Below, piece after piece: positions 1 through 64,000 of a DNA stretch of 64,000 bases. The DNA comes from a bacterium (GTDB lineage Bacteria > Electryoneota > RPQS01). The DNA is taken from contig JAHDVH010000001.1 of NCBI GenBank assembly GCA_023382385.1, positions 310,001 to 374,000 on the forward strand. The letters are read 5' to 3'. Below the pieces are notes generated by a model that saw nothing but the letters and a program-made list of their open reading frames with translations, was not told the DNA's origin and searched no databases. Position 1 is the first letter of the stretch. Each line of letters starts with the position of its first letter. A program made the position numbers and the translations under genes.

Positions 1-317
1 ACCACCCCGGTGAATGGCGAGCGATTGACATGGACATCAAATACAGAGAGAAAAACCGCCACGAACTTTCTGCCATCATCAAGTGTCTCAATCTCGACCA
101 CAACGCCATCGGCAGGTGCAAGGACAGCACGCCTATCAGCGGGTGCCTGTCGCTCAGGATCCCGAAAAAACAATAATATTGCAATACCAAGTACAATTAG
201 AAAGACACCCACAGCACATAACATCTGCAGATCCAATGTGATCGACACGAAACACAGTCCTGTGCCGGAAATCACTGGAGGCAAAACAAGTGGCCATGCT
301 TCCTTCGCAAATCTCAT
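1..317 (-). CDS. psd: Phosphatidylserine decarboxylase, N-terminal part (truncated by window edge)
   Basis: Translating the minus strand from the ATG at 317 gives an open frame of 105 codons running off the window edge. It starts MRFAKEAWPLV, has a hydrophobic stretch at about residues 10-50, then FFRDPER and APADGVV followed by DVHVNRSPFTG. These are typical of the short-form decarboxylase (about 210-220 residues) that makes phosphatidylethanolamine from phosphatidylserine at the inner membrane. The self-cleaving GST motif that forms the pyruvoyl cofactor would lie beyond the edge, so activity cannot be judged. It is the last visible gene of the purB-purC run, 13 bases after the purC stop. 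Recognition by family resemblance is firm. Confidence 0.88.
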   Translation of the reverse strand, partial: MRFAKEAWPLVLPPVISGTGLCFVSITLDLQMLCAVGVFLIVLGIAILLFFRDPERQAPADRRAVLAPADGVVVEIETLDDGRKFVAVFLSVFDVHVNRSPFTGV

Positions 318-330
318 ACAATTGTGACTT

Positions 331-1047
331 TTAGACTGCGCTGGTCAGGCGCTCGTAGAGTTCACGATAGGCTTTTTCAACGCCGGTTGGATCTTGCAAC
401 GCCCGATCACGATCAAGCTTTCGGTTTGTTTTGTGATCCCATACTCTGAAGGTGTCCGCGGTAAGCTCATCGCCGATACAAATGTGATCACCCGCGTCAC
501 CAAACTCAAGCTCAAACTCGACAAGCAATAACCCACGTCGCTCAAATAGCGATTTTAAAACTGCGTTTGTCTTGGTTGCAATACGCTGCATTGTACGCAA
601 GTCATCCGATCGACCATAACCAAGTGCGACGGCATGACTCTCATTTACCATTGGATTATTCAGGCTGGGATCTTTCAGGAAGTACTCAACAACTGGATAG
701 TCAAGTGGCCTTCCGTCGTCTAATCGAAACCGCCTTGCGAATTCCCCTGTCGCTACGTTGTACACAATTGCCTTGATGTCAAACATCTCCACGCGACGCA
801 CTGCAACCTCTGTTGGCGACTGTCTTTCCACAAAGTGTGTGGGCACGTGATAATTCTCAAGGTACTGAAACAGAAAACTCGAAACGCCGCAGTTGATTTC
901 ACCCTTTCCCACAAATGACGACTTACGTGACTCACGGGGATTACCAGCGTCGTCCGTAAACTCAAGGATTGCATAGCTCGGGCGATTTGTCGCAAAGAGC
1001 TTCTTTGAGCTTCCTTGCACAATTAGTTCAAGTTTATCGAGGTTCAT
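331..1047 (-). CDS. purC: SAICAR synthase (phosphoribosylaminoimidazole-succinocarboxamide synthase)
   Basis: This enzyme joins CAIR and aspartate, using ATP, in the eighth step of de novo IMP synthesis in the cytosol. The 238 residues match the usual short bacterial form. Visible are the N-terminal nucleotide-binding segment with SSKKLF near residue 13, the GKGEINCGVS stretch near 47, and the conserved region IGDELTADTFRVWD near 191, the counterpart of the family DE(I/L)SPDTxRxWD. The start is ATG, 11 bases after the purB stop. It follows purB directly, and the two enzymes act consecutively (PurC product is PurB substrate). No obvious Shine-Dalgarno is seen, so translation may be coupled to purB. 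Confidence 0.95.
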   Translation of the reverse strand: MNLDKLELIVQGSSKKLFATNRPSYAILEFTDDAGNPRESRKSSFVGKGEINCGVSSFLFQYLENYHVPTHFVERQSPTEVAVRRVEMFDIKAIVYNVATGEFARRFRLDDGRPLDYPVVEYFLKDPSLNNPMVNESHAVALGYGRSDDLRTMQRIATKTNAVLKSLFERRGLLLVEFELEFGDAGDHICIGDELTADTFRVWDHKTNRKLDRDRALQDPTGVEKAYRELYERLTSAV

Positions 1048-1058
1048 TGTAAGTTCAG

Positions 1059-2357
1059 TTAATCCACGATCCCTAGCCGACGCAATAACAGATCAGCTGT
1101 TTCATAATCAGGCTTAAGTTCGACAAGAGAATCAATCGTCTTTACATCCAGTGTCTGCATCACCTCAGCATCAGCCTTTAACAAGTCTGCCATCGGCCTG
1201 CGGCTGCGGATTGCCTCTCGTGCGGACCTCTGGACTACGGTGTAAGCGGCTTCACGAAGCCAACCTCGTTCAATTAGGGCATGTAATACCCTCTCCGATG
1301 CCAAGGCTCCATGTGTCAAATCCAAATTTCTCACCGCCTGATCGGTGTCAACCTCTAAACCTTCAAGAACGCGCAAAAGGAGGTGCAACATGTAATCAAT
1401 AGCAATACAAGCGTCTGGAAAGACAACACGTTCAGTCGATGAATGGGAGATATCTCTCTCATGCCATAGTGCGATATTCTCCATACCTACAACGGCATAG
1501 CCACGCAACATCCGCGACAGGCCGGTGAGTCGTTCACAGAGAATCGGGTTGCGCTTGTGTGGCATCGCCGAAGACCCCTTTTGCTTCCGCCCAAAGGGTT
1601 CAAATGCTTCGCTTACTTCCGTGCGCTGGAGGTGACGAATCTCGACAGCAATTTTCTCGATTGTTCCGCCGATGACTGCCAGCATATTCAAGAACTCGGC
1701 GTGCAAGTCCCTGCTTACGACTTGAGTCGAAATCGGAGCGACTCCAATTCCAAGTTCTGCCATAACCAATTCCTCAAGCTCAGGGTCAGTGTGGCCGAAA
1801 TTGCCGACGGCACCTGAAAGCTTTCCCACGAGGATCCGCGGTAAGCACTCTCTGAATCGTATTTCATGTCGGGAGAACTCATCCTCCCACAACGCGAACT
1901 TTAGTCCGAAAACAGTCGGTTCTGCATGAATTCCATGAGTTCGTCCGACACATGGCGTACGTCGATACTCCAATGCTCGACGACGCAGGACGATTCTAAC
2001 AGCCTTTATGTCGTCCAAGATTAGTTCAGCTGATCGCTTGATCTGCAACGCGAAAGCCGTATCAACCACGTCTGAGGAAGTAAGTCCAAGGTGCACAAAT
2101 CGAGAATTCATGCCAACATAGCGCGCAACAACCGTGAGAAATGCAATCACATCATGTTGTACGTCAGCTTCGACTTCGTGTATCTCGTCAATCGAGTAGC
2201 GTGCATCTTGAGAGATCTGTTCGACGACATCCAAGGGAATCTCATTCCTCGACGCGCGCGCCCTGAGAGCAGCAAGCTCAACCTTCAGCCACATGTCATA
2301 CCGAGCCTCCTCAGTCCACAGTGATGACATGGGTTCTCGAGAATATCGCTCAATCAT
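1059..2357 (-). CDS. purB: Adenylosuccinate lyase
   Basis: Fumarase/aspartase superfamily enzyme that removes fumarate from SAICAR and from adenylosuccinate, so it serves both IMP and AMP synthesis. The 432-residue length fits the short bacterial type. Superfamily signatures are seen in order: TSSDVVDT at 93-100, the GRTHGIHAEPT block with the catalytic His near 141, and the signature GSSAMPHKRNP at 261-271 with the catalytic Ser loop. It begins with ATG inside the stop of the htrA-like gene (ATGA overlap), so the two are translationally coupled. purC follows. Confidence 0.97.
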   Translation of the reverse strand: MIERYSREPMSSLWTEEARYDMWLKVELAALRARASRNEIPLDVVEQISQDARYSIDEIHEVEADVQHDVIAFLTVVARYVGMNSRFVHLGLTSSDVVDTAFALQIKRSAELILDDIKAVRIVLRRRALEYRRTPCVGRTHGIHAEPTVFGLKFALWEDEFSRHEIRFRECLPRILVGKLSGAVGNFGHTDPELEELVMAELGIGVAPISTQVVSRDLHAEFLNMLAVIGGTIEKIAVEIRHLQRTEVSEAFEPFGRKQKGSSAMPHKRNPILCERLTGLSRMLRGYAVVGMENIALWHERDISHSSTERVVFPDACIAIDYMLHLLLRVLEGLEVDTDQAVRNLDLTHGALASERVLHALIERGWLREAAYTVVQRSAREAIRSRRPMADLLKADAEVMQTLDVKTIDSLVELKPDYETADLLLRRLGIVD

Positions 2358-3619
2358 CCGTTATACGCACCAACCTTAGGTATGGGCAACAATTCCAACT
2401 CTTTCGTCATGATCGTTCCACGTCGGCTGATCACAATAGTGAGTTTATCTCCGACGCGCAAATCAGTGTTATTGACATAATCTACCGCATCGCGCGCTCG
2501 ATTTATCTGCCGATCGTTAATTTTTAGAATAACATCCTCAGCTTTCAGATTTGCGCGCTCAGCGGGACTTCCCGGATCAACACCTGTTATAACCGCTCCG
2601 CGGTTCTCTGCCAAATCCAACATCTTCCACATCACGCCACGCAAATCGTTCGCTCGAATACCCAGCCAATAGTTTCGATCAACTCCGCCTCGTAGGAGGT
2701 CCTCGATCGAGTTCACGATTCGATTCGATGGAATCGCAAATCCTACGCCTACTGATCCGCCGCTCTCAGTGAATATCAAGGTATTCATGCCCACCGCTCG
2801 GCCTTCAGCATTAATTAACGGTCCACCTGAGTTACCACGATTAATAGCCGCATCCGTCTGAATCATATCAGAATACAATCTACCGTCTGAGTCACGTTCG
2901 AAATCTCGATTTAGAGCGGAAATAACTCCAACGGAAGCCGATGGCTGATCATTGATGTCAAACAAACCGTAAGGATTGCCAATGGCAATAACCCACTCAC
3001 CCACCATCGCTTCATCGCTATTTGCCCATTCAATAAAGGGCAGATTCTCACCATCTATCTTAAGTAAAGCCATATCGAGCAGCTCATCAGTCCCAACGAT
3101 TCGCGCATCGTACTTCTGACCCGCCGTTGTAGTGACTGCCACAGACACGGCATTCTTCACCACATGCTCATTTGTTACAATGTAACCATCCCGTGTGAAT
3201 ATGAAACCCGAACCAAGACCGGACGCCTGCTTCTTGACGGTGCGAGGCCAGAACCTTTCATCAAGAAACATCCGAAAAAACGGGTCTCGAGGGACAAAAG
3301 GATTTGCAACCTCAGTTACAGTTTCGACACTAATTCCGACAACGGCATCGGATGCAATCGCGATCGCACGAGTCAGCGCCGTCTCGCGGCTCGACCGGAC
3401 TTCGTCGCCTGAGATTTGTATGGGGTAAGCGTGATCGTCCGTCCCAAGCGACACGCCAGTAGTCTTCATCTCGAGAGATGTCATGTAGTACTGCAACGAG
3501 TCAAGCCGAAGCTTTAAACTCTCAACTTCGGCGTAATGTTGTTGATCTCGATGGACTATCCATAGCAGCACGAAGCCACCCATCAAGCCAAGAACGAAGT
3601 ATTGCCAGAATCGCCCCAT
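2354..3619 (-). CDS. Membrane-anchored HtrA/DegP-type serine protease with one PDZ domain
   Basis: Periplasmic quality-control protease of the S1C family. From the ATG at 3619 it is 421 residues: one N-terminal membrane segment (about residues 4-24) instead of a cleaved signal, a short coiled coil (about 26-50), a trypsin-like domain with the triad His152 (TNEHVV), Asp182 (LLDMALL) and Ser264 (GNSGGPL), and one C-terminal PDZ domain (about 320-405). One PDZ plus an anchor resembles DegS or HtrA-type proteins rather than two-PDZ DegP. A TTG four codons upstream (3631) is possible. No strong ribosome site separates them. It lies between truA and purB and overlaps purB by four bases. Whether it acts in envelope-stress signalling like DegS is not shown, though a site-2 protease (rseP) is present elsewhere in the window. 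Confidence 0.93.
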   Translation of the reverse strand: MGRFWQYFVLGLMGGFVLLWIVHRDQQHYAEVESLKLRLDSLQYYMTSLEMKTTGVSLGTDDHAYPIQISGDEVRSSRETALTRAIAIASDAVVGISVETVTEVANPFVPRDPFFRMFLDERFWPRTVKKQASGLGSGFIFTRDGYIVTNEHVVKNAVSVAVTTTAGQKYDARIVGTDELLDMALLKIDGENLPFIEWANSDEAMVGEWVIAIGNPYGLFDINDQPSASVGVISALNRDFERDSDGRLYSDMIQTDAAINRGNSGGPLINAEGRAVGMNTLIFTESGGSVGVGFAIPSNRIVNSIEDLLRGGVDRNYWLGIRANDLRGVMWKMLDLAENRGAVITGVDPGSPAERANLKAEDVILKINDRQINRARDAVDYVNNTDLRVGDKLTIVISRRGTIMTKELELLPIPKVGAYNG

Positions 3620-3641
3620 CAGTGTGTACAAAGTCGCGTGA

Positions 3642-4403
3642 TTAGACTGCTGGCCATTCGGAATAACCGATCGCGTTTAAAGTGAGCCCGCAGGCAGGCG
3701 CCTTCGTGCCCGCATTCGTGTTATCTTTGCTCAGAAGCACGTCTGTGATCGACGTCTTACCTCTCCTTGAGCAGGCAATATCAACCATAGTACCGACAAG
3801 CATGCGAACCATACCGTGAACAAAACGACTCGCGTGTATCTCATAGTTTAGAATACGGCCATTTGCGTACCACTTGGACTCGTATACACTGCACTCGTAT
3901 CCGTGCTTTTCCAACGGATTTTCATGTGCGAATGCCTTAAAACAATGCGTCCCGACTATTTGTTCAGCAAGGGACGAAAGCAAGTTGACGTCAAGCTTCT
4001 GCAAGAACTGCCACAAATACTGTCGACCAATAGCCACAGGCTCCAGGGAGATTCGATACTGATAACCCCGCCATCTTGCAGAAAATCGAGCATGAAAGTC
4101 GACAGTTTTCTCCTCTGCAGAAAGAATTCTCACATCGGGAGGCAGAGCAGAGTTACCTGCCCGAAGGATTGAAACGACGGGCCTTCTTACGGGTGCGTCA
4201 AAATGTGTTACCTGAAGATCCGCATGAACACCGGCGTCCGTTCTGCTTGACGGGACCAATCGAACACTCTGGCCGAAGAGCGGTAAGAGCGCTTCTTCCA
4301 CGCATTCCTGTACTGTTCGTCGGCCAGGCTGGTATTGCATGCCTGAAAACGCGGTGCCATCATACTGCAAGTCGAGCCGGTATCTAAATCGCTCAGCGTT
4401 CCG
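3642..4403 (-). CDS. truA: tRNA pseudouridine(38-40) synthase
   Basis: Isomerises uridines 38-40 of the anticodon arm. The TruA core starts at RLDLQYDGTAFSGMQ, with the catalytic aspartate in SSRTDAGVHA and the C-terminal FVHGMVRMLVG segment. I chose the GTG at 4403 (253 residues) because it puts the catalytic Asp at residue 56, close to Asp60 of the E. coli enzyme, and clears the upstream ecfT stop. A GTG at 4463 would add 20 residues and overlap ecfT by 40 bases; TTG codons lie between. No good ribosome site decides it. The ecfT-truA neighbourhood is also seen in Firmicutes. Confidence 0.93.
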   Translation of the reverse strand, partial: RNAERFRYRLDLQYDGTAFSGMQYQPGRRTVQECVEEALLPLFGQSVRLVPSSRTDAGVHADLQVTHFDAPVRRPVVSILRAGNSALPPDVRILSAEEKTVDFHARFSARWRGYQYRISLEPVAIGRQYLWQFLQKLDVNLLSSLAEQIVGTHCFKAFAHENPLEKHGYECSVYESKWYANGRILNYEIHASRFVHGMVRMLVGTMVDIACSRRGKTSITDVLLSKDNTNAGTKAPACGLTLNAIGYSEWPAV

Positions 4404-4423
4404 CACAAGACGATTCGCCGATT

Positions 4424-5185
4424 CTACAGGGTGGATAGGCAAATTGTGCAAAAGAGAAGACACGACACTATCGTCGTTACATCCGCACGACTTCCCATCG
4501 GTTTAGAGAAGGCTGCACCACTCTCGTAGCCGCGCGACCACAATACTAGCGCCATTGACTGCGAGTTGTTCATTGCGTTTTGCACAGTTGCGAAAAATTC
4601 CTGACGTACGAACGCGAGCTTGTCTGGCAATCTCGCAGGGGATGGAACAAGTCGTAGCCTTCGGGCAAGTGTGCGCTGTTCAGACTGGGCTCGTAACCGT
4701 GGCACCATACCCAAGGCGAGTGCCGCGACGACACCAACTTGTCCGGCGAATCTCGATCCAATGAATCGTCCTAAGCCACGGGATACGGCCTCGGCGTAGG
4801 CAATCGGACTATGATAACTTACGAGAACACTTGTTGTAGTGACAAAGATGAACAGACGAACCATGAAAAAGCCAGTATTCAAAAGATGTTCAGTCCGTGG
4901 TGCCTCATCTGAAGCTGATAACAGCCACAGTCTAAACGCAACATGGAGAAGCGCAGCCACAAGAAAGAGGTATCTCGTCGCCCATAGAGTTTGGCGAATG
5001 ACTTTGAAATCCGCACGTAAAAAGAGAACGGCGAACACAAACAAAGTGGCAAGCATCAGCATCACGCTCCACGTTGTGCACGCGGCCACACATATCAAGA
5101 ACACGAGTGCACAAAAGAGGAGCAGCCCTTCAGGTACCACGACTCTTCGATAAGTAGCTGACGTCTCACCCGTTAGAGTGTTCAT
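4424..5185 (-). CDS. ecfT: ECF transporter transmembrane coupling protein (EcfT/CbiQ family)
   Basis: Predicted inner-membrane coupling subunit that links a substrate-binding S component to the ABC ATPases of an energy-coupling-factor transporter. The 253 residues have an N-terminal group of hydrophobic segments (about 17-37, 38-57, 69-90, 105-125), then the family-type region [16 protein letters not shown] near 157 and a coupling-helix stretch ending [11 protein letters not shown] near 219, resembling the x-R-G motifs that contact the ATPases. Start is ATG overlapping the ndk stop (ATGA). It is followed by truA, as in the ecfA1-ecfA2-ecfT-truA order of Firmicutes, but no EcfA ATPase gene is in the window. 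The family call is from motif resemblance; it could be a divergent CbiQ for another substrate. It is the natural partner for the S component at 37390-37947. Confidence 0.75.
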
Positions 5186-5583
5186 TTCCCGAAGAAAAAC
5201 TCTGTCTCTTTGTTTCCGTTCTCTGGTGAGTCAGAACCATGCACGGCATTCGCTTCAATGTTTGTTCCGTATAGCTTTCTAATGGTGCCCGGCTCAGCCT
5301 TCAAAGGATCCGTTGCGCCGATCACCGAACGCCAGTGGTTAACGGCATTCTCACGTTCCAGACGTCCCAATACGACAGGCCCACTTGTCATGTAACGCAC
5401 AAGATCGCTAAAGAAAGGCCGCTCTTTGTGAACTGCATAAAACTCGCCGGCTTGTTCTTTCGAGAGAATCTCGTAACGGAGTCCAGTAATATTGAAACCT
5501 TCCTTCTCGACCCTAGCGATGATGTCACCGATACGTCTTGCAGAGACCGCATCAGGTTTGATAATCATTAAAGTGCGTTCCAT
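5182..5583 (-). CDS. ndk: Nucleoside diphosphate kinase
   Basis: Moves the gamma phosphate from ATP to other NDPs through a phosphohistidine. The 133 residues are slightly short of the usual 140. N-terminal [12 protein letters not shown], and the active-site signature NAVHGSDS with the phosphorylated His at residue 115. ATG start with a good ribosome site (GGGAAAG) close upstream. It sits 24 bases after sucD, which suits a role in balancing ATP and GTP made by succinyl-CoA synthetase. Confidence 0.97.
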
Positions 5584-5607
5584 CTTTCCCTTGCTTATTT
5601 GCTTTAT

Positions 5608-6483
5608 TTACTTCTTGAGCACTCTTGCCATGGTCTCACCTATATCCGCGGGAGACTTCGCGACATGAATTCCCGCCTTTTCCAAGGCAGCGAATTTTTC
5701 CCTTGCAGTACCCTTACCGCCGGCAATAATCGCTCCTGCGTGTCCCATTCTACGGCCAGGAGGAGCTGTTTGACCAGCAATAAAGCCGACTACTGGTTTC
5801 CGGAACTCGTGTTGTATGTAATCTGCTGCCTCTTCCTCGGCAGATCCGCCGATTTCTCCAATCATCACGACTGCGTCAGTGTCTGGATCATCTTTGAACA
5901 GTTTAAGGATATCCAAGAAATTTGAGCCGGGAATCGGATCACCGCCGATGCCGACGCAAGTCGACTGCCCGATCTTGCGATCACTTAACTGTTTGACCGC
6001 TTCGTACGTCAAGGTACCACTTCGGCTGATCACTCCACAGCGACCTTCGCGGTGAATGAAAGCTGGCATTATCCCCATCTTGCCCACCCCTGGAGTGATG
6101 ACGCCGGGACAATTTGGCCCGACCAGACGAGACTTAGATCCTCGTAATGCGTGCTTGACAGTTATCATGTCCCGCACAGGTATACCTTCAGTGATCGCTA
6201 CAATGAATTCGATGTCAGCGTCAATCGCTTCCAGAATAGCGTCGGCAGCAAATGCTGGCGGTACAAAGATGATACTCGCGTTGGCCCGCGTAGTTTCCGC
6301 AGCGTCACGAACACTGTCGAAAATTGGCACTTGGTCATCAAAAGTCGTACCGCCCTTGCCGGGAGTAACCCCGCCCACAACCGCAGAGCGGTACTCCAGC
6401 ATTTGACGAGTGTGAAAAGAACCTTCTGAGCCGGTAATGCCCTGAACGATGATCTTCGTATCTTTGTTTAGTAGAATGCTCAT
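5608..6483 (-). CDS. sucD: Succinyl-CoA synthetase alpha subunit
   Basis: Forms succinate and ATP or GTP from succinyl-CoA with SucC in the TCA cycle. At 291 residues it has family length. The N-terminal Rossmann-type CoA-binding part holds [11 protein letters not shown]; the mid-region has [11 protein letters not shown]; the phosphohistidine is His248 in [15 protein letters not shown]. It starts with ATG seven bases after the sucC stop. In most bacteria sucC precedes sucD exactly like this. Confidence 0.98.
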
Positions 6484-6490
6484 GATTACT

Positions 6491-7651
6491 CTATCCTTTC
6501 ACTGCCGCACAGGCTTTTTGTGCCGCATCGGCTAGATCGCCCGCGACAATGAAATTTAGCCCTGAATCTCGCAGCATTTGCCCGGCAAGGTCAGCGTTGT
6601 TGCCTTCGAGTCTGACAACGACTGGAATCGCGACATGCTCGGTCCTTGCGGCCTCAATAACTCCACCCGCAACGCGATCACATCGTACGATTCCTCCGAA
6701 AATGTTTATGAGAATCGCTTTGACGTTCTTATCTGCGAGAATGATCTGAAATGCAGCAGCAACCGTTGTTGCATTGGCACCTCCGCCCACGTCCAAAAAA
6801 TTCGCCGGTTCACCACCGTACAGCTTGATGATATCCATCGTTGCCATGGCAAGTCCAGCACCGTTCACCATGCAACCGATGTTGCCATCCAGCTTAATAA
6901 AATTGAGACTGTGCTTGGACGCTTCAATTTCCGCGGGATCCTCCTCTGCAAGATCGCGCAATTCATCAAACTCTGGATGTCTGAAGAGAGCGTTATCATC
7001 GAAATTGACTTTTGCGTCCAAAGCAATTATCTGATCGCCAGAGAGAATCAGCGGATTAATTTCCACAAGGCTGCAATCGAGTTCAGTGTATGCCTTGTAA
7101 AGTTTTGTGAAGCATGCCTGCGCTGATTTGAAGGCCGCACCGCTGAGGCCCAGTGCGAACGCCAATCTGCGTGCATGATGCGGCTGAAAACCAGTCGCAG
7201 GATCAATCGCAACCTTCACAATCTTTTCCGGAGTCTTTGCGGCAACTTCCTCGATATCCATTCCGCCTTCAGTAGACACCATAAAAACATTACGAGACTG
7301 TGCGCGGTCAAGCAGGATTCCTGCGTAAAATTCTTTGTCAATTTTCATGCCCTGCTCAATGAGCAATCGTCGCACCTCTTGTCCTGCTGGGCCAGTTTGG
7401 TGGGTAACCAACCGCATTCCAAGAATTGAAGAGACGTACGACTTTAGCTCATCTTCCGATCGAGCAAGTTTTACCCCGCCGCCTTTACCACGGCCGCCGG
7501 CGTGAATCTGCGCCTTAACTACAACCGGGAAACCTCCCAATCCAAGGCCCGCTTGAATTGCATCATTAACTGTGAGAGCAGGTGCACCGTGTGGTACTGG
7601 CACACCATAGTGAGAAAGCAATTTCTTTGCTTGATACTCGTGAATCTTCAT
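6491..7651 (-). CDS. sucC: Succinyl-CoA synthetase beta subunit
   Basis: ATP-grasp nucleotide-binding subunit of succinyl-CoA synthetase, 386 residues (family about 390). It opens with [12 protein letters not shown], has [16 protein letters not shown] in the ATP-grasp domain, [10 protein letters not shown], and the C-terminal power-helix domain with [13 protein letters not shown]. The start is ATG. It follows arcC by 22 bases and is probably carried on the transcript from the promoter at 8670-8698. Nucleotide preference (ATP or GTP) is not clear from inspection. Confidence 0.98.
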
Positions 7652-7673
7652 GAAGGTTTATTTATCTTTATTC

Positions 7674-8630
7674 CTAATTAGGCAAAATCCAAGTTCCAGA
7701 ATGTCCGTCGACACTTTCAACGAATCTTTCCAAATCGCAAATCAGTACTCTCTCTCCTCCTTCTTGTAGAAACTTGATAGCTGCTTCAATTTTGGGTCCC
7801 ATGCTTCCAGCTGGAAACTGTCCGTCCGCAAGATACTTCTGGGCCTCACTGAGAGACAATCGCGGAAGATCTCTTTGATCAGGCTTGCCAAAGTTCAGAG
7901 AGACGTATGGCGTCGCCGTGAGGATAAAGAGGTCTTGCGCGTCAATGTCTCTGGCAAGCACGGCCGATGCGCGGTCTTTGTCAATGACCGCATCAATCCC
8001 TTCAAGCCAGCCATCAGGCTCGCGATAGACGGGGATCCCACCTCCTCCGGCAGCAACTACCACAGTACCCCCATGAACCAGTTGTCTGATTACAGAATGA
8101 TTCAATATCTCCAAAGGCATCGGACTCCCGACGACGCGCCGCCACCCGCGAGTGCCATCTTCCTTAACCGTCCAGCCTACCTCCCTCGCCTTGGACAGAG
8201 CAACTTCCTTGGAATAAAATTGTCCGATGAACTTCGTTGGATTCTGGAGCGCCGGATCTTTTGGGTCAACCAAAACCTGCGAGACAATTGTCACAACCTC
8301 AACGTGCCCCTGCCCACGGCGTAGTAGGACGTTCTGAAGGCACTGCTCAATCATATAGCCCATTCCGCCTTCGGTATCAGCTACGATCACACCTAAGGGG
8401 AGATCGGGAGTCCTTCCATTTGCCAGTTCTACCCGCAACAAGGCATTTCCGACCTGCGGACCATTGCCGTGTGTTATAGCTAAATTGTATCCACGATGCA
8501 ACAATTCGGCAACACCTTGCAGCGCGCTGCGCGAATGCCGAAACTGATTGGCAATTGTGTCAGGCTCGTCTGGCGAGGATATCGCATTTCCGCCAAGTGC
8601 GACGACTGCGACGCGAGTCTTAAGCGCCAT
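7674..8630 (-). CDS. arcC: Carbamate kinase
   Basis: Reversibly makes ATP and carbamate from carbamoyl phosphate and ADP. The 318 residues are normal for the family. Visible are the N-terminal VVALGGNAI, GNGPQVGNAL, the EGIDAVIDKDRASAVLA block and the C-terminal PAGSMGPKIEAAIKF. No arginine deiminase or ornithine carbamoyltransferase gene is next to it, so its substrate must come from elsewhere. It is the first gene after a near-consensus promoter and heads a run with sucCD and ndk, all phosphotransfer enzymes. ATG start. Confidence 0.96.
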   Translation of the reverse strand: MALKTRVAVVALGGNAISSPDEPDTIANQFRHSRSALQGVAELLHRGYNLAITHGNGPQVGNALLRVELANGRTPDLPLGVIVADTEGGMGYMIEQCLQNVLLRRGQGHVEVVTIVSQVLVDPKDPALQNPTKFIGQFYSKEVALSKAREVGWTVKEDGTRGWRRVVGSPMPLEILNHSVIRQLVHGGTVVVAAGGGGIPVYREPDGWLEGIDAVIDKDRASAVLARDIDAQDLFILTATPYVSLNFGKPDQRDLPRLSLSEAQKYLADGQFPAGSMGPKIEAAIKFLQEGGERVLICDLERFVESVDGHSGTWILPN

Positions 8631-8669
8631 ACGTTACTTCATTTTCAGTGTTTGTGTCGGTAACCTATT

Positions 8670-8698
8670 AATATAGCAATGAGTTGCTGGATTGTCAA
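8670..8698 (-). promoter_or_regulatory. Sigma-70 type promoter for arcC operon
   Basis: On the minus strand, TTGACA (8698-8693) and TATATT (8675-8670) are separated by exactly 17 bases. The -35 box overlaps the stop codon of the ABC-F gene. The start of transcription should be near 8663, leaving a leader of about 30 bases before the arcC ATG at 8630. This is the closest match to consensus found on the minus strand in the window; use in vivo is inferred. Confidence 0.75.
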
Positions 8699-10701
8699 GC
8701 GTCGAAATTGTCTCGAACAATTTTAAGTTCATTATTTTTAGATACTTCCAGCATCGATAGTTCGACCTCCGCCTCTTGCCACTCGTTATACAGTAACGGA
8801 ATTTCATCGCGGATACTTCTGTACTCTTGAATAATCGCTCCAGATTGTTCCGCCTGTGCATAAAAAAGGGGATCCGAGAGTAGCGCTTCCAATTGCACCT
8901 GTCGGGCCTCTAACATCCCTATTCGAGTCTCGCATCGTTCACATTCCTCTTTAAGGCGCCTCAATTCCGCAGAATAGCGATTTCGGATTTCCGCTTCAAG
9001 ACGTTTCTTGTCCTTCTCGAAACGTGCACCCTCGGACTTTTCAGGCGAGATCGCGGTATGCAAACCTGCCGAGCTTGTGACCCGCGACCCCTGTCCGGGG
9101 GACGCAATCCCTTTTCTTTCAAGAAATTCACTGAGGGTTCCGGGCCAGTCCCTCATCCGGCCTTTATCCAGCTCCAAAACCCGATTAACCAGCCTGTCTA
9201 GAAAATAACGATCATGACTGACAACCAGCAAGGTCCCTCCGTAATGCTTCAGTGCATCGAGCAGAACGTCCTGGGAAGACATGTCAAGGTGATTAGTCGG
9301 CTCATCAAGAATCAAGAAATTCGCCGGCCTGAGCAACAGTTTGGCCAAGGCAAGTCGCGACTTTTCACCTCCCGACAAGACGCGAACTCTCTTGTACACG
9401 TCGTCTCCTTGAAACAAAAAGGCACCAAGTAATCCACGTAGCTCAGATTGTGAAAGTGTTCGATTGTCTGCTTCGGCCTCTTCCAAAACAGTTGCATCGA
9501 GGTTCAGCGTGGACTCGGCTTCTTGTGCAAAGGACTCAACACGTACGTTGTGTCCAAGCAAAACGCTCCCCTTGCTGGGCATTTCTTGTTGACTAATCAA
9601 TCTGCAAAGTGTTGACTTTCCTGCCCCGTTAGCACCGACAAGAGCAATGCGTTCCCCACGTTGGACAACCAAGTCGATTTGCTCAAAAACTTTTAGATCA
9701 CCATAGTCCTTTCCTGCTTGCTTCAACTCCAGTACCCATTTGCCCGAACTCTCAGCTTCAGGAAACCGAAAGTGAATACGCTTGCTATGTGCCAGTTGCT
9801 CGACGTCCTCAAGCTTCTCAAGCCGCTTCAATCGACTCTGAGCTTGTGTAGCTTTGCTTGCCTTGTATCGGAACCGTTCCACGAACTTTTCGAGATGCCT
9901 GCGCTCGGCATCAATCTTCTCCTGCTCGCGGATAAGCTGCGAATCTCTTTCTTCGCGACCCGCCTCGTAGCTCGAGTAGTTGCCGGGGTAGATTGTTAAT
10001 TTGCCAAAGGCCAACTCAGCAATTTCTGTAACCATTCCGTCAAGAAATTGTCTATCGTGACTCACAAGCACAACTGCACCACCAAAGTCACGAAGGAATC
10101 CTTCCAGCCACAGCACCGTTTGCAGGTCGAGGTGGTTGGTTGGTTCGTCAAGGAGAAGAATGTCCGGATCATGTAACAGAAGCTTGGACAGCGCAATTCT
10201 CATCTGCCAGCCGCCAGAGAACTCGTCAGTTCGCCTCCCAAAGTCACTCTCCTTGAAGCCCAATCCACCGAGCACTGCCGCGACCTTAGCCTCCGCGCGA
10301 TAGCCCTCTAGCATGTGAAATCGATGGTCAAGGACACCGACCAGTTCTAACAGAGCCTCATCGTGCGGGCTTTCCGCTAAGGCCTCGCGAGCTTGCGTGA
10401 GTTGTTCTTGCAAATGTGGAATATCCGGGAGACCGGAAAAAGCCTCTGCAAACAGTTCACGTCCTCGAAATGCAACTCCGCTCTGAGGAAGGTAACCAAC
10501 CGATGCATCACGCGCCAAGGAAATCTGTCCCTCAGACGGATGAAGTTCGCCGGAGATGAGTTTAAGTAATGTGCTCTTCCCTGCACCATTGACACCAACT
10601 AATCCAACCCTTTGGCCACGAAAGAGAGCCCAATTTATGTTAGAGAATAGGGTACGTCCTGGAAAGAACACCCCGATTCGTTCAAATTGAATCAACCTCA
10701 T
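8695..10701 (-). CDS. ABC-F family ATPase (Uup/YdiF-like)
   Basis: Soluble twin-cassette ATPase of the ABC-F family, whose members bind the ribosome and adjust translation or resist stalling. The 668 residues hold cassette 1 (Walker A GVNGAGKST at 36-44, LSGG-like FSGGWQ near 163, Walker B LLLDEPTNHLD), an inter-domain linker rich in charged residues (about 245-310), cassette 2 (GANGAGKST near 353, LSGGEKSR, LILDEPTNHLD), and a C-terminal coiled coil (about 560-660) as in Uup. No membrane segments are present, so it is not a transporter. The start is ATG overlapping the preceding lamin-tail gene stop by four bases. Subfamily and substrate are not resolved. Confidence 0.92.
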   Translation of the reverse strand: MRLIQFERIGVFFPGRTLFSNINWALFRGQRVGLVGVNGAGKSTLLKLISGELHPSEGQISLARDASVGYLPQSGVAFRGRELFAEAFSGLPDIPHLQEQLTQAREALAESPHDEALLELVGVLDHRFHMLEGYRAEAKVAAVLGGLGFKESDFGRRTDEFSGGWQMRIALSKLLLHDPDILLLDEPTNHLDLQTVLWLEGFLRDFGGAVVLVSHDRQFLDGMVTEIAELAFGKLTIYPGNYSSYEAGREERDSQLIREQEKIDAERRHLEKFVERFRYKASKATQAQSRLKRLEKLEDVEQLAHSKRIHFRFPEAESSGKWVLELKQAGKDYGDLKVFEQIDLVVQRGERIALVGANGAGKSTLCRLISQQEMPSKGSVLLGHNVRVESFAQEAESTLNLDATVLEEAEADNRTLSQSELRGLLGAFLFQGDDVYKRVRVLSGGEKSRLALAKLLLRPANFLILDEPTNHLDMSSQDVLLDALKHYGGTLLVVSHDRYFLDRLVNRVLELDKGRMRDWPGTLSEFLERKGIASPGQGSRVTSSAGLHTAISPEKSEGARFEKDKKRLEAEIRNRYSAELRRLKEECERCETRIGMLEARQVQLEALLSDPLFYAQAEQSGAIIQEYRSIRDEIPLLYNEWQEAEVELSMLEVSKNNELKIVRDNFDA

Positions 10702-12401
10702 TGTGGTCTAGCAAGAATCACTGTCGACTTTTCACGCTTCATACCGCCATTCACTTCGGCCTCGAGCAGCACGGTGTACCTTGCAGTAGGTAAGACAAAC
10801 CCTTTGTCATCACGCCCGTCCCAAATGACCGAACCAGCCGTCAAACCGCTCTGTGCTCCGGCCAATCTGCGTACTTGACGTCCCCGTAGGTCAAACACAA
10901 ACAGGTCGATCGTCCCTCCCGGCGTGCCAAGCACATAGCTGATTTCTGTTACATCATCAATACCGTCTCCATTCGGAGTGAACGGGGATGGCGAAATGCT
11001 CAAGCTCGTTTCGAATCTGCTACGTGGCAACGCGAGGGAGTTAATACGTCCTGGAGTCGAACCTGTCATGTCCACAGAGGAACCCCAGTTAGAGGGAGAA
11101 TTTGATTCGCTTGAAAGTGACAACCGTTCGAGCGAGACTCCGTTTCCTCCCTGGCCCCAGTTGGGACGATAGTCAACGCGGTCCAGTATATCCCCCGACA
11201 CGTCCCACAGAATCAGTGAATCGCCATTGTTATTCAATGTCGGCGCACCCGAAACAAACACATGGACGACAGCTTCAATGGGGATCTGCTCTGAAAAAAC
11301 TGAGCTGTCCGCCGCTAACACTACAAATTGACCGGACTCCAGCAACTGATCCGGAAGCCTGTACCTTCTGCTTGTGTCAGAAATGCCCAGCCCATCCGAG
11401 AATGTCACATCTGAGAGAGAGATCGGCGTTGTGCCCGCCACCGTCAATTCTACCCATTCTGATCGGTTCGGCAGGGGATCAAATTGGATTTCATTGATGA
11501 CTAGCCCCTCTGCTGCAACTGAGCTTGAAACAAGAAGTGAAGCAGAGTTGTTCGTTGAATCATCATCTCCATCAATCAGCTGGACTCGATACCGCGCGAT
11601 TCCTCTCCCCCCATGTCGACGCTCCCACATGAATTCGAGGCTGTCAGCAGGAGACACTATGCCAATCGACGATTCGAATAGTAATTCATAATCACCGCTT
11701 CCGATGGAGTCGACAGAGAGTCTAATAGTGTTGCCTGCTGAATGTGCGCCCGAATTTAGCACCGTCGAATACAACGTGAATAGTTCGCCGATATTGGGAT
11801 GCTTGGGATCTGCCACAAATCTCGCAATCCCAAGGTCAAACTCTGGCGGAGTAACGCTGTTTCGAAAACCTGGCGTTCCGTGCCGGACTTCACTATCAGC
11901 CCAATTCTCAGCACTGTTGCCACCAGCCAGACGGACCTTTTCGTCCGAATGTCCAGGAGTATTTCCTATTGAGTACGAATAAGCTGAAACTACAGTTCCG
12001 TTTGAGCTTAACAAACTGATCGTCTCAGAGTTGCTATTCGACAGTCCTCGACTTCCAAAAGTTCCGTTCGAAACAGTCACGACCAACGCGCTAGTAGGAA
12101 CCAGTCCATCATAAGTCATGCTTTGGTCGGCAATGTAGTCCGGATCCAGAATCAACACAAATTGTCTTGGAAGCGCAAGAAGTCCCATTCCGGAATCATC
12201 GAGCGTATCGGTGCCAGAACCGTCCGTTATCATCCAACCCTGAAGCTGCTGTGGGAAGGCAGAATCGTTGTAAAGTTCAATGAATTCATCTGTGTTCTCG
12301 CTTCCGTCTGGGTCGAACATTACCTCAGAGAGCAGGATGCCGGCCTTGGCTACTGACCCCAAAAGTAGTGACAACAAGAATAGTGCACTAATGAAACGCA
12401 T
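10698..12401 (-). CDS. Secreted protein with two lamin-tail domains and a gliding-motility-type C-terminal domain
   Basis: From the ATG at 12401 it begins with a clear signal peptide (MRFISALFLL to SVAKA). The first lamin-tail (LTD) domain follows (about 20-180: LLSEVMFDPDGSENTDEFIELYN), then a CARDB-like beta domain (about 190-290), then a second LTD (about 300-450: LVINEIQFDPLPNRSEWVEL), and a C-terminal FlgD/gliding-motility-like domain from about 475 (SPSPFTPNGDGIDDVTEISY, then VFDLRGRQVRRL and AGSVIWDGRDDKG). The NGDG and WDGRDDKG pattern is typical of surface or secreted proteins of FCB bacteria. Function is unknown: LTD domains are often on extracellular nucleases or surface proteins, but no nuclease domain is seen. 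A GTG at 12431 would add ten residues and overlap yraN further. Confidence 0.85.
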   Translation of the reverse strand: MRFISALFLLSLLLGSVAKAGILLSEVMFDPDGSENTDEFIELYNDSAFPQQLQGWMITDGSGTDTLDDSGMGLLALPRQFVLILDPDYIADQSMTYDGLVPTSALVVTVSNGTFGSRGLSNSNSETISLLSSNGTVVSAYSYSIGNTPGHSDEKVRLAGGNSAENWADSEVRHGTPGFRNSVTPPEFDLGIARFVADPKHPNIGELFTLYSTVLNSGAHSAGNTIRLSVDSIGSGDYELLFESSIGIVSPADSLEFMWERRHGGRGIARYRVQLIDGDDDSTNNSASLLVSSSVAAEGLVINEIQFDPLPNRSEWVELTVAGTTPISLSDVTFSDGLGISDTSRRYRLPDQLLESGQFVVLAADSSVFSEQIPIEAVVHVFVSGAPTLNNNGDSLILWDVSGDILDRVDYRPNWGQGGNGVSLERLSLSSESNSPSNWGSSVDMTGSTPGRINSLALPRSRFETSLSISPSPFTPNGDGIDDVTEISYVLGTPGGTIDLFVFDLRGRQVRRLAGAQSGLTAGSVIWDGRDDKGFVLPTARYTVLLEAEVNGGMKREKSTVILARPQ

Positions 12402-12738
12402 TCCTATAGTGCGAAACACATGGTAGTTCACCTTTCCATACTACTGTTACTATGTCAAACCTGCGAGGATTATCCAAGCGGCATATTCGTAGATAGGTGC
12501 GCGCTAGTTGCTTGATTCGTTCTTGCTTTTGTTTGTTCACCCTGTTTGCGGGAAGAAACTCCGACACGCGACTAGCTGACTTCACCTCTACAAATACGAT
12601 GACATTGCCGTCCTTGCACACAATGTCGATCTCTCCATTCTTACGAGTCCAATTTCGATCAAGCACTTTGAGTCCATTCTTCTCCAAATACTGGCAAGCG
12701 ATATCTTCACCGGCAAGCCCGCGCTTACGAGCCGTCAT
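12388..12738 (-). CDS. YraN/UPF0102 family endonuclease-like protein
   Basis: Small protein of the restriction-endonuclease-like fold. From the ATG at 12738 it is 116 residues, near family length. Family motifs: GLAGEDIACQYLEKNG, then the catalytic-like core NGEIDIVCKDGNVIVFVEVKSAS, with the GEID and EVK residues that mark the PD-(D/E)XK-type site. It usually sits beside rnhB, as here. Its biochemical role is unproven in most bacteria. A GTG at 12783 would lengthen it by 15 tryptophan-rich residues overlapping rnhB and seems less likely. Confidence 0.9.
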   Translation of the reverse strand: MTARKRGLAGEDIACQYLEKNGLKVLDRNWTRKNGEIDIVCKDGNVIVFVEVKSASRVSEFLPANRVNKQKQERIKQLARTYLRICRLDNPRRFDIVTVVWKGELPCVSHYRNAFH

Positions 12739-12760
12739 ACTTTGAGACTTGCCCCAAAGC

Positions 12761-13393
12761 CTAAACCACCAATTCCAGAACACCGTGAAAACTCTTGCGG
12801 TGGATGGGACAAGGCCCGTGCAGCTTCAGCGCTCGGCGATGCTCAGCAGTCGGATAGCCCATGTTTCGGTCGAATCCGTATTGCGGGTACAGCAGATGAT
12901 ACTCCCGCATTGTGCGATCCCTCTCAACTTTAGCGATAATTGATGCGGCGGAAATCGTTGCAACCCGAACGTCACCTTTAATGATTGCATGGCAATTCTC
13001 TACGCCAGGTATCTTGTCTCTGCCATCTACGAAAACAGCATGCGGCTCAACTCCGATGCCCTCGATCGCTGACTTCATGGCAAGCAACGAGGCAATTCTG
13101 ATGTCTGTACGATCGATCTCCTCCGCCGATACCGCTGCAAACGCGCACACCAATGACGTACGAATCTCTTCGGCAAGTCTCTCCCGAACCATCGACGAGA
13201 TACTCTTTGAATCACGGCACCGCCAGAGTGTGTCGCAATCCTTGAAAAGCACTACCGCGCCAACCACCGGTCCGGCCAAAGGGCCGCGGCCGGCTTCATC
13301 ACATCCGCAGATCATCTGAATTCCGTCTTTCTGCAAGGCGCATTCGAACCGTTCGGGAATCGTCGCGTTCAGCTCTTGGCTATGTTTGGACAT
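12761..13393 (-). CDS. rnhB: Ribonuclease HII
   Basis: Cleaves RNA in RNA-DNA hybrids and starts removal of single ribonucleotides from DNA. The core opens with ICGCDEAGRGPLAGPVVGAVV, giving the Asp-Glu pair of the metal site; a further aspartate follows in VDGRDKIPG, and GDVRVATISAASIIAKVERD holds another conserved segment. I take the ATG at 13393 (210 residues) because a GGAG ribosome site lies just upstream. A start at 13468 would overlap comEC by 89 bases. The 14-base overlap with comEC that remains suggests coupling. Confidence 0.95.
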   Translation of the reverse strand: MSKHSQELNATIPERFECALQKDGIQMICGCDEAGRGPLAGPVVGAVVLFKDCDTLWRCRDSKSISSMVRERLAEEIRTSLVCAFAAVSAEEIDRTDIRIASLLAMKSAIEGIGVEPHAVFVDGRDKIPGVENCHAIIKGDVRVATISAASIIAKVERDRTMREYHLLYPQYGFDRNMGYPTAEHRRALKLHGPCPIHRKSFHGVLELVV

Positions 13394-15695
13394 TAATCGG
13401 CTCCGGGATTGACCACAGCTTAACAAGCATCTCACCAAGCGACTCCTCACGCCTCCAGCCACCTTCATTTAAGATCCAATGGTCGCGTCCCTTGTTAGGC
13501 TTCCGATCGGAGGCAGACTCGTGCAGACTTCTGCTTGAAATCTCACAATCCGAGAAATCGATGTCCAACACGCGGCTCCGGTTCATAGTCCACTCGCGGA
13601 GATCTCCTTCGGTGCCAGGGATCTGGTGCGTATACCCCACAACTACGTCATCCGATAATGCAAACAAGAAAGCGGCAGACTCTCTCGTTTCTTCATACGA
13701 TCTCATCAGCGTAGCAAACGTGGTACCGTCAAAGTCAAATTCTTCTCCGACTTCTGGCTCGATTACACGTATGGTATGCAATCTGATGGCAGCATCAAAT
13801 ATGTTTGACGCATCGGTACGTCTTTCGCTTGAGTAATCAAGAACTAATGCGGGCCGAAGCAAGCTCAGAACCTCAGGCGCACCTCCAATGTGCTCGGAAC
13901 TTCTGTTTAGGGCAACAGCAAAGTCTAAAGATTTGTACCCGCTTTGCAACAGTCTTTCATGCACGGCATATGCCGTCCTTTCTGCGTCCCATGCCGCCCC
14001 GAAGCCAATTAACCCACAGGATTCACCGAGTCTTACAAAACATGCAGAGCATCGCCCACTCCCAATCCAAGCTACTTCGCCCTTTGTATCTTGGTCTATG
14101 AAACTACTCCAAACGATAGCGTTCAAGCAAACAAGACTGAGCATTAAACCTTGTTTCACTCTGCCTCGCCACAATTGTGCGATGCCAATTGCCTGAGTGA
14201 GCACACCGATTGTGAGAATACTCCAACCGTTGCCGGAAGTGATACTCGCCATCGGAAGACTCGCAACAGCTGATGTACCGACTGCAAATCCCTTGGCAAT
14301 CAAGTCTATTACCTGTGCGAAAGGATATGCAGCGACCTCTGCAATAGTGGAAGCAGCCAAAAAAAGAAGTATCAGCACGATCAATAATGAGAACAGTGGA
14401 ATTGACACGATGTTTGCAAGAACTGCGAGTGCGGGGGCACGGCCAAAAAGAAGTGCAACGACCGGAGCGGTTGACAGTTGGGCACCGAGGGTTCCTGTCA
14501 GAATTTCGGAGATTCGCCGGCTCATGTTCACCGTACCTGCGTCCAGAAGACTCTGAACCGGTTTCGAAAGCCCGACATAGGCTGCCAGAATGCCGGACAT
14601 TGACAAGTAGCTCAGGATGAAACCCGCGTCCAGCAAATGCAAAGGCCAAAAAAAGAGTTCTATCGCAAAAGCAAAGAGCAGAAGATTAGCCGGATGACTG
14701 GCACGGGTAAGCATTCTTCCTACAATGAATAGAAACGCCATCAGAGCGGATCTAAAGAGGGACGGTACGCCTAAACCAAGCAACGTATAGGCGACAAGTA
14801 AGAGGATTAGCACTGCATATCGCGCGTTTCGCGGTACTTGGAATGTAGCAAGCGCAAGCCAACACAGCGAAACCAACAAACCAGTATTCAGACCACTGAG
14901 CGCAAACAGATGGGCAAGGCCCGTAGTCTGAAGATTCAATCGAAAACCGGGCGAGAAAGCGTCCCGGGATCCGAGCAAGAGTGCACCTGCCACCGCCGAC
15001 GCATCGGCGGAGAGACTTCTTGAAAAGACTGAGAGAATCGCCGCGCGAGTTCGCTCAACGTAGTAACTTATCCCACGGCTTCCCTTTATTACTATTAGAG
15101 TTGACCTATCGGCAACTCTTGCGTCCGCCCAAAGTCGATCACGAAGTGACCAAGTTACCTCCCGAACCGAACGCCCCTGCCCAAGATGTATAGGGACAAT
15201 TCTTACCTTGCACGCAACAACATCGCCGATGTTGATGGCTGTTGCATCAGACAGCGGCAAAGACAATCGAACTTGAAGTGAGGCACTCTCCAGAACGGAG
15301 TCACCTATCTCAAGACGAACGCCTCCGAGACGAAACTTTTCGCTCCTCGCTGATTCCCGTCCGCCTTCTCTCCACAAAACAACACCGCGACAATTTGCTA
15401 TCACGGTGTCAGAGTTTATCTGTGCGAGCCATGCACGGTCATGCCTTGCTATGTGTGATTCACCACGCGCAAGGACCAGAGTTGCGATGGCAACGTACCC
15501 AATCAAACCGCCGAGCTTGCTAACCTGCGGGAACGCAAGACAAACCAGTGCCACAGTTGCAAGTATCAGAGCAATCGCGAAACCCGTGTCCTTTGAAAGA
15601 GGGATGAACAGCGATCCTACGACACCAACAAGTGAAGCGACCGCGAAGGACAGAGCAGGAATATCCGCGAGACGAATGGCCTGTCTGGCTTGCAC
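13380..15695 (-). CDS. comEC: ComEC/Rec2-type DNA-uptake channel with a decayed metallo-beta-lactamase domain
   Basis: Predicted inner-membrane channel for single-stranded DNA in natural transformation. The 771 residues show N-terminal membrane helices (about 12-75), a soluble OB-like part (about 95-210), the competence domain starting near 230 (DASAVAGALLLGSRDAFSPG, then AHLFALSGLNTGLLVS, counterpart of the family HLxAISGLHxG), many membrane helices up to about 525, and a C-terminal region corresponding to the beta-lactamase-like domain. In that region the usual THxHxDH metal motif reads ALNRSSEHIGG, so most metal ligands are missing. GTG start, six bases after the ubiE stop. No other competence genes are in the window. 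Confidence 0.9.
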   Translation of the reverse strand: MQARQAIRLADIPALSFAVASLVGVVGSLFIPLSKDTGFAIALILATVALVCLAFPQVSKLGGLIGYVAIATLVLARGESHIARHDRAWLAQINSDTVIANCRGVVLWREGGRESARSEKFRLGGVRLEIGDSVLESASLQVRLSLPLSDATAINIGDVVACKVRIVPIHLGQGRSVREVTWSLRDRLWADARVADRSTLIVIKGSRGISYYVERTRAAILSVFSRSLSADASAVAGALLLGSRDAFSPGFRLNLQTTGLAHLFALSGLNTGLLVSLCWLALATFQVPRNARYAVLILLLVAYTLLGLGVPSLFRSALMAFLFIVGRMLTRASHPANLLLFAFAIELFFWPLHLLDAGFILSYLSMSGILAAYVGLSKPVQSLLDAGTVNMSRRISEILTGTLGAQLSTAPVVALLFGRAPALAVLANIVSIPLFSLLIVLILLFLAASTIAEVAAYPFAQVIDLIAKGFAVGTSAVASLPMASITSGNGWSILTIGVLTQAIGIAQLWRGRVKQGLMLSLVCLNAIVWSSFIDQDTKGEVAWIGSGRCSACFVRLGESCGLIGFGAAWDAERTAYAVHERLLQSGYKSLDFAVALNRSSEHIGGAPEVLSLLRPALVLDYSSERRTDASNIFDAAIRLHTIRVIEPEVGEEFDFDGTTFATLMRSYEETRESAAFLFALSDDVVVGYTHQIPGTEGDLREWTMNRSRVLDIDFSDCEISSRSLHESASDRKPNKGRDHWILNEGGWRREESLGEMLVKLWSIPEPINVQT

Positions 15696-15701
15696 GTTAA
15701 G

Positions 15702-16451
15702 CTATTTGGTCAGAAGGAAGCTTGTGGCAATGCCAAAGGAAAACTGTCTGGCGTCGACGCGTCGAAAACCCGCTTCTAAATACTTCTCGTGAAGGCGTTT
15801 TGAACTTGGAAATTGCTGAATTGTCTCAGCAAGGTAGCGATAGGCTTCTCGGTCGTTCGACACTGCGCCTCCAAGTGGCCGCATAACCCACCACATGTAA
15901 GCCTTAAACACCTTGTCGATGAACACAGAGCGATCTGGCGTAAACTCAAGGATCACACCCTTTCCGCCAGGTTTAAGCACTCGATTTAGCTCGGAAAGAC
16001 CTTTCCCCAGATCACGGAAGTTTCTGATACCAAAAGCCACCATGAATCGATCAAAGCTCGCATCAGGGTATTTGATCTCTTCTGCTGCTCCACATACCAG
16101 ATCAACCAGCGCAATTCCTCGTCGCAATGCCTTGGTCTTAGCCAACTCAAGCATGCTGGAGGCGGGGTCATACAATGTGGTATGAACTCCAGGACATTGC
16201 CGGTGTGCTTCAAATGACATGTCCCCGGTGCCAGCACTGCAATCAAGAATCCGCATGTGCGGGACCAATTCGAGTGACTTAACTGAAGCACGACGCCACC
16301 AGCGGTCAACACCTAATGAGAATACTCTGTTCAAACGATCATAGGTACCGGAGATTCGATCAAACATCTCCACAACACGTGGGTCGGCCCCAGCATAAGA
16401 AGGTGCGACTCTTGCGGGAGCGGGGAATTCCTGACTAGTCGAGTTTGTCAC
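15702..16451 (-). CDS. ubiE: Demethylmenaquinone (or ubiquinone) C-methyltransferase UbiE/MenG
   Basis: SAM-dependent methyltransferase that finishes menaquinone by methylating its ring. The 249 residues show the family segment VVEMFDRISGTYDRLNRVFSLGVDRWWR near the start, the SAM motif LDCSAGTGDM near residue 71, the UbiE signature around FGIRNFRDLGKGLSELNRVLKPGG and a C-terminal FSFGIATSFLLTK. In this kind of organism menaquinone is the likely substrate. GTG start overlaps the cdsA stop (GTGA). Confidence 0.95.
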   Translation of the reverse strand: MTNSTSQEFPAPARVAPSYAGADPRVVEMFDRISGTYDRLNRVFSLGVDRWWRRASVKSLELVPHMRILDCSAGTGDMSFEAHRQCPGVHTTLYDPASSMLELAKTKALRRGIALVDLVCGAAEEIKYPDASFDRFMVAFGIRNFRDLGKGLSELNRVLKPGGKGVILEFTPDRSVFIDKVFKAYMWWVMRPLGGAVSNDREAYRYLAETIQQFPSSKRLHEKYLEAGFRRVDARQFSFGIATSFLLTK

Positions 16452-17260
16452 AGTTTGGTGGCGTAAAGAAATACGAGATAGAGTGGTGTGGACAACAGCA
16501 GCGAATCAAAGCGGTCGAGGAATCCGCCGTGACCCGGAATCAGGTTTGAAACATCCTTGATTTGCACTTCTCGCTTCATCAGGGACTCGATCAAGTCACC
16601 CATCTGGCCGGCTACTCCAACTAATACCGGTAGTATGAGGTAATCAAGTGGATCTGGTTCCGCAAGGCCCAACAAGTACAAACACGGCAAGAGAAGCGCG
16701 GCAGCAAGCAAACCGCCGACCGCACCCTCGACAGTCTTGTTTGGGCTAGCCTCCGGAAACAACTTGTTTCTTCCAAACGACCGCCCAGTAAAGTAAGCAG
16801 ATGAGTCACAAATCCACGTCGCAACAAACAGAATTCCAAGTGCACCTAATGGACCATGCCGAAGCGGGCTCGAAATCTCATGAATCAGGATCCACATCGA
16901 TAATGGAGCCGCGGCATAGACCAAGAACAATGCGCCCAGACCAAGCTGGATGAGTGGAGCGCGCGCTCGACTGAACACGGAAGTAAGGATCCAGACGTAA
17001 AGTGCTGTGATGGTGGCACCAAGAATGACCGGATTGCCGTGTTTCATCACAAGTAAGTCAACTCCCAGTAGAATCACGGCCAGGTATTGCACTCCAAGCC
17101 GCACGTTCATCGCAGCAGCGAAGATCCTCCACTCGCTCAGAAGCAAGCACTGGATCCCAATAATGACTACTAACAACCATACTCCTCCAGTCGCTGCCGA
17201 ATAAAGGAGCAGTGGAATTCCAATCGCAGCCGAGATTAATCTGATTTTGAGATTGGACAC
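16448..17260 (-). CDS. cdsA: Phosphatidate cytidylyltransferase
   Basis: Integral membrane enzyme making CDP-diacylglycerol from phosphatidate and CTP, the branch point to all phospholipids including those acted on by Psd. The 270 residues are largely hydrophobic, with about seven or eight helices. The C-terminal signature SLMKREVQIKDVSNLIPGHGGFLDRFDSL is complete, including the metal-binding aspartates. Start is GTG, sharing one base with the stop of the TPR lipoprotein gene. In many bacteria cdsA sits with dxr and rseP; here those lie 41 kb away. Confidence 0.96.
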   Translation of the reverse strand: MSNLKIRLISAAIGIPLLLYSAATGGVWLLVVIIGIQCLLLSEWRIFAAAMNVRLGVQYLAVILLGVDLLVMKHGNPVILGATITALYVWILTSVFSRARAPLIQLGLGALFLVYAAAPLSMWILIHEISSPLRHGPLGALGILFVATWICDSSAYFTGRSFGRNKLFPEASPNKTVEGAVGGLLAAALLLPCLYLLGLAEPDPLDYLILPVLVGVAGQMGDLIESLMKREVQIKDVSNLIPGHGGFLDRFDSLLLSTPLYLVFLYATKL

Positions 17261-19509
17261 TATTTGAAACGCCGCCCGCGTAGTGTCCCGATATCAGGAG
17301 GCCAGCCTGTCGAATCAGACTCTGAAGTAAGCAGATCGAACACCGGCTGAAAACTCACCTGCAGCTCTTCTTCTGGAACCAGAAATATCGAATTGCTGTC
17401 CGGTTCTGCCAACCTCTTTCTGGACATCTCTGTAAACGAGGAGTCCGGAAATACATCAACGATTGCCTGATGAGTCTTCCTCGCCGATTCAAAGTCGCCA
17501 AGCTTGTACTCCTGCAGGTACGCAATCGCATGCAAGGCCCTCGAGCCTTCCAAACTTGCACTGTCAAACGACAAGGTCTGACGGTATGCCGCGATAACCT
17601 CTACCGCATCCGCACCGCCCAATAACATCGCCTCGGCATTTCGAAGCGCTTTTGCTTGCTCGGACTCCTCAACCGGAAAGTTAGGCAGGTTCAGTTTGGC
17701 TCGTGCGATGTTTCGGAGATCGATAGGTACTTCTTCACTCTCTGAAACTTCTCTGAGGAGCGATTCGCCTCTAAGTCGAGCTGAGTCCACTTGCGATTTC
17801 TGAAGTACAAAGGCATATTGAAGAACCGCCCGCCAATGTTCAATTGACGAATCAGGTACCGCTGCCGCTGCTTCAAGATGACGGTAAGAGCTGTCAGCAT
17901 TCCTTGCTACGGTCTCGAAGAACGACGCAGCTTCCAAATGTGCCGTAACAAGACGTCTGCTGACACCGCGCCTTCTCATCCAATAAAGGTCGACGTTATT
18001 GGGTCCAGATTGAGGAGTTGCTTGCACTTCGCCTTCGCCGATGCGCACATCCTCATCTTCTGCAGGCTGAAGAGAGTCGCGGGCCGCCTCTTCTCTCTTT
18101 CTGAGGGAGTCTCTTTGGAAGAGCGCACGCATTATTGAGTCCGCAATCAGCTCGGCCGGAGTGAGTGCGACGGCGCGAGCCGTATCCAACGTGCTGACGT
18201 TAGCCGTGTCCTGAAGAACCTTTTGAGAACTATCTTCCCCGAAAGAATCAGAATCTACTAAAAGGTCTTGCTGACGTTCAATGCGAACAGTATCCTCTCT
18301 GACAACTCCTTGGTCAGTCTCCATTTCCAATGCTGGTTGATTGTCCTTGTAATATGCCAGACTATCTGTCAAGATAGGAATCTGGTTCAAAGCCGTGAGA
18401 CCGGACTCAAGCCTTCTTGCAGCTTGCCGCGCAGAATCTTGGAGTTCTCGTAAGCCTCCCGCGGTCGTGACGCTATCGAACTTTGCCTTCGCTAATTGAA
18501 AGTCACCAAGTTTATCGCGAGCGACTTCTCCTTGCAGATAGTACGCTTGCGCTTTGCTGTTTCCGGGCGAGCTCGTGACCCCGAAATTCTCAAGCATTCG
18601 CAGTGCGAGCGTCGGGTCGCCACACCTCGCTTCCACTCGCGCAAGCTCCACCTCAACCTCGCCGGAGCGGTCGAGGAATCTGCGGTCGGTTCGCAGGGGA
18701 AGCAGATAGCTTACGGCCTGCGGATAATTACCTTCCTCGGATGCAATGAGAGCGAGGAGTTTGCGAGATTGAAAAGCTTCTTCAGTAGACCGAGTTAGTT
18801 CAAGACAGCGAAGAAGCGCATTTCGCGCCCTTTCCTTTTCGCCCATTGCGAGGTACGATCGACCGAGCCGTAAGTTGTCAGTCGCCTTATCATCTCTACT
18901 ATATGAGATCTTGCTGATTTGTTCCAAGTACTTGGCCGCCTCCTCCGGATTCCCTCTCGCATCATAGATTTCGGCCAAAGTCCTGCTTGCACCGGCCTTT
19001 GCATCCGGTGAAGTTAGTGTGCTCTCTTCACGCCTTAAGACACGTTCAGCCTCTTCGAGCATATTTTGTGCGACGAGTGCTTTTGCGCGCCATATCGTGG
19101 CAGACTCAACATGCTTGCTCTTAGGGAAAATCGTCACAAGTTCTGTGAACTTCCGTTCCGCACGGGAAAACTCTTGAAGGCGGTAATAGGATACACCCAT
19201 TACCATCAGCGCATCGTCTACCCAGCGGCTCTTCGGATAAAACTCCAGGAGCTTGCCACAGGACTGTATAACCTGCTGATATTGCTGCACAGGAACATTT
19301 CCTTGCTGCGGTTGACCGGGACGGTTCGGTTGTCCGCCCTGAGACTCTTGCACAGCACCTTGTGCGCTACGCTTTGTCTGCCGCTCCGCAGCACGAAAAT
19401 CCTGCTTAACGTTATAAAAGGTGTTGTAGTACGCGCATCCAGAGCCTAAAACAATCAGGAAAGCGAGAAGGAAAGCACGCGTCAAGGATTTCGAAGAGAC
19501 TCTCTTCAT
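17260..19509 (-). CDS. Large TPR outer-membrane lipoprotein with YYNTFYN motif
   Basis: N-terminal signal peptide with a lipobox (LGSGC) makes Cys25 the likely lipidated residue, followed at once by AYYNTFYNVKQDF, a motif shared by a family widespread in uncultured FCB-type bacteria. The next part (about 75-330) is made of TPR units of the BamD/YbgF kind (FYPKSRWVDDALMVMGVSYYRLQEFSRAERKFTELVTIFPKS-like repeats). A charged low-complexity middle follows (about 370-480), then a second TPR block (about 500-735) including DALL-like DVFPDSS. The repeats and lipid anchor suggest a scaffold in the cell envelope, but its partners are unknown. No enzymatic domain is visible. It overlaps the sirtuin gene by four bases and cdsA by one. 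Confidence 0.85.
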   Translation of the reverse strand: MKRVSSKSLTRAFLLAFLIVLGSGCAYYNTFYNVKQDFRAAERQTKRSAQGAVQESQGGQPNRPGQPQQGNVPVQQYQQVIQSCGKLLEFYPKSRWVDDALMVMGVSYYRLQEFSRAERKFTELVTIFPKSKHVESATIWRAKALVAQNMLEEAERVLRREESTLTSPDAKAGASRTLAEIYDARGNPEEAAKYLEQISKISYSRDDKATDNLRLGRSYLAMGEKERARNALLRCLELTRSTEEAFQSRKLLALIASEEGNYPQAVSYLLPLRTDRRFLDRSGEVEVELARVEARCGDPTLALRMLENFGVTSSPGNSKAQAYYLQGEVARDKLGDFQLAKAKFDSVTTAGGLRELQDSARQAARRLESGLTALNQIPILTDSLAYYKDNQPALEMETDQGVVREDTVRIERQQDLLVDSDSFGEDSSQKVLQDTANVSTLDTARAVALTPAELIADSIMRALFQRDSLRKREEAARDSLQPAEDEDVRIGEGEVQATPQSGPNNVDLYWMRRRGVSRRLVTAHLEAASFFETVARNADSSYRHLEAAAAVPDSSIEHWRAVLQYAFVLQKSQVDSARLRGESLLREVSESEEVPIDLRNIARAKLNLPNFPVEESEQAKALRNAEAMLLGGADAVEVIAAYRQTLSFDSASLEGSRALHAIAYLQEYKLGDFESARKTHQAIVDVFPDSSFTEMSRKRLAEPDSNSIFLVPEEELQVSFQPVFDLLTSESDSTGWPPDIGTLRGRRFK

Positions 19510-20309
19510 ATGTCGTTCGATGCAGTCATGTTACAATGTGACCAGGCATGATACAAGGCAGGTACGGCAAGACCCGCTTGTGCTGAAAGGTGGAAATGTG
19601 CTGATTCGGTAAACGGGGTATGTTCGAGATTAACTTCGATCGTTAGTGCACCGCTCTCGAAAGCCATTTCAGGCAGTGAGGCGGCGGGATAGACCACGGC
19701 TGAAGTACCAACAGCAATGAACAAGTCACACTCTGTGCTGGCTCGAAATGCATGAGTTAGCACGGCCTCTGGCAGCATTTCTCCAAACCACACTACCCCG
19801 GGTCTGAGTTTTCCTCCACAAGAGCAGCACGGAATCTTGCCCTCATATCGGACAGGTTCATCGCCGGACTCCTGCGCACAGCTAAGGCAGCGATTAATTT
19901 TGATGCTTCCATGGAGCTCAAGAACACTCTTACTCCCTGCCATTTGATGCAACCCATCAACGTTCTGCGTAATTAGAGTGAACTTAGGGCACGCTGACTC
20001 CCACTTTGCCAGAGCATGATGCGCCGGATTTGGCTTGGCTTCAGCCAGAACGCTGCGCCTGTAGTTGTACCACTCCCACACGAGCTCGGGGTTCGCCATA
20101 AAGCCCTCCATACTGGCCAACTCCTCCGGTCGCATCTTGTTCCAGATGCCTTCCTTTCCTCGAAATGTCCCCAAACCCGACTCTGCTGAAATCCCCGCGC
20201 CTGTCAGAACGGCAATATTCCGTTTTCCGGCCAATTCGCTCAGGAGTTCTTGTGGGAGCACGAAATCGTTCACTTGACTTTCAGTTGAGTCTTGTTTATA
20301 TTGCGGCAC
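19506..20309 (-). CDS. cobB: Sir2-family NAD-dependent protein deacylase
   Basis: Removes acetyl or other acyl groups from lysines with NAD. Visible are the NAD-binding GAGISAESGLGTFRG near residue 37, the catalytic TQNVDGLH with the proton-acceptor His in LELHGS, two Cys pairs (CLSC and CSCG) for the structural zinc, and VGTSAVVYPAASLP. No Tyr/Arg pair diagnostic of a desuccinylase was clearly identified, so acyl preference is open. It is 267 residues from the GTG at 20309; GTG codons at 20273 and 20261 are alternatives. The long start overlaps the rpsT promoter on the other strand. Despite the common symbol it has nothing to do with cobalamin. Confidence 0.92.
   Translation of the reverse strand: MPQYKQDSTESQVNDFVLPQELLSELAGKRNIAVLTGAGISAESGLGTFRGKEGIWNKMRPEELASMEGFMANPELVWEWYNYRRSVLAEAKPNPAHHALAKWESACPKFTLITQNVDGLHQMAGSKSVLELHGSIKINRCLSCAQESGDEPVRYEGKIPCCSCGGKLRPGVVWFGEMLPEAVLTHAFRASTECDLFIAVGTSAVVYPAASLPEMAFESGALTIEVNLEHTPFTESAHFHLSAQAGLAVPALYHAWSHCNMTASNDI
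20274..20302 (+). promoter_or_regulatory. Sigma-70 type promoter for rpsT
   Basis: TTGACT (20274-20279) and TATATT (20297-20302) are 17 bases apart on the + strand. Transcription should start near 20309, giving a leader of about 80 bases before the rpsT ATG. The leader holds a small hairpin at 20337-20349 (GCCGC/GCGGC arms). The boxes lie within or just before the start of the divergent sirtuin gene. Confidence 0.75.
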
Positions 20310-20390
20310 TTCAGGGACCGAAGGGTTCTTGAGGGTGCCGCTATGCGGCTTGTAATAGCAATATCAACAAGATAAGATTTTTTCGACAGA

Positions 20391-20648
20391 ATGCCACAAC
20401 ACAAGTCATGCGAAAAGCGGATGCGAACAGCCGCAAAGGCCAATGAGCGAAACCGCAGGGATCGCTCCCGAGGCCGTACGGCTGAAAAGCGTGTTTTACT
20501 GACCAACGACAAAGTCAACGCGAATGAACAGCTCAAGAATGCCTATGAGGTTCTGGATCGTTTGACGTCCAAAGGGATTCTTCACCGTCGAACTGCAGCA
20601 CGCCGCAAGGCTCGCCTTGCGCGTCACGCTAATTCGTTGAATTCCTGA
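20391..20648 (+). CDS. rpsT: 30S ribosomal protein S20
   Basis: Binds the 5' and 3' minor domains of 16S rRNA early in 30S assembly. The 85 residues are very basic, start MPQHKSCEKRMRTAAKANERNR as S20 does (internal HKSxxKRxR pattern), and end with the helix GILHRRTAARRKARLARH. This is the only gene supported on the + strand. It has its own promoter (20274-20302) and terminator (20669-20730). No strong Shine-Dalgarno precedes the ATG; S20 genes elsewhere are known for weak, autoregulated initiation, so similar control is possible. Confidence 0.95.
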   Translation: MPQHKSCEKRMRTAAKANERNRRDRSRGRTAEKRVLLTNDKVNANEQLKNAYEVLDRLTSKGILHRRTAARRKARLARHANSLNS

Positions 20649-20668
20649 AACTTAAATCGCCCCCCGCC

Positions 20669-20730
20669 GAGCCGGTGAGCTCGTGGCAATCGTCCCCCTC
20701 CTGCCACAGCAATTTCACCGGCTCTTTTTT
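20669..20730 (+). terminator. Rho-independent terminator of rpsT
   Basis: A ten-base stem GAGCCGGTGA (20669-20678) pairs with TCACCGGCTC (20715-20724), with an inner stem GTGGCA/TGCCAC (20683-20688, 20702-20707), followed by six T at 20725-20730. On the minus strand the same hairpin follows guaB but lacks a U tract, so it should end only the rpsT transcript efficiently. Confidence 0.85.
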
Positions 20731-20745
20731 GTCTCCATGTCAAGC

Positions 20746-22227
20746 TTACTTGGGCCTCGAGTAATTCGGGGCCTCTTGCACGATCGAAACATCGTGCGGA
20801 TGACTCTCGAGATAGCCCGCTGACGTCGCCTCGATAAACCTTGGTTTAGACTGCATTTCAGCAATTGTGCTGACCCCGCAATATCCCATCGAAGCCCTGA
20901 TTCCGCCTACCAACTGAAAGACCGTATCGGCTAACTTGCCTTTGTACGGAACTTTGCCTTCAATCCCCTCAGGCACAAACTTGCCGCTCGCTTGGGATGC
21001 AGCTTGGAAATAGCGGTCTGCTGATCCCTTTTTCATCGCTCCAATCGAACCCATCCCCCTGAACAGCTTGTAGCTACGTCCTTCCACGAGGACTGTTTCA
21101 CCAGGGCTTTCTTCAGTTCCAGCAAATAGGCTCCCAATCATCACCGAAGAGGCCCCTGCTGCCAGCGCCTTTGCAATGTCTCCCGAGTATCTGATACCCC
21201 CATCAGCAATCACAGGTATCCCCTCCTCCAGCACGGCTCCTACAACCCACATCACAGCCGTAACCTGCGGCACGCCTACCCCTGCAACCACCCGTGTGGT
21301 GCAAATTGAACCGGGACCCACGCCTACTTTGACCGCGTCAGCCCCGGCGGAGACGAGCGCTTTTGCCCCCTCCCCTGTAACGATGTTTCCCGCTACTATG
21401 TCCACTGTCGGAAACTGGCCACGAAGCTTCTCAACCGTGCTCAAGACGTTCCGGGAGTGACCATGCGCCGAGTCAACGACGAGAGCATCTACACCAGCCT
21501 TGACAAGCAGCTCTGCCCGGACCTGAGCATCGCTGCCGATACCCACTGCCGCCGCAACTCGCAACCGCCCCTCCCCATCCTTGCAAGCATTGGGAAACTG
21601 ACTTCGCTTCTGAATATCCTTGACAGTAACTAAGCCTGCGAGTTTTCCGGATTCGTTCAGCAATAACAGTTTCTCAATTCGGTGCTTCTGAAGAACCTGC
21701 TCCGCAGTACCAAGATCCGTTTTTACGGGGGCTGTGACCAGTCTTTCCCGCGGAGTCATCAACTTTGTCACAGGCATGGTCAAATCAGTTTCGAATCGCA
21801 TGTCTCGGTCGGTAATGATGCCCTCCAGAGTCTTGTCGGCGCTTACAATTGGAATACCACTGACACCTTTGGCGCGCTGTAACGCATGGGCATCCGCCAG
21901 CGTCGCAGTAGGAGGTAGCGTGTACGGTTCAAAAATCACGGCCGATTCACTTCGTTTCACGCGGTCCACTTCCACCGCCTGATCTTCCGGAGGCATGTTC
22001 TTATGGATCACGCCAATTCCACCCTGGCGGGCCAGTGCAATACAAAGCTCGGCTTCCGAAACCGTATCCATCGCAGCTGAAACCAGAGGAATTCTCAAAC
22101 GAATATTCCTGCTAAACTGAGTGCTTACATCAACTTCTGAAGGAAGCACCGTAGATTCAGCAGGGATGAGCAGAACGTCGTCATAGGTCAGGCCGATACC
22201 AACGATGCGGCCAAACTGCATAGTCAT
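20746..22227 (-). CDS. guaB: IMP dehydrogenase
   Basis: NAD-dependent oxidation of IMP to XMP, the first committed step to GMP. The 493 residues contain an N-terminal barrel part ([16 protein letters not shown]), two CBS domains inserted at about 95-205 (for example [22 protein letters not shown]), and the catalytic loop [15 protein letters not shown] with the active-site Cys near residue 305, then the flap region. ATG start with GGAAG upstream. It stands alone after a terminator-like hairpin at 22261-22293, which may belong to its leader. Confidence 0.98.
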
Positions 22228-22260
22228 AATTCTTCCGTAGGGTTAAAGTGACCAAGATTC

Positions 22261-22293
22261 AAAAACGAAACCCCCGCCTTTAAGTGGCAGAGG
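22261..22293 (-). terminator. Rho-independent terminator or attenuator between the M20 peptidase gene and guaB
   Basis: On the minus strand the arms CCTCTGCC (22293-22286) and GGCGGGGG (22278-22271) pair over eight positions (two G-U) with a seven-base loop, followed by TTTCGTTTTT (22270-22261). It can end the peptidase transcript. It lies only 34 bases before the guaB ATG, and no good promoter was found in those 34 bases. Confidence 0.7.
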
Positions 22294-22343
22294 TCGTCGA
22301 AGACCGAACGGTCGCGTTGAGAGTAAGGACTCCGATCAAAGTG

Positions 22344-23510
22344 CTAAGATAGACTTCGCTCATGATTTTTCTGTAAGATGGCAAGGCACAGCTGTGCAGC
22401 TTTCACCAAGTCATCAACCAGCACGTGCTCACTTGTTGTATGTTCTTCCTTCATACCGCATCCGATGACAACAGCAGGCAAGCCTTTCTCGTTGTACACA
22501 TTTGCATTCGTCCCACCCCCAATTGCCAGCGGCTTCATGTCCAACCCCAATGTATGGCCTGCTTCGGACACGATCTGAAACGGTATTGAGTCGGTAGGTA
22601 CGTGCATTGCTTTGAACTCACGCTTTATCGACTCCTTGAACACCGCACGCCTTAGCTGGCCGTCAATCATGCGCTCGAACTTTGCGACTGCTCTGTTGAA
22701 AGCCTCACTCATCGCCTTAGTTTGCGCTTCGAGCTTCTCCACTGAATGGCTGCGAACCTCTGCGCGAGCTGTTAAGTGGTCTGCGACAATATTCGTAGCT
22801 CGCCCAGATTCAACTGTCCCAATGTTCGCCGTTGTCTCCTCGTCCAAGCGGCCAAGTTTCATGTTTGAAACTGCCTCTGCAAACACTTCTATCGCGGATA
22901 TCCCATTCTCCGGACGCATTCCGGCATGTGCGGCAATTCCCTCGATCTCATAGAGCATGCGGTTCGCGCTGGGCGACTTGTAAATGATCTGGTCCATTTC
23001 CTCCCCGTCGAGCACGATAGCAAACTTCGCCTCAACTTGAGAAAGATCGACAACATTTGCCCCCATCAGACCAATTTCCTCCGCAACATCAAAAATTACT
23101 TCAATGGGACCATGCGGCATTTCCGACTCATGAATACACTGAAGCATTTCAAGAATCGCTGTAACACCAGCTTTGTCATCGGCCCCAAGGACCGTCGTAC
23201 CGTCTGAGCGGATTACATTGCCGTCAAGGCGAGGCTTGATCCCCAGTCCCGGCATCACGGTGTCCATATGTGCGGAGAACAGCACCGCACCGGAACCGGA
23301 CTTGCGCGCAGGGATCCGAATATGCAGGTTACCACAATTTCCACCAATCTTCTCGCCCGCATCATCCTGCCACACTTTCGCACCTGTACCAGCGAGCAGC
23401 TTTTCGATGAAAAGAGCGACATCTACTTCCTTCTTGGAAGGGCTATCGATCTGAACAAGGCTGAAAAACAGATCGATCATACGTTGCCGATTTACGCTTG
23501 GAATAGCCAT
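22344..23510 (-). CDS. M20-family metallopeptidase (PepT-like)
   Basis: Zinc-dependent exopeptidase of the M20/M25/M40 group, probably a cytosolic tripeptidase or related hydrolase. From the ATG at 23510 it is 388 residues. Metal and catalytic motifs: SAHMDTVMPG (His and Asp), GADDKAGV (bridging Asp), FDVAEEIGLMGA (Glu pair), VLDGEEMD and, near the C-terminus, the GGTNANVYNEKGLP and EHTTSEHV segments with the last His. The insert dimerisation domain (about 180-290) is present. An upstream TTG/ATG start adding 24 residues would overlap mtaB and lacks family residues. Substrate is not known. Confidence 0.88.
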   Translation of the reverse strand: MAIPSVNRQRMIDLFFSLVQIDSPSKKEVDVALFIEKLLAGTGAKVWQDDAGEKIGGNCGNLHIRIPARKSGSGAVLFSAHMDTVMPGLGIKPRLDGNVIRSDGTTVLGADDKAGVTAILEMLQCIHESEMPHGPIEVIFDVAEEIGLMGANVVDLSQVEAKFAIVLDGEEMDQIIYKSPSANRMLYEIEGIAAHAGMRPENGISAIEVFAEAVSNMKLGRLDEETTANIGTVESGRATNIVADHLTARAEVRSHSVEKLEAQTKAMSEAFNRAVAKFERMIDGQLRRAVFKESIKREFKAMHVPTDSIPFQIVSEAGHTLGLDMKPLAIGGGTNANVYNEKGLPAVVIGCGMKEEHTTSEHVLVDDLVKAAQLCLAILQKNHERSLS

Positions 23511-23523
23511 AATAATAAACCAC

Positions 23524-24822
23524 TTAGTTACAGTAAACAAAGTCTTGATCAGCACTATCGACTGTAAGTGCCAACAGATCACCCGGCTTTGCCATAGTGC
23601 GCGGAACTGCTACATCGGAATAGTTGCGGGCATGCCCGTACAAATGTGAGTTATTGCCGCGGTTTTCAACAATAACCTCTACCAGCGACCCGACATGGCG
23701 CAAATGAAAGGCGCTGCGTAATTGACGCGACAGCTCGCGTAATTCACCGGCTCGCACACTCACTTCTTCATCGCTGACTTTGTCAGCCAACTTAGCCGCC
23801 GGGGTTCCTGGTCTGACAGAGTATGGAAACACATGTAAATACGATACGGGGTGTTCTGCCAGAAAGGCCTTAGTTTCTCTGTAAAGAGCCTCAGTCTCGC
23901 CCGGAAAACCCACAATTACGTCCGCCCCAATCCCCCAGTCGTCACGTAACTTAAATGCACGATCAAAAATCCACTTCAGGTGAGAAACAGAGTAACGGCG
24001 ATTCATTCGTCGCAGGAGTTGATCAGTCCCAGTCTGAAACGGCAGATGCAAATGTGGGCAGACAACGTCTGACTCGGCAACGACACTCAAGAAACGTTCC
24101 GAAACAGCCCACGGTTCCACACTGCCCAGCCGAAGCCTTGTCAGTCCCGGCACGGCAGAGATTGCGGCAATCAGGTCTGGCAACCTGTCCTCGCTGCCAG
24201 TATCAAAGCCGTATGTTCCCAGCGCAACGCCAGTCAGCACGATCTCCTTCACACCGAAGTCGACCAGTTCGCGCGTGCGCTCTACCGCGTCATCAATGGC
24301 AAGGCTTCTACCTTTTCCACGCAATGCCGGAATAATGCAATATGTGCAGAACTGAGAGCAACCGTCCTGTACCTTCAGGAAAGCTCTGACGCGACCCTGC
24401 AGTCCGCGTACTACTGTCCCATCGCTCCATGCCGCATTGTCGTTGACTCCGCCGACATTAACAGGCTCGGAATTCCCAAGGTAACCGAAAAGACTCTCTT
24501 TCTCTCTATTGCCTAAAATCTTCTGAGCCCCGGCCAATAGTAACTCATTCGGAGCCCGCTCCGCCATGCAGCCCGTCGCGATGACCTGTGCGCGCTGATT
24601 GGAGCGAAGGGCCGCGCGGACAGCCGCACGGCCCTTTCGTTCAGCAATTTCAGTCACCGCGCACGTGTTGATCACAATCAGATCAGCGTCTCGCACCGAG
24701 GAGGACTCGACGTATCCGTTCGAGCGAAACTGAGTCAATATCATCTCACTATCGTACTGATTCAGCTTACAGCCCATCGTCTGAACAAACACACGCAAAG
24801 ACTCCTTCGACTGAGAGCTCAT
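23524..24822 (-). CDS. mtaB: tRNA t6A37 methylthiotransferase (MtaB-type radical SAM)
   Basis: Adds a methylthio group to t6A37 of ANN-decoding tRNAs. The 432 residues have the N-terminal UPF0004 domain with TMGCKLNQYDSEM (the GCKxNQYxSE form marks MtaB rather than MiaB) and Cys residues in NTCAVTEIAERKGR and ATGCMAER, then the radical-SAM motif CSQFCTYC near 157, and a C-terminal TRAM domain (about 370-430). Two Fe-S clusters are expected. ATG start shares one base with the rpsA stop. Confidence 0.93.
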   Translation of the reverse strand: MSSQSKESLRVFVQTMGCKLNQYDSEMILTQFRSNGYVESSSVRDADLIVINTCAVTEIAERKGRAAVRAALRSNQRAQVIATGCMAERAPNELLLAGAQKILGNREKESLFGYLGNSEPVNVGGVNDNAAWSDGTVVRGLQGRVRAFLKVQDGCSQFCTYCIIPALRGKGRSLAIDDAVERTRELVDFGVKEIVLTGVALGTYGFDTGSEDRLPDLIAAISAVPGLTRLRLGSVEPWAVSERFLSVVAESDVVCPHLHLPFQTGTDQLLRRMNRRYSVSHLKWIFDRAFKLRDDWGIGADVIVGFPGETEALYRETKAFLAEHPVSYLHVFPYSVRPGTPAAKLADKVSDEEVSVRAGELRELSRQLRSAFHLRHVGSLVEVIVENRGNNSHLYGHARNYSDVAVPRTMAKPGDLLALTVDSADQDFVYCN

Positions 24823-26618
24823 TACTCGGTCACGGTCGGAGTCTCGGGGTCGCTTGCTGAAGTGTCATCGATTCCCGGAATGTCACCTTCACCGACAATG
24901 TACTTCTCGCGAGTTTCCTGATCAAGCTCATCATCGGCTCCATCAGGTGCCTGTGCCGCGAGAATGATCTTCTTATTCTCACGATCAAACTCAATCACCT
25001 CAAGGGCAATCTCGTCACCTACTGAAACAGACTGCTTTCCACCTTTTGTAATACGCTTGAGCTGGCTTGCGGGCACAAATCCTTCCACCTCGCGCGGCAG
25101 TTCGACAATCACACCCTTATCCATGACTCGCGATACCTTACCGGTAGTTTGCGACCCAACGGAATAGAGCGACTCAAACTCATCCCATGGATTAGATTGG
25201 GCCTGTTTCAATCCAAGTGCGATACGCCTTTCATTTCGATCGAAGCCGAGTACGATGACTTCGACTTCTTCACTTTTCTGAAGGATTTCACCGGGATGCC
25301 GAACGCGCTTTGTCCAAGACAAGTCAGAAATGTGCACAAGACCGTCAATGCCGTCTTCCAACTCAACAAAGGCACCAAACGGCACAAGATCCCGAACTTT
25401 ACCGGTATGCCGCGAACCTGGCGCATACTTCGTCTCGAGGTTCTCCCAGGGATCTGGCTCCACCTGCTTCATGCCCAGCGAAATCTTGCGACCCTCTTTA
25501 TCGATATTAAGAATCACAACCTCGACTTCATCGCCAACGGACAGCATGGCGGAAGGGTGCTTGACGTGCTGAGTCCAACTCATTTCCGATATGTGAACCA
25601 GTCCTTCAAGTCCCTTTTCAATCTCAACAAACGCGCCGTATCGTGCGATCGAGACAACTCTTCCTCGAACCTTTGCACCAACCGGATATTTCTCATCCAC
25701 ACCATCCCAGGGATGCTGCTGCAGCTGCTTCAAACCGACCGAGATTCTCTGTCGCTCCCGATCGTAGTCGAGGACCTTTACTGTGAGCTTCTGATCAAGT
25801 TGCACAACTTCGGAAGGATGACTCACTCTGCCCCACGAGATATCAGTGATATGCAGCAATCCGTCCACACCACCCAAATCAACAAAGACACCGAAATCGG
25901 TGATGTTCTTTGCGGTTCCCTCCATGATGTCGCCTACCTGCAGTTCCGAGAGGATCTTCTCACGAACGCCCTTGAGGCCTTCTTCAATAATGACCTTTCG
26001 CGAAACCACAATGTTCTTACGCGCATCATTCAACTTCACAATTCTGAAGTCCATTTCCTTGCCAACCAGCGCATCGAAGTCGCGGACAGGATGAACATCA
26101 ATTTGAGAACCGGGCAGAAACGCCTCTACCGTCATAATGTTGACAACGAATCCGCCCTTAATTCTCCGCATGATTGTGCCTTGAACGATCTCTGCGTCAT
26201 CGAAAATCTTCTGGATTCGTTCCCAGGTCTTCATGAAGTCGGCTTTACGCTTTGACAAGGAAAGCTGACCACTATGATCTTCTACGCGATCAAGAAATAC
26301 CTCGACATCATCGCCGATCTTCACGTCCACCATGTTTGTGAACTCGTCGCGCGCGACTGTGCCTTCCGACTTGAAGCCGATATCAATCGAGACTTCCTTA
26401 TCGGTGATCGAGACAATTTTACCTTGTACAATCTCGCCCTCGCGATACTCCATCACGAGCTTGGCGTATAGATTTGCGAGGTCTTGCGCTTCCTGCGTCA
26501 TTTTCTGCCTTTCCTCAGGCAGATCTTCACGTTTGACTTTCCTGCCCTTGAAGAGAACATCATCCTGATAGGCAGGTGCCGTTTCTTCGACTGCAGTGGT
26601 TGGGTTAAATTCACTCAT
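24822..26618 (-). CDS. rpsA: 30S ribosomal protein S1
   Basis: Binds mRNA and helps it dock on the 30S subunit. The 598 residues contain six S1/OB repeats: two degenerate N-terminal ones (from about 60 and 145) and four canonical ones with signatures such as GVFVDLGGVDGLLHITDISWGRVSHPSE, GAFVEIEKGLEGLVHISEMSW, GAFVELEDGIDGLVHISDLSW and GVIVELPREVEGFVPASQL. The C-terminal tail is acidic. ATG start with a GGAAAGG ribosome site. cmk-plsC-rpsA order is common in related bacteria. Confidence 0.97.
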   Translation of the reverse strand: MSEFNPTTAVEETAPAYQDDVLFKGRKVKREDLPEERQKMTQEAQDLANLYAKLVMEYREGEIVQGKIVSITDKEVSIDIGFKSEGTVARDEFTNMVDVKIGDDVEVFLDRVEDHSGQLSLSKRKADFMKTWERIQKIFDDAEIVQGTIMRRIKGGFVVNIMTVEAFLPGSQIDVHPVRDFDALVGKEMDFRIVKLNDARKNIVVSRKVIIEEGLKGVREKILSELQVGDIMEGTAKNITDFGVFVDLGGVDGLLHITDISWGRVSHPSEVVQLDQKLTVKVLDYDRERQRISVGLKQLQQHPWDGVDEKYPVGAKVRGRVVSIARYGAFVEIEKGLEGLVHISEMSWTQHVKHPSAMLSVGDEVEVVILNIDKEGRKISLGMKQVEPDPWENLETKYAPGSRHTGKVRDLVPFGAFVELEDGIDGLVHISDLSWTKRVRHPGEILQKSEEVEVIVLGFDRNERRIALGLKQAQSNPWDEFESLYSVGSQTTGKVSRVMDKGVIVELPREVEGFVPASQLKRITKGGKQSVSVGDEIALEVIEFDRENKKIILAAQAPDGADDELDQETREKYIVGEGDIPGIDDTSASDPETPTVTE

Positions 26619-26691
26619 TTAGACCTTTCCCCCCTTTATTTATGCCCGCGGGGAAACGGGGTTTGGATGTATAAAGCCTCAGAAATTGAGG

Positions 26692-27372
26692 TTATCGAAG
26701 TCGCTCATCATCAATTACGTCGCGGTCAAATATGTTGCCGTGATAATCGATCCGAGACAGAGTTGCAAATCGTGAAGTTGATCGTATCGCTTCGAGTATT
26801 CGATTTGCAATAGTCTGATATCCGGACTTGTCATCAGGTGAATCACTAATCAAAACTTCAGCCGGAATTGTTTCACCAATCACTATTTCGAGCTGTGGAC
26901 GCGGAAACCTAAAAAGTTTGGCATTAGCAGTCCCATGCAGGTAGATTGGCAAGACATCAGCACGTGTCTTTCGCAGGATCCAACCAACGCCGAACTTGGG
27001 CACAAGAAAACCGTCAGCGGGTGCCCGCGTCCCTTCGGGGAAAAACACCAGCGCGTTACTGCGGCCGAGAATCTTCATACATGCAGACATGGCGGACTTG
27101 TCCAACTGGCCGCGCCTGACGGGAAACGCGTTCAGCTTGCGCAAGAGTCTTCCTGCCAACCTATTCCTAAAAAGTTCGGCTTTCGCAAAGAAGTGCACCT
27201 CCCTCTTTAGGAACCCCCCTAATAGCGGCGGGTCAAGATTAGACCTGTGGTTTGAACAGATCAGTAACGGACCAGTCTTTGGCAGGCGATCCATGCCTGT
27301 AACGCGCACGCCGAACAGGGCTTTAAACATACAGCGAGAAAACAGGGAAACCGTTGCGTAGAACAGTCGCAT
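26692..27372 (-). CDS. plsC: 1-acyl-glycerol-3-phosphate acyltransferase
   Basis: Transfers the second acyl chain to lysophosphatidate at the membrane, making the substrate of CdsA. The 226 residues show an N-terminal membrane-interacting segment, the catalytic NHRSNLDP (HX4D) near 42 and the substrate-binding FFPEGTRAP near 115, then a PIYLHGT segment. ATG start; six bases after cmk. Acyl specificity is unknown. Confidence 0.93.
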   Translation of the reverse strand: MRLFYATVSLFSRCMFKALFGVRVTGMDRLPKTGPLLICSNHRSNLDPPLLGGFLKREVHFFAKAELFRNRLAGRLLRKLNAFPVRRGQLDKSAMSACMKILGRSNALVFFPEGTRAPADGFLVPKFGVGWILRKTRADVLPIYLHGTANAKLFRFPRPQLEIVIGETIPAEVLISDSPDDKSGYQTIANRILEAIRSTSRFATLSRIDYHGNIFDRDVIDDERLR

Positions 27373-27378
27373 ACCTTA

Positions 27379-28077
27379 CTACTTGGCAGTCGCAATGGTT
27401 CCGTGCTTCTTCACGAGTGCCAATACACGATCAACTTGGTCACCAATAGTAAGATGTGTCGTGTCAATCTCTACTGCGTCGCTTGCCTTTCTCAATGGGC
27501 TATGTTCTCGCGACGAGTCACGTTGATCTCGCGCTACCAGCGCTTGCTCAACTTCTTCGACAGACTGTACTATGCCGCGCGCTGTCAACTCTTTTTGTCG
27601 ACGCAAGGCACGCACGTGGGGGTCTGCGCTCAAGTACACTTTTACACCCGCATCAGGAAACACAACTGTACCAATGTCACGCCCATCCGCAACTATGCCG
27701 CCGCGTTTGCCAATCTCGCGCTGCCATGCGACAAGCTTCTCGCGAATCAAGGCATGTTCGGAGACTGGGCCGACCCAAAGTGAAATCTCAGGTGTCCTGA
27801 TGTCATCAGACACATCCTCGCCATCAAGCAGAAAATGCACACCCTCCGAGTTAGAAACCTGCTCAACAACAGTATGCTCCAGAAGCTCCTGAAGGGCTTT
27901 GCGATCGGTTAGCTCTATACCACTCCGATATATTTTGAGCGCGACAGCTCGATACATAGCCCCAGTGTCCAGGTACATGAACCCAAGTCTCTGAGCAACC
28001 AACTTCGCAGTTGTAGACTTTCCGCTACTTGCCGGGCCGTCAATCGCCACGACGAGTGACTTTGACACATCGTTCAT
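27379..28077 (-). CDS. cmk: Cytidylate kinase
   Basis: Phosphorylates CMP and dCMP using ATP; it recycles the CMP released in phospholipid and LPS synthesis. The 232 residues start with a P-loop IDGPASSGKSTTAK, followed by LDTGAMYRAVALK, the CMP-binding insert, and VADGRDIGTVVFPDA. ATG start overlaps the stop of the preceding 566-residue protein gene by four bases (ATGA). Confidence 0.97.
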   Translation of the reverse strand: MNDVSKSLVVAIDGPASSGKSTTAKLVAQRLGFMYLDTGAMYRAVALKIYRSGIELTDRKALQELLEHTVVEQVSNSEGVHFLLDGEDVSDDIRTPEISLWVGPVSEHALIREKLVAWQREIGKRGGIVADGRDIGTVVFPDAGVKVYLSADPHVRALRRQKELTARGIVQSVEEVEQALVARDQRDSSREHSPLRKASDAVEIDTTHLTIGDQVDRVLALVKKHGTIATAK

Positions 28078-29774
28078 CCTTTGATGCGTCCACCATTCTC
28101 TTCATCAATGAAAATGCGGGTCACGATCTTTCCGACAAAGTGCGTGTCGCTCTCACCTTCGAACCGGCTGTCCCAGGGATACCCTGAGGAAGAATCACTC
28201 CTGCTTGATTCCTCATCAAATTGCAGATGCTTCTCTATGCGACGCTGCCATAATGCCATATTTTCTGGCCTCAAGTCAACCCAGCCCTTCTTCACCCATT
28301 CATTCAGGCTCTCTTGATCAACCGAAAACTCGTTTGAGCCTGCGTAAGGAGGAATCTTAACCTCCGGCCCACGCAAGATTCTCTCACCGTCAGGAAGGAG
28401 TATAGGCACACCAATTGAAAGAATTGTCGCTCGCAAATGCGTATTTGACTTCACGATTTGCAATAACGCTTCAGAGCAGCGATCATGCGATTGCTTACAG
28501 AAGTCGGATACATGCGGATAAGCAAGCCAGATCAAGTATGCCTCGTACAGAAGCTTCGAAAGGTGTGGTGGGCCGAGCATCTCGAATGCAATGCTTCGAT
28601 GGCCCGTTTCTTTCTCAAGTCTGACCATTTCGTCCAGAGCAGCCTTGCGCAGAATTCCCGCTCGGTAAGTGGGTCCCATAACTACGGAGTCAAGTGCTCC
28701 GACCACATCAAAACCACTATTGCCACCTTCGATCTCGGTGACAACCGAATGCGCAATCTCTTCGGGAGTTACGAATTCCATCTGATCCGCGGCAGTGATC
28801 GTGAAGAATTCTTCCGTGGAAAATATCCCGTTCTCACCGGTATCGATGTAGACCGACTTCATATTCTCGCCAAGAGGCGAACCACAAGAATCATCGACGC
28901 GCTTGAATACAGAAGATAACTGATAGGCCGCACCTGGGTCACAGTCGAACAACGGGATTGGTTTTCCACCGCGCCTTATCTCACCATGCGATATCTTCTT
29001 CCAAGCGATTACCGCAGCAGGCTTGATCTCTTTGACGTACGGCGAACCAGGAGTTCTTCCCATGAGGAAAAGCAGCAGGCTGTGCGCACCGGCGATAGAA
29101 GACTTGCTAAGGAGCTGTCCCGAAGGGCGGTCCTCCGAATGTGTGTAAGGGATATTGAGCCCCATTCCACCTGTACCTGTGGTTCCGATCTTCAGGTACA
29201 TTCGGACGTTATTAGTCCGGCATGCTTCGTTTAGCACCTGCAAGTGTCGAATCAGCTGCGGCAAACTAATCGTGCTGGCAAGTCTTTCCACACGCTCTTC
29301 AAGTGAAACGCCGGATGAATCGCCATCTTCGCTATCGAGAGCTTTTCTAACATCATAGTAAGCCGTGTAGGAGTCTTGATATGCCAAACCCGTTGCTGAA
29401 TTTACGCTATCAATGATCAAATCCGGCTTGTGCTTCTCAATGAGCTGATAGAGAAAGAACGAATGCAAGCGCTCACGATTTGGCTTTTCGAAAACTCCAT
29501 CAAGGAACATTCGTCGCAAAGAGACATCACCTAGAATCTGCGCCCGCGCCTTGTCTTTCAGGCTTGCAGGCAGAAAAATGTCGCCCCACTCAGCGATGAT
29601 CTCGGTGCTACCTTTGTGTGGATCCAATTCGCGAACTGCATCAAGCGCCTCTTCTTGGCGCAGCGACAATACTATTAGGTGGGAGGGTTTCTTTTCAAGT
29701 AACTGCTTGCACACGGCAACACCCACAAGGCCCCAACCTCCCAGTACAAGGATTCTGCTTCCCTTAATATTCAT
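28074..29774 (-). CDS. Unassigned Rossmann-fold protein related to extended SDR/epimerases
   Basis: I do not recognise a named family. The 566 residues begin with ILVLGGWGLVGVAV, a GxxGxxG dinucleotide-binding motif, followed by alternating strands and helices up to about residue 270 (PDLIIDSVNSATGLAY, then YLKIGTTGTGGMGLNIPYTHSEDRP). Where extended SDR enzymes have the YxxxK catalytic pair, the sequence reads QLLSK near residue 221, so the Lys is kept but the Tyr is Gln. About 300 further residues follow, including PTYRAGILRKAALDEM and a tail rich in Ser and Asp near 530. No signal or membrane segment is present, so it is cytosolic. It lies between scpB and cmk, where a pseudouridine synthase often lies. 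Function unknown. Confidence 0.7.
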   Translation of the reverse strand: MNIKGSRILVLGGWGLVGVAVCKQLLEKKPSHLIVLSLRQEEALDAVRELDPHKGSTEIIAEWGDIFLPASLKDKARAQILGDVSLRRMFLDGVFEKPNRERLHSFFLYQLIEKHKPDLIIDSVNSATGLAYQDSYTAYYDVRKALDSEDGDSSGVSLEERVERLASTISLPQLIRHLQVLNEACRTNNVRMYLKIGTTGTGGMGLNIPYTHSEDRPSGQLLSKSSIAGAHSLLLFLMGRTPGSPYVKEIKPAAVIAWKKISHGEIRRGGKPIPLFDCDPGAAYQLSSVFKRVDDSCGSPLGENMKSVYIDTGENGIFSTEEFFTITAADQMEFVTPEEIAHSVVTEIEGGNSGFDVVGALDSVVMGPTYRAGILRKAALDEMVRLEKETGHRSIAFEMLGPPHLSKLLYEAYLIWLAYPHVSDFCKQSHDRCSEALLQIVKSNTHLRATILSIGVPILLPDGERILRGPEVKIPPYAGSNEFSVDQESLNEWVKKGWVDLRPENMALWQRRIEKHLQFDEESSRSDSSSGYPWDSRFEGESDTHFVGKIVTRIFIDEENGGRIKG

Positions 29775-29776
29775 GA

Positions 29777-30577
29777 CTAATCTTCCAATTTGTCTTCGGA
29801 TAAGTTTTTTGGGGAAAGAAGCTGATGTCCGTTCCCTTTAGTATGTACAGTCGAAACTTCTGAATCGTCTTCGGAGTCCTCACCTTCGACGACATGACTT
29901 AACTGCATAACTGTCTGATCTGCATCGCGAAGCTCGCCCAATTCGCGGGTCAGTTCAGCGTGCCGCGGCAAGTCCGAAACGTTGGTAATCCCAAAATACT
30001 TCAGAAATTCATCGGTGATTTCATACAAGAGCGGCCTGCCCACGACTTCCGCGCGTCCTTTCACCCGTATCAACCTTCGATCGAGCAGATTGCGCAGCAC
30101 TCCACCAGAATCCACACCACGAATTTCATCCACTTCAACTCGTGTGACCGGGCCTCGAAACGCTATGACCGACAGTGTCTCAAGTGCCGCACGTGACAGC
30201 CTCGTACGGGCTTTGTCCGCCAAGAATCGACGTAGCAGCTCTCCATGCTCAGGGCGCGTGAAAAGCATAAAACCACCAGCGACCGGCAGGATTTCGAACG
30301 CACGGTCATGAGTGACATATTCCTCATTCAGCGCCTCGATCACTTCACCAAGTTTACCCTTCGCCCGCTTTCCGACAGCGTTTATGAATGCGGTCTCGGT
30401 CAAGGGTTCTGTACTCACAAGCAACAATGCCTCGGTCTGCTTCAGCAAGCGCCTCCGCTTGAATTCATGATCTTCGGCTTCCTGTTGCTCCTCACCATCG
30501 AGTTCAGACTCCATGTGATCAGGAGATGACCCGCTCTCATTCTCGGGAAGCGACTGGCCTTCAGTCCAGGATACCAT
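29777..30577 (-). CDS. scpB: Segregation and condensation protein ScpB
   Basis: Accessory subunit of the SMC condensin; two winged-helix domains bind ScpA. The core includes LLLVSTEPLTETAFINAV near 50, a central YVTHDRAFEILPVAGGFMLFTRPE, and the conserved RLSRAALETLSVIAFRGPVTRVEVDEIRGVDS followed by GRPLLYEITDEFLKYFG. The N- and C-terminal extensions are acidic and poorly conserved. ATG at 30577 overlaps the scpA stop (TGATG); a GTG one codon before is possible. Confidence 0.95.
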   Translation of the reverse strand: MVSWTEGQSLPENESGSSPDHMESELDGEEQQEAEDHEFKRRRLLKQTEALLLVSTEPLTETAFINAVGKRAKGKLGEVIEALNEEYVTHDRAFEILPVAGGFMLFTRPEHGELLRRFLADKARTRLSRAALETLSVIAFRGPVTRVEVDEIRGVDSGGVLRNLLDRRLIRVKGRAEVVGRPLLYEITDEFLKYFGITNVSDLPRHAELTRELGELRDADQTVMQLSHVVEGEDSEDDSEVSTVHTKGNGHQLLSPKNLSEDKLED

Positions 30578-31317
30578 CACGCCGCCTGACTATCAATTGC
30601 TTCTGGTTTGAACACGTATATCTCATCAAAGGGCTGGTTTTGCTCGAGCCTTACTCTGTTGTGTCGGGCTAAGTCAAGCAGAGCAAGAAAGGTCGTCACC
30701 CAGACAATTCGGTCAGGCACGTCTCGCAGCTTCTCAATCAGTCCGAAGTGCGAAGCACTTAGCAGATTCCCTAAGACCCAGCGAATGCGCTCCTCAACCG
30801 ATACTCCGAGCAATTTGACATCGTGAAAAACTCGAATCTCCCTCCGCGCTAAAATTTCCTCCATAGTTCGAGCCAATTCGTAGACTGATAGTGGCATGAG
30901 CAGATCGAGTCCTTCCGGACGAGACTCAACGGGGACTGCTTCACGAGCCAGAGGTCGCCGTTCAAACATATTTAGCTCAAGCTCACCAAGGTCTTCTGCT
31001 GCTTCCTTGATCCTGGCGTATATTTGAAGTCGATTCGCAAGCTCACGCCTTGGATCATCGATGTCCAGCTCCTCATTCGTCTCCGTATGCGGCAACAGCA
31101 TTCTGGTCTTGATTGACAAAAGAGTGGCTGCCATCAGCAAATACTCGCCAGCATCTTCAAGATTATCCACGCCTATCTCGTCCAAGGCTTCGAGGTACGA
31201 CGCAGTAATCTCTGCCATAGGCAAGTCAAGAATGTCGTACTCCTTACGCGTGACGAGAAACAACAACAGGTCGAGCGGTCCCTCAAATCTCGGAAGTTTG
31301 ACTTGCCAGATACTCAT
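30577..31317 (-). CDS. scpA: Segregation and condensation protein ScpA
   Basis: Kleisin subunit of the SMC-ScpAB condensin that bridges the SMC heads. The 246 residues open with LPRFEGPLDLLLFLVTRKEYDILDLPMAEITASYLEAL, the family hallmark, and GEYLLMAATLLSIKTRMLLP. The C-terminal winged helix contains VVTTFLALLDLARHNRVRLEQ-like sequence (here VWVTTFLALLDLARHN). ATG start overlaps the trpS stop (ATGA). The smc gene is not in the window. Confidence 0.96.
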   Translation of the reverse strand: MSIWQVKLPRFEGPLDLLLFLVTRKEYDILDLPMAEITASYLEALDEIGVDNLEDAGEYLLMAATLLSIKTRMLLPHTETNEELDIDDPRRELANRLQIYARIKEAAEDLGELELNMFERRPLAREAVPVESRPEGLDLLMPLSVYELARTMEEILARREIRVFHDVKLLGVSVEERIRWVLGNLLSASHFGLIEKLRDVPDRIVWVTTFLALLDLARHNRVRLEQNQPFDEIYVFKPEAIDSQAA

Positions 31318-32309
31318 GAGCCAAACCCCATCGCCGTATGAACCTCAGTCATAGTTTGTGCGGCCACCGCGTTTGCAAGTGCGTTGCCTTCAGCGATCAC
31401 ATCCTTCACATACTGTGGATTCTTCTCAAGACCACGTCTTCGCTCATGAATTGGCGCAAGATGCTCAACTATTCTATCCGCGCAGCGCGACTTGCACTCT
31501 ACACAACCCAAAGCGCCACTTTCACAACCAGATCGAATCTCCTGAACCTCAGAAGCATTGAATTTCTTGTGATAGCCGAATACTAAACAAACGTCTGGGC
31601 GACCAGGGTCATTCTTGCGTACCTTTTGAGGATCAGTTACCGCTTTGCGCAATTTCCCGCGAATCTCTTCTGGAGAGTCGGAAAGAAGAATCGTATTTCC
31701 AAGTGTCTTTGACATGCGCCGCCCGTCTAAACCAATCAAACGAGGGAAGTTTGTCAGCATTCCGTCAGGTTCAGGAAAAATCGGCGACTTGGGTGAATAT
31801 AGATTATTGAATCTTCGCGCTAACTCGCGAGTGACCTCAATATGAGGGAGTTGATCCTCCCCGACTGGAACGATTTCACCCTTGTACATCATGATGTCCG
31901 CTGCCTGCAGTACAGGATACGTTAAGTGACCGGCCGTTACTGCATCTTCGAGGTTTAAGTCACGCACCTGATCTTTCAAAGTCGGGTTACGTTCAAGGCG
32001 ACCGGTTGAAATGATCATGTTTAGCAGCAGATATAGCTCGGCGTGCGCTTTCACTGCTGACTGGACAAAAATCGGACTTTTCTCGGGATCGATACCGGCC
32101 GCAAGCCAGTCTGTGACCATCTCACGAATGTTTTCAGGAATCTGGCGAGTGTGCTCGTAGTCGGTAGTTAACGTATGCCAATCCGCAACGAGGTGAAAAT
32201 TCTGAAACTTATCCTGCAATTGAACCCAATTCTCAAGCGCACCAACATAGTTGCCGAGATGCAGACGGCCGGTCGGGCGCATTCCGGAAAGTATTCGTTT
32301 CTTTTGCAA
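31314..32309 (-). CDS. trpS: Tryptophanyl-tRNA synthetase
   Basis: Class I aminoacyl-tRNA synthetase charging tRNA-Trp, 331 residues (family about 330). The HIGH-type motif is in PTGRLHLGNYVGAL (about 12-25) and the KMSKS-type loop is DGRRMSKTLGN near 197. LQAADIMMYKGEIVPVGEDQLPHIEVTRE is also characteristic. The start appears to be TTG at 32309, because family N-termini start just before KRILSGMRPTG; the next in-frame ATG would remove that segment. A weak promoter lies upstream. Confidence 0.95.
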   Translation of the reverse strand: MQKKRILSGMRPTGRLHLGNYVGALENWVQLQDKFQNFHLVADWHTLTTDYEHTRQIPENIREMVTDWLAAGIDPEKSPIFVQSAVKAHAELYLLLNMIISTGRLERNPTLKDQVRDLNLEDAVTAGHLTYPVLQAADIMMYKGEIVPVGEDQLPHIEVTRELARRFNNLYSPKSPIFPEPDGMLTNFPRLIGLDGRRMSKTLGNTILLSDSPEEIRGKLRKAVTDPQKVRKNDPGRPDVCLVFGYHKKFNASEVQEIRSGCESGALGCVECKSRCADRIVEHLAPIHERRRGLEKNPQYVKDVIAEGNALANAVAAQTMTEVHTAMGFGS

Positions 32310-32324
32310 GTTGGCTGAGAAAAG

Positions 32325-32388
32325 CGGGTTGTGATTCTACTTCAGGCAATCTGTAAACATACGATTTTCCGAAGTGAATCGCAACCCG
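32325..32388 (-). terminator. Long hairpin ending the cobalamin operon (weak U tract)
   Basis: An inverted repeat (arms 32325-32343 and 32371-32388, about 17 pairs with one bulge and one wobble) lies between the beta-propeller gene and trpS. On the minus strand it is followed by CTTTTCTC (32324-32317), a short U tract. It is the best candidate for the operon end, but the loop of 27 bases is long. Confidence 0.5.
32356..32384 (-). promoter_or_regulatory. Possible weak promoter for trpS
   Basis: TTGCGA (32384-32379) and TATGTT (32361-32356) lie 17 bases apart on the minus strand, each matching four of six consensus positions. It overlaps the hairpin above. No better candidate was seen between the propeller gene and trpS. 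Confidence 0.3.
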
Positions 32389-32422
32389 TCTTCGCTGATC
32401 AAATAGATGAGTAAGATATTGT

Positions 32423-33694
32423 TTATTTTACATATACAATTCGAATAGGAGTAATGCTGCCTTCTTGGCGCAGCCGTGCAAAATAGGCACCGGCTGAAAC
32501 CTCTTCCCGTCCAGCCACCCCCGGTACCCATTGGACAAAACTTTGCCCTTCAGAAATTGCCAATTCGGCAACGTGCCTGCCCAATGCGTCATACACGTCA
32601 ATAGTTCCACTGCCAGCAATTATTGTCTCGGTCGCAAAAGTGACTGCGCTATTAAAGGGGTTTGGAAAGGCTGTCAGAACACGAAATTCCTTCGGCACCG
32701 GCGCGCCGGGCGGACTCAGATTGCTCGTCTCCCACAACATCGTCAAGGCACCAGGGCCTGCAGACATAGGGTAGCTGGCAATCAATTCTCCTCCACCGCT
32801 CCGGACTTCCAACGTGGCCTCACCAAAACAAGTCACTGCAAAAAGTCCGCCGGGCAGCGCCTCAATGTCTGTAGCGCCGACTCCGCACAAAATCGGATTG
32901 CTCGCGTCGTTTTGTACTTGCCTCGTGGTTGCATTATATCTGAAGACCTGCCCTGAATCACCCCATCCACCTGCCGCGACATATACGTATTCACCATGTG
33001 CGGAAAGAGAAGCAGGCATGCCTCCCACGTCAAGCACCGTTTCTACATTCATAGATGCTAAATTGACTATGTAAATGCTGCCTGCGACATTTGTATAATT
33101 ACCGGTACAGGCGACATGCAACTCACTTCCAATCTTCACCATCCCCTGCGGGTTTACTCCAAGTACTACGGAGTCAATTAACGCGAGATTCTGCACACTA
33201 TAGCGTTTTAGGACACCCTGTCCAAATTCAGGGAAATTTACTCCCGTATTCAGCACGAACAATGTGTCATCGTAGACCACAATTGCCTGCGTACCAACAC
33301 CCGAATGAAGAGTGATCTCGACAGAGCCGCTCGTTAGATCGATCACGGAGAGTGTCCCACTTACACTTGCGGAGACGGCAAGCCTCGCATTAGGCAGAAG
33401 AGCCGCTGCCCATGGGTTGACCGCGCCCGACACCGAGATTTCCCGCAACGTGTGTAAAGTTCGCCGATCGATTTCCTGAACGGTACCATACCCAGAATTG
33501 ACGACGAACACGCTTGCTTCAGACACCACGACATCATTAGGGATGTTACCCAAGGTCACCGCCTGCGCCACATGCTGACCAGTTTGATAGTTAACCCACC
33601 CCAGACTCTCGTCCAAACCGTTCACAACGTAAAAGATTTGGGCAAAGGCTATCATCTGGTGGAGCACAAGTAATAGCATTGAAGCGCGAATCAT
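32423..33694 (-). CDS. Secreted YncE/BtuG-like beta-propeller with C-terminal sorting domain
   Basis: From the ATG at 33694 it is 423 residues: signal peptide (MIRASMLLLVLHQMIAFAQ), a beta-propeller of about seven blades (about 20-330), and a C-terminal domain of the type IX secretion/NPFN kind (AFPNPFNSAVTF, then IDVYDALGRHVAEL and SAGAYFARLRQ). Blades repeat a pattern like IPNDVVVSEASVFVVNSGYGTVQEID and NPQGMVKIGSELHVACTGN. It is the last gene of the cobalamin-riboswitch operon and directly follows the BtuB-like receptor. In Bacteroides, BtuG is a beta-propeller on BtuB that captures B12; this protein could do the same, but it has a sorting domain rather than a lipobox. That role is inferred. 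An upstream start at 33721 would add nine residues and overlap the receptor gene. Confidence 0.8.
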   Translation of the reverse strand: MIRASMLLLVLHQMIAFAQIFYVVNGLDESLGWVNYQTGQHVAQAVTLGNIPNDVVVSEASVFVVNSGYGTVQEIDRRTLHTLREISVSGAVNPWAAALLPNARLAVSASVSGTLSVIDLTSGSVEITLHSGVGTQAIVVYDDTLFVLNTGVNFPEFGQGVLKRYSVQNLALIDSVVLGVNPQGMVKIGSELHVACTGNYTNVAGSIYIVNLASMNVETVLDVGGMPASLSAHGEYVYVAAGGWGDSGQVFRYNATTRQVQNDASNPILCGVGATDIEALPGGLFAVTCFGEATLEVRSGGGELIASYPMSAGPGALTMLWETSNLSPPGAPVPKEFRVLTAFPNPFNSAVTFATETIIAGSGTIDVYDALGRHVAELAISEGQSFVQWVPGVAGREEVSAGAYFARLRQEGSITPIRIVYVK

Positions 33695-33698
33695 GGTC

Positions 33699-35621
33699 TC
33701 ACATCCATTTAAGGTTGACATACATCCAGAATTGCCTCAGCGGCATCGGAGCGTGACGTACAACACGATAGTCTACGTCAAAGACATTTTCACAACGCAC
33801 GCCAACTTCAATCGCAGTACTTCCCAATGAAAAACACCTTGCGACGTCAGTGTTCACTAAGGTGTACTCCGGCAACCATTTGGAATTTGTCTCCAAAACA
33901 GCTTGCTTATCAGACCAGAAAGTACTAATTGTTCCGTGAAAACCACCAGACTGCGCAGTCAAATTCCCACGAAAAGTCCTTGCTGGGCGATATATTAGAT
34001 ACTTCCCATCTGTAAGCCGATCGCCACTCCGATCTCTGGCCTCCAGCCACTCCATTGACGAACCAACGCTGACAATTCTGGGGACTACTACTTGTGAGAT
34101 TGAGACTGCAAAAGAAGCAAGTGTTGCACTCTTCAGGTTTTGCGGCGTCCAGCGACCATCAAAAGTCTGCCGCCAGTAAATCAAATCGCGGACATGGCTG
34201 TCTGACAGCACTACGTCCAAAGTTGACTTGAATCGAGAATTTGTCGAGAGGGTGCCGAAAGTCTGAAACTGTGTAGAGGATTCCGCCCTAAGGTCCGGAT
34301 TACCTTGCGCCAGGAGTTCATCGTTCCAGAAAAGCGAATAGAAACTTGGGGCATGATATGACATGGAACCACGAAGTCCAACCGACGCATTGACAATGGT
34401 CCGAAAGTCATATGCTACTTCTCCAAAAGGTAATGATTGCAACTTAGAGTCGCCGAATCGCTCCACGTTTAGGCCTGCATCTACACTAAAGCTTTGATTC
34501 TTTCGAATTGATACTGTCTTTCCAATACCTCCCGTAACACGCCAGCGCAGACGATCAGCCTGGTCGTCTGCCAATATGCCGCTTTCCAGGCTCTCGCGTT
34601 CGCCCTCGACTCTTACACAAACTTGGATCCCGCTTGACATTCCTACCCAGCTTGAAGAGATTGCTGACCTTCTCGCATATTCACGTGAAGTCTTGAGAAA
34701 ACTATATGGATCAGGGTCGGAATACTCCTTTCTTTGTGTCTGTTGCGAGAGCTTCGTGGTGATTGTGCCCTTAGGCGTTGGAAGCTCTAAGTCAAAGAGA
34801 AAGGAGCGATAGGACTCCACTTGACTTGCCATCGGAGTAGGTCGCGGAGCTAAGTAACCCGGGAGGCCGAATTCACCTTCCTCGAGCCACAAGGTCGATG
34901 TCAGTTTCACTCTGCCCACGAAGTTCTCGACTTTACCAAAGAATCGGTCTCTGCTGGTTGCATTGTTCTGACGCCTGAACTCCTGACCAAGATTCTGCGT
35001 GAAAGGACCATTACCATCATACTCAGTTACACGAAATCTATAGCGCCCATTGCCCTGTGCGCGTGAGACTCCGGTGACTATTCTCAAGCTTTGCCCGATC
35101 CACTCGTGCCTCGCGGACAACTCACCAAAGGTACCGGTGCCCTCCAACCGCACCGCGGCGGACTTCTGCTTCACTGTCGAAGTCCGAATCGAGATTACGC
35201 CTCCAATCGCTTCAGCTCCAAAACCACTGCCGCCTCTCACAATCTCTATTGACTCAATCCAGTCGACTGGAATGCGCGCCAAGTCTGTTTCACCGCTTCC
35301 AATATCGTCAATTCGAACACCATCAAGCAAGACCAAAACCTGATTAACATTTGAGCCGCCAATTCTCGCGAACTGTTTTCCGCCGGAAGCAGCGTCATCT
35401 CGCAATGTCACGCCTGGCAACTGCTGCAGAAACTCGGCAGCATTCCGCGCTCTGCTCTGCTCGATGTCCTCCTTCTTATATGAGCGAATTACTGCATTAT
35501 CCGAGGCATAGATTATCACCTCCGGCAATGTAGTGTGCAGGGAGTTTGACTCCGTGGCAGACGACAGAGATCCTAACAGTGAGAATCCAAGGGCAATATA
35601 CTTTAGAGAGCGAGTGTCCAT
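33699..35621 (-). CDS. btuB: TonB-dependent outer-membrane receptor, BtuB-like (predicted cobalamin)
   Basis: The 640 residues comprise a signal peptide (to about residue 22), a TonB-box-like PEVIIYAS near 34, a complete plug domain (about 45-150: AAEFLQQLPGVTLRDDAASGGKQFARIGGSNVNQVLVLLDGVRIDD, and RGGSGFGAEAIGGVISIRT), and a barrel ending KWM after an aromatic C-terminal strand pattern (RQFWMYVNLKWM). Size is close to E. coli BtuB (614). The cobalamin riboswitch upstream and the downstream BtuG-like propeller point to B12 as ligand; ligand choice is not proved by residues alone. ATG start; overlaps the previous barrel gene by 19 bases. Confidence 0.88.
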   Translation of the reverse strand: MDTRSLKYIALGFSLLGSLSSATESNSLHTTLPEVIIYASDNAVIRSYKKEDIEQSRARNAAEFLQQLPGVTLRDDAASGGKQFARIGGSNVNQVLVLLDGVRIDDIGSGETDLARIPVDWIESIEIVRGGSGFGAEAIGGVISIRTSTVKQKSAAVRLEGTGTFGELSARHEWIGQSLRIVTGVSRAQGNGRYRFRVTEYDGNGPFTQNLGQEFRRQNNATSRDRFFGKVENFVGRVKLTSTLWLEEGEFGLPGYLAPRPTPMASQVESYRSFLFDLELPTPKGTITTKLSQQTQRKEYSDPDPYSFLKTSREYARRSAISSSWVGMSSGIQVCVRVEGERESLESGILADDQADRLRWRVTGGIGKTVSIRKNQSFSVDAGLNVERFGDSKLQSLPFGEVAYDFRTIVNASVGLRGSMSYHAPSFYSLFWNDELLAQGNPDLRAESSTQFQTFGTLSTNSRFKSTLDVVLSDSHVRDLIYWRQTFDGRWTPQNLKSATLASFAVSISQVVVPRIVSVGSSMEWLEARDRSGDRLTDGKYLIYRPARTFRGNLTAQSGGFHGTISTFWSDKQAVLETNSKWLPEYTLVNTDVARCFSLGSTAIEVGVRCENVFDVDYRVVRHAPMPLRQFWMYVNLKWM

Positions 35622-37390
35622 CGAAGACCAAAGTACTCTTCCTTCCGAATCATCATGTAGCCAGGCAAGTACTCATAGTGTTGCCCAGTCAGGTTTTCTA
35701 CTCCCCAAATGAGAGTCACGCCTTCAATAGTTCCTTCAATTCTGAAGTGCACGAGATGTGCGGGTCCGATCACCTCGCTACGCAAGTCCGAAGTCGCCCG
35801 TCGCCGCCCGATGTGCTCGTAGGCAGCGTATGATTCTATATGCAATTGCGACTTGAAGAACGTGCGAGAGAACACAAGACGCGAAAAAGAACGCGTGTCA
35901 AGCGCGCGGGATTTCTCATCAGCATCGACAACTATCTCACCAAGTGATTGGAATCTTACATGCTTAGTGATTCGAATCTCGGAGCTACCAGCCGGACCTT
36001 CAAACCGATTGCTTTGGCTTTGGCCGTCCAAATATAGTGTATCGCTTCGCTGGACAAAACCGTAGCCGTTTGATGTCGCAAACCTCCAGCCCAAGCGTAA
36101 TCTTCCCCTTTTTGACGTCCAATCAAGCCCTGCTTCTGCAAAGTCAAGAGCCGTTTCGTAGCCCCTATTTGCCTCGGACTGCGGGAGCACTCCACCAAAA
36201 AATCCACTCTTGGCAAAGCCGTCGTCTACGAGTAATCCTCTTTCTTCAATTCTAAACTGTGCGATCTGCCAGTATGTCGGTACAGACTTCCTGCCTAACA
36301 AGCCTAAACCATAGATTGCGAAATTCAGGAATCGGGGCGTAAGAATCTCCGTTGCGGCCGAGAGATCATCCTGGTTGTTATCATGCTTGTCACTTGCACG
36401 ATTGTTCAGCTTTTTGCGATAGAGTATGCGCGCCTTAAGGCTTCCAACTGCTGATTGTATTGATCCACGACCTTGTAGAGATACATCCTCCTCTACTAAT
36501 GCACTTTCTCCAGGAAAACTGAAATTGGCGCGTTCGAAGGCAAGTCTGAGGCCAACGTCCGAACACCCCATAACTTTGGATGCATCAACGAAGCCATAGA
36601 AATATTGTTCCCGCAAACCGAAGTACTTGTCTCTTTCCTCCCTGTCTTGCCTCAAATGCGCACCGAATTCAATACTGCTGCCATCGCGAATGCCTCGCAT
36701 TCTGACAGTCCCATGCTCACGCTCGCAATAGATATTCGGTCGGACTACCTGATTCGGAGCAGGCCTTAACACCTGCGGGGACTGAGCTTCCGCGTTAGAT
36801 CCGCCGTACTCAATCGTTGCGTTCCAGTTCGAATTCAGCCTATAGTTCAACTCCCCGCGGAGTTTGTACGACTTTGACTTGCTGATCCCCTCGCGCAGGC
36901 CATTGTACCAGAACAATCTCCCTCTCCCCTCAGCAGAGAATCGTGGCGAGAAGCTCTGGGCATGCGCAAAATCAACTCTTCCAAATCCATAGTAGCCCTC
37001 CCTGACTAGTAACTCAGTTCGCGGAGAGTCGGCAGGCATGCTCCTTCCTGTGAGCTTCAATGTGCCCAGTGGATCCAGCCCATCAACAGCGAATGCAACA
37101 GACTCCAATTCTTCAGGAGAATCCAGATTAGACTCGTACAGACCGTCACTGAAACGATGCCAGGGTATGCCATCTCGTTCAACTCCAATGTACCATGGAT
37201 TGAATCCCCACGGTCTGAATACTACGGGCGCCCCAGCGACACCGTAGTCCATCGGAAACATACCTGGAAGTCTTCGCATCCAGTCACTCATATCTTCGTA
37301 CGCATACGAACGCCATGCATCCATAGTCATGACCTGTGAATACAAAGGCACGGAAACGACAAACAAAACGAATATGCGTAAGAATCTCAT
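35603..37390 (-). CDS. TonB-receptor-like outer-membrane barrel with shortened plug
   Basis: The 595 residues start with a signal peptide (MRFLRIFVLFVVSVPLYSQ). A plug-like part (about 20-115) follows: SDWMRRLPGMFPMDYGVAGAPVVFRPWGFNPW, then VERDGIPWH and DSPEELESVAFAVDG, echoing receptor plugs (LPGV, G-x-DGxP, ESVEV) but shorter. No clear TonB box is found between the signal and the plug. The rest has alternating aromatic and charged beta strands, ending EEYFGLRWTLAL, as in outer-membrane barrels. It shares one base with the ECF S gene stop (TAATG) and precedes the BtuB-like gene in the riboswitch operon. It may be an accessory or diverged receptor for cobalamin or its precursors; no direct evidence of ligand. 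Confidence 0.7.
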   Translation of the reverse strand: MRFLRIFVLFVVSVPLYSQVMTMDAWRSYAYEDMSDWMRRLPGMFPMDYGVAGAPVVFRPWGFNPWYIGVERDGIPWHRFSDGLYESNLDSPEELESVAFAVDGLDPLGTLKLTGRSMPADSPRTELLVREGYYGFGRVDFAHAQSFSPRFSAEGRGRLFWYNGLREGISKSKSYKLRGELNYRLNSNWNATIEYGGSNAEAQSPQVLRPAPNQVVRPNIYCEREHGTVRMRGIRDGSSIEFGAHLRQDREERDKYFGLREQYFYGFVDASKVMGCSDVGLRLAFERANFSFPGESALVEEDVSLQGRGSIQSAVGSLKARILYRKKLNNRASDKHDNNQDDLSAATEILTPRFLNFAIYGLGLLGRKSVPTYWQIAQFRIEERGLLVDDGFAKSGFFGGVLPQSEANRGYETALDFAEAGLDWTSKRGRLRLGWRFATSNGYGFVQRSDTLYLDGQSQSNRFEGPAGSSEIRITKHVRFQSLGEIVVDADEKSRALDTRSFSRLVFSRTFFKSQLHIESYAAYEHIGRRRATSDLRSEVIGPAHLVHFRIEGTIEGVTLIWGVENLTGQHYEYLPGYMMIRKEEYFGLRWTLAL

Positions 37391-37947
37391 TAAAGCGGTT
37401 GCTCAATTAGTTTTACCATCTTGGGCAGCAGAGGCACAACAATCAAGAGAAACACGAGCGCGTTTGACACCAAATGAATCAATGCAAAAGGTGCGGCTAA
37501 GCCTAAGGTAACAAGAGTCTGGTCAATAGAAAACCCGGCCGCCACTGGGAAGGCCAGGTTAGTAAGAGTATCGAACCAAATCGTTGCTACAACCCCAAGT
37601 ACAGTGACGACGATTGCTCGATATGTAATTGAGCCAGCAAATGCCACTTTTCGTGCCAAGGCTCCAACGGCACCCGCGCCCGCCATTCCAGTGACTTGCG
37701 CTACCAGCGTCAAGCCAAAAGAACTGCCCATGGGGTGAAAGCCTGCAAACAGAGTTTCGATCAGAACACTACACAAAACCCCCGCGCCCAGTCCGAGCAG
37801 GTAACCCGCGCAAAAACATGTCGCGGTCACAAGCTCCACATTGGGAACAGGGGCCAAAAGATATCCTAACGCAAGACCGACTGCCACCAGAGCCGAGGCT
37901 CGAGTCAACATCAACGGCGGACTCGAAAAACCGCCAGTATCACTCAT
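37390..37947 (-). CDS. ECF transporter S component, predicted cobalamin-specific
   Basis: Inner-membrane substrate-binding protein of an energy-coupling-factor transporter. The 185 residues contain about six hydrophobic helices (about 12-30, 35-60, 62-88, 92-115, 120-145, 150-180). PVPNVELVTATCFCAGYLLGLGAG near 33 and FHPMGSSFGLTLVAQVTGMAGAG near 70 match S components that sit under cobalamin riboswitches. It is the first gene after the riboswitch, with a GAGGAG ribosome site (37959-37954) built into a hairpin. It needs EcfT (candidate at 4424-5185) and EcfA ATPases (not in the window). Cobalamin rather than cobalt or a precursor is inferred from the riboswitch and the receptor genes. Confidence 0.78.
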   Translation of the reverse strand: MSDTGGFSSPPLMLTRASALVAVGLALGYLLAPVPNVELVTATCFCAGYLLGLGAGVLCSVLIETLFAGFHPMGSSFGLTLVAQVTGMAGAGAVGALARKVAFAGSITYRAIVVTVLGVVATIWFDTLTNLAFPVAAGFSIDQTLVTLGLAAPFALIHLVSNALVFLLIVVPLLPKMVKLIEQPL

Positions 37948-37953
37948 TCGATT

Positions 37954-37974
37954 CTCCTCGCAAATTGCGAAGAG
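37954..37974 (-). promoter_or_regulatory. Shine-Dalgarno-sequestering hairpin (riboswitch expression platform)
   Basis: On the minus strand CTCTTCGCA (37974-37966) and TGCGAGGAG (37962-37954) pair over all nine positions (one G-U) around a three-base loop. The 3' arm contains the GAGGAG ribosome site of the ECF S gene, seven bases before its ATG. This would block translation when formed, so the riboswitch probably acts on translation start rather than by termination; no U-run terminator is seen here. Confidence 0.7.
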
Positions 37975-38009
37975 CCTCCACCAGTTTCCTTGTCTCCGAA
38001 GGTTGGTGA

Positions 38010-38122
38010 AAGCCGCAGGCAGGTCTCCTGGCTAAGAGTAAGTCACTCTATCACAGTTGCGGGACAGCGACGGGTTCACACCGTCTTCCCTATTCTTCCG
38101 CAGTTTGCGGACACCTGCAGCC
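38010..38122 (-). promoter_or_regulatory. Cobalamin riboswitch
   Basis: On the minus strand the conserved elements appear in order: GCAGGTGTCC (5' P1 strand, 38118-38109), GGGAAGACGGTGTGAA, the core CGTCGCTGTCCCGC then AACTGTGA, and the B12 box AGCCAGGAGACCTGCC (about 38034-38019). The P1 helix forms between GCAGGT (38118-38113) and ACCTGC (38024-38019). The arm with GCCACTG seen in longer versions is absent, as in compact class II aptamers. It lies between rplS and the ECF S gene; a second hairpin at 37979-38008 and the ribosome-site hairpin at 37954-37974 follow. Confidence 0.93.
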
Positions 38123-38144
38123 TAATTCCTGAAGCGAGAGCGTA

Positions 38145-38519
38145 CTACTCGCTGACCTTTTCGGTCGAAACAAGTTCGCGCGCCTTCTCGCGGATACGGG
38201 ACTTCTTACCGGTCAAACCACGCAGGTAGTGAAGCTTTGCGCGCCGCACACGACCTCGGCGCAAGACCTCAATCTTGGCTATTCGCGGCGAATGCAAGGG
38301 GAATACACGCTCGACGCCAATCCCCATGGAGAGCTTGCGTACCGTGAAAGTTTCATCAAGGCCGCCGCCATGCCGGCCAATACAAACTCCTTGAAACGCT
38401 TGAATACGTTCCTTGTCGCCTTCAATGACGCGGACGCTCACAATCAAGGTATCCCCAGGCACAAAGCTGGGAATATCTTGTCGAAGATCATCCATCGTCC
38501 AATTTGCGATGCGGTTCAT
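38145..38519 (-). CDS. rplS: 50S ribosomal protein L19
   Basis: Located at the 30S-50S interface. The 124 residues contain [35 protein letters not shown] and [47 protein letters not shown], as short family signatures [13 protein letters not shown] and KLHYLR show. ATG start with GAGG upstream. It is the last gene of the conserved order ffh-rpsP-khpA-rimM-trmD-rplS. No convincing terminator follows before the riboswitch. Confidence 0.97.
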
Positions 38520-38536
38520 TTCTGCCTCTATCTATG

Positions 38537-39244
38537 CTAATGCTTGTTTTTCAAGGTATCGGTTCGCAGCAGGTCCGGACGTCGCTCACGTGTGCGCAAA
38601 GACCGTTCTGTTACTCTCCATTCCGCGATCTTCTCGTGATGACCGGAAAGCAGAACTTCCGGCACACTCAGTCCTTCAATAACTTCCGGTCTTGTGAAGT
38701 AAGGACAGTCCAAATCTCCATCTGCGAAACTGTCGCCATCTGCCGACGCTTGATTGCCAATAACTCCCGGCAACCTTCTCACAATCGAATCGACTAACAA
38801 TGCAGCAGGCGTCTCTCCACCGCTGACGACAAAATCCCCAACCGATATTTCTTCCCATGAGTCCCGTTCGAAAACACGGGCATCAACGTCCTTATAATGC
38901 CCACAAAGGACAATCAGCCACGTCGACCTGACGAGCGTGTCGACGACTGATTGCGTGAGCCGCTTCCCTTGCGGAGACATGAAAATCCGCTGAGGATTCT
39001 GAAGAGGTGCGCGATAAGTGAACAATGCATCAAGACAGGCAAATACGGGCTGTGCCATCATGATCATTCCAGCGCCACCTCCATATGGAACATCGTCGAC
39101 CTTTCCGTGGCGGTCGGTCGTGTAATGCCGAAGCTGATGCAACCAGATTTCAACTTCCCCGGACAACAATGCACGTTGCATGATCGACTGATTCAGCGGA
39201 GCACTGATTAGCTCGGGAAAGGCAGTTATGATGTCAATGATCAC
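38537..39244 (-). CDS. trmD: tRNA (guanine-N1-)-methyltransferase
   Basis: Makes m1G37 in tRNAs, needed to hold the reading frame. The SPOUT-fold protein is 235 residues from the GTG at 39244, opening MIIDIITAFPELI. The knot region shows PYGGGAGMIM, SPQGKRLTQ, LCGHYKDVDARV and the SAM-binding EISVGDFVVSGGETPA. A TTG three codons upstream (39253) is an alternative and would deepen the overlap with rimM to 20 bases. No clear ribosome site decides; translation is probably coupled to rimM. Confidence 0.96.
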   Translation of the reverse strand: MIIDIITAFPELISAPLNQSIMQRALLSGEVEIWLHQLRHYTTDRHGKVDDVPYGGGAGMIMMAQPVFACLDALFTYRAPLQNPQRIFMSPQGKRLTQSVVDTLVRSTWLIVLCGHYKDVDARVFERDSWEEISVGDFVVSGGETPAALLVDSIVRRLPGVIGNQASADGDSFADGDLDCPYFTRPEVIEGLSVPEVLLSGHHEKIAEWRVTERSLRTRERRPDLLRTDTLKNKH

Positions 39245-39803
39245 GCTCGCCAACCGCTGGTGGAATTTCCTCGCTGGACAGCAGTTCTGAAAAGCGACGG
39301 ACTACGATTCTGCGATGTTCAAGGTCGACGTCACCCACCCACGCATCCACGAACGGCACCATGACATCTCCCACAGGAGTCTGTATTGTCAGGATATCTT
39401 GGGCGCCTCGCAAAACATCGGACAATTTGCCAACTTCTTGTCCTGATTCATCTACCGCTATACAACCGATCATGTCGCTGATATAAAATAGATCTTCAGG
39501 CAGCTTGAGGCGGTCATTCAGCGATATCTCGATTGTGGCGCCACGAAGCGATTCTGCCTGATTACGGGTCCGGATCCCGTCAAAATTCAAAAGGACACCG
39601 TTCGTCGCAAGCTTACAGCGCTTTATCCTAATCTCGAGTACCGTCCCGTCAGACATTCGAAGCATACATTCTTTGAGAGTCCGAAATCTCTCTGGAAAGT
39701 CTGTCAACGGTTCGACTCGCACCGCTCCCTGCAAGCCGTGCGCGGCAACAACGGCCCCTATCAGAACCAGATCATTTGAACTGCGCGGCTCAGGCGTGTT
39801 CAC
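39234..39803 (-). CDS. rimM: Ribosome maturation factor RimM
   Basis: Helps assemble the 30S head and binds S19. The 189 residues have the N-terminal RimM barrel (LIGAVVAAHGLQGAVRVEPLTDFPERF near 13) and a C-terminal PRC-barrel (DLFYISDMIGC and then VPFVDAWVGDVDLEHRRIVV). GTG start overlaps khpA by 14 bases; trmD overlaps its end. The order is conserved among bacteria. Confidence 0.95.
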   Translation of the reverse strand: MNTPEPRSSNDLVLIGAVVAAHGLQGAVRVEPLTDFPERFRTLKECMLRMSDGTVLEIRIKRCKLATNGVLLNFDGIRTRNQAESLRGATIEISLNDRLKLPEDLFYISDMIGCIAVDESGQEVGKLSDVLRGAQDILTIQTPVGDVMVPFVDAWVGDVDLEHRRIVVRRFSELLSSEEIPPAVGERDH

Positions 39804-40092
39804 CTGAGCTGCCTACAATATCCAAATGTGGGGGCTCCGCACCCTTCGAAGGCATCGCAGGATCCACAATCTCGAAACCAGCACGAATTCCTTTGCGTGC
39901 TGCGGCAGCGAACACAAGTGTACGCAACGATCTTGCGGTCCGCCCTTCTTTTCCAATTACCTGACCGAGATCACCTTGTCCAACGTACAGCTTGTACAGA
40001 ATGCGACCAGTATCTTCGGTCACCTTCTCAATGCGAACAGACTCGGGTTTCTCAACCAAGTGTTTGACGATAAAGCTGATGAAGTCTTCCAT
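39790..40092 (-). CDS. khpA: KH-domain RNA-binding protein KhpA (YlqC family)
   Basis: Small RNA chaperone-like protein. From the ATG at 40092 it is 100 residues, opening MEDFISFIVKHLVEKPESVR as the family does, with the KH loop VIGKEGRTARSLRTLV (GKEG) near 53. The ATG has a strong ribosome site (AGGAAAG). A TTG 18 bases upstream is not needed. The C-terminal 20 residues extend beyond the usual 76-80. It sits between rpsP and rimM as usual. Confidence 0.93.
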   Translation of the reverse strand: MEDFISFIVKHLVEKPESVRIEKVTEDTGRILYKLYVGQGDLGQVIGKEGRTARSLRTLVFAAAARKGIRAGFEIVDPAMPSKGAEPPHLDIVGSSGEHA

Positions 40093-40152
40093 CACTTTCC
40101 TTTTCGCCAAGATGTGTGAGTGATCAGAAGGCGATATATTTAGGACAGATGT

Positions 40153-40671
40153 TTAAGCCTGCTCTGCTGTTTCGCCTGATTCTCCTGCGGCGGCTACCGC
40201 TGCATCAGCTGCGGCCTTGGCAGCTTGTGCAGCTTTCGCAGCCTCGGCCCTTGCCGCTTCTGCGGCGGCCGCCTCAGCTGCCGCGGCTGCCTCTGCAGCC
40301 TTTGCTTTGCGGCGGTCAGCTGCCGTTTCGATTTTCTGTGTTGCACGCAAGCGAGCAGCGTTTCGAACGCGCTCACCTTCAGCCGCTGCCTGATCTGCAG
40401 CCGCACCGCGCTTCAGCAGATCAAATTGGATTAGGACACCCTCGCGTGATAGCAGACTGCGGACAGTATCGCTCGGTTGTGCACCCTTGCGCAGCCATTC
40501 CAGCGCCTTTTGCGAAGACAGTTCCAGCTTCGCCGGCTGCTGCGAGGGATAATACACACCGAGCTGATCAAGATAAGCACCGTCGCGGCGTTTGCGGCTG
40601 TCCATGACCACAATACGAAAGCAGGGGATCTTCTTGCGTCCCGCGCGGGCTAAACGAATGCGAACTGCCAA
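40153..40671 (-). CDS. rpsP: 30S ribosomal protein S16 with long alanine-rich tail
   Basis: Early-binding 30S assembly protein. The first 85 residues are a normal S16 (AVRIRLARAGRKKIPCFRIVVMDSRKRRDG, then GVYYPSQQ). About 85 more residues follow, mainly Ala with Glu, Lys and Arg in a helical or coiled pattern, to the end at residue 172. Such tails occur in S16 of several FCB-type bacteria; the role is unknown. The start is TTG at 40671 with an AGGAAA ribosome site; no ATG fits. Confidence 0.95.
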   Translation of the reverse strand: MAVRIRLARAGRKKIPCFRIVVMDSRKRRDGAYLDQLGVYYPSQQPAKLELSSQKALEWLRKGAQPSDTVRSLLSREGVLIQFDLLKRGAAADQAAAEGERVRNAARLRATQKIETAADRRKAKAAEAAAAAEAAAAEAARAEAAKAAQAAKAAADAAVAAAGESGETAEQA

Positions 40672-40707
40672 CTTAGTTTTCCTATATTATAGATTATCTG
40701 AATTCTC

Positions 40708-42027
40708 TTAGCGACCCAACACGCGACGTACCTGTCCTGGCCCAGCCTTGCGCAACTGTTTCATCATCGTGACCATCTGCTCATACTGCTGGATCATCCG
40801 GTTTACATGCTGAACTGACAGCCCCGCTCCTGAAGCAATGCGCTTACGACGACTTGCATTCAAAACCTGCGGCCTCTCGCGCTCAAATGGCGTCATGGAA
40901 AGAATCAGCGCCTCTGTGTGCTTCAGAGCTCGCTCGTCAACTTGCATATTCTTCATTCGAGCGCCCATCCCTGGAATCATCCCGAGCAGGTCAGTCAGGG
41001 AGCCCATCTTCTTTAACTGTTTCAGCTGATCGAGAAAGTCCTGCAGATTAAAATCCGCTTTGCGCAGCTTGGCTTCAAGTTCTGCAGCCTTTTCCTCGTC
41101 AATCGTCGCCTGCGCGCGCTCCACAAGCGTAACGATGTCGCCACGTCCCAGAATTCGACCAGCAACACGATCGGGATGAAATGGTTCAAGTTGATCAAGT
41201 TTCTCACCAACGGACATAAACTTGATCGGTACATCGGTAACGGCACGAATTGAGAGCGCCGCGCCACCTCTCGTATCACCATCCATCTTTGTCAGAACGA
41301 CGCCAGAAAAGTGCAAGCGATCGAAGAACGACTTAGCCGAATTAACTGCATCCTGTCCGGTCATACCATCGGCCACAAACAGGATTTCTACAGGATCAGT
41401 AGCCTTTCGCACACGATCCAGTTCAGTCATCAGTTCATCGTCAACGTGAAGTCTGCCGGCAGTATCCAGGATAACTGGATCTAAGCTGATTTTGCGAGCA
41501 TGTCGTAGCCCGGCCTCGCAAACTTCCACCGGGTTCTTTGTCTCTCCGCGATAAACGCTGACACCGATGGATTCACCAAGAACCTGCAATTGATCTTGAG
41601 CTGCTGGACGCTGAAGGTCAGCTGCAATCAGCAACGGTCTCCGACCCTTAGCTTTAAAGTGACGAGCCAGTTTCGCACAGAAAGTCGTCTTTCCTGAGCC
41701 CTGTAGCCCAACCACCATAATAACGGTCGGCGGCTTCTTCGCAGAGCTAAGACGTGCCTCTTTCTCACCAAGAAGTGAGACTAACTCATCATGAACGATC
41801 TTAACAAAAAGCTGCGCCGGCTGCAGCGATTTCATTACTTCCTGTCCGAGCGCCTTCTCTTCCACTTTCGCCAAAAAGTCGCGGGCAACTTGAAGGTTTA
41901 CGTCGGCTTCAAGCAGCGCACGTCGCACATCCGCTGTCGCCTCACGGATGTTCGACTCCGATATCTTGCCAACTCCGCGTAGATTCCGAAACACGCGGTC
42001 AAGCTTGGAAGTCAGATCATCAAACAT
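40708..42027 (-). CDS. ffh: Signal recognition particle protein Ffh
   Basis: GTPase that binds signal peptides on ribosomes and hands them to FtsY. The 439 residues contain the N domain, the G domain (P-loop GLQGSGKTTFCAKLA near 105; DTAGRLHVDDELM near 188; TKMDGDTRGGAALS near 247), and the C-terminal M domain from about 300 with methionine-rich segments (LLGMIPGMGARMKNM, MIQQYEQMVTMMKQL). ATG start, four bases after the rfaE2 stop. It leads the ffh-to-rplS run. Confidence 0.98.
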   Translation of the reverse strand: MFDDLTSKLDRVFRNLRGVGKISESNIREATADVRRALLEADVNLQVARDFLAKVEEKALGQEVMKSLQPAQLFVKIVHDELVSLLGEKEARLSSAKKPPTVIMVVGLQGSGKTTFCAKLARHFKAKGRRPLLIAADLQRPAAQDQLQVLGESIGVSVYRGETKNPVEVCEAGLRHARKISLDPVILDTAGRLHVDDELMTELDRVRKATDPVEILFVADGMTGQDAVNSAKSFFDRLHFSGVVLTKMDGDTRGGAALSIRAVTDVPIKFMSVGEKLDQLEPFHPDRVAGRILGRGDIVTLVERAQATIDEEKAAELEAKLRKADFNLQDFLDQLKQLKKMGSLTDLLGMIPGMGARMKNMQVDERALKHTEALILSMTPFERERPQVLNASRRKRIASGAGLSVQHVNRMIQQYEQMVTMMKQLRKAGPGQVRRVLGR

Positions 42028-42030
42028 GAG

Positions 42031-42528
42031 TTATTTATCGCGCTTTGCGAATCTTGAAATCAAGGATGTAGTGGAATAACCGCTACGAAATGGAATTGTC
42101 AAGACTTCACCTCCACGAGACTTTACGAAATCGGCACCAGCAATCTGCGAGATTTCGTAGTCACCGCCCTTGACGAGGATGGACGGTTCCAATGCCTTAA
42201 TCAGGTCCTCAGGGGTATCTTCCTCGAACAATACGACAAGATCAACACATCGCAGGGCCAACAACACTGAGGCACGGTCGAATTCATTATTCAATGGACG
42301 ACCGCTGCCCTTCAATCGGCTGGCAGAAGAATCGCTATTCAAACCTACGAGAAGGAGATCGCCAAGAGATCTTGCCTCGTACAGATACTCCACATGCCCG
42401 CGATGTAGAATGTCAAAGACGCCATTCGTAAATACCAGCTTGCTTCCGCGTAGTCGTTCGAGGTAGCAACGCGAAACTGCGTCCTTGCGGTCCAACAAGC
42501 CGGGCAGGAAGTTAGCAGAGTTATGCAT
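42031..42528 (-). CDS. rfaE2: D-glycero-beta-D-manno-heptose 1-phosphate adenylyltransferase
   Basis: Makes ADP-heptose for the LPS inner core. From the ATG at 42528 it is 165 residues; the cytidylyltransferase-like core holds [21 protein letters not shown] (HxGH) near 32 and [19 protein letters not shown]. The fold family's GRPL-N-E and [10 protein letters not shown] signatures are present. The ATG overlaps the last A of the CCA of the tRNA-Val gene. TTG codons 36-39 bases downstream are alternatives if the leader is cut away. It forms a split version of HldE with the kinase gene upstream. Confidence 0.9.
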
Positions 42529-42604
42529 GGTGGGCGACATAGGACTTGAACCTATGACCTCTGGTATGTGAGACCAGCGCTCTAACCAGCTGAGCTAGTC
42601 GCCC
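42528..42604 (-). tRNA. tRNA-Val (anticodon CAC)
   Basis: The minus strand folds into a full cloverleaf: acceptor GGGCGAC/GTCGCCC, D arm with GCTCAGCTGGTTAGAGC, anticodon stem CTGGT/ACCAG with loop CTCACAT so the anticodon is CAC (valine codon GUG), T arm with GGTTCAAGTCC, discriminator A and an encoded CCA (42530-42528). It lies between rfaE1 and rfaE2 and is probably processed from their common transcript. Confidence 0.95.
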
Positions 42605-42609
42605 GATAC

Positions 42610-43593
42610 TTAGACTGCGCGATCTAGCGCAGAGCTTAACTGATGTGTCACAATCGGCACAACACCGACTTGCCCGCACACTATCCCTGCGGCAACATTT
42701 GCAATCGTTGCTGCCTCAATAATCCCTGCACCGCCCAATTCGCAAGCTACAAAAGTTGAGATTACCGTGTCACCGGCACCGGAGACATCCGCGACGCTCC
42801 TTGCATGAGTCGGGATAGTCGTTCGCTCCGATTTCGTACAGATAGTCATACCCTTTTCGCCGCGAGTGAGCATGAGAACATCAGGAGAAAGCATTTCGAG
42901 CAATCGATTGCACGTTTCATTCAAGGATGTCTCATCCGAAACTGAGACGCCTAGAGCGCGTTCAGCTTCCCTAATATTCGGCTTGAATAAGTGGGCATTT
43001 CTATAGACCGAAAAGTTCTCGAACTTCGGATCAACGGCAACAGAAATGCCCCGCTTGCCGGCCAATTTCATCGTGCGCTCTATCACGGGCCTTGTCAGCA
43101 CACCTTTGTTGTAGTCCTGCAGTACAATCGCGTCCAGAGAAGATAGCGAGGACTCAAGCGCGCCAAGCAACTTCTCAGCTTCACTACTCTCCAACGGATG
43201 CACGGTTTCACGGTCGACCCTAACTACGTGCTGGTCGTGGGCAATAACCCGGATCTTTTCAGTTGTACGGCGGCCGCTCATTTCAATCAGCCCTGAACAA
43301 TCACAGCCAAACGCGGTAAGATGCTCGAGCAGAAGGTCGCTGGCGCTGTCCTTACCGCAGATCCCAAACACTACTGCCTGAATCCCTAATGATGCAAGAT
43401 TGGCCGCTACGTTCCCGGCGCCACCCAAGCTGCTTCTCTCGTCATCAATCTCGACTACCGGCACGGGTGCCTCTGGTGAAATGCGTCTCACCAAGCCTTG
43501 AATGTGACGATCAAGCATATAGTCGCCGACCACCGCAACCCGCTTTGCTTTCGCACGCGCAAGTATTTCAAAGAGTCTTGCTGAAGTTATCAT
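42610..43593 (-). CDS. rfaE1: D-glycero-beta-D-manno-heptose-7-phosphate kinase
   Basis: PfkB/ribokinase-family kinase that phosphorylates heptose-7-phosphate at C1 on the way to ADP-heptose. From the ATG at 43593 it is 327 residues. Motifs: VVGDYMLDRHIQG near 21, EAPVPVVEIDDERSSLGGAGNVAANLASLG, and the PfkB signature DVSGAGDTVISTF near 268 with the catalytic Asp. The 43593 start follows the frr stop by 16 bases; a start at 43644 would overlap frr by 35 bases. No strong ribosome site. Confidence 0.94.
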   Translation of the reverse strand: MITSARLFEILARAKAKRVAVVGDYMLDRHIQGLVRRISPEAPVPVVEIDDERSSLGGAGNVAANLASLGIQAVVFGICGKDSASDLLLEHLTAFGCDCSGLIEMSGRRTTEKIRVIAHDQHVVRVDRETVHPLESSEAEKLLGALESSLSSLDAIVLQDYNKGVLTRPVIERTMKLAGKRGISVAVDPKFENFSVYRNAHLFKPNIREAERALGVSVSDETSLNETCNRLLEMLSPDVLMLTRGEKGMTICTKSERTTIPTHARSVADVSGAGDTVISTFVACELGGAGIIEAATIANVAAGIVCGQVGVVPIVTHQLSSALDRAV

Positions 43594-43609
43594 AAAGCCG
43601 AGGCGAGCC

Positions 43610-44167
43610 TCAGATCTCCATGACTTCCTTTTCTTTAAGCTCAAGGAGATGATCCAGCTCCTTGATATGCTTATCGGTTAGCTTCTGGATTTCGTCATGA
43701 GCATCGCGGGACTGATCCTCAGAAATCTCGTGGGACTTTTCAAGCCGCTTGACATGATCATTCGCATCACGTCTAACATTGCGCGCGGCCGTCTTGGCGT
43801 CTTCGCAGTACTTCTTGACGATCTTTACGAGTTCTTTGCGGCGCTCTTCAGTAAGGGGAGGAAGCGACAAGCGAATCTGCTGACCGTCATTATTCGGGTT
43901 CAATCCCAAGTCCGACTTCTGGATCGCTTTCTCGATCGCTCCCAGTGTGCTCTTATCCCAAGGCTGAATCATTATCGTCCGAGCGTCCGGAGTTGTGACG
44001 GTGGCCACCTGCGAAAGCGGCATTTCAGTGCCGTACACCTCAACTTTCACCGGCTCAACCAAACCCGCGGACGCCTTGCCAGTGCGAATGCGCGTCAACT
44101 CCTGTCGCAACACCTCAACTGTACGCTTCTGCCTTAGATCGCAGTCAGCAAGAATTTCCTTAATCAT
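43610..44167 (-). CDS. frr: Ribosome recycling factor
   Basis: Splits post-termination ribosomes together with EF-G. The 185 residues match the family length; visible are [62 protein letters not shown] and a C-terminal helix. ATG start overlaps the pyrH stop (ATGA). The rpsB-tsf-pyrH-frr order is conserved in most bacteria. Confidence 0.98.
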
Positions 44168-44886
44168 GCGGCGGCTGGATTCGCGATTAACGTTCCGATG
44201 GGCTCGCCTGTCAGCAAGCGGAGCAGGTTGCCGCGAATCTTAAAGTTAAAGACTTGGATGGGAATACTATTTTCCATACAAAACGTCACAGCAGTTGAAT
44301 CGATCGCTCGCAATTGACGTTCGACAAACTCCATATACGTAATTCTGTCATACTTTGTGGCTGTCGCATCGAGGACCGGATCGGCAGTATATATTCCATC
44401 GACTTTCGTGCCCTTAAGCAACACATCTGCGCGGATCTCCTTGGCCCGCAATGCCGCAGCCGTATCGGTTGTGAAAAACGGGCTTCCAGTTCCTGCAGCG
44501 AAGATTACGATTCGTCGCTTCTCCAAGTGACGCATTGCTCGCCGTCGAATAAATGACTCGGCAACTGTCTGAATCGGAATAGCACTTTGGACTCTTGTGT
44601 CAAGCCCTCGCTTTTCAAGAGCATCCTGCAATGCAAGACTGTTGATCACCGTCGCGAGCATTCCCATTTGATCCGCGGCAACTCTGTCCATCCCTGTAGC
44701 GGCGCCCTTCAGTCCCCGAAATATGTTGCCACCCCCGATGACAATTCCGATTTCAACGCCTAGGCGGGAGGCCTCGGCAAGCTCATCTGCCATAGCACCT
44801 AAGGTTGTTGCTTCAATACCATACGCTCCTTCACCGGCAAGGGCCTCGCCGGACAACTTCAGGAGAACTCTTGGATAGCGCAACAT
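44164..44886 (-). CDS. pyrH: Uridylate kinase
   Basis: Hexameric UMP kinase of the amino-acid-kinase fold, making UDP. The 240 residues start [19 protein letters not shown]; also seen are [36 protein letters not shown] and [20 protein letters not shown] start, 15 bases after the tsf stop. GTP activation and UTP inhibition are usual in the family. Confidence 0.98.
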
Positions 44887-44901
44887 TACACTTCAGATCA
44901 G

Positions 44902-45777
44902 CTACGCGCCAACACGGAAACGAATGAACGACTTCACACTAATGGGATTGCCCGCTGACTTCTCGGCAGCGGCAACGACATCCTTGACCATCATCTTGGG
45001 TTCTTTTATGAACGGCTGTTCGAGCAGGACAATACCTGCCAGCCACTTGTTCACGCGCCCTTCCGCGATCTTGGCAACGGCAGGCTCAGGCTTGCCTTCT
45101 TGTCGTGCACGGTCTTTCTCAAGTTCGGTTTCAGCATTGATCTTATCAGCAGGTACTTCATCTCTGGTAAGAAAGTCAGGGGCCGATGCAGCAACCTGCA
45201 TCGCCAAATCGCGGCCCAGGGCCTGAATCTCAGGAGCCGATCCGTTGACACCTTCCAGCGCAACCAGAGCACCCAACTTGTTATCCGAATGGACGTAGGA
45301 TCCTACAAAGCCATTTGCAGTAACCAGTTTGCCGATTCGCGCAATCTCGAGCTTTTCTCCGATTTTGCCAATCATAGACGTCAGCGTTTCGCCAACGGTC
45401 GAACCGCCAAACTTCTGAGACTTAAGAGCTTCTACGCTTCCTTTTTCTCCGTCTGACCAGTTCAAGACATACGCGGCTAGTTCCTTTGCGAATACGCGAA
45501 ACTCTTCATTGCGGCCAACGAAGTCAGTCTCACAACGCACTTCTGCCATTGCAGCAGCGCTACCGTTTTCTGACGAAACAATAGCGACAACCCCCTCATC
45601 TGCGGACCTCTCAGCACGCTTTTCTGCCGCGGCCTGTCCTTTTTTTCGCAGAATTTCGAGAGCCTTTTCGCGGTCACCACCAGCTTCAGCAAGAGCTTTC
45701 TTGCAGTCCATCATGCCTGCGCCGGTTTCACGGCGAAGCATCGCGACGTCTGCTGCATTGATTGTCACTTCGGACAC
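44902..45777 (-). CDS. tsf: Translation elongation factor Ts
   Basis: Nucleotide-exchange factor for EF-Tu. The 291 residues show the N-terminal UBA-like domain and the signature LRRETGAGMMDCKKALAEAGGD, then VRCETDFVGRNEEF. Two core sub-domains follow. The start is GTG at 45777 with a GGAG ribosome site. It follows rpsB as usual. Confidence 0.98.
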   Translation of the reverse strand: MSEVTINAADVAMLRRETGAGMMDCKKALAEAGGDREKALEILRKKGQAAAEKRAERSADEGVVAIVSSENGSAAAMAEVRCETDFVGRNEEFRVFAKELAAYVLNWSDGEKGSVEALKSQKFGGSTVGETLTSMIGKIGEKLEIARIGKLVTANGFVGSYVHSDNKLGALVALEGVNGSAPEIQALGRDLAMQVAASAPDFLTRDEVPADKINAETELEKDRARQEGKPEPAVAKIAEGRVNKWLAGIVLLEQPFIKEPKMMVKDVVAAAEKSAGNPISVKSFIRFRVGA

Positions 45778-45807
45778 AACTATCTCCGTTCGTATTATTC
45801 TGTTGAA

Positions 45808-46680
45808 TTACTCTGAAGCCGTTTCTGGCTTCTGCTCGTCTTGCGGACGGCGAACTCGACGTCGTCGTGGTGCACCACCCTGATCGCCACGTTCCGAACG
45901 GCCATGCTCCCGTTCGCGACGTCGCGCCTCACCCGTAGCCTCAAGTTCGCGGGCTTCCACATCGGCTTGCGCCTGTCTTAAATCAGCGTTCGCCTTGTAC
46001 CTTGCAATTCCCTCAATCGCCGCTTCTGCAATCGCACGAGTAATGAGTGCGATGGATTTAAAGGCATCATCATTGGCAGGAATCGGAAAGTCCACAACGG
46101 TCGGATCAACATTGGTATCGCAAATCGCGATAACCGGGATGCCAAGCCGGCGAGCTTCCGCAACAGCAATTTTTTCGCGCATGATGTCGACAACGAAAAT
46201 CGCACCGGGTAAATGACGCATCTCGCGGATACCGCCGAGCGTATGCATCATCTTCTCGTGCTGGCGTTGTTTCATCAAGCGCTCTTTCTTCGAGATCTTC
46301 TCGAAGGTACCATCAGTCATCATACGCTCAATCGACTCCATCGTCTTAACACCCTGACGGATCGTTGCGAAGTTCGTGAGCATACCGCCAAGCCAACGTT
46401 CAACGACAAAAGGAGTCTGGGCACGCTTGCCTTCCGAGGAGATGGCTTCACGGGCCTGACTCTTGGTACCGATCATCAGTAATTGCTGACCGTTGGCCGT
46501 TATTTCTGAAACGGCGGCACAAGCGCGTTCGAGGGCAGTCTGAGTTTGGCGAAGGTCAACAAGATGGATACCGTTCTTGTCCATAAGGATATACGGCGCC
46601 ATCTTGGGATGCCAGCGGCGGGTAAGGTGCCCGAAATGAGCACCGGCAAGCAGTAACTGCTGCAGGGTAACACGTGACAT
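45808..46680 (-). CDS. rpsB: 30S ribosomal protein S2 with arginine-rich tail
   Basis: Completes 30S assembly and anchors S1. From the ATG at 46680 it is 290 residues: VTLQQLLLAGAHFGHLTRRWHPKM at the start, YILMDKNGIHLVDLRQT, and PGAIFVVDI, IPVIAICDTNVDP in the core to about 235. The remaining 55 residues are a charged extension rich in Arg, Glu and Gln. The ATG has an ideal ribosome site (AGGAGA), so the upstream start at 46740 is rejected. The leader before it (46681-46805) contains a GGGTT/AACCC hairpin at 46692-46707 just ahead of the ribosome site. Confidence 0.97.
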   Translation of the reverse strand: MSRVTLQQLLLAGAHFGHLTRRWHPKMAPYILMDKNGIHLVDLRQTQTALERACAAVSEITANGQQLLMIGTKSQAREAISSEGKRAQTPFVVERWLGGMLTNFATIRQGVKTMESIERMMTDGTFEKISKKERLMKQRQHEKMMHTLGGIREMRHLPGAIFVVDIMREKIAVAEARRLGIPVIAICDTNVDPTVVDFPIPANDDAFKSIALITRAIAEAAIEGIARYKANADLRQAQADVEARELEATGEARRREREHGRSERGDQGGAPRRRRVRRPQDEQKPETASE

Positions 46681-46805
46681 GAAGTCTCCTGTGGGTTTTT
46701 CGCAACCCGGCCGTCGTCTCTTGAGTGAATCTCCTTTCAAGGAGACACCCGTCTCAAGATCAGACCGAGCGGTAGTGAATGCGCCGCAGCGACGCAGCTA
46801 AAATG

Positions 46806-47198
46806 TTATCTCTTTGAGAACTGGAAGCTCTTGCGGGCACCAGGCTTGCCATATTTCTTGCGTTCCTTCTCACGAGGATCGCGCGTCAGCAAGTCATTTT
46901 GTCGCAAAATGGGGCGATGCGCTTCATCCAGGATTGTAAGCGCACGGCTAATACCCAATCGAAAAGCGCCTGCCTGACCGGACTTGCCACCTCCTATGAC
47001 GGTCGCCTTGATGTCGACTTTGCCGAGGGTATCAGTGACAATGAGGGGCCGCTCAATCAACATCTGCAGGACATCGCGCTTGAAGTAGCCAAGGACGTCT
47101 TTACCATTGATAGAGAATTTGCCGGTGCCGGGGGCAAGCCAAACGCGGGCAATCGCAGTTTTCCTGCGGCCAGTAGCGTAAATTCGGGAATCTTTCAT
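46806..47198 (-). CDS. rpsI: 30S ribosomal protein S9
   Basis: Its C-terminal tail reaches the P-site tRNA. The 130 residues begin YATGRRKTAIARVWLAPG and end KPGARKSFQFSKR, the usual S9 tail. GGGKSGQAGAFRLGISRAL is the central signature. ATG start, 21 bases after rplM. A 125-base gap with a leader-like hairpin separates it from rpsB. Confidence 0.98.
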   Translation of the reverse strand: MKDSRIYATGRRKTAIARVWLAPGTGKFSINGKDVLGYFKRDVLQMLIERPLIVTDTLGKVDIKATVIGGGKSGQAGAFRLGISRALTILDEAHRPILRQNDLLTRDPREKERKKYGKPGARKSFQFSKR

Positions 47199-47219
47199 GA
47201 TTCTATATTGTGTTAAGAC

Positions 47220-47642
47220 TTAGACTGCGACGGGCTGTTGAGCCGAATGCGGATGCTCTGCACCAGCGTAAACCTTCAATTTACGCAACTGCTTGCGGCC
47301 AAGGCGAGTACGCGGCATCATTCCCTTTACAGCGAGATAGATAATCCGCTCCGGATGCTTTTCCGCCAGTTTTCGCATGGGAGTATGCGTCTCAGCACCG
47401 GGGAATCCACTATGGCGAAAATAGGTCTTTGTATCCAGCTTATTTCCAGTCACGCGAATCTTGTCGGCATTGATAACGACGACAAAGTCTCCCGTATCCA
47501 CATGGGGAGTATATTGCGGCTTGTTCTTGCCGCGCAGTATTGAGGCAATTCGGCTGCTCAGGCGCCCGAGAATCTGCTCTTGGGCGTCCACAACAACCCA
47601 GTTGCGTTCAGCTGTTTGCGGACGGGCGTGAAAAGTTGACAT
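47220..47642 (-). CDS. rplM: 50S ribosomal protein L13
   Basis: Early 50S assembly protein. The 140 residues contain [30 protein letters not shown]-type sequence at the start and [32 protein letters not shown] near the end. ATG start. It is the first gene after the promoter at 47674-47702 and precedes rpsI as in nearly all bacteria. Confidence 0.98.
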
Positions 47643-47673
47643 ATCGATTTATCCTTTACGTGCAAAGTCTTGA

Positions 47674-47702
47674 AATTTAGTGCACAGGACTCAGAATGTC
47701 AA
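47674..47702 (-). promoter_or_regulatory. Sigma-70 type promoter for rplM-rpsI operon
   Basis: On the minus strand TTGACA (47702-47697) and TAAATT (47679-47674) are 17 bases apart, the -35 a perfect match. The start should be near 47667, giving a leader of about 25 bases. The sequence upstream (47703-47769) is AT-rich, like an UP element, and holds no gene. Confidence 0.75.
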
Positions 47703-47769
47703 GTGCCATATAACAACATAACCTCGCTGACAGAATATATATACTATTAATTATTATAGCTTTAACAAG

Positions 47770-48735
47770 TTATCGCCAATGATCTGCAAGCAAGTCTGCT
47801 GCCTCCTCAGGAGGAACTGAGACAATATGAACACCTGTTCCCCATTCAAAACCGGCCTGCGTACCAATCCGAGGCAAGATGTCGATCGCCCAAGTCGGCT
47901 TGACATCGGGAATATCTGGCGGTGTGGAAAACAAGATTAGATTAAAGTCCGGGTCATTGACCGCGTTCCTCATTGCAGACAATCCGCTCAAAATCATTCC
48001 TGCAAGGGAACTGAGACTGTCCGAATCCAATTCGTCAAAGCGCTGATGAGCACGTCCAACTATCTGCCACTCAAATGGAAACCGCGGAGCAAAACAGGCG
48101 AGTGCCACCGCTTCACGAGATTCTTCCAGCACCCTCTTTTGCGTCTGCAACTCTGCTTTCAACCAGTTGCAATGCTCACAGCCTGAACTTGTCCACACGC
48201 CCATCCGTCTGATCCGCTCTGAAACTTGGTTGGGAACAAAAGGCAAGGCGACAAGCTGCTGATGCGGGTGAACGATGGTCGCACCGGCACGGTAACCCTG
48301 GTTGCGAAAGATGTGAACATAACGAACACGCGAGTCTCCATAGAATCGCCGCAAGCCTCTCTGCCAAATACACATCACATCCAGCCAACGATTTGTGGCA
48401 TACTCGTCCGCGCGGCCATGGTGTTCATCAGTCTCGACTAGTACTTCGTGATAACCGAAAGCGGGAAAGGATGTGCATGTTCCATCGCCCTGCATAGTGG
48501 TCATAGCATCTTCACTTACTGCAGGGTACAAGTTGGGAAAGAGCCGCCAGCTCCAGCCCTGGGTTCGATCCTGCTCACTTGAAGGCGGAGTTTGCTGCTC
48601 GTGACCAGGGCAAAACGGGCAAACCGATGGGCTAGCAGTATCGATGGTTACAGAGAACTCTGAGGGCCGATGTCCGCGTCGGTCATTGACGAGCGCAGTA
48701 TGTCCTCTCAGGGGATCGATCCGAAACTCTGCCAT
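47770..48735 (-). CDS. galT: Galactose-1-phosphate uridylyltransferase
   Basis: Exchanges UMP between UDP-glucose and galactose-1-phosphate in the Leloir pathway. From the ATG at 48735 it is 321 residues. CPFCPGHEQQTPP (two Cys for zinc, 39 and 42) and the active-site VHPHQQ with the nucleophilic His at 158 are clear. FNLILFSTPPD is also family-like. The ATG follows the nadC stop by seven bases; the start at 48780 would overlap nadC. No galK or galE is beside it, so a related nucleotidyl transfer is possible. Confidence 0.9.
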   Translation of the reverse strand: MAEFRIDPLRGHTALVNDRRGHRPSEFSVTIDTASPSVCPFCPGHEQQTPPSSEQDRTQGWSWRLFPNLYPAVSEDAMTTMQGDGTCTSFPAFGYHEVLVETDEHHGRADEYATNRWLDVMCIWQRGLRRFYGDSRVRYVHIFRNQGYRAGATIVHPHQQLVALPFVPNQVSERIRRMGVWTSSGCEHCNWLKAELQTQKRVLEESREAVALACFAPRFPFEWQIVGRAHQRFDELDSDSLSSLAGMILSGLSAMRNAVNDPDFNLILFSTPPDIPDVKPTWAIDILPRIGTQAGFEWGTGVHIVSVPPEEAADLLADHWR

Positions 48736-48742
48736 CTTCAGG

Positions 48743-49597
48743 CTACGCGACCGACCAGTCAACTTCCAGAGCGAAGTCAACGGATCGCACCGAATGCGTT
48801 AACTGCCCGATTGAAATAGCGCAAACACCGGTGGCCGCGAATGCGCGGATGTTCGAAGTTGTGATACCACCAGACGCCTCCAATTCGACATCCGTCGCAT
48901 AGCGCTCAACAGCCTCCCGTACCTGCTCAGGTGCGAAGTTATCAAGCAGAATCCGCTTCCAACCCATGCGCACGGCGATCTCAAGCTCGTACAGACTTGC
49001 TACCTCAACCTTTCCATCTGCGATTCGGGGATCGAGTTCACCATTGATGTCAAGCTTACGACTCAGCGCTTCAATGCCGCCAATGATGCCAATGTGATTG
49101 TCCTTTACCAGTACTCTGTCAAACAGGCTTTCACGATATGTATCACCGCCTCCTGCCCGTACTGCTGCAAGCTCCAGTCTGCGCAGACCGGGAGTTGTCT
49201 TGCGCGTTGCCCAAATTTTCGTTCCATAGGGTCGCGTAAGATGCACCAATTCTGCCGTTTTCGTCGCGACTCCGGACAGATGCGTCAAGAAATTCAACGC
49301 AGTTCGTTCAGCCTTCAGAATGGAAACGGCTCGCCCAAAGACAGATGCGACGCGATTGAGCGGTCGCACGTGATCTCCGTCTGCACACAAAGACGTGAAC
49401 TTTAAGTCTGGATCAATGCTGTGAAAGACTTGACGTGCCACATCAAGGCCCGCGATGATGGCGTCTTCGCGTGCCTCAATCCATGCCTCCCCATGCAACT
49501 CTCGATCGACAAGCCAATCGGTCGTCACATCCATCATGTCTCCAGCGAGATCTTCCTCGATCGCCAGCCTGATAATATCTTCTGTTTCTACTGTCAT
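48743..49597 (-). CDS. nadC: Nicotinate-nucleotide pyrophosphorylase (carboxylating)
   Basis: Converts quinolinate and PRPP to nicotinate mononucleotide in NAD synthesis. The 284 residues show LAIEEDLAGDMMDVTTDWL at the start, ERTALNFLTHLSGVATKTAELV, ATRKTTPGLRRLELAAVRAGGG and the barrel end LEASGGITTSNIRAFAATGV. ATG start overlaps the helicase gene stop (ATGA). The nadA and nadB genes are not here. Confidence 0.97.
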   Translation of the reverse strand: MTVETEDIIRLAIEEDLAGDMMDVTTDWLVDRELHGEAWIEAREDAIIAGLDVARQVFHSIDPDLKFTSLCADGDHVRPLNRVASVFGRAVSILKAERTALNFLTHLSGVATKTAELVHLTRPYGTKIWATRKTTPGLRRLELAAVRAGGGDTYRESLFDRVLVKDNHIGIIGGIEALSRKLDINGELDPRIADGKVEVASLYELEIAVRMGWKRILLDNFAPEQVREAVERYATDVELEASGGITTSNIRAFAATGVCAISIGQLTHSVRSVDFALEVDWSVA

Positions 49598-51816
49598 GAG
49601 AGTTTCTTCAAATTTGCATACTTTACGGCAAGGAGTTTTGAGCCATATCCGCTAAATGCGACACGAACCTTTAATGAATCCAAGTCCCCTGACTTAGCAG
49701 TCACTGTCCCGATACCAAACTCAGAATGCTCAACCACATCACCTATTCGAAAGTCGATCCCTGAAGTGGAAGTCGCTCGCGATTGAATGCTGACTTCTGC
49801 AACCCTCGCATAATTCTGAACTTTCCAAAGATTGTCCCCTTCCGCTTCATCAGAGACTGCGTAATGCGATGAAAGCCGATTGGGAACACCCGTTCCTCGC
49901 AAGTGCTCGACTCTTATACTGGAAAGAAAGCGTGAAGGAGACTGGAACTCTAAACGGCCATTCATCGGCCGTGTTTCTGAATATGACAAGTAAAGTCGGT
50001 CCATTGCCCGCGTCATCGCGACATACAACAAACGACGTTCTTCCTCAATTGATTCAACGGACTCCAAGCTACGGAAGTGTGGGAGCAGATTCTCTTCAAG
50101 TCCTGCAACGAACACAATTCTGAATTCAAGTCCTTTCGAAGCGTGAATCGTCATCAAGGTAACCCTTTCCTGGAGATCTTCTAACTCATCAATATCCGAA
50201 ACAAGGGCAAGCTCACTTAGAAACTCTGCGAGTGATAGGGCTGCGTTTGCCTGTGTTCTCTCCCATGCGCCCGTCGCGAATTGTCGAAGGTTCTCCATGC
50301 GCTCGCGGGCGTCCTCATCGCTTTGACTCTCATAACTGCTCACAATTCCACTCGACTCCAGAGCCTGATCAACAACTTCGGAAACGCTTAACTCACTCAA
50401 CCTTGCCTTCAGAGTTTTGAGTCGGCCAATGAAATCGCAAGCCTTAGCTCGAGGAGCACCGCTTGTGTGCACAGACAGGAACTCCTCTTCCATCAGCAGA
50501 GACAAGCTCTCAGGTCGACTTCTTGCTGCACCTACAATCCTCTCGATAGTCGTAGCGCCTACCCCTTGTGCAAGCTCGCGCAAGACCCTAAGCCAAGCCT
50601 GCTCATCAAGAGGATTCGCGAGCACACGCAGGTACGCGATGAGATCTTTTATCTCCTTGCGTTCGTAGAAACGTACGCCACCTATCACATTATAGGGAAT
50701 CCGCTGCTGAACGAGCACCTCCTCGAAGTAACGGCTGACGGCATTTGTTCGAAAGAGAACCGCTACATCACTGTAGTTGATTCCACGCTTTTCGCGAAGA
50801 AACTCGACCTCTCCGATGATTTCATTGGCTTCGTCTGCCGGCCGCGAGTAACTTCTAAGCGTGACTTTGTCGCCACTTTCACGAGCAGTCCAGAGTCTCT
50901 TTTCGTGCCTATGAAGACTTTCGGAGATGACGTCATTGGCTGCTTCAAGAATTGGCTGAGTTGAACGGTAGTTCTGCTCCAATCGAAACACTTTTGCATT
51001 GCTAAGTTTGTTCGAGAAATCCAAGATATTGCGATAATTTGCTCCGCGCCAGCTGTAAATACTCTGATCATCATCGCCTACGGCAAAAATGTTGTCCTGA
51101 GGTTTTGCAATCAGGCATGCAAGTTCGAATTGCACGGCATTGGTATCTTGAAACTCATCAATAAGAACGTGATCGTAGCGACGCTGAAGAGATTCGCGAA
51201 ACTCCGCATTGTTTCTCATCAGTTCCAAAGGTGTCAACAACAGGTCATCAAAGTCATATGCATTCGCGAGTCGGAGCCGTTGGCAATAGTCGTCGTACAG
51301 TTCTTCAGCAACACGTACTACTGGTTGACGCGTATCCACTTTGCTGCCGTTCTTGATTCTAGATATTATGCTTCGAACGTGCCTCGCCGTAACTCCTTCC
51401 CGCGCTATACCCCGATCTCGAAGGATTTCTGTCACAGTTCTCAGACTGTCTTCTTCATCATAGATCGTGAAATCTCGTGAGAGGCCCGCACGATGACCCA
51501 AATGCCTTAACAGCTGAACACAAAACCCATGGAATGTTCCGGCCCAAGGCGACTCCGACTCACTCGCATCTGCCTGAGCCTGCCTTAGTCGATCACGAAG
51601 TTCACGTGCAGCTTTGTTGGTGAACGTCATGACTGCTATGGAAGACGGAACTACCTCTTGCTCGTGGATCAAATACAATGCTCTGCCAGTAAGTACGCGC
51701 GTCTTCCCCGATCCAGCACCGGCCAACACCAGCGTTGGACCAAGCGACGACTTGACCGCATCTGCCTGCGCAGAGTTTAGAGTCGATAAAAACGACTGTA
51801 TGACTTTCCGACTCAA
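49594..51816 (-). CDS. UvrD/PcrA-family superfamily 1 DNA helicase
   Basis: 3'-5' DNA helicase for repair and removal of obstacles. The 740 residues carry all SF1A motifs: Q motif LNSAQADAVKS, Walker A LAGAGSGKTRVL near 33, DEFQDTNAVQ, GDDDQSIYSWRGA, LEQNYRST, and VTLMTIHASKGLEF. The C-terminal Tudor-like segment (FRIGDVVEHSEFGIGTVTAKSG) is typical of PcrA/UvrD, which binds RNA polymerase. Start is TTG at 51816, two bases after the mltG stop, with GGGA upstream. No ATG is available before the Q motif. Confidence 0.94.
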   Translation of the reverse strand: MSRKVIQSFLSTLNSAQADAVKSSLGPTLVLAGAGSGKTRVLTGRALYLIHEQEVVPSSIAVMTFTNKAARELRDRLRQAQADASESESPWAGTFHGFCVQLLRHLGHRAGLSRDFTIYDEEDSLRTVTEILRDRGIAREGVTARHVRSIISRIKNGSKVDTRQPVVRVAEELYDDYCQRLRLANAYDFDDLLLTPLELMRNNAEFRESLQRRYDHVLIDEFQDTNAVQFELACLIAKPQDNIFAVGDDDQSIYSWRGANYRNILDFSNKLSNAKVFRLEQNYRSTQPILEAANDVISESLHRHEKRLWTARESGDKVTLRSYSRPADEANEIIGEVEFLREKRGINYSDVAVLFRTNAVSRYFEEVLVQQRIPYNVIGGVRFYERKEIKDLIAYLRVLANPLDEQAWLRVLRELAQGVGATTIERIVGAARSRPESLSLLMEEEFLSVHTSGAPRAKACDFIGRLKTLKARLSELSVSEVVDQALESSGIVSSYESQSDEDARERMENLRQFATGAWERTQANAALSLAEFLSELALVSDIDELEDLQERVTLMTIHASKGLEFRIVFVAGLEENLLPHFRSLESVESIEEERRLLYVAMTRAMDRLYLSYSETRPMNGRLEFQSPSRFLSSIRVEHLRGTGVPNRLSSHYAVSDEAEGDNLWKVQNYARVAEVSIQSRATSTSGIDFRIGDVVEHSEFGIGTVTAKSGDLDSLKVRVAFSGYGSKLLAVKYANLKKLS

Positions 51817-51818
51817 AG

Positions 51819-52874
51819 TTATCCCTGAATTCCAGCGTCTACATCCTGAGAAGGGACCTGCCGTAACTCATCAAGCTTCTCCTTTGCACGAAGGTGCTCA
51901 CCAAAAGTCGCCGTAAATGCATGGGTGCCGTCGCCTTGTGCGACAAAGAACAGGTAGGATGTCTGTGCAGGACGAAGTGCCGCCTCAATCGAACGCTTTC
52001 CCGGATTGTTAATTGCACCGGGAGGTAGTCCAACATACTTGTATGTGTTATAGGGGCTATCCACTCTAAGGTCACTGAGGTAAAGTCGAGAGGGCCCTTT
52101 GCCCAGCGCATATGCAACAGTCGGGTCCGCCTGCAGAAGCATGCCTCGACGAAGTCGATTGTGATAAACTGACGAGATGACACGCGCTTCACTCGATATC
52201 ATGCACTCCCACTCGATGATGCTCGCAAGAGTTAGGATCTCGTTCAGCGACATCCCCAACTCTGAAAGCCTCGCTTCCGTATCTGCCGGCAATTTCACCC
52301 TGAAGTTTGCCACCATTCTTTCAATGATTCTCGCAGGAGTCTCACTTCCGGTGAAAAAATAGGTATCAGGGAAAAGATAGCCTTCAAATGAAGGAGCACT
52401 TAGCCCTAACTGACGAACCAAAGCTGAATCAAAGACGGCACGCATAAAGTCTGCGGAGTCTATGGAAAGATCCCTTGACAGGATTTCTGCAATTTGACTG
52501 CTCACAAGGCCTTCGCGAATCGTCACCGGAAGCCCTACAGCCTTTGCCGTTGATAAAGATTGAATCAACTCTACCAATGACTGCCCGAGTGACAACTTTA
52601 CAGTACCAGCCCGCAACTTTGTGTCTGCTTTCAGCAGGCGCGCAGCGAGGCTGAACAATCTGGGATGCTCTATCAGTCCCTCGCGATAGAGTATGCCTGC
52701 AATCTCATCAAGACTTGATCCTTGCGGAATTGTCACGACAACCTCGCGTCGTGCACCCTGAACCGCGGCACCCTCAAGGAACAGGCGCGAACCCACTTCC
52801 AGTGCAGCAAGAACGACGAGAATCACAAGCAGAATCCCGAAACTGCGCGCAATTCTCCATGCTCGGGCACTCAC
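51819..52874 (-). CDS. mltG: Endolytic peptidoglycan transglycosylase MltG (YceG)
   Basis: Cuts nascent glycan strands at the inner membrane, setting strand length. The 351 residues have one N-terminal membrane helix (about 8-28), a LysM-like part (VVTIPQGSSLDEIAGILYREGLI near 44-66), and the catalytic YceG domain with ASIIEWECMISSEARVISSVYHNRLRRGMLLQADPTVAYALG near 215, including the catalytic Glu, and ending YNTYKYVGLPPGAINNPG. GTG start overlaps the kinase stop (GTGA). Confidence 0.95.
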   Translation of the reverse strand: MSARAWRIARSFGILLVILVVLAALEVGSRLFLEGAAVQGARREVVVTIPQGSSLDEIAGILYREGLIEHPRLFSLAARLLKADTKLRAGTVKLSLGQSLVELIQSLSTAKAVGLPVTIREGLVSSQIAEILSRDLSIDSADFMRAVFDSALVRQLGLSAPSFEGYLFPDTYFFTGSETPARIIERMVANFRVKLPADTEARLSELGMSLNEILTLASIIEWECMISSEARVISSVYHNRLRRGMLLQADPTVAYALGKGPSRLYLSDLRVDSPYNTYKYVGLPPGAINNPGKRSIEAALRPAQTSYLFFVAQGDGTHAFTATFGEHLRAKEKLDELRQVPSQDVDAGIQG

Positions 52875-54067
52875 GACTTTTCCGACCCCTTTGGAAGCGC
52901 AATGCGCATGACGGTTCCTTTTCCTGGTGTCGACTCTCTTATGCTTAGCTTGCCTCCATGATACTCTTCAACAATTCTTTGTGATAAGGAAAGTCCAAGA
53001 CCCCATCCACGCTTCTTTGTTGTATAACCCGGACGGAAAACATCACGGCGGCTTCGAGCAGGGATGCCAACACCACTGTCATGCACATCAACAATAACGG
53101 ATGTGGCGGTTTCCTCACACACTATTCGAATCTGCCCACCGGTCGATCGCATGGCGTCTATGCTGTTCCGTATCAAATTCTCCAAAACCCAGCCAAAGAG
53201 TTCGGGATTCAGCATGACGTGCGGGTCGGCTATTGACTGCACCTCTAACTCGATTGCAGTTTCCCCGCGTGGGAGTCGCATTCGAAAGTAGTCAACGGCC
53301 TCTTCCACGATATGTCTGACGCGTGTCGAGACGAGCGGTGTATGTGACCCAATCTGAGAAAATCGTGCAGTGACTCGTTGTAATCTTGCAAGATCACGCT
53401 CCATCTCGCTAACGGTGTGAGTATCACGACCTTCAGCCTTGAGCAGCTCGATCCATCCCATGAGCGACGTAAGAGGTGTTCCCAACTGATGAGCAGTTTC
53501 CTTTGCAAGCCCCACCCAAACCATCCTCTCTTCGCTACGGCGGATGTTTTGGAAACCAAGATATCCAACAAATATGAAGAGAGCTACAGCTAACACTTCT
53601 ATCCACGGCAACCAGCGAAGCTGCTGAATCACAACGGAGTCACCGTAGTGAAACCAGTCCGTCGACTGCTCAGAGACAAAGATCGGAAGTGCGGTGTTTC
53701 CTTGAGCATCCATTCTTCGCACGAGCATGGCAAGTTGCGTCTGCGCTTCGCGGCTGGTGTCCCCGGATTCGATGCCGACATTTTTCCACAGCTTAGGCCT
53801 GCCATGGTCATCCGTAACGATGATCGGAAACTCAACGTCTTGGATCTGCTCAAGCGCGAAACCAATCAACTCAGGATTATCGCTCCGAATAAGTGCAGAA
53901 TAGGTGGCAATCTTCTGAGTCAACGACTTGCGGGTGCTCTCTTTCAGTTCACTAACCAAGTATTGAGAGTAGGCAAGCACGGAAATGACCAAGACAAGGG
54001 CTGCAAGAAAAAGGACGCCTTTGAACGTCCCCGCGTGTCGCGATTGAATCCTGCTCACCAACTTCAC
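52871..54067 (-). CDS. Orphan sensor histidine kinase
   Basis: Two-helix membrane sensor kinase of 398 residues. Helix 1 is about 17-37, a periplasmic sensing part about 38-151 follows (PIIVTDDHGRPKLWKNVGIES resembles a PAS-like sensor), helix 2 about 152-172. The dimerisation domain has the phospho-acceptor His193 in AKETAHQLGTPLTSLMGW, then the ATPase domain with N box VLENLIRNSIDAM, G1 DSGVGIPA and G2 GWGLGLSLS. The AKETAHQLGTPLSSLMGW form is widespread in Bacteroidetes relatives. No response regulator gene is adjacent. GTG start, 11 bases after the glycosyltransferase stop. Confidence 0.9.
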   Translation of the reverse strand: MKLVSRIQSRHAGTFKGVLFLAALVLVISVLAYSQYLVSELKESTRKSLTQKIATYSALIRSDNPELIGFALEQIQDVEFPIIVTDDHGRPKLWKNVGIESGDTSREAQTQLAMLVRRMDAQGNTALPIFVSEQSTDWFHYGDSVVIQQLRWLPWIEVLAVALFIFVGYLGFQNIRRSEERMVWVGLAKETAHQLGTPLTSLMGWIELLKAEGRDTHTVSEMERDLARLQRVTARFSQIGSHTPLVSTRVRHIVEEAVDYFRMRLPRGETAIELEVQSIADPHVMLNPELFGWVLENLIRNSIDAMRSTGGQIRIVCEETATSVIVDVHDSGVGIPARSRRDVFRPGYTTKKRGWGLGLSLSQRIVEEYHGGKLSIRESTPGKGTVMRIALPKGSEKS

Positions 54068-54078
54068 GACAAGATCTA

Positions 54079-55035
54079 TTAACTGCTTAAAGGAGTAGAG
54101 TCACGGGAACTATCGTACTTGACGGGATAAGTGCGTTGCCGCTCATTGGCGTGTGTCAGCATTTCTCCGATAAGGCCAAATGAAAAAAACTGAACACCGA
54201 TAACCATCAATAGTACGCCGAGAAAGAGCAACGGTCGATTTCCGATTGGCTGACCTGCCAATTTCAGTGCGGTAAGGTAACCGTTAATACCCAATCCTAT
54301 CAGTCCAAAAATCAGGCCAAGTGATCCAAAGAAATGCAATGGTGCGCGATTGTAACCAGACAGAAATACGACTGTAAGCAAATCAAGAAACCCATTCAAA
54401 AAACGGCTCATTCCGAACTTGGACTTTCCGAATTGCCGCGCTCGATGAACGACGGGGATCTCTGTGCAGCGATAGCCCATCTTGTGAGCAAGAACTGGCA
54501 GAAAGCGGTGAAGTTCTCCGTATACAAACAGATCCTTGACAACAGCTTGCCTGTAAGCTTTTAGGCCACAATTGAAGTCATGCAGCCGGATTCCGGACAC
54601 CCAGCTCGTGACTACGTTAAAGAATTTGGACGGTAACGTCTTGCTAAGTGGGTCGTAGCGCTTCCTCTTCCAGCCTGATACAAGATCATAACCTTCATCC
54701 AATTTCGCAAGTAGGGCTGGAATCTCCGCAGGATTGTCTTGTAAATCCGCATCCATAGTAATTACCCGCTCACCTCGCGCCGCGTCAAATCCGACAGCGA
54801 GTGCCGCAGACTTCCCTTGATTCCGTCGCAGTGAAATAGCACGAACGTGCGAATCAGACATCGCAAGCTTTTTCAAGAACTCGAGAGATCCATCTCTGCT
54901 ACCGTCGTCAATGAAAAGCAACTCATATGTCTTGCCGAGCTCAGAAAACGTAACGGACAACTGTCTATGCAACTCCGGCAACGACTCGACTTCGTTGAAG
55001 AGGGCAATCACGACGCTAATCTGCGGTGTACTCAT
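54079..55035 (-). CDS. GT2 family glycosyltransferase (DPM1/ArnC-like) with two membrane helices
   Basis: Inverting glycosyltransferase likely moving a sugar to undecaprenyl phosphate. The 318 residues have a GT-A domain (SVVIALFNEVESLPELHRQL near 6, FIDDGSRDGSLEFL, and the metal-binding ITMDADLQDNPAEIPAL near 93-108) and two C-terminal helices (about 230-252 and 263-285). DLQDNP and RQFGKSKFG match DPM1-type enzymes. ATG start. The sugar and acceptor are not known; neighbours (envelope genes) suggest lipid-linked sugar work. Confidence 0.88.
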   Translation of the reverse strand: MSTPQISVVIALFNEVESLPELHRQLSVTFSELGKTYELLFIDDGSRDGSLEFLKKLAMSDSHVRAISLRRNQGKSAALAVGFDAARGERVITMDADLQDNPAEIPALLAKLDEGYDLVSGWKRKRYDPLSKTLPSKFFNVVTSWVSGIRLHDFNCGLKAYRQAVVKDLFVYGELHRFLPVLAHKMGYRCTEIPVVHRARQFGKSKFGMSRFLNGFLDLLTVVFLSGYNRAPLHFFGSLGLIFGLIGLGINGYLTALKLAGQPIGNRPLLFLGVLLMVIGVQFFSFGLIGEMLTHANERQRTYPVKYDSSRDSTPLSS

Positions 55036-55046
55036 ACGAAGCGCCC

Positions 55047-55682
55047 TTATTTGCGTGTGATAGGTTCTAACGACCAGATCACTTTCGATGATCCGCTTTC
55101 ATTACTAAGAGTAACGACTTTGTGTGGGAATGCTATTCTGCCGGATTTCTTTTCATAGAGTTTTAGAAGTGGCGAACAACCGGGTCTGCTGATTCTCGCC
55201 ATAACTCTATTCTTGGAGTCGGTCGCCCACTCGTACTCTTTAAATAAGGAGTCAGATTGTTGCGAAATCAGCGGCACAGGCAAGACATCGTCAAGCCGCC
55301 AATTCGGAAGTCTTGAATGCACGGTACTGTTTAGTGTAGGTATCTCATTGGGCCAGAAAAATCGCGGCATTCCTGCAGATGGCCAAAGGACCGTTTGACT
55401 CGATGTAAAATACACTTTCAAGAAGAGCTCGTTCCGCCCATAGAGCTCAACGAGGTAGTTTCCCCCCCCCGCGTGCCTGACTATTCCGCGTGCCTTACCG
55501 CGAAGCCCAGGGGCCTTCAGACGAATAGTCGCTGCCGCTTGGCTCGGTTCCATAAGCAACTCTGAAAAGATCGCCGGGCGAGTTGAGGCGGATTTCATTT
55601 GCTCAAATCGCGCAAGAGGACTTCTCACAGCGCATGCAGCGACAAAAATCAGGCAAGAAAGTAACAGTCCCCTAAGGAGCAA
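55047..55682 (-). CDS. Putative lipoprotein (DUF4292/LolB-like size) containing a G9 tract
   Basis: The 211 residues open with a lipobox signal (LLLSCLIFVAAC), so Cys17 is the likely lipidated residue. The rest is a beta-rich, LolB-like size domain (SAAIFSELLMEP-type start, AGGGNYLVELYGRNELFLKVYFTSSQTVLW) with no clear family motif; a link to the DUF4292/LolB group is only a guess. Nine consecutive G on the coding strand (C9 at 55462-55470) encode Gly-Gly-Gly near residue 71. The TTG start (55682) has an AGGGAG ribosome site and overlaps the TPR gene end by 11 bases. Confidence 0.65.
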   Translation of the reverse strand: MLLRGLLLSCLIFVAACAVRSPLARFEQMKSASTRPAIFSELLMEPSQAAATIRLKAPGLRGKARGIVRHAGGGNYLVELYGRNELFLKVYFTSSQTVLWPSAGMPRFFWPNEIPTLNSTVHSRLPNWRLDDVLPVPLISQQSDSLFKEYEWATDSKNRVMARISRPGCSPLLKLYEKKSGRIAFPHKVVTLSNESGSSKVIWSLEPITRK

Positions 55683-57045
55683 GTTTCTCCCTGACCGTCG
55701 TCAAGTTTGGATCATATTTCAGTGCCTGCTGCCAATACTTTCGGGCCAGCGATTTCTTTCCAAGCGCCGAATGAATATCGCCTAAATGTTCGAGAATTGG
55801 AGCACTCGTACGATCAAGCTTTAGTGCCCTTCTTACCCAGATTTCCGCATCCTCAAATCGCCCCATTCGGTAGTAGATCCATCCTTTAGTGTCGAGATAC
55901 GAAGCATTGAGAGGCTCAGTTTCAAGCGCTTTTTCAACGAGGAATAGAGCCCTTTCAAGCTCAATTCCACGCACTGCAAGTGTATAAGCCAGGTTATTCA
56001 AGTAAATCGCCGCACTATCGGAGAAGCTGATAGCTTGCTCGTAATAGTTCACAGACAAGTCAGTACTGTCTCTCGCGTCATATAGAACGGCAAGGCTGCC
56101 AGCCGCAGAGTAAAGCGTTGAATCAATATCTAAAGCACGCTGAAATCGCTCAATTGCTGCGGTGGTGTCCCCCAAACGCAATTGCGTCAAGCCCTCAAGA
56201 TTCGCAGACCGAGCATCTTCAAGGGCCGCCGTTCTTGCTGCCGAAGCAAGTCTCAAGACCTGCGCAAAATCACCCTTATTGAACTCAATAACAAGCTTAA
56301 GATACCAAGTTCGTGAATCTGTGGAATCCAATGAAAGTGCTCTGTCGACCTCAACCAAAGCGCGGGCCGTATCGCCTGTCTGCAAATATAAAGTACCAAG
56401 CGTGTATGCAACTGGGGCACTCAGAGAGTCATCAATGGCAAGGGATTCCATGTATGGTAATGCTCTCTCCGTCTCGCCTGACATCAGATAGATTGCGACC
56501 ACCTGTCGAGCAAGGTCAGAGTCTCGTGCAGAATCCGGCGATAGCTCACGATACATTTCGTCCACACGATCAAATCTGCCGTTAGTGAGTGACAAAGTCA
56601 ATAGGTCGATCTTATACTTCCGTTCATCTGGATAAGACTTGACAAGATGCTCGACCATTCGCTGTGCTTCGTCCACTTTCCCACGCGCCGAAAGCAATCG
56701 GCTCATTAGCTCAAGTGCTGGAGCATAATTGGGATCAAGCTCTAAGGCTTGCTTTAGCCTGGATTCGGCGCGGTCAAACGACTCTGTCGTCTCTGTGCGT
56801 TGCGCAAGCTGAATGTACTGTTCTGCTAAAGCTACATACAGGAAAGGTGAACTCGCATCGAGTCTCAGTGCTTCCTCAAAGAAGAAGCAGGCTTCGAATG
56901 TATTCCCCTGTTGTGCGGCTGTCGTTCCGCGAATAAACTGCTCAAGTGCTCTTGAGTTTAACTCACTCTCATCGGCCCAAGCCAGTCCGATACACAATAA
57001 CGAAAACAGGACAGCACTCGTGGCTCGCGCGAAGAAAGTACTCAC
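55672..57045 (-). CDS. Periplasmic TPR-repeat protein
   Basis: The 457 residues start with a signal peptide (MSTFFARATSAVLFSLLCIGLAWA) and consist almost wholly of about eleven TPR units (A-L-x(7)-P-x-NA-type: ALELDPNYAPALELMSRLLSARGKVDEAQRMV, ALSLDSTDSRTWYL, ALKLDRTSAPILEHLGDIHSALG). It is a protein-interaction scaffold on the periplasmic side. It lies between rseP and the lipoprotein and is probably co-transcribed. GTG start, three bases after the rseP stop. Partners are unknown. Confidence 0.85.
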   Translation of the reverse strand: MSTFFARATSAVLFSLLCIGLAWADESELNSRALEQFIRGTTAAQQGNTFEACFFFEEALRLDASSPFLYVALAEQYIQLAQRTETTESFDRAESRLKQALELDPNYAPALELMSRLLSARGKVDEAQRMVEHLVKSYPDERKYKIDLLTLSLTNGRFDRVDEMYRELSPDSARDSDLARQVVAIYLMSGETERALPYMESLAIDDSLSAPVAYTLGTLYLQTGDTARALVEVDRALSLDSTDSRTWYLKLVIEFNKGDFAQVLRLASAARTAALEDARSANLEGLTQLRLGDTTAAIERFQRALDIDSTLYSAAGSLAVLYDARDSTDLSVNYYEQAISFSDSAAIYLNNLAYTLAVRGIELERALFLVEKALETEPLNASYLDTKGWIYYRMGRFEDAEIWVRRALKLDRTSAPILEHLGDIHSALGKKSLARKYWQQALKYDPNLTTVREKLAP

Positions 57046-57048
57046 AGA

Positions 57049-58101
57049 CTACCCGCCAATCAACCGCAATATGTCGTGGTAGGAAACCACTACCAACAGC
57101 AAGAGTAGTGCTATCATTCCGGCCTGCTGAATCACGAGCTTCGTCTTCGTTGGGACAGGTCTTCTAATAATTGCTTCAATCAGTACTATAGCGATGTGAC
57201 CGCCGTCCAACACCGGAAACGGGAGGATATTCAAGAAGCCGATTGACACACTCACAAACGCGATAAAAAACAGAAACTCGCCGGCACCCTGCCTGGCGCT
57301 TTGACCGGACAACTGTGCGACACCCACTGGTCCCGAAAGCTGCGAAAGGCTCCCTCTACCACCAATTAGATCGCCAATGAAGCCCGCAAGGTTTCTGGTT
57401 GTATTCCAACAAAACATGAACGCTGAGCTACCGGCTTCGCCGATCCCCGCATCGCGAAATTCCACTTTGGGCGCAATTCCAATCACGCGGCGAGAGGAAT
57501 CTCCAGCCGCTATCACTTCTGTCGGAACCGCAAAAGAAACACTTAGGCCATCACGTACAGCCGTTAGAAACACCGTATCCTTGGAAGAGGTGATTAATTG
57601 CACGACATCTTCCCACTTCTCCACAGCCTTCCCGTCTATCAAAGTGATTCTGTCTCCGGCTGATAGACCGGCAATTGCGGCCGGTCTCCCTTCGATCGCT
57701 TCACCAATGACCGGCAAGTTGACTTCCGGAATGCCCATAGTCAGTGTCAAACTGATTAGTATGACAATAGCAGTTAGGTAATTCATAAGAACACCCGCAG
57801 AGAGTACAAACACTTTCTGTGCAGCATTCTTTGACATAAATTCATCCGGAGCACCTGTAATCCCCTCGCCGTCCATGGATTCGTCGACCATACCTGCAAT
57901 CTGCACATACCCGCCAAGCGGAATCCAGGAAAGTGAAAACTCAGTCTCACCAATTTGTCTGGTGAAAATTCGTGGGGGAAAACCGATCGAGAACTTCTTC
58001 ACGCGCATGCCCGTCAGCTTGGCGGCAAGAAAGTGCCCAAGCTCATGAATAGCTATTATTATGCCCGCAACGGCTACAAACGATAGAATGGTTATCAGCA
58101 T
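57049..58101 (-). CDS. rseP: Site-2 zinc protease RseP
   Basis: Intramembrane metalloprotease that cuts within the membrane, often in envelope-stress signalling. The 350 residues have the HELGH motif (His19-Glu20-His23) in the first helix, a single PDZ domain (about 125-190; PAAIAGLSAGDRITLIDGKAVE), and LDGGHIAIVLIEAI near 295 with the third zinc ligand Asp. ATG start; seven-base overlap with dxr. dxr-rseP is a conserved pair. Substrates are not known. Confidence 0.95.
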   Translation of the reverse strand: MLITILSFVAVAGIIIAIHELGHFLAAKLTGMRVKKFSIGFPPRIFTRQIGETEFSLSWIPLGGYVQIAGMVDESMDGEGITGAPDEFMSKNAAQKVFVLSAGVLMNYLTAIVILISLTLTMGIPEVNLPVIGEAIEGRPAAIAGLSAGDRITLIDGKAVEKWEDVVQLITSSKDTVFLTAVRDGLSVSFAVPTEVIAAGDSSRRVIGIAPKVEFRDAGIGEAGSSAFMFCWNTTRNLAGFIGDLIGGRGSLSQLSGPVGVAQLSGQSARQGAGEFLFFIAFVSVSIGFLNILPFPVLDGGHIAIVLIEAIIRRPVPTKTKLVIQQAGMIALLLLLVVVSYHDILRLIGG

Positions 58102-59279
58102 AGTGGGGTTGAAGAACCGGCAGCCAAACGATTTATTGCCGACATGCCAACACGACGGGCGCTACTGTCCGCTCTCATGATCGACTCAAGATCTCCTCCG
58201 CTTCCTCCCGTCACCTTGTCTAAGCACTCGTTTAACACAATAGCTATCTGGTCAAATCTGATTCTTTCATCCAGAAATGCCTGAACAGCTACCTCGTCTG
58301 CCGCCGAGAGGACAGCAGGCGCAATACCACCCATTTCAATCGCACGGAAGGCACATTCAAGGCAAGGGTAATCGCTAATGCGAATCTCGTCAAAGTGTAA
58401 CGCCCCAAATGCTGCAGGATCTGAGTTCACCAGTTCACTTTCCCAGCGTTCAGGGTAGCTTAGCGAATACAAAATTGGAAGTCGCATGTCAGGGCGCGAG
58501 AGTTGGGCTTTGAAACTCCCGTCACAAAACTCCACAAGTGAGTGAATCACAGACTCCTTGTGGCGAATCACTCTAATCTTTTCAACCGGCATGCCAAACA
58601 GCATCACAGCTTCAATAACTTCAAGACCTTTGTTGAATAACGTCGCGGAGTCAACAGTATTCTTGGGTCCCATCACCCATGTGGGATGCTCAAGTGCCGT
58701 CTTTGGTGTAACGGTTAACAACTCCGCAGAGTTCCAGCCCCAGAACGGCCCGCCTGATGCGGTAAGCCACAACCGTTTGACGGACGCCACTTCCTCACCA
58801 ATCAAACATTGAAACAACGCGCTATGCTCGGAGTCGACTGGAATAAGATTAGCGCCGTTATCACGCGCACACTTTACGACTACTTCACCCGCTGCAACGA
58901 GCGTCTCTTTGTTTGCAAGAGCAACATCCTTTCCACGCGACAACGCTGCGATGGTTGGCATTATTCCGGAAGAGCCTGACACGGCATTCAGCAGAATGTC
59001 GTAATCACTCTGTCCAGCCTGCTGTACGAGAGCGTCCTCTCCGACAAATATTTCTGCGACGCCGAGCCTCTTTGCCTGCAGGGCAAACACATTCTCGCTT
59101 GATAGATGTACGATAGCCAAACTCTGTGGTCGCCACTGTCGCGCGGTCTCAAGCAATTCTGAGACGCGACGTGAAGAAGAAAAACCAACCAACTTCAGGC
59201 GATCATGTTGTTCGGCCGCTATTGACAATGCGGATCTGCCAATTGAACCCGTCGCTCCTTGAATCAGCACCCGCTTCAA
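58095..59279 (-). CDS. dxr: 1-deoxy-D-xylulose 5-phosphate reductoisomerase
   Basis: NADPH-dependent step of the MEP isoprenoid pathway. The 394 residues begin with a Rossmann motif LIQGATGSIGRSALS, then ALANKETLVAAGEVV, VDSEHSALFQCL and TASGGPFWGW, MGPKNTVDSATLFNKGLEVIEA, all characteristic. A TTG start overlaps the lipoate gene stop (TTGA); a GTG three codons later is possible. It precedes rseP. Confidence 0.96.
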   Translation of the reverse strand: MKRVLIQGATGSIGRSALSIAAEQHDRLKLVGFSSSRRVSELLETARQWRPQSLAIVHLSSENVFALQAKRLGVAEIFVGEDALVQQAGQSDYDILLNAVSGSSGIMPTIAALSRGKDVALANKETLVAAGEVVVKCARDNGANLIPVDSEHSALFQCLIGEEVASVKRLWLTASGGPFWGWNSAELLTVTPKTALEHPTWVMGPKNTVDSATLFNKGLEVIEAVMLFGMPVEKIRVIRHKESVIHSLVEFCDGSFKAQLSRPDMRLPILYSLSYPERWESELVNSDPAAFGALHFDEIRISDYPCLECAFRAIEMGGIAPAVLSAADEVAVQAFLDERIRFDQIAIVLNECLDKVTGGSGGDLESIMRADSSARRVGMSAINRLAAGSSTPLC

Positions 59280-60025
59280 GCGACAGGAACACTCCGAATA
59301 CTAATAGAGCGGAGAAAATCTCCGAAATGATAAGTAAAAGCCTGCGCAAGGGCTTTCCTCAACGGTTCACGCAAGTCTTGCGGTCCAATCTCGCGATTCA
59401 CACATGTAGACTTTGCTTCAAGTCTCCGCTTCAGCATCTCTCTTTCCGACTCAGACTTAACGACAAGAAAGTCCGATATCCGCAAGTGGTCATCGCCTAA
59501 TAATATCGAACCGTGCTGCAACAAGGCATCTCCCAAACGCCGTTGCGCACTTCCAACAATCTTCTTACCCCTTACAGCAACTTCCCATCGTGATGTTCGC
59601 ACAAAACAAGACGTACGGTTTTCCAACGGAGCCAACGCCTCACCACGCTCATCAAGTTCAGCTAAAACGCCAATCTCGTTCAGTGCTGACGCTATAGAGC
59701 GTCCAACATACTCTTGCAACAAGGCCCCCGCTCGCAATTCTGGCACTTTCGGAATCACGATAGCGTAAGTTAATTCTTCACTGTGCAGTACAGCGGCGCC
59801 ACCAGTAGGTCGTCGGACAAGCGGCACCTGACTATTAGCCAGCGCATCCAAGTCCAACTTGTCAGTTTTTTGGTGAAACCCGACCGACAAAGTCGGCACG
59901 TCCCACTCGTAGACCTTCAAACAAGGTCCCATAGAGTTAGAAGCAGCCGCTTCCAGATCCTTCTGGTCTCGCTCCATCAAGTACTGACCGGGTAACCTGC
60001 CGTCATGGCAAATCTCCAGAATCAC
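59276..60025 (-). CDS. Lipoate-protein ligase or octanoyltransferase (LplA/LipM family)
   Basis: Attaches lipoate, or transfers octanoyl, to lipoyl domains of 2-oxoacid dehydrogenases or GcvH. The 249 residues show PLVRRPTGGAAVLHSEELTYAIVIP near 67-96 and KKIVGSAQRRLGDALLQHGSILLG near 153-178. A Cys in ENRTSCFVRTS occupies the place of the catalytic Cys of LipM, favouring octanoyltransferase, but residues alone do not settle it. GTG start overlaps the lpxA stop (GTGA). Confidence 0.82.
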   Translation of the reverse strand: MILEICHDGRLPGQYLMERDQKDLEAAASNSMGPCLKVYEWDVPTLSVGFHQKTDKLDLDALANSQVPLVRRPTGGAAVLHSEELTYAIVIPKVPELRAGALLQEYVGRSIASALNEIGVLAELDERGEALAPLENRTSCFVRTSRWEVAVRGKKIVGSAQRRLGDALLQHGSILLGDDHLRISDFLVVKSESEREMLKRRLEAKSTCVNREIGPQDLREPLRKALAQAFTYHFGDFLRSISIRSVPVA

Positions 60026-60828
60026 AGAAGCTCCTCCTGGCTGAAATGTGACCTCCCCGGCATAAGCCCTCGTCTGGATGATTTGATGAACTCGGCGAGC
60101 TCTGCTGCGTACTCTGAATCACCATGAAGGTCGAGTATCCTCTTGACTGCTTGGCTCGTGTTTTGTCCTGATCGATACAGCAAGTGGTAGATATCTCGAA
60201 TTGTCTTTATCTGCTCCGCGCTAAAACCCCTTCTTCTCAAACCGATGACGTTGAGTCCTCTGTAGGCAAGGGGCTGGCCAGCCGCGAGAACATAAGGGGG
60301 CACGTCTTTGGGGACGCGAAACCCTCCTCCAATCATGCAGTGCCTGCCAATGTGTACAAATTGATGAACTGGTACCAGTCCACCGAGAATCGCCCATTCA
60401 TCAACATGAACATGTCCAGCGAGCTGCACCCCGTTGGCAAGTATTACTTGATCCCCAACCACACAATCGTGCGCGATATGAGCGTAAGACATGATGAGGC
60501 AGTTCGCGCCAACAACTGTCCTTCCTGTGGCGGCCGTTCCCCGATTTACAGTCACAAACTCCCTGAGAACAGAATCGTCACCAATATACACACGGGTCTT
60601 CTCGCCACCAAACTTCTTGTCTTGCGGCTCTCCACCAAGTGAAACCATTGGCGAGATCTTGACGTTTCTTCCAATCCGAACGCCAGAAAAGAGCCGAGCC
60701 GAACTGCCGATCCACGACCCCTCACCAATCTCGACATCGTCATCGATTACTGCGAAAGCGTCTACTCTTGCGTCATCTGCAATGATCGCTGAAGCCGATA
60801 CCGACGCATGTGGATGTATAATTGGCAT
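60022..60828 (-). CDS. lpxA: Acyl-ACP--UDP-N-acetylglucosamine O-acyltransferase LpxA
   Basis: First step of lipid A synthesis. The 268 residues form the left-handed helix of hexapeptide repeats (IGEGSWIGSSARLFSGVRIGRNVKI, ANGVQLAGHVHVDEWAILGG). The catalytic His is in MSYAHIAHDC near 122 and the C-terminal helical domain is RRRGFSAEQIKTIRDIYHLLYRSG. ATG start, six bases after the lpxC-fabZ stop. Acyl-chain length preference cannot be read reliably. Confidence 0.97.
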   Translation of the reverse strand: MPIIHPHASVSASAIIADDARVDAFAVIDDDVEIGEGSWIGSSARLFSGVRIGRNVKISPMVSLGGEPQDKKFGGEKTRVYIGDDSVLREFVTVNRGTAATGRTVVGANCLIMSYAHIAHDCVVGDQVILANGVQLAGHVHVDEWAILGGLVPVHQFVHIGRHCMIGGGFRVPKDVPPYVLAAGQPLAYRGLNVIGLRRRGFSAEQIKTIRDIYHLLYRSGQNTSQAVKRILDLHGDSEYAAELAEFIKSSRRGLMPGRSHFSQEELL

Positions 60829-60834
60829 TCGTTG

Positions 60835-62229
60835 CTATCCCTCTCTATCTACAACTGCTGCAGTCATTTCTGCTTCTGCAACTAAGGCACCGTCTATATG
60901 AGCAGTTCCCTTCATCTTGCAGATGCCGCGCCGGAACAACAACATCTCGACAGTGAATCGAACTTGGTCGCCGGGCGTCACTGGCTTACGAAATTTGACA
61001 TTATCCAGGCCGGTAAAATAAACAAGCTTGCTCTCAGGATTCTCGACTGAATTCAACAGCAAGACACCCCCGGTTTGCCCCATCGCTTCGACGATCAAAA
61101 CACCAGGCATTACAGGACGTCCTGGGAAATGTCCATCGAAGAACGGTTCATTTCGGGTCACATTCTTGATTCCAACGACTCGCTCGGAAGGCACTAACTC
61201 AAGAATACGATCGACCATCAGCATTGGGTAACGATGCGGAAGTAGCCGCTCAATTGCCTCAGAGTCAAAGACGAAACCTCTGCCTCCTTTCCCGCCATAG
61301 CGGCGGGCAATTCGCTGGGCCTCAAGAAGTCGGCGCAACATTCTTGCTACCTCAACATGTGAGGCATGTCCTGCGCGAGCAGCGAGCACATGGCCGCGCA
61401 CAGGAACTCCTACGAGCGCTAAGTCGCCGACCAAATCGAGAGTTTTGTGTCTTACAGCCTCGTTCGGATAACGCAACTCTACGCCCCCAAGAATCGCGCC
61501 GTTGTGATTCAATTCCCCACGATAACCAAAAGCTGACTTTAGCTCTTCATACTCGTTCTCGCCCAAGTCCTGGTCCACAAAGACAACTGCGTTGTCAAGT
61601 GAACCTCCCTTAATCAAACCTCGATCCTTTAGAGCGCGCATCTCGGAGAGCAAGCAAAACGTCCGGGACCGAGCAAACTCTTCTACAAACTCACTAATTG
61701 AGTACATCGAAGTGTATTGAGTCCCAAGTTCCGTGTTCGGATAGTCAATCATATACGTGATACGAAACTCGGAAGAGGGTACAATTACGATGTCTATAGC
61801 GTTCTTGTCATCATGGTAAGTCAAAGTCTTTTCGAGATCCAAGTACTCGCGTTCAGCCTCTTGCTCAACAATTTCCGCTCGGAGCAAGGCTTCTACAAAA
61901 GGCCCGGCACTGCCATCCAGGGCAGGTGGTTCCTCGTCGGTCAACTCAATACGCAAATTGTCTATCCGCAATCCGGCAACCGCCGCTAAAACGTGTTCAA
62001 CGGTATGGATACGCACTCCATCCTTGCCAAGTACCGTTCCCCGCGCGATATCTGTTACGTACTCAACAAGCGCTGGAATCGCGGCAGATCCAGGAATATC
62101 AGTTCGATGAAACACAATACCATGGCCCTCGGGAGCCGGCTTAAAGGTCATACTTACGGGCTTGCCTGTATGCAACCCGATTCCCGATATCGCGATCTCA
62201 TTCGCAATGGTTCGTTGCTTATCAGGCAC
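60835..62229 (-). CDS. lpxC-fabZ: Bifunctional LpxC-FabZ (UDP-3-O-acyl-GlcNAc deacetylase / 3-hydroxyacyl-ACP dehydratase)
   Basis: A fusion of 464 residues. The N-terminal LpxC (about 1-290) deacetylates the LpxA product and commits lipid A synthesis: [28 protein letters not shown] (zinc His), [31 protein letters not shown] with the other ligands, and [18 protein letters not shown]. The C-terminal FabZ (about 310-460) dehydrates hydroxyacyl-ACP: [14 protein letters not shown] and [21 protein letters not shown] with catalytic His and Glu. Such fusions are typical of Bacteroidetes, Chlorobi and related phyla. GTG start overlaps lpxD by eight bases. Confidence 0.97.
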
Positions 62230-63265
62230 GCTCTCGCTCCTTTTCTCCGCTTCCTATTCCGACTCGTTCCTCCAACCGGCGTACGCGCCTGAGCAACTCT
62301 GGTAAACGCGGAAGCGCGGCCTCAATTCTCTTCCAGACACTATGTGGCCTGCCTGGACTCCCTGACAGAACCTCGCCGGGCCGAACGTCATGTGAAATTC
62401 CGCTTTGAGCGCCGAATGCCGCACCGTCCCCAATCTTCAAGTGACCGACAAATCCCGCCTGCCCGCCGACGCGACAGTAGTCGCCTAAGACTGTGGAGCC
62501 TGAAATCCCGGCTTGCGCTGCAATGACACAGTGTCGACCGATTCTGACATTGTGTGCAATCTGCACCAAGTTATCTATCTTCGTGCCTTCTCCAATTCTG
62601 GTCTCGCCCATCGTGGCACGATCCACCGTGGTGTTTGCTCCAATCTCAACATCATCATCGATGATCACGGTCCCAATCTGTGGAATTTTCTGATATCTGC
62701 CTGACTCGAAAGCAAAACCAAACCCGTCTGCTCCTATAACAGTGCCGGAGTGAATCGTCACACGATTCCCTATCTGAACATGATGGCGAATAGTCGCATG
62801 GGGATGTATTCGACAGTTGTTTCCAATGACACATTGTTCCCCAACAAATACGCCAGCTTCCAAGAGCGAATTATCGCCAATCTTAGCCCCTCTTTGAACC
62901 ACGCAGCAAGGGCCAATCAATACATTTGCACCAATTTGAACATCGTCAGCGATTACTGCCGATTCATGAATGCCTTCACCGTGTTCCACTTCCGGATGAA
63001 AGTAGACCAGAGTTTTCACAAATGCTGCATATGGGTCTGCCGTTTCGATCACGTCACCTTGATCACGCCTCACACCAGATGAAACGAGGACAACACCTGC
63101 CGCCGTCTCGCTTAGCAGTGCGGCGTACCGGACGTTTGCCAGAAACGTCACGCTGTCAGATGAAGCATGCTCCAATGGTGCAACAGAACGCAGTACGCGT
63201 TCGCTGTCGCCGTAGAGGGTACCGCCGACCAATTCGGCAAGTTGTGCTGCCGTGATCGTTGGCAC
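62222..63265 (-). CDS. lpxD: UDP-3-O-(3-hydroxyacyl)glucosamine N-acyltransferase LpxD
   Basis: Third acyl-transfer step of lipid A synthesis. The 347 residues have the N-terminal uridine-binding domain ([16 protein letters not shown], then [13 protein letters not shown]) and the hexapeptide helix ([69 protein letters not shown]) with the catalytic His in VQIAHNV near 235. GTG start, three bases after the skp stop. Confidence 0.97.
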
Positions 63266-63267
63266 GA

Positions 63268-63783
63268 CTACTCCTTCTTCAGGGATTGAAGAACAAGCTC
63301 GGTGATATCATACTGCGGGAGGGCGAAGACAATGTTTCCCCCAGCAGCATCAAACACCATGTCGTAGCCATCTTGCTGACTTATCTTTTCAATAGCTTGG
63401 TTCACCTTTTCCAGGATGGGACGGGATAATTCAAGGTTCTTATTGTAGAGCTTGCCACCCTCACCCCAAGTCTCAACGCGAAACTGTTCCAACTCTCTCT
63501 TCTTTTCCAGAACTTTCTGCTCACGTTCTTGACGCGCTTCGGCAGAGAGCATTAAACTCTGAGACTGTATCTCCTCAACCATAGTTTGAAGCACAGTTTC
63601 CTTCGCCTGGGCTTCTGCCATATACTTTAGCTCCTCTTCCTGAAGCTTGCGCTGCGCCTCCTGGAAGTCTGTGTACTGCGCGAGTATGGCTTCGGAATCG
63701 ATGTAGCCGATCTTCATCTCCTTCGCGATGGCAGGAATAACAGACAAGCTGACGGCAATGAGCACTAAGATGCTCTGTTTCAT
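63268..63783 (-). CDS. skp: Periplasmic chaperone Skp/OmpH family
   Basis: Trimeric chaperone that carries unfolded outer-membrane proteins to BamA. From the ATG at 63783 it is 171 residues with a signal peptide ([20 protein letters not shown]), then [24 protein letters not shown], long charged helices (about 45-125) forming the tentacles, and a C-terminal strand region [21 protein letters not shown]. The start has an AAGGG ribosome site six bases before the ATG; a TTG two codons upstream is rejected. It directly follows bamA. Confidence 0.93.
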
Positions 63784-63807
63784 GATCAACCCTTTTCTAT
63801 GATGTCG

Positions 63808-64000
63808 TTAAAAAGTTCTACCAAATTGGAAATGCGGCAACCATTTCCCGCTTCGAATACCACGATAATCGTAATAGTCAAAACCATAACCATAATCAAG
63901 TCCGATCATGCCAATGAAAGGCATGAAAAGCCTCGCTCCGAATCCAATGGATTTGCGCACGTCGGCAGGATTCGTGTCCTCGTACCTTGCCCAGACATTT
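63808..64000 (-). CDS. bamA: Outer-membrane protein assembly factor BamA, C-terminal end (truncated by window edge)
   Basis: The minus strand from 64000 to the TAA at 63810-63808 encodes about 64 residues: NVWARYEDTNPADVRKSIGFGARLFMPFIGM, then GLDYGYGFDY, and the terminal barrel strand WLPHFQFGRTF ending in Phe, as BamA barrels do. The DVRKSIGFGARLFMPFIG segment corresponds to the last strands of Omp85 barrels. Most of the gene lies outside the window. It is followed by skp 24 bases downstream. Confidence 0.85.
   Translation of the reverse strand, partial: NVWARYEDTNPADVRKSIGFGARLFMPFIGMIGLDYGYGFDYYDYRGIRSGKWLPHFQFGRTF

Follow-up and report, generated by a model that had tools for sequence, protein, structure and literature searches.

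The window (the whole 64,000-nucleotide stretch that was analysed, from contig JAHDVH010000001.1) belongs to an uncultured KSB1/Calditrichota-like bacterium with an outer membrane. On its minus strand a cobalamin riboswitch precedes four tightly packed genes (Table 1). The first, for an ECF S component, overlaps by one base the gene for an outer-membrane barrel (barrel 2), which overlaps by 19 bases that for a BtuB-like receptor; after a gap of four bases comes the ATG, at 33694, of a gene for a secreted beta-propeller. The earlier note had placed these four genes in this order behind one riboswitch, and this placement held for all of them. The operon fills the slot between rplS and trpS, starting about a dozen bases past the rplS stop codon and ending about 110 bases before trpS, within a conserved housekeeping cluster (ffh-rpsP-rimM-trmD-rplS on one side, trpS-scpA-scpB on the other).

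Table 1. Features of the operon and the EcfT gene in the window
Feature	Position	Strand	Basis
Cobalamin riboswitch aptamer (RF00174)	38001..38133	-	Full model 1-189; starts right after rplS stop codon
Expression-platform hairpin, CTCTTCGCA-ATT-TGCGAGGAG	37954..37974	-	Shine-Dalgarno (GAGGAG) in 3' arm
ECF S component, CbrT-like, predicted corrinoid-binding subunit	37390..37947	-	AF2, Foldseek, PDB profile search
Barrel 2, outer-membrane barrel with plug, BtuB-like fold	35603..37390	-	AF2, Foldseek, PDB profile
BtuB-like TonB-dependent receptor	33699..35621	-	TIGR01779 best NCBIfam model; BtuB1 profile match
Secreted beta-propeller, BtuG1-like, C-terminal T9SS-type sorting domain	32423..33694	-	phmmer, profile search, TIGR04183
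EcfT transmembrane coupling subunit, very divergent	4424..5185	-	Between ndk and truA; tblastn, BLASTP, synteny

The order riboswitch-S-barrel 2-BtuB-propeller-trpS is kept in the window's family wherever contigs are long enough. Riboswitch, S component and barrel 2 are present in all ten other family genomes, and the BtuB-like gene in all eight with a long enough contig. In all six whose contig extends further, the propeller gene comes next, with trpS behind it. Given this conservation, the arrangement is not due to chance. The S component itself was found in 13 of 13 class genomes. Beyond the operon, the window also encodes (28074-29774) a conserved 566-residue protein that starts with a Rossmann-type nucleotide-binding motif; its gene is flanked by scpB and cmk in every relative with a contig extending that far.

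Riboswitch and expression platform

The aptamer scores 91.9 bits (E 1.7e-21), where the gathering score is 31.5. It is the sole RF00174 match in a search of the whole 2.9-Mb, 98%-complete genome. The earlier note had named a btuCDF locus elsewhere in the genome, with its own riboswitch, as something that would refute its reading; this search found no second cobalamin riboswitch. A second riboswitch was also suspected in relatives, in a 300-base gap before the BtuB-like gene, and was rejected as there is no Rfam match there. The gap corresponds to an N-terminal extension of BtuB, which in the one case checked is CarboxypepD-like, below the cut-off.

Between the aptamer and the S start codon, every family genome (11 of 11) has a hairpin. 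Its stem shows paired changes from genome to genome (for example TCTTCGC/GCGAAGA, TTTCCGC/GCGGAAA and CTCTCCG/CGGAGAG), and its 3' arm contains the Shine-Dalgarno sequence, six bases ahead of the S-gene ATG. Since the hairpin sequesters this site and no U-run follows it, control is predicted to be translational; such a hairpin is what a translational switch would be expected to show. Control at this level would suit an operon with trpS as its downstream neighbor, a gene that termination would have to spare.

Outer-membrane receptors and propeller

The earlier note proposed a BtuB-like receptor next to a BtuG-like propeller, and family profiles bear this out, matching the BtuB1-BtuG1 pair of Bacteroides. 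The receptor scores 102 bits with TIGR01779, under the equivalog cut-off of 599.7 bits, although this is nonetheless its best NCBIfam model; the best PDB match of its family profile is Bacteroides BtuB1 (E 4.5e-29, near full length). For the propeller, the best phmmer matches are YncE/BtuG1 entries (E 1e-5 to 8e-5), and the family profile finds BtuG1 (E 2.5e-11), the best-matching BtuG, as well as BtuG2 and BtuG3. An archaeal S-layer YVTN propeller (1l0q) outscores BtuG1 in the same profile search, so that the BtuG label rests on sequence together with adjacency to BtuB, which is conserved.

As in Bacteroides, then, a riboswitch-controlled locus has a BtuB-type receptor adjoining a surface beta-propeller (PMC10404256, PMC6143338). 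Bacteroides BtuG is, however, a lipoprotein, whereas the aligned signal peptides of the propellers studied here have no lipobox cysteine; the C-terminal tail instead matches the T9SS-type sorting domain TIGR04183 (27.4 bits, above cut-off).

What is the other barrel? The earlier note called it TonB-receptor-like. That description stands and can be refined: the protein is itself BtuB-like, and is part of an older core with the S component, with which it co-occurs everywhere we looked. Its AF2 model, of medium confidence (pLDDT 71.5, pTM 0.75), has BtuB:TonB (2gsk) as top Foldseek match (E 7.8e-20, TM 0.78); by profile the best PDB match is BtuB1 (8blw_A, E 7e-5), and there is a weak match to the Plug domain.

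The S component

The AF2 model of the S component has six helices (pLDDT 88.7), and its top Foldseek matches are S components (BioY, RibU, ThiT, FolT; probability about 1.0), which identifies the fold but singles out no substrate. PF12822 is recognized in 11 of the 13 family members. When the family profile was run against the PDB, the sole S component matched was chain A of 6FNP, that is, CbrT, the vitamin B12 S component of the Lactobacillus delbrueckii ECF-CbrT transporter (PMC5997447). The E-value was 0.005 with 13 sequences and 0.00095 with 12 more diverse ones, modest to weak in absolute terms. As a control we used another S-component family from the class, encoded upstream of nuoABC, whose profile matched no S component in the PDB. 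The PDB matches of the operon's S family included neither a folate S component nor BtuM, although the folate-family model TIGR04518 gives weak matches (E 0.0023) to five of 12 S proteins. The earlier assignment of this gene to the ECF S components is upheld by the fold. For B12 as the substrate, the CbrT profile match speaks in favor and the TIGR04518 match against. From the CbrT match and the riboswitch context we infer that the substrate is probably B12.

The ECF energizing module

The earlier note had suggested a genome search for ecfA. EcfA1 and EcfA2 were both found, and EcfT as well. The EcfT gene, in an ndk-ecfT-truA slot common to relatives and about 36 kb away, is recovered by tblastn with other EcfTs of the class (E 6e-13 to 3e-9), and its product shares 30% identity over 227 residues (BLASTP) with a PF02361-positive EcfT (G009); the XRX coupling arginines, R178 and R218, are invariant. 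The EcfA1-EcfA2 genes (G000:C1:477817-479128; L099:2318-3629) come after kdtA, a slot kept in nearly all class genomes. Their products carry Walker motifs and have ECF_ATPase_1 and ECF_ATPase_2 as best NCBIfam models. The ECF subunits are therefore scattered, the ndk-truA and kdtA loci being unlinked to the S operon.

A Pfam CbiQ search of the window's genome gave no match, the divergent EcfT being missed. The EcfT of the window's genus (window 4424-5185; L150:6513-7271) escapes this model, and annotation pipelines would call such a genome ECF-less. A solitary, BtuM-like S component was indeed first inferred from the missing CbiQ match, and was dropped once synteny revealed EcfT in the window.

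Could the S component nevertheless work alone, letting B12 pass by toppling and be trapped by metabolism, with no ECF module involved? BtuM, a known B12 S-like protein of Gram-negative bacteria, acts without one (PMC6072759), and EcfT is too divergent for Pfam. Against this, orthologs of EcfT, EcfA1 and EcfA2 are retained here and in relatives although no other S component was found in the window's genome, so something must keep them. Moreover, the loop that joins helices 3 and 4 (L3), where BtuM has its essential Cys80, reads F-[HN]-P-[MLT]-G-S-S in the S family, with no conserved cysteine, and the profile search of the PDB gave no sequence match to BtuM. We therefore consider solo transport improbable.

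The ATPases have peculiarities of their own. In none of the genomes inspected (including the orthologs L066-L074, L100 and L101) does EcfA1 have the H-loop histidine where it normally stands, and the EcfA2 signature is degenerate in the window's family, so that hydrolysis is probably confined to one ATP site of the pair.

Nine class genomes (L113, L114, L115, L117, L118, L119, L120, L122, L129) encode a second S component immediately ahead of nuoABC. It was not found in G000 (the window's genome), G004 or G006, the last of these only 80% complete. In these genomes the ECF module has diverged: identity of EcfT to the sister family is 18.5% in genomes without the second S component versus 27.9% in those with it (the G006 EcfT not included), and that of EcfA1 is 33% versus 41%; the S protein of the operon shows no such difference (48.2% versus 48.4%). 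By these comparisons the module, freed from having two partners, likely now serves one S component.

An older S-barrel 2 pair, and the search for BtuC

In the sister family (G001, G002) the S component and barrel 2 stand alone between rplS and trpS, with no riboswitch, BtuB or propeller adjoining, and more distant relatives (L110-L112, of which two carry the label Calditrichaeota) have rplS-S-barrel 2, again without riboswitch, BtuB or propeller alongside. The only cobalamin riboswitch of the sister family sits elsewhere, away from this pair, before a lone receptor (L028, L031, L055, L056) that has a CarboxypepD-like N-terminal domain and a B12 receptor as best NCBIfam model. Because of this distribution we take S and barrel 2 to be the older pair, which BtuB and the propeller would have joined later, in one family.

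The same distribution means that the S component could be older and have served another ligand. The pair might carry some other nutrient (folate, for example, or another cofactor) and have been captured later by a B12-regulated unit, with B12 itself using an unrecognized inner-membrane route; the weak folate-family match points the same way. Several findings weigh against this. The S gene is the first behind the only cobalamin riboswitch, throughout the family; barrel 2 is BtuB-like by fold as well as by profile; and the one solved S component that the profile matches is CbrT, not a folate protein. Finally, no BtuC (FecCD) was detected in any of the 13 class genomes, despite the riboswitch-controlled BtuB having been kept. 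Other class genomes have at most weak FecCD matches, and the single borderline match in the window's genome, considered as a BtuC candidate, proved to be a zinc-type permease (AztB/ZnuB) adjoining its own ATPase. Apart from this permease nothing in the genome reaches the cut-off, which agrees with the absence of BtuCDF that the earlier note had expected. We give a pair for another nutrient only a small chance. That S-barrel 2 and BtuB-propeller merely both fill the rplS-trpS gap, with no functional coupling, is very unlikely indeed: the operon does lie embedded in a conserved housekeeping cluster, but its genes overlap behind a single leader, and riboswitch and hairpin immediately precede the S gene in every family genome.

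A predicted route for vitamin B12

These results make it probable that the operon serves the uptake of corrinoids (vitamin B12), and that in it capture of the BtuB/BtuG type is combined with a dedicated CbrT-like ECF transporter replacing BtuCDF. The hybrid of a BtuB/BtuG outer route with an ECF inner route proposed in the earlier note is supported by the ECF subunits present, the lack of a BtuC and the CbrT profile match. The unusual divergence of EcfT and EcfA in the window's genus weighs on the other side. The genome also encodes users of the vitamin, namely a MetH-type protein and a methylmalonyl-CoA mutase C-terminal domain.

We predict that the propeller captures B12 at the cell surface and that the BtuB-like receptor, probably with the help of the second BtuB-like barrel, brings it into the periplasm with TonB. 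There the S component would bind B12 and dock onto the scattered ECF module (EcfT plus EcfA1-EcfA2), which, if the subunits assemble in this way, would spend ATP to move the vitamin to the cytoplasm in place of BtuCDF. As for the direction of switching, plentiful B12 would make the riboswitch let the hairpin mask the S gene's ribosome-binding site, leading to less translation of the operon. A fuller version of this prediction seems to us about evenly balanced between right and wrong: a class-wide BtuB/BtuG outer apparatus, and a second, dedicated BtuB-like receptor that partners the S component, would feed the ECF transporter, and in the window's genus the other S component would have been lost, leaving the module as a pump for B12 alone whose ATPase pair is one-sided.

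Comparison with known systems

The closest likeness at the inner membrane is to ECF-CbrT of L. delbrueckii (PDB 6FNP), the only PDB S component matched, which also works with an unlinked, shared-type ECF module and imports B12 at the expense of ATP, as proposed here (PMC5997447). Its host is a Gram-positive without an outer membrane, whereas the present host has one; the module there is shared among eight predicted S components, whereas one was found here; and the similarity in sequence is modest. Proteobacteria with BtuB and BtuM likewise take up B12 as Gram-negatives by means of an S-fold protein that takes the place of BtuCDF at the inner membrane (PMC6072759). BtuM has no ECF module and needs its conserved L3 cysteine; the S component studied here has the module, lacks the cysteine and is unrelated in sequence. 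With the E. coli BtuB-BtuCDF system the locus shares a TonB-dependent outer-membrane BtuB and a cobalamin riboswitch with sequestration of the ribosome-binding site, but an ECF S component is found here instead of BtuC.

Each part is thus of a known kind. We found no description of a layout joining BtuB to an ECF route for B12 in the literature searched, and as far as that search goes the combination, and its predicted use in place of BtuCDF, appear to be new. BtuG homologs have been reported only from Bacteroidetes (PMC6143338), and the propeller described here would extend BtuG-like proteins beyond that phylum. Among Gram-negative B12 auxotrophs, many possess BtuB yet lack BtuCDF, their inner-membrane step being unknown (PMC6072759); the locus points to an ECF transporter as filling that missing step. 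It would unite two systems that are each known from a different kind of bacterium, and illustrates a path by which a shared ECF module may end up serving a single vitamin.
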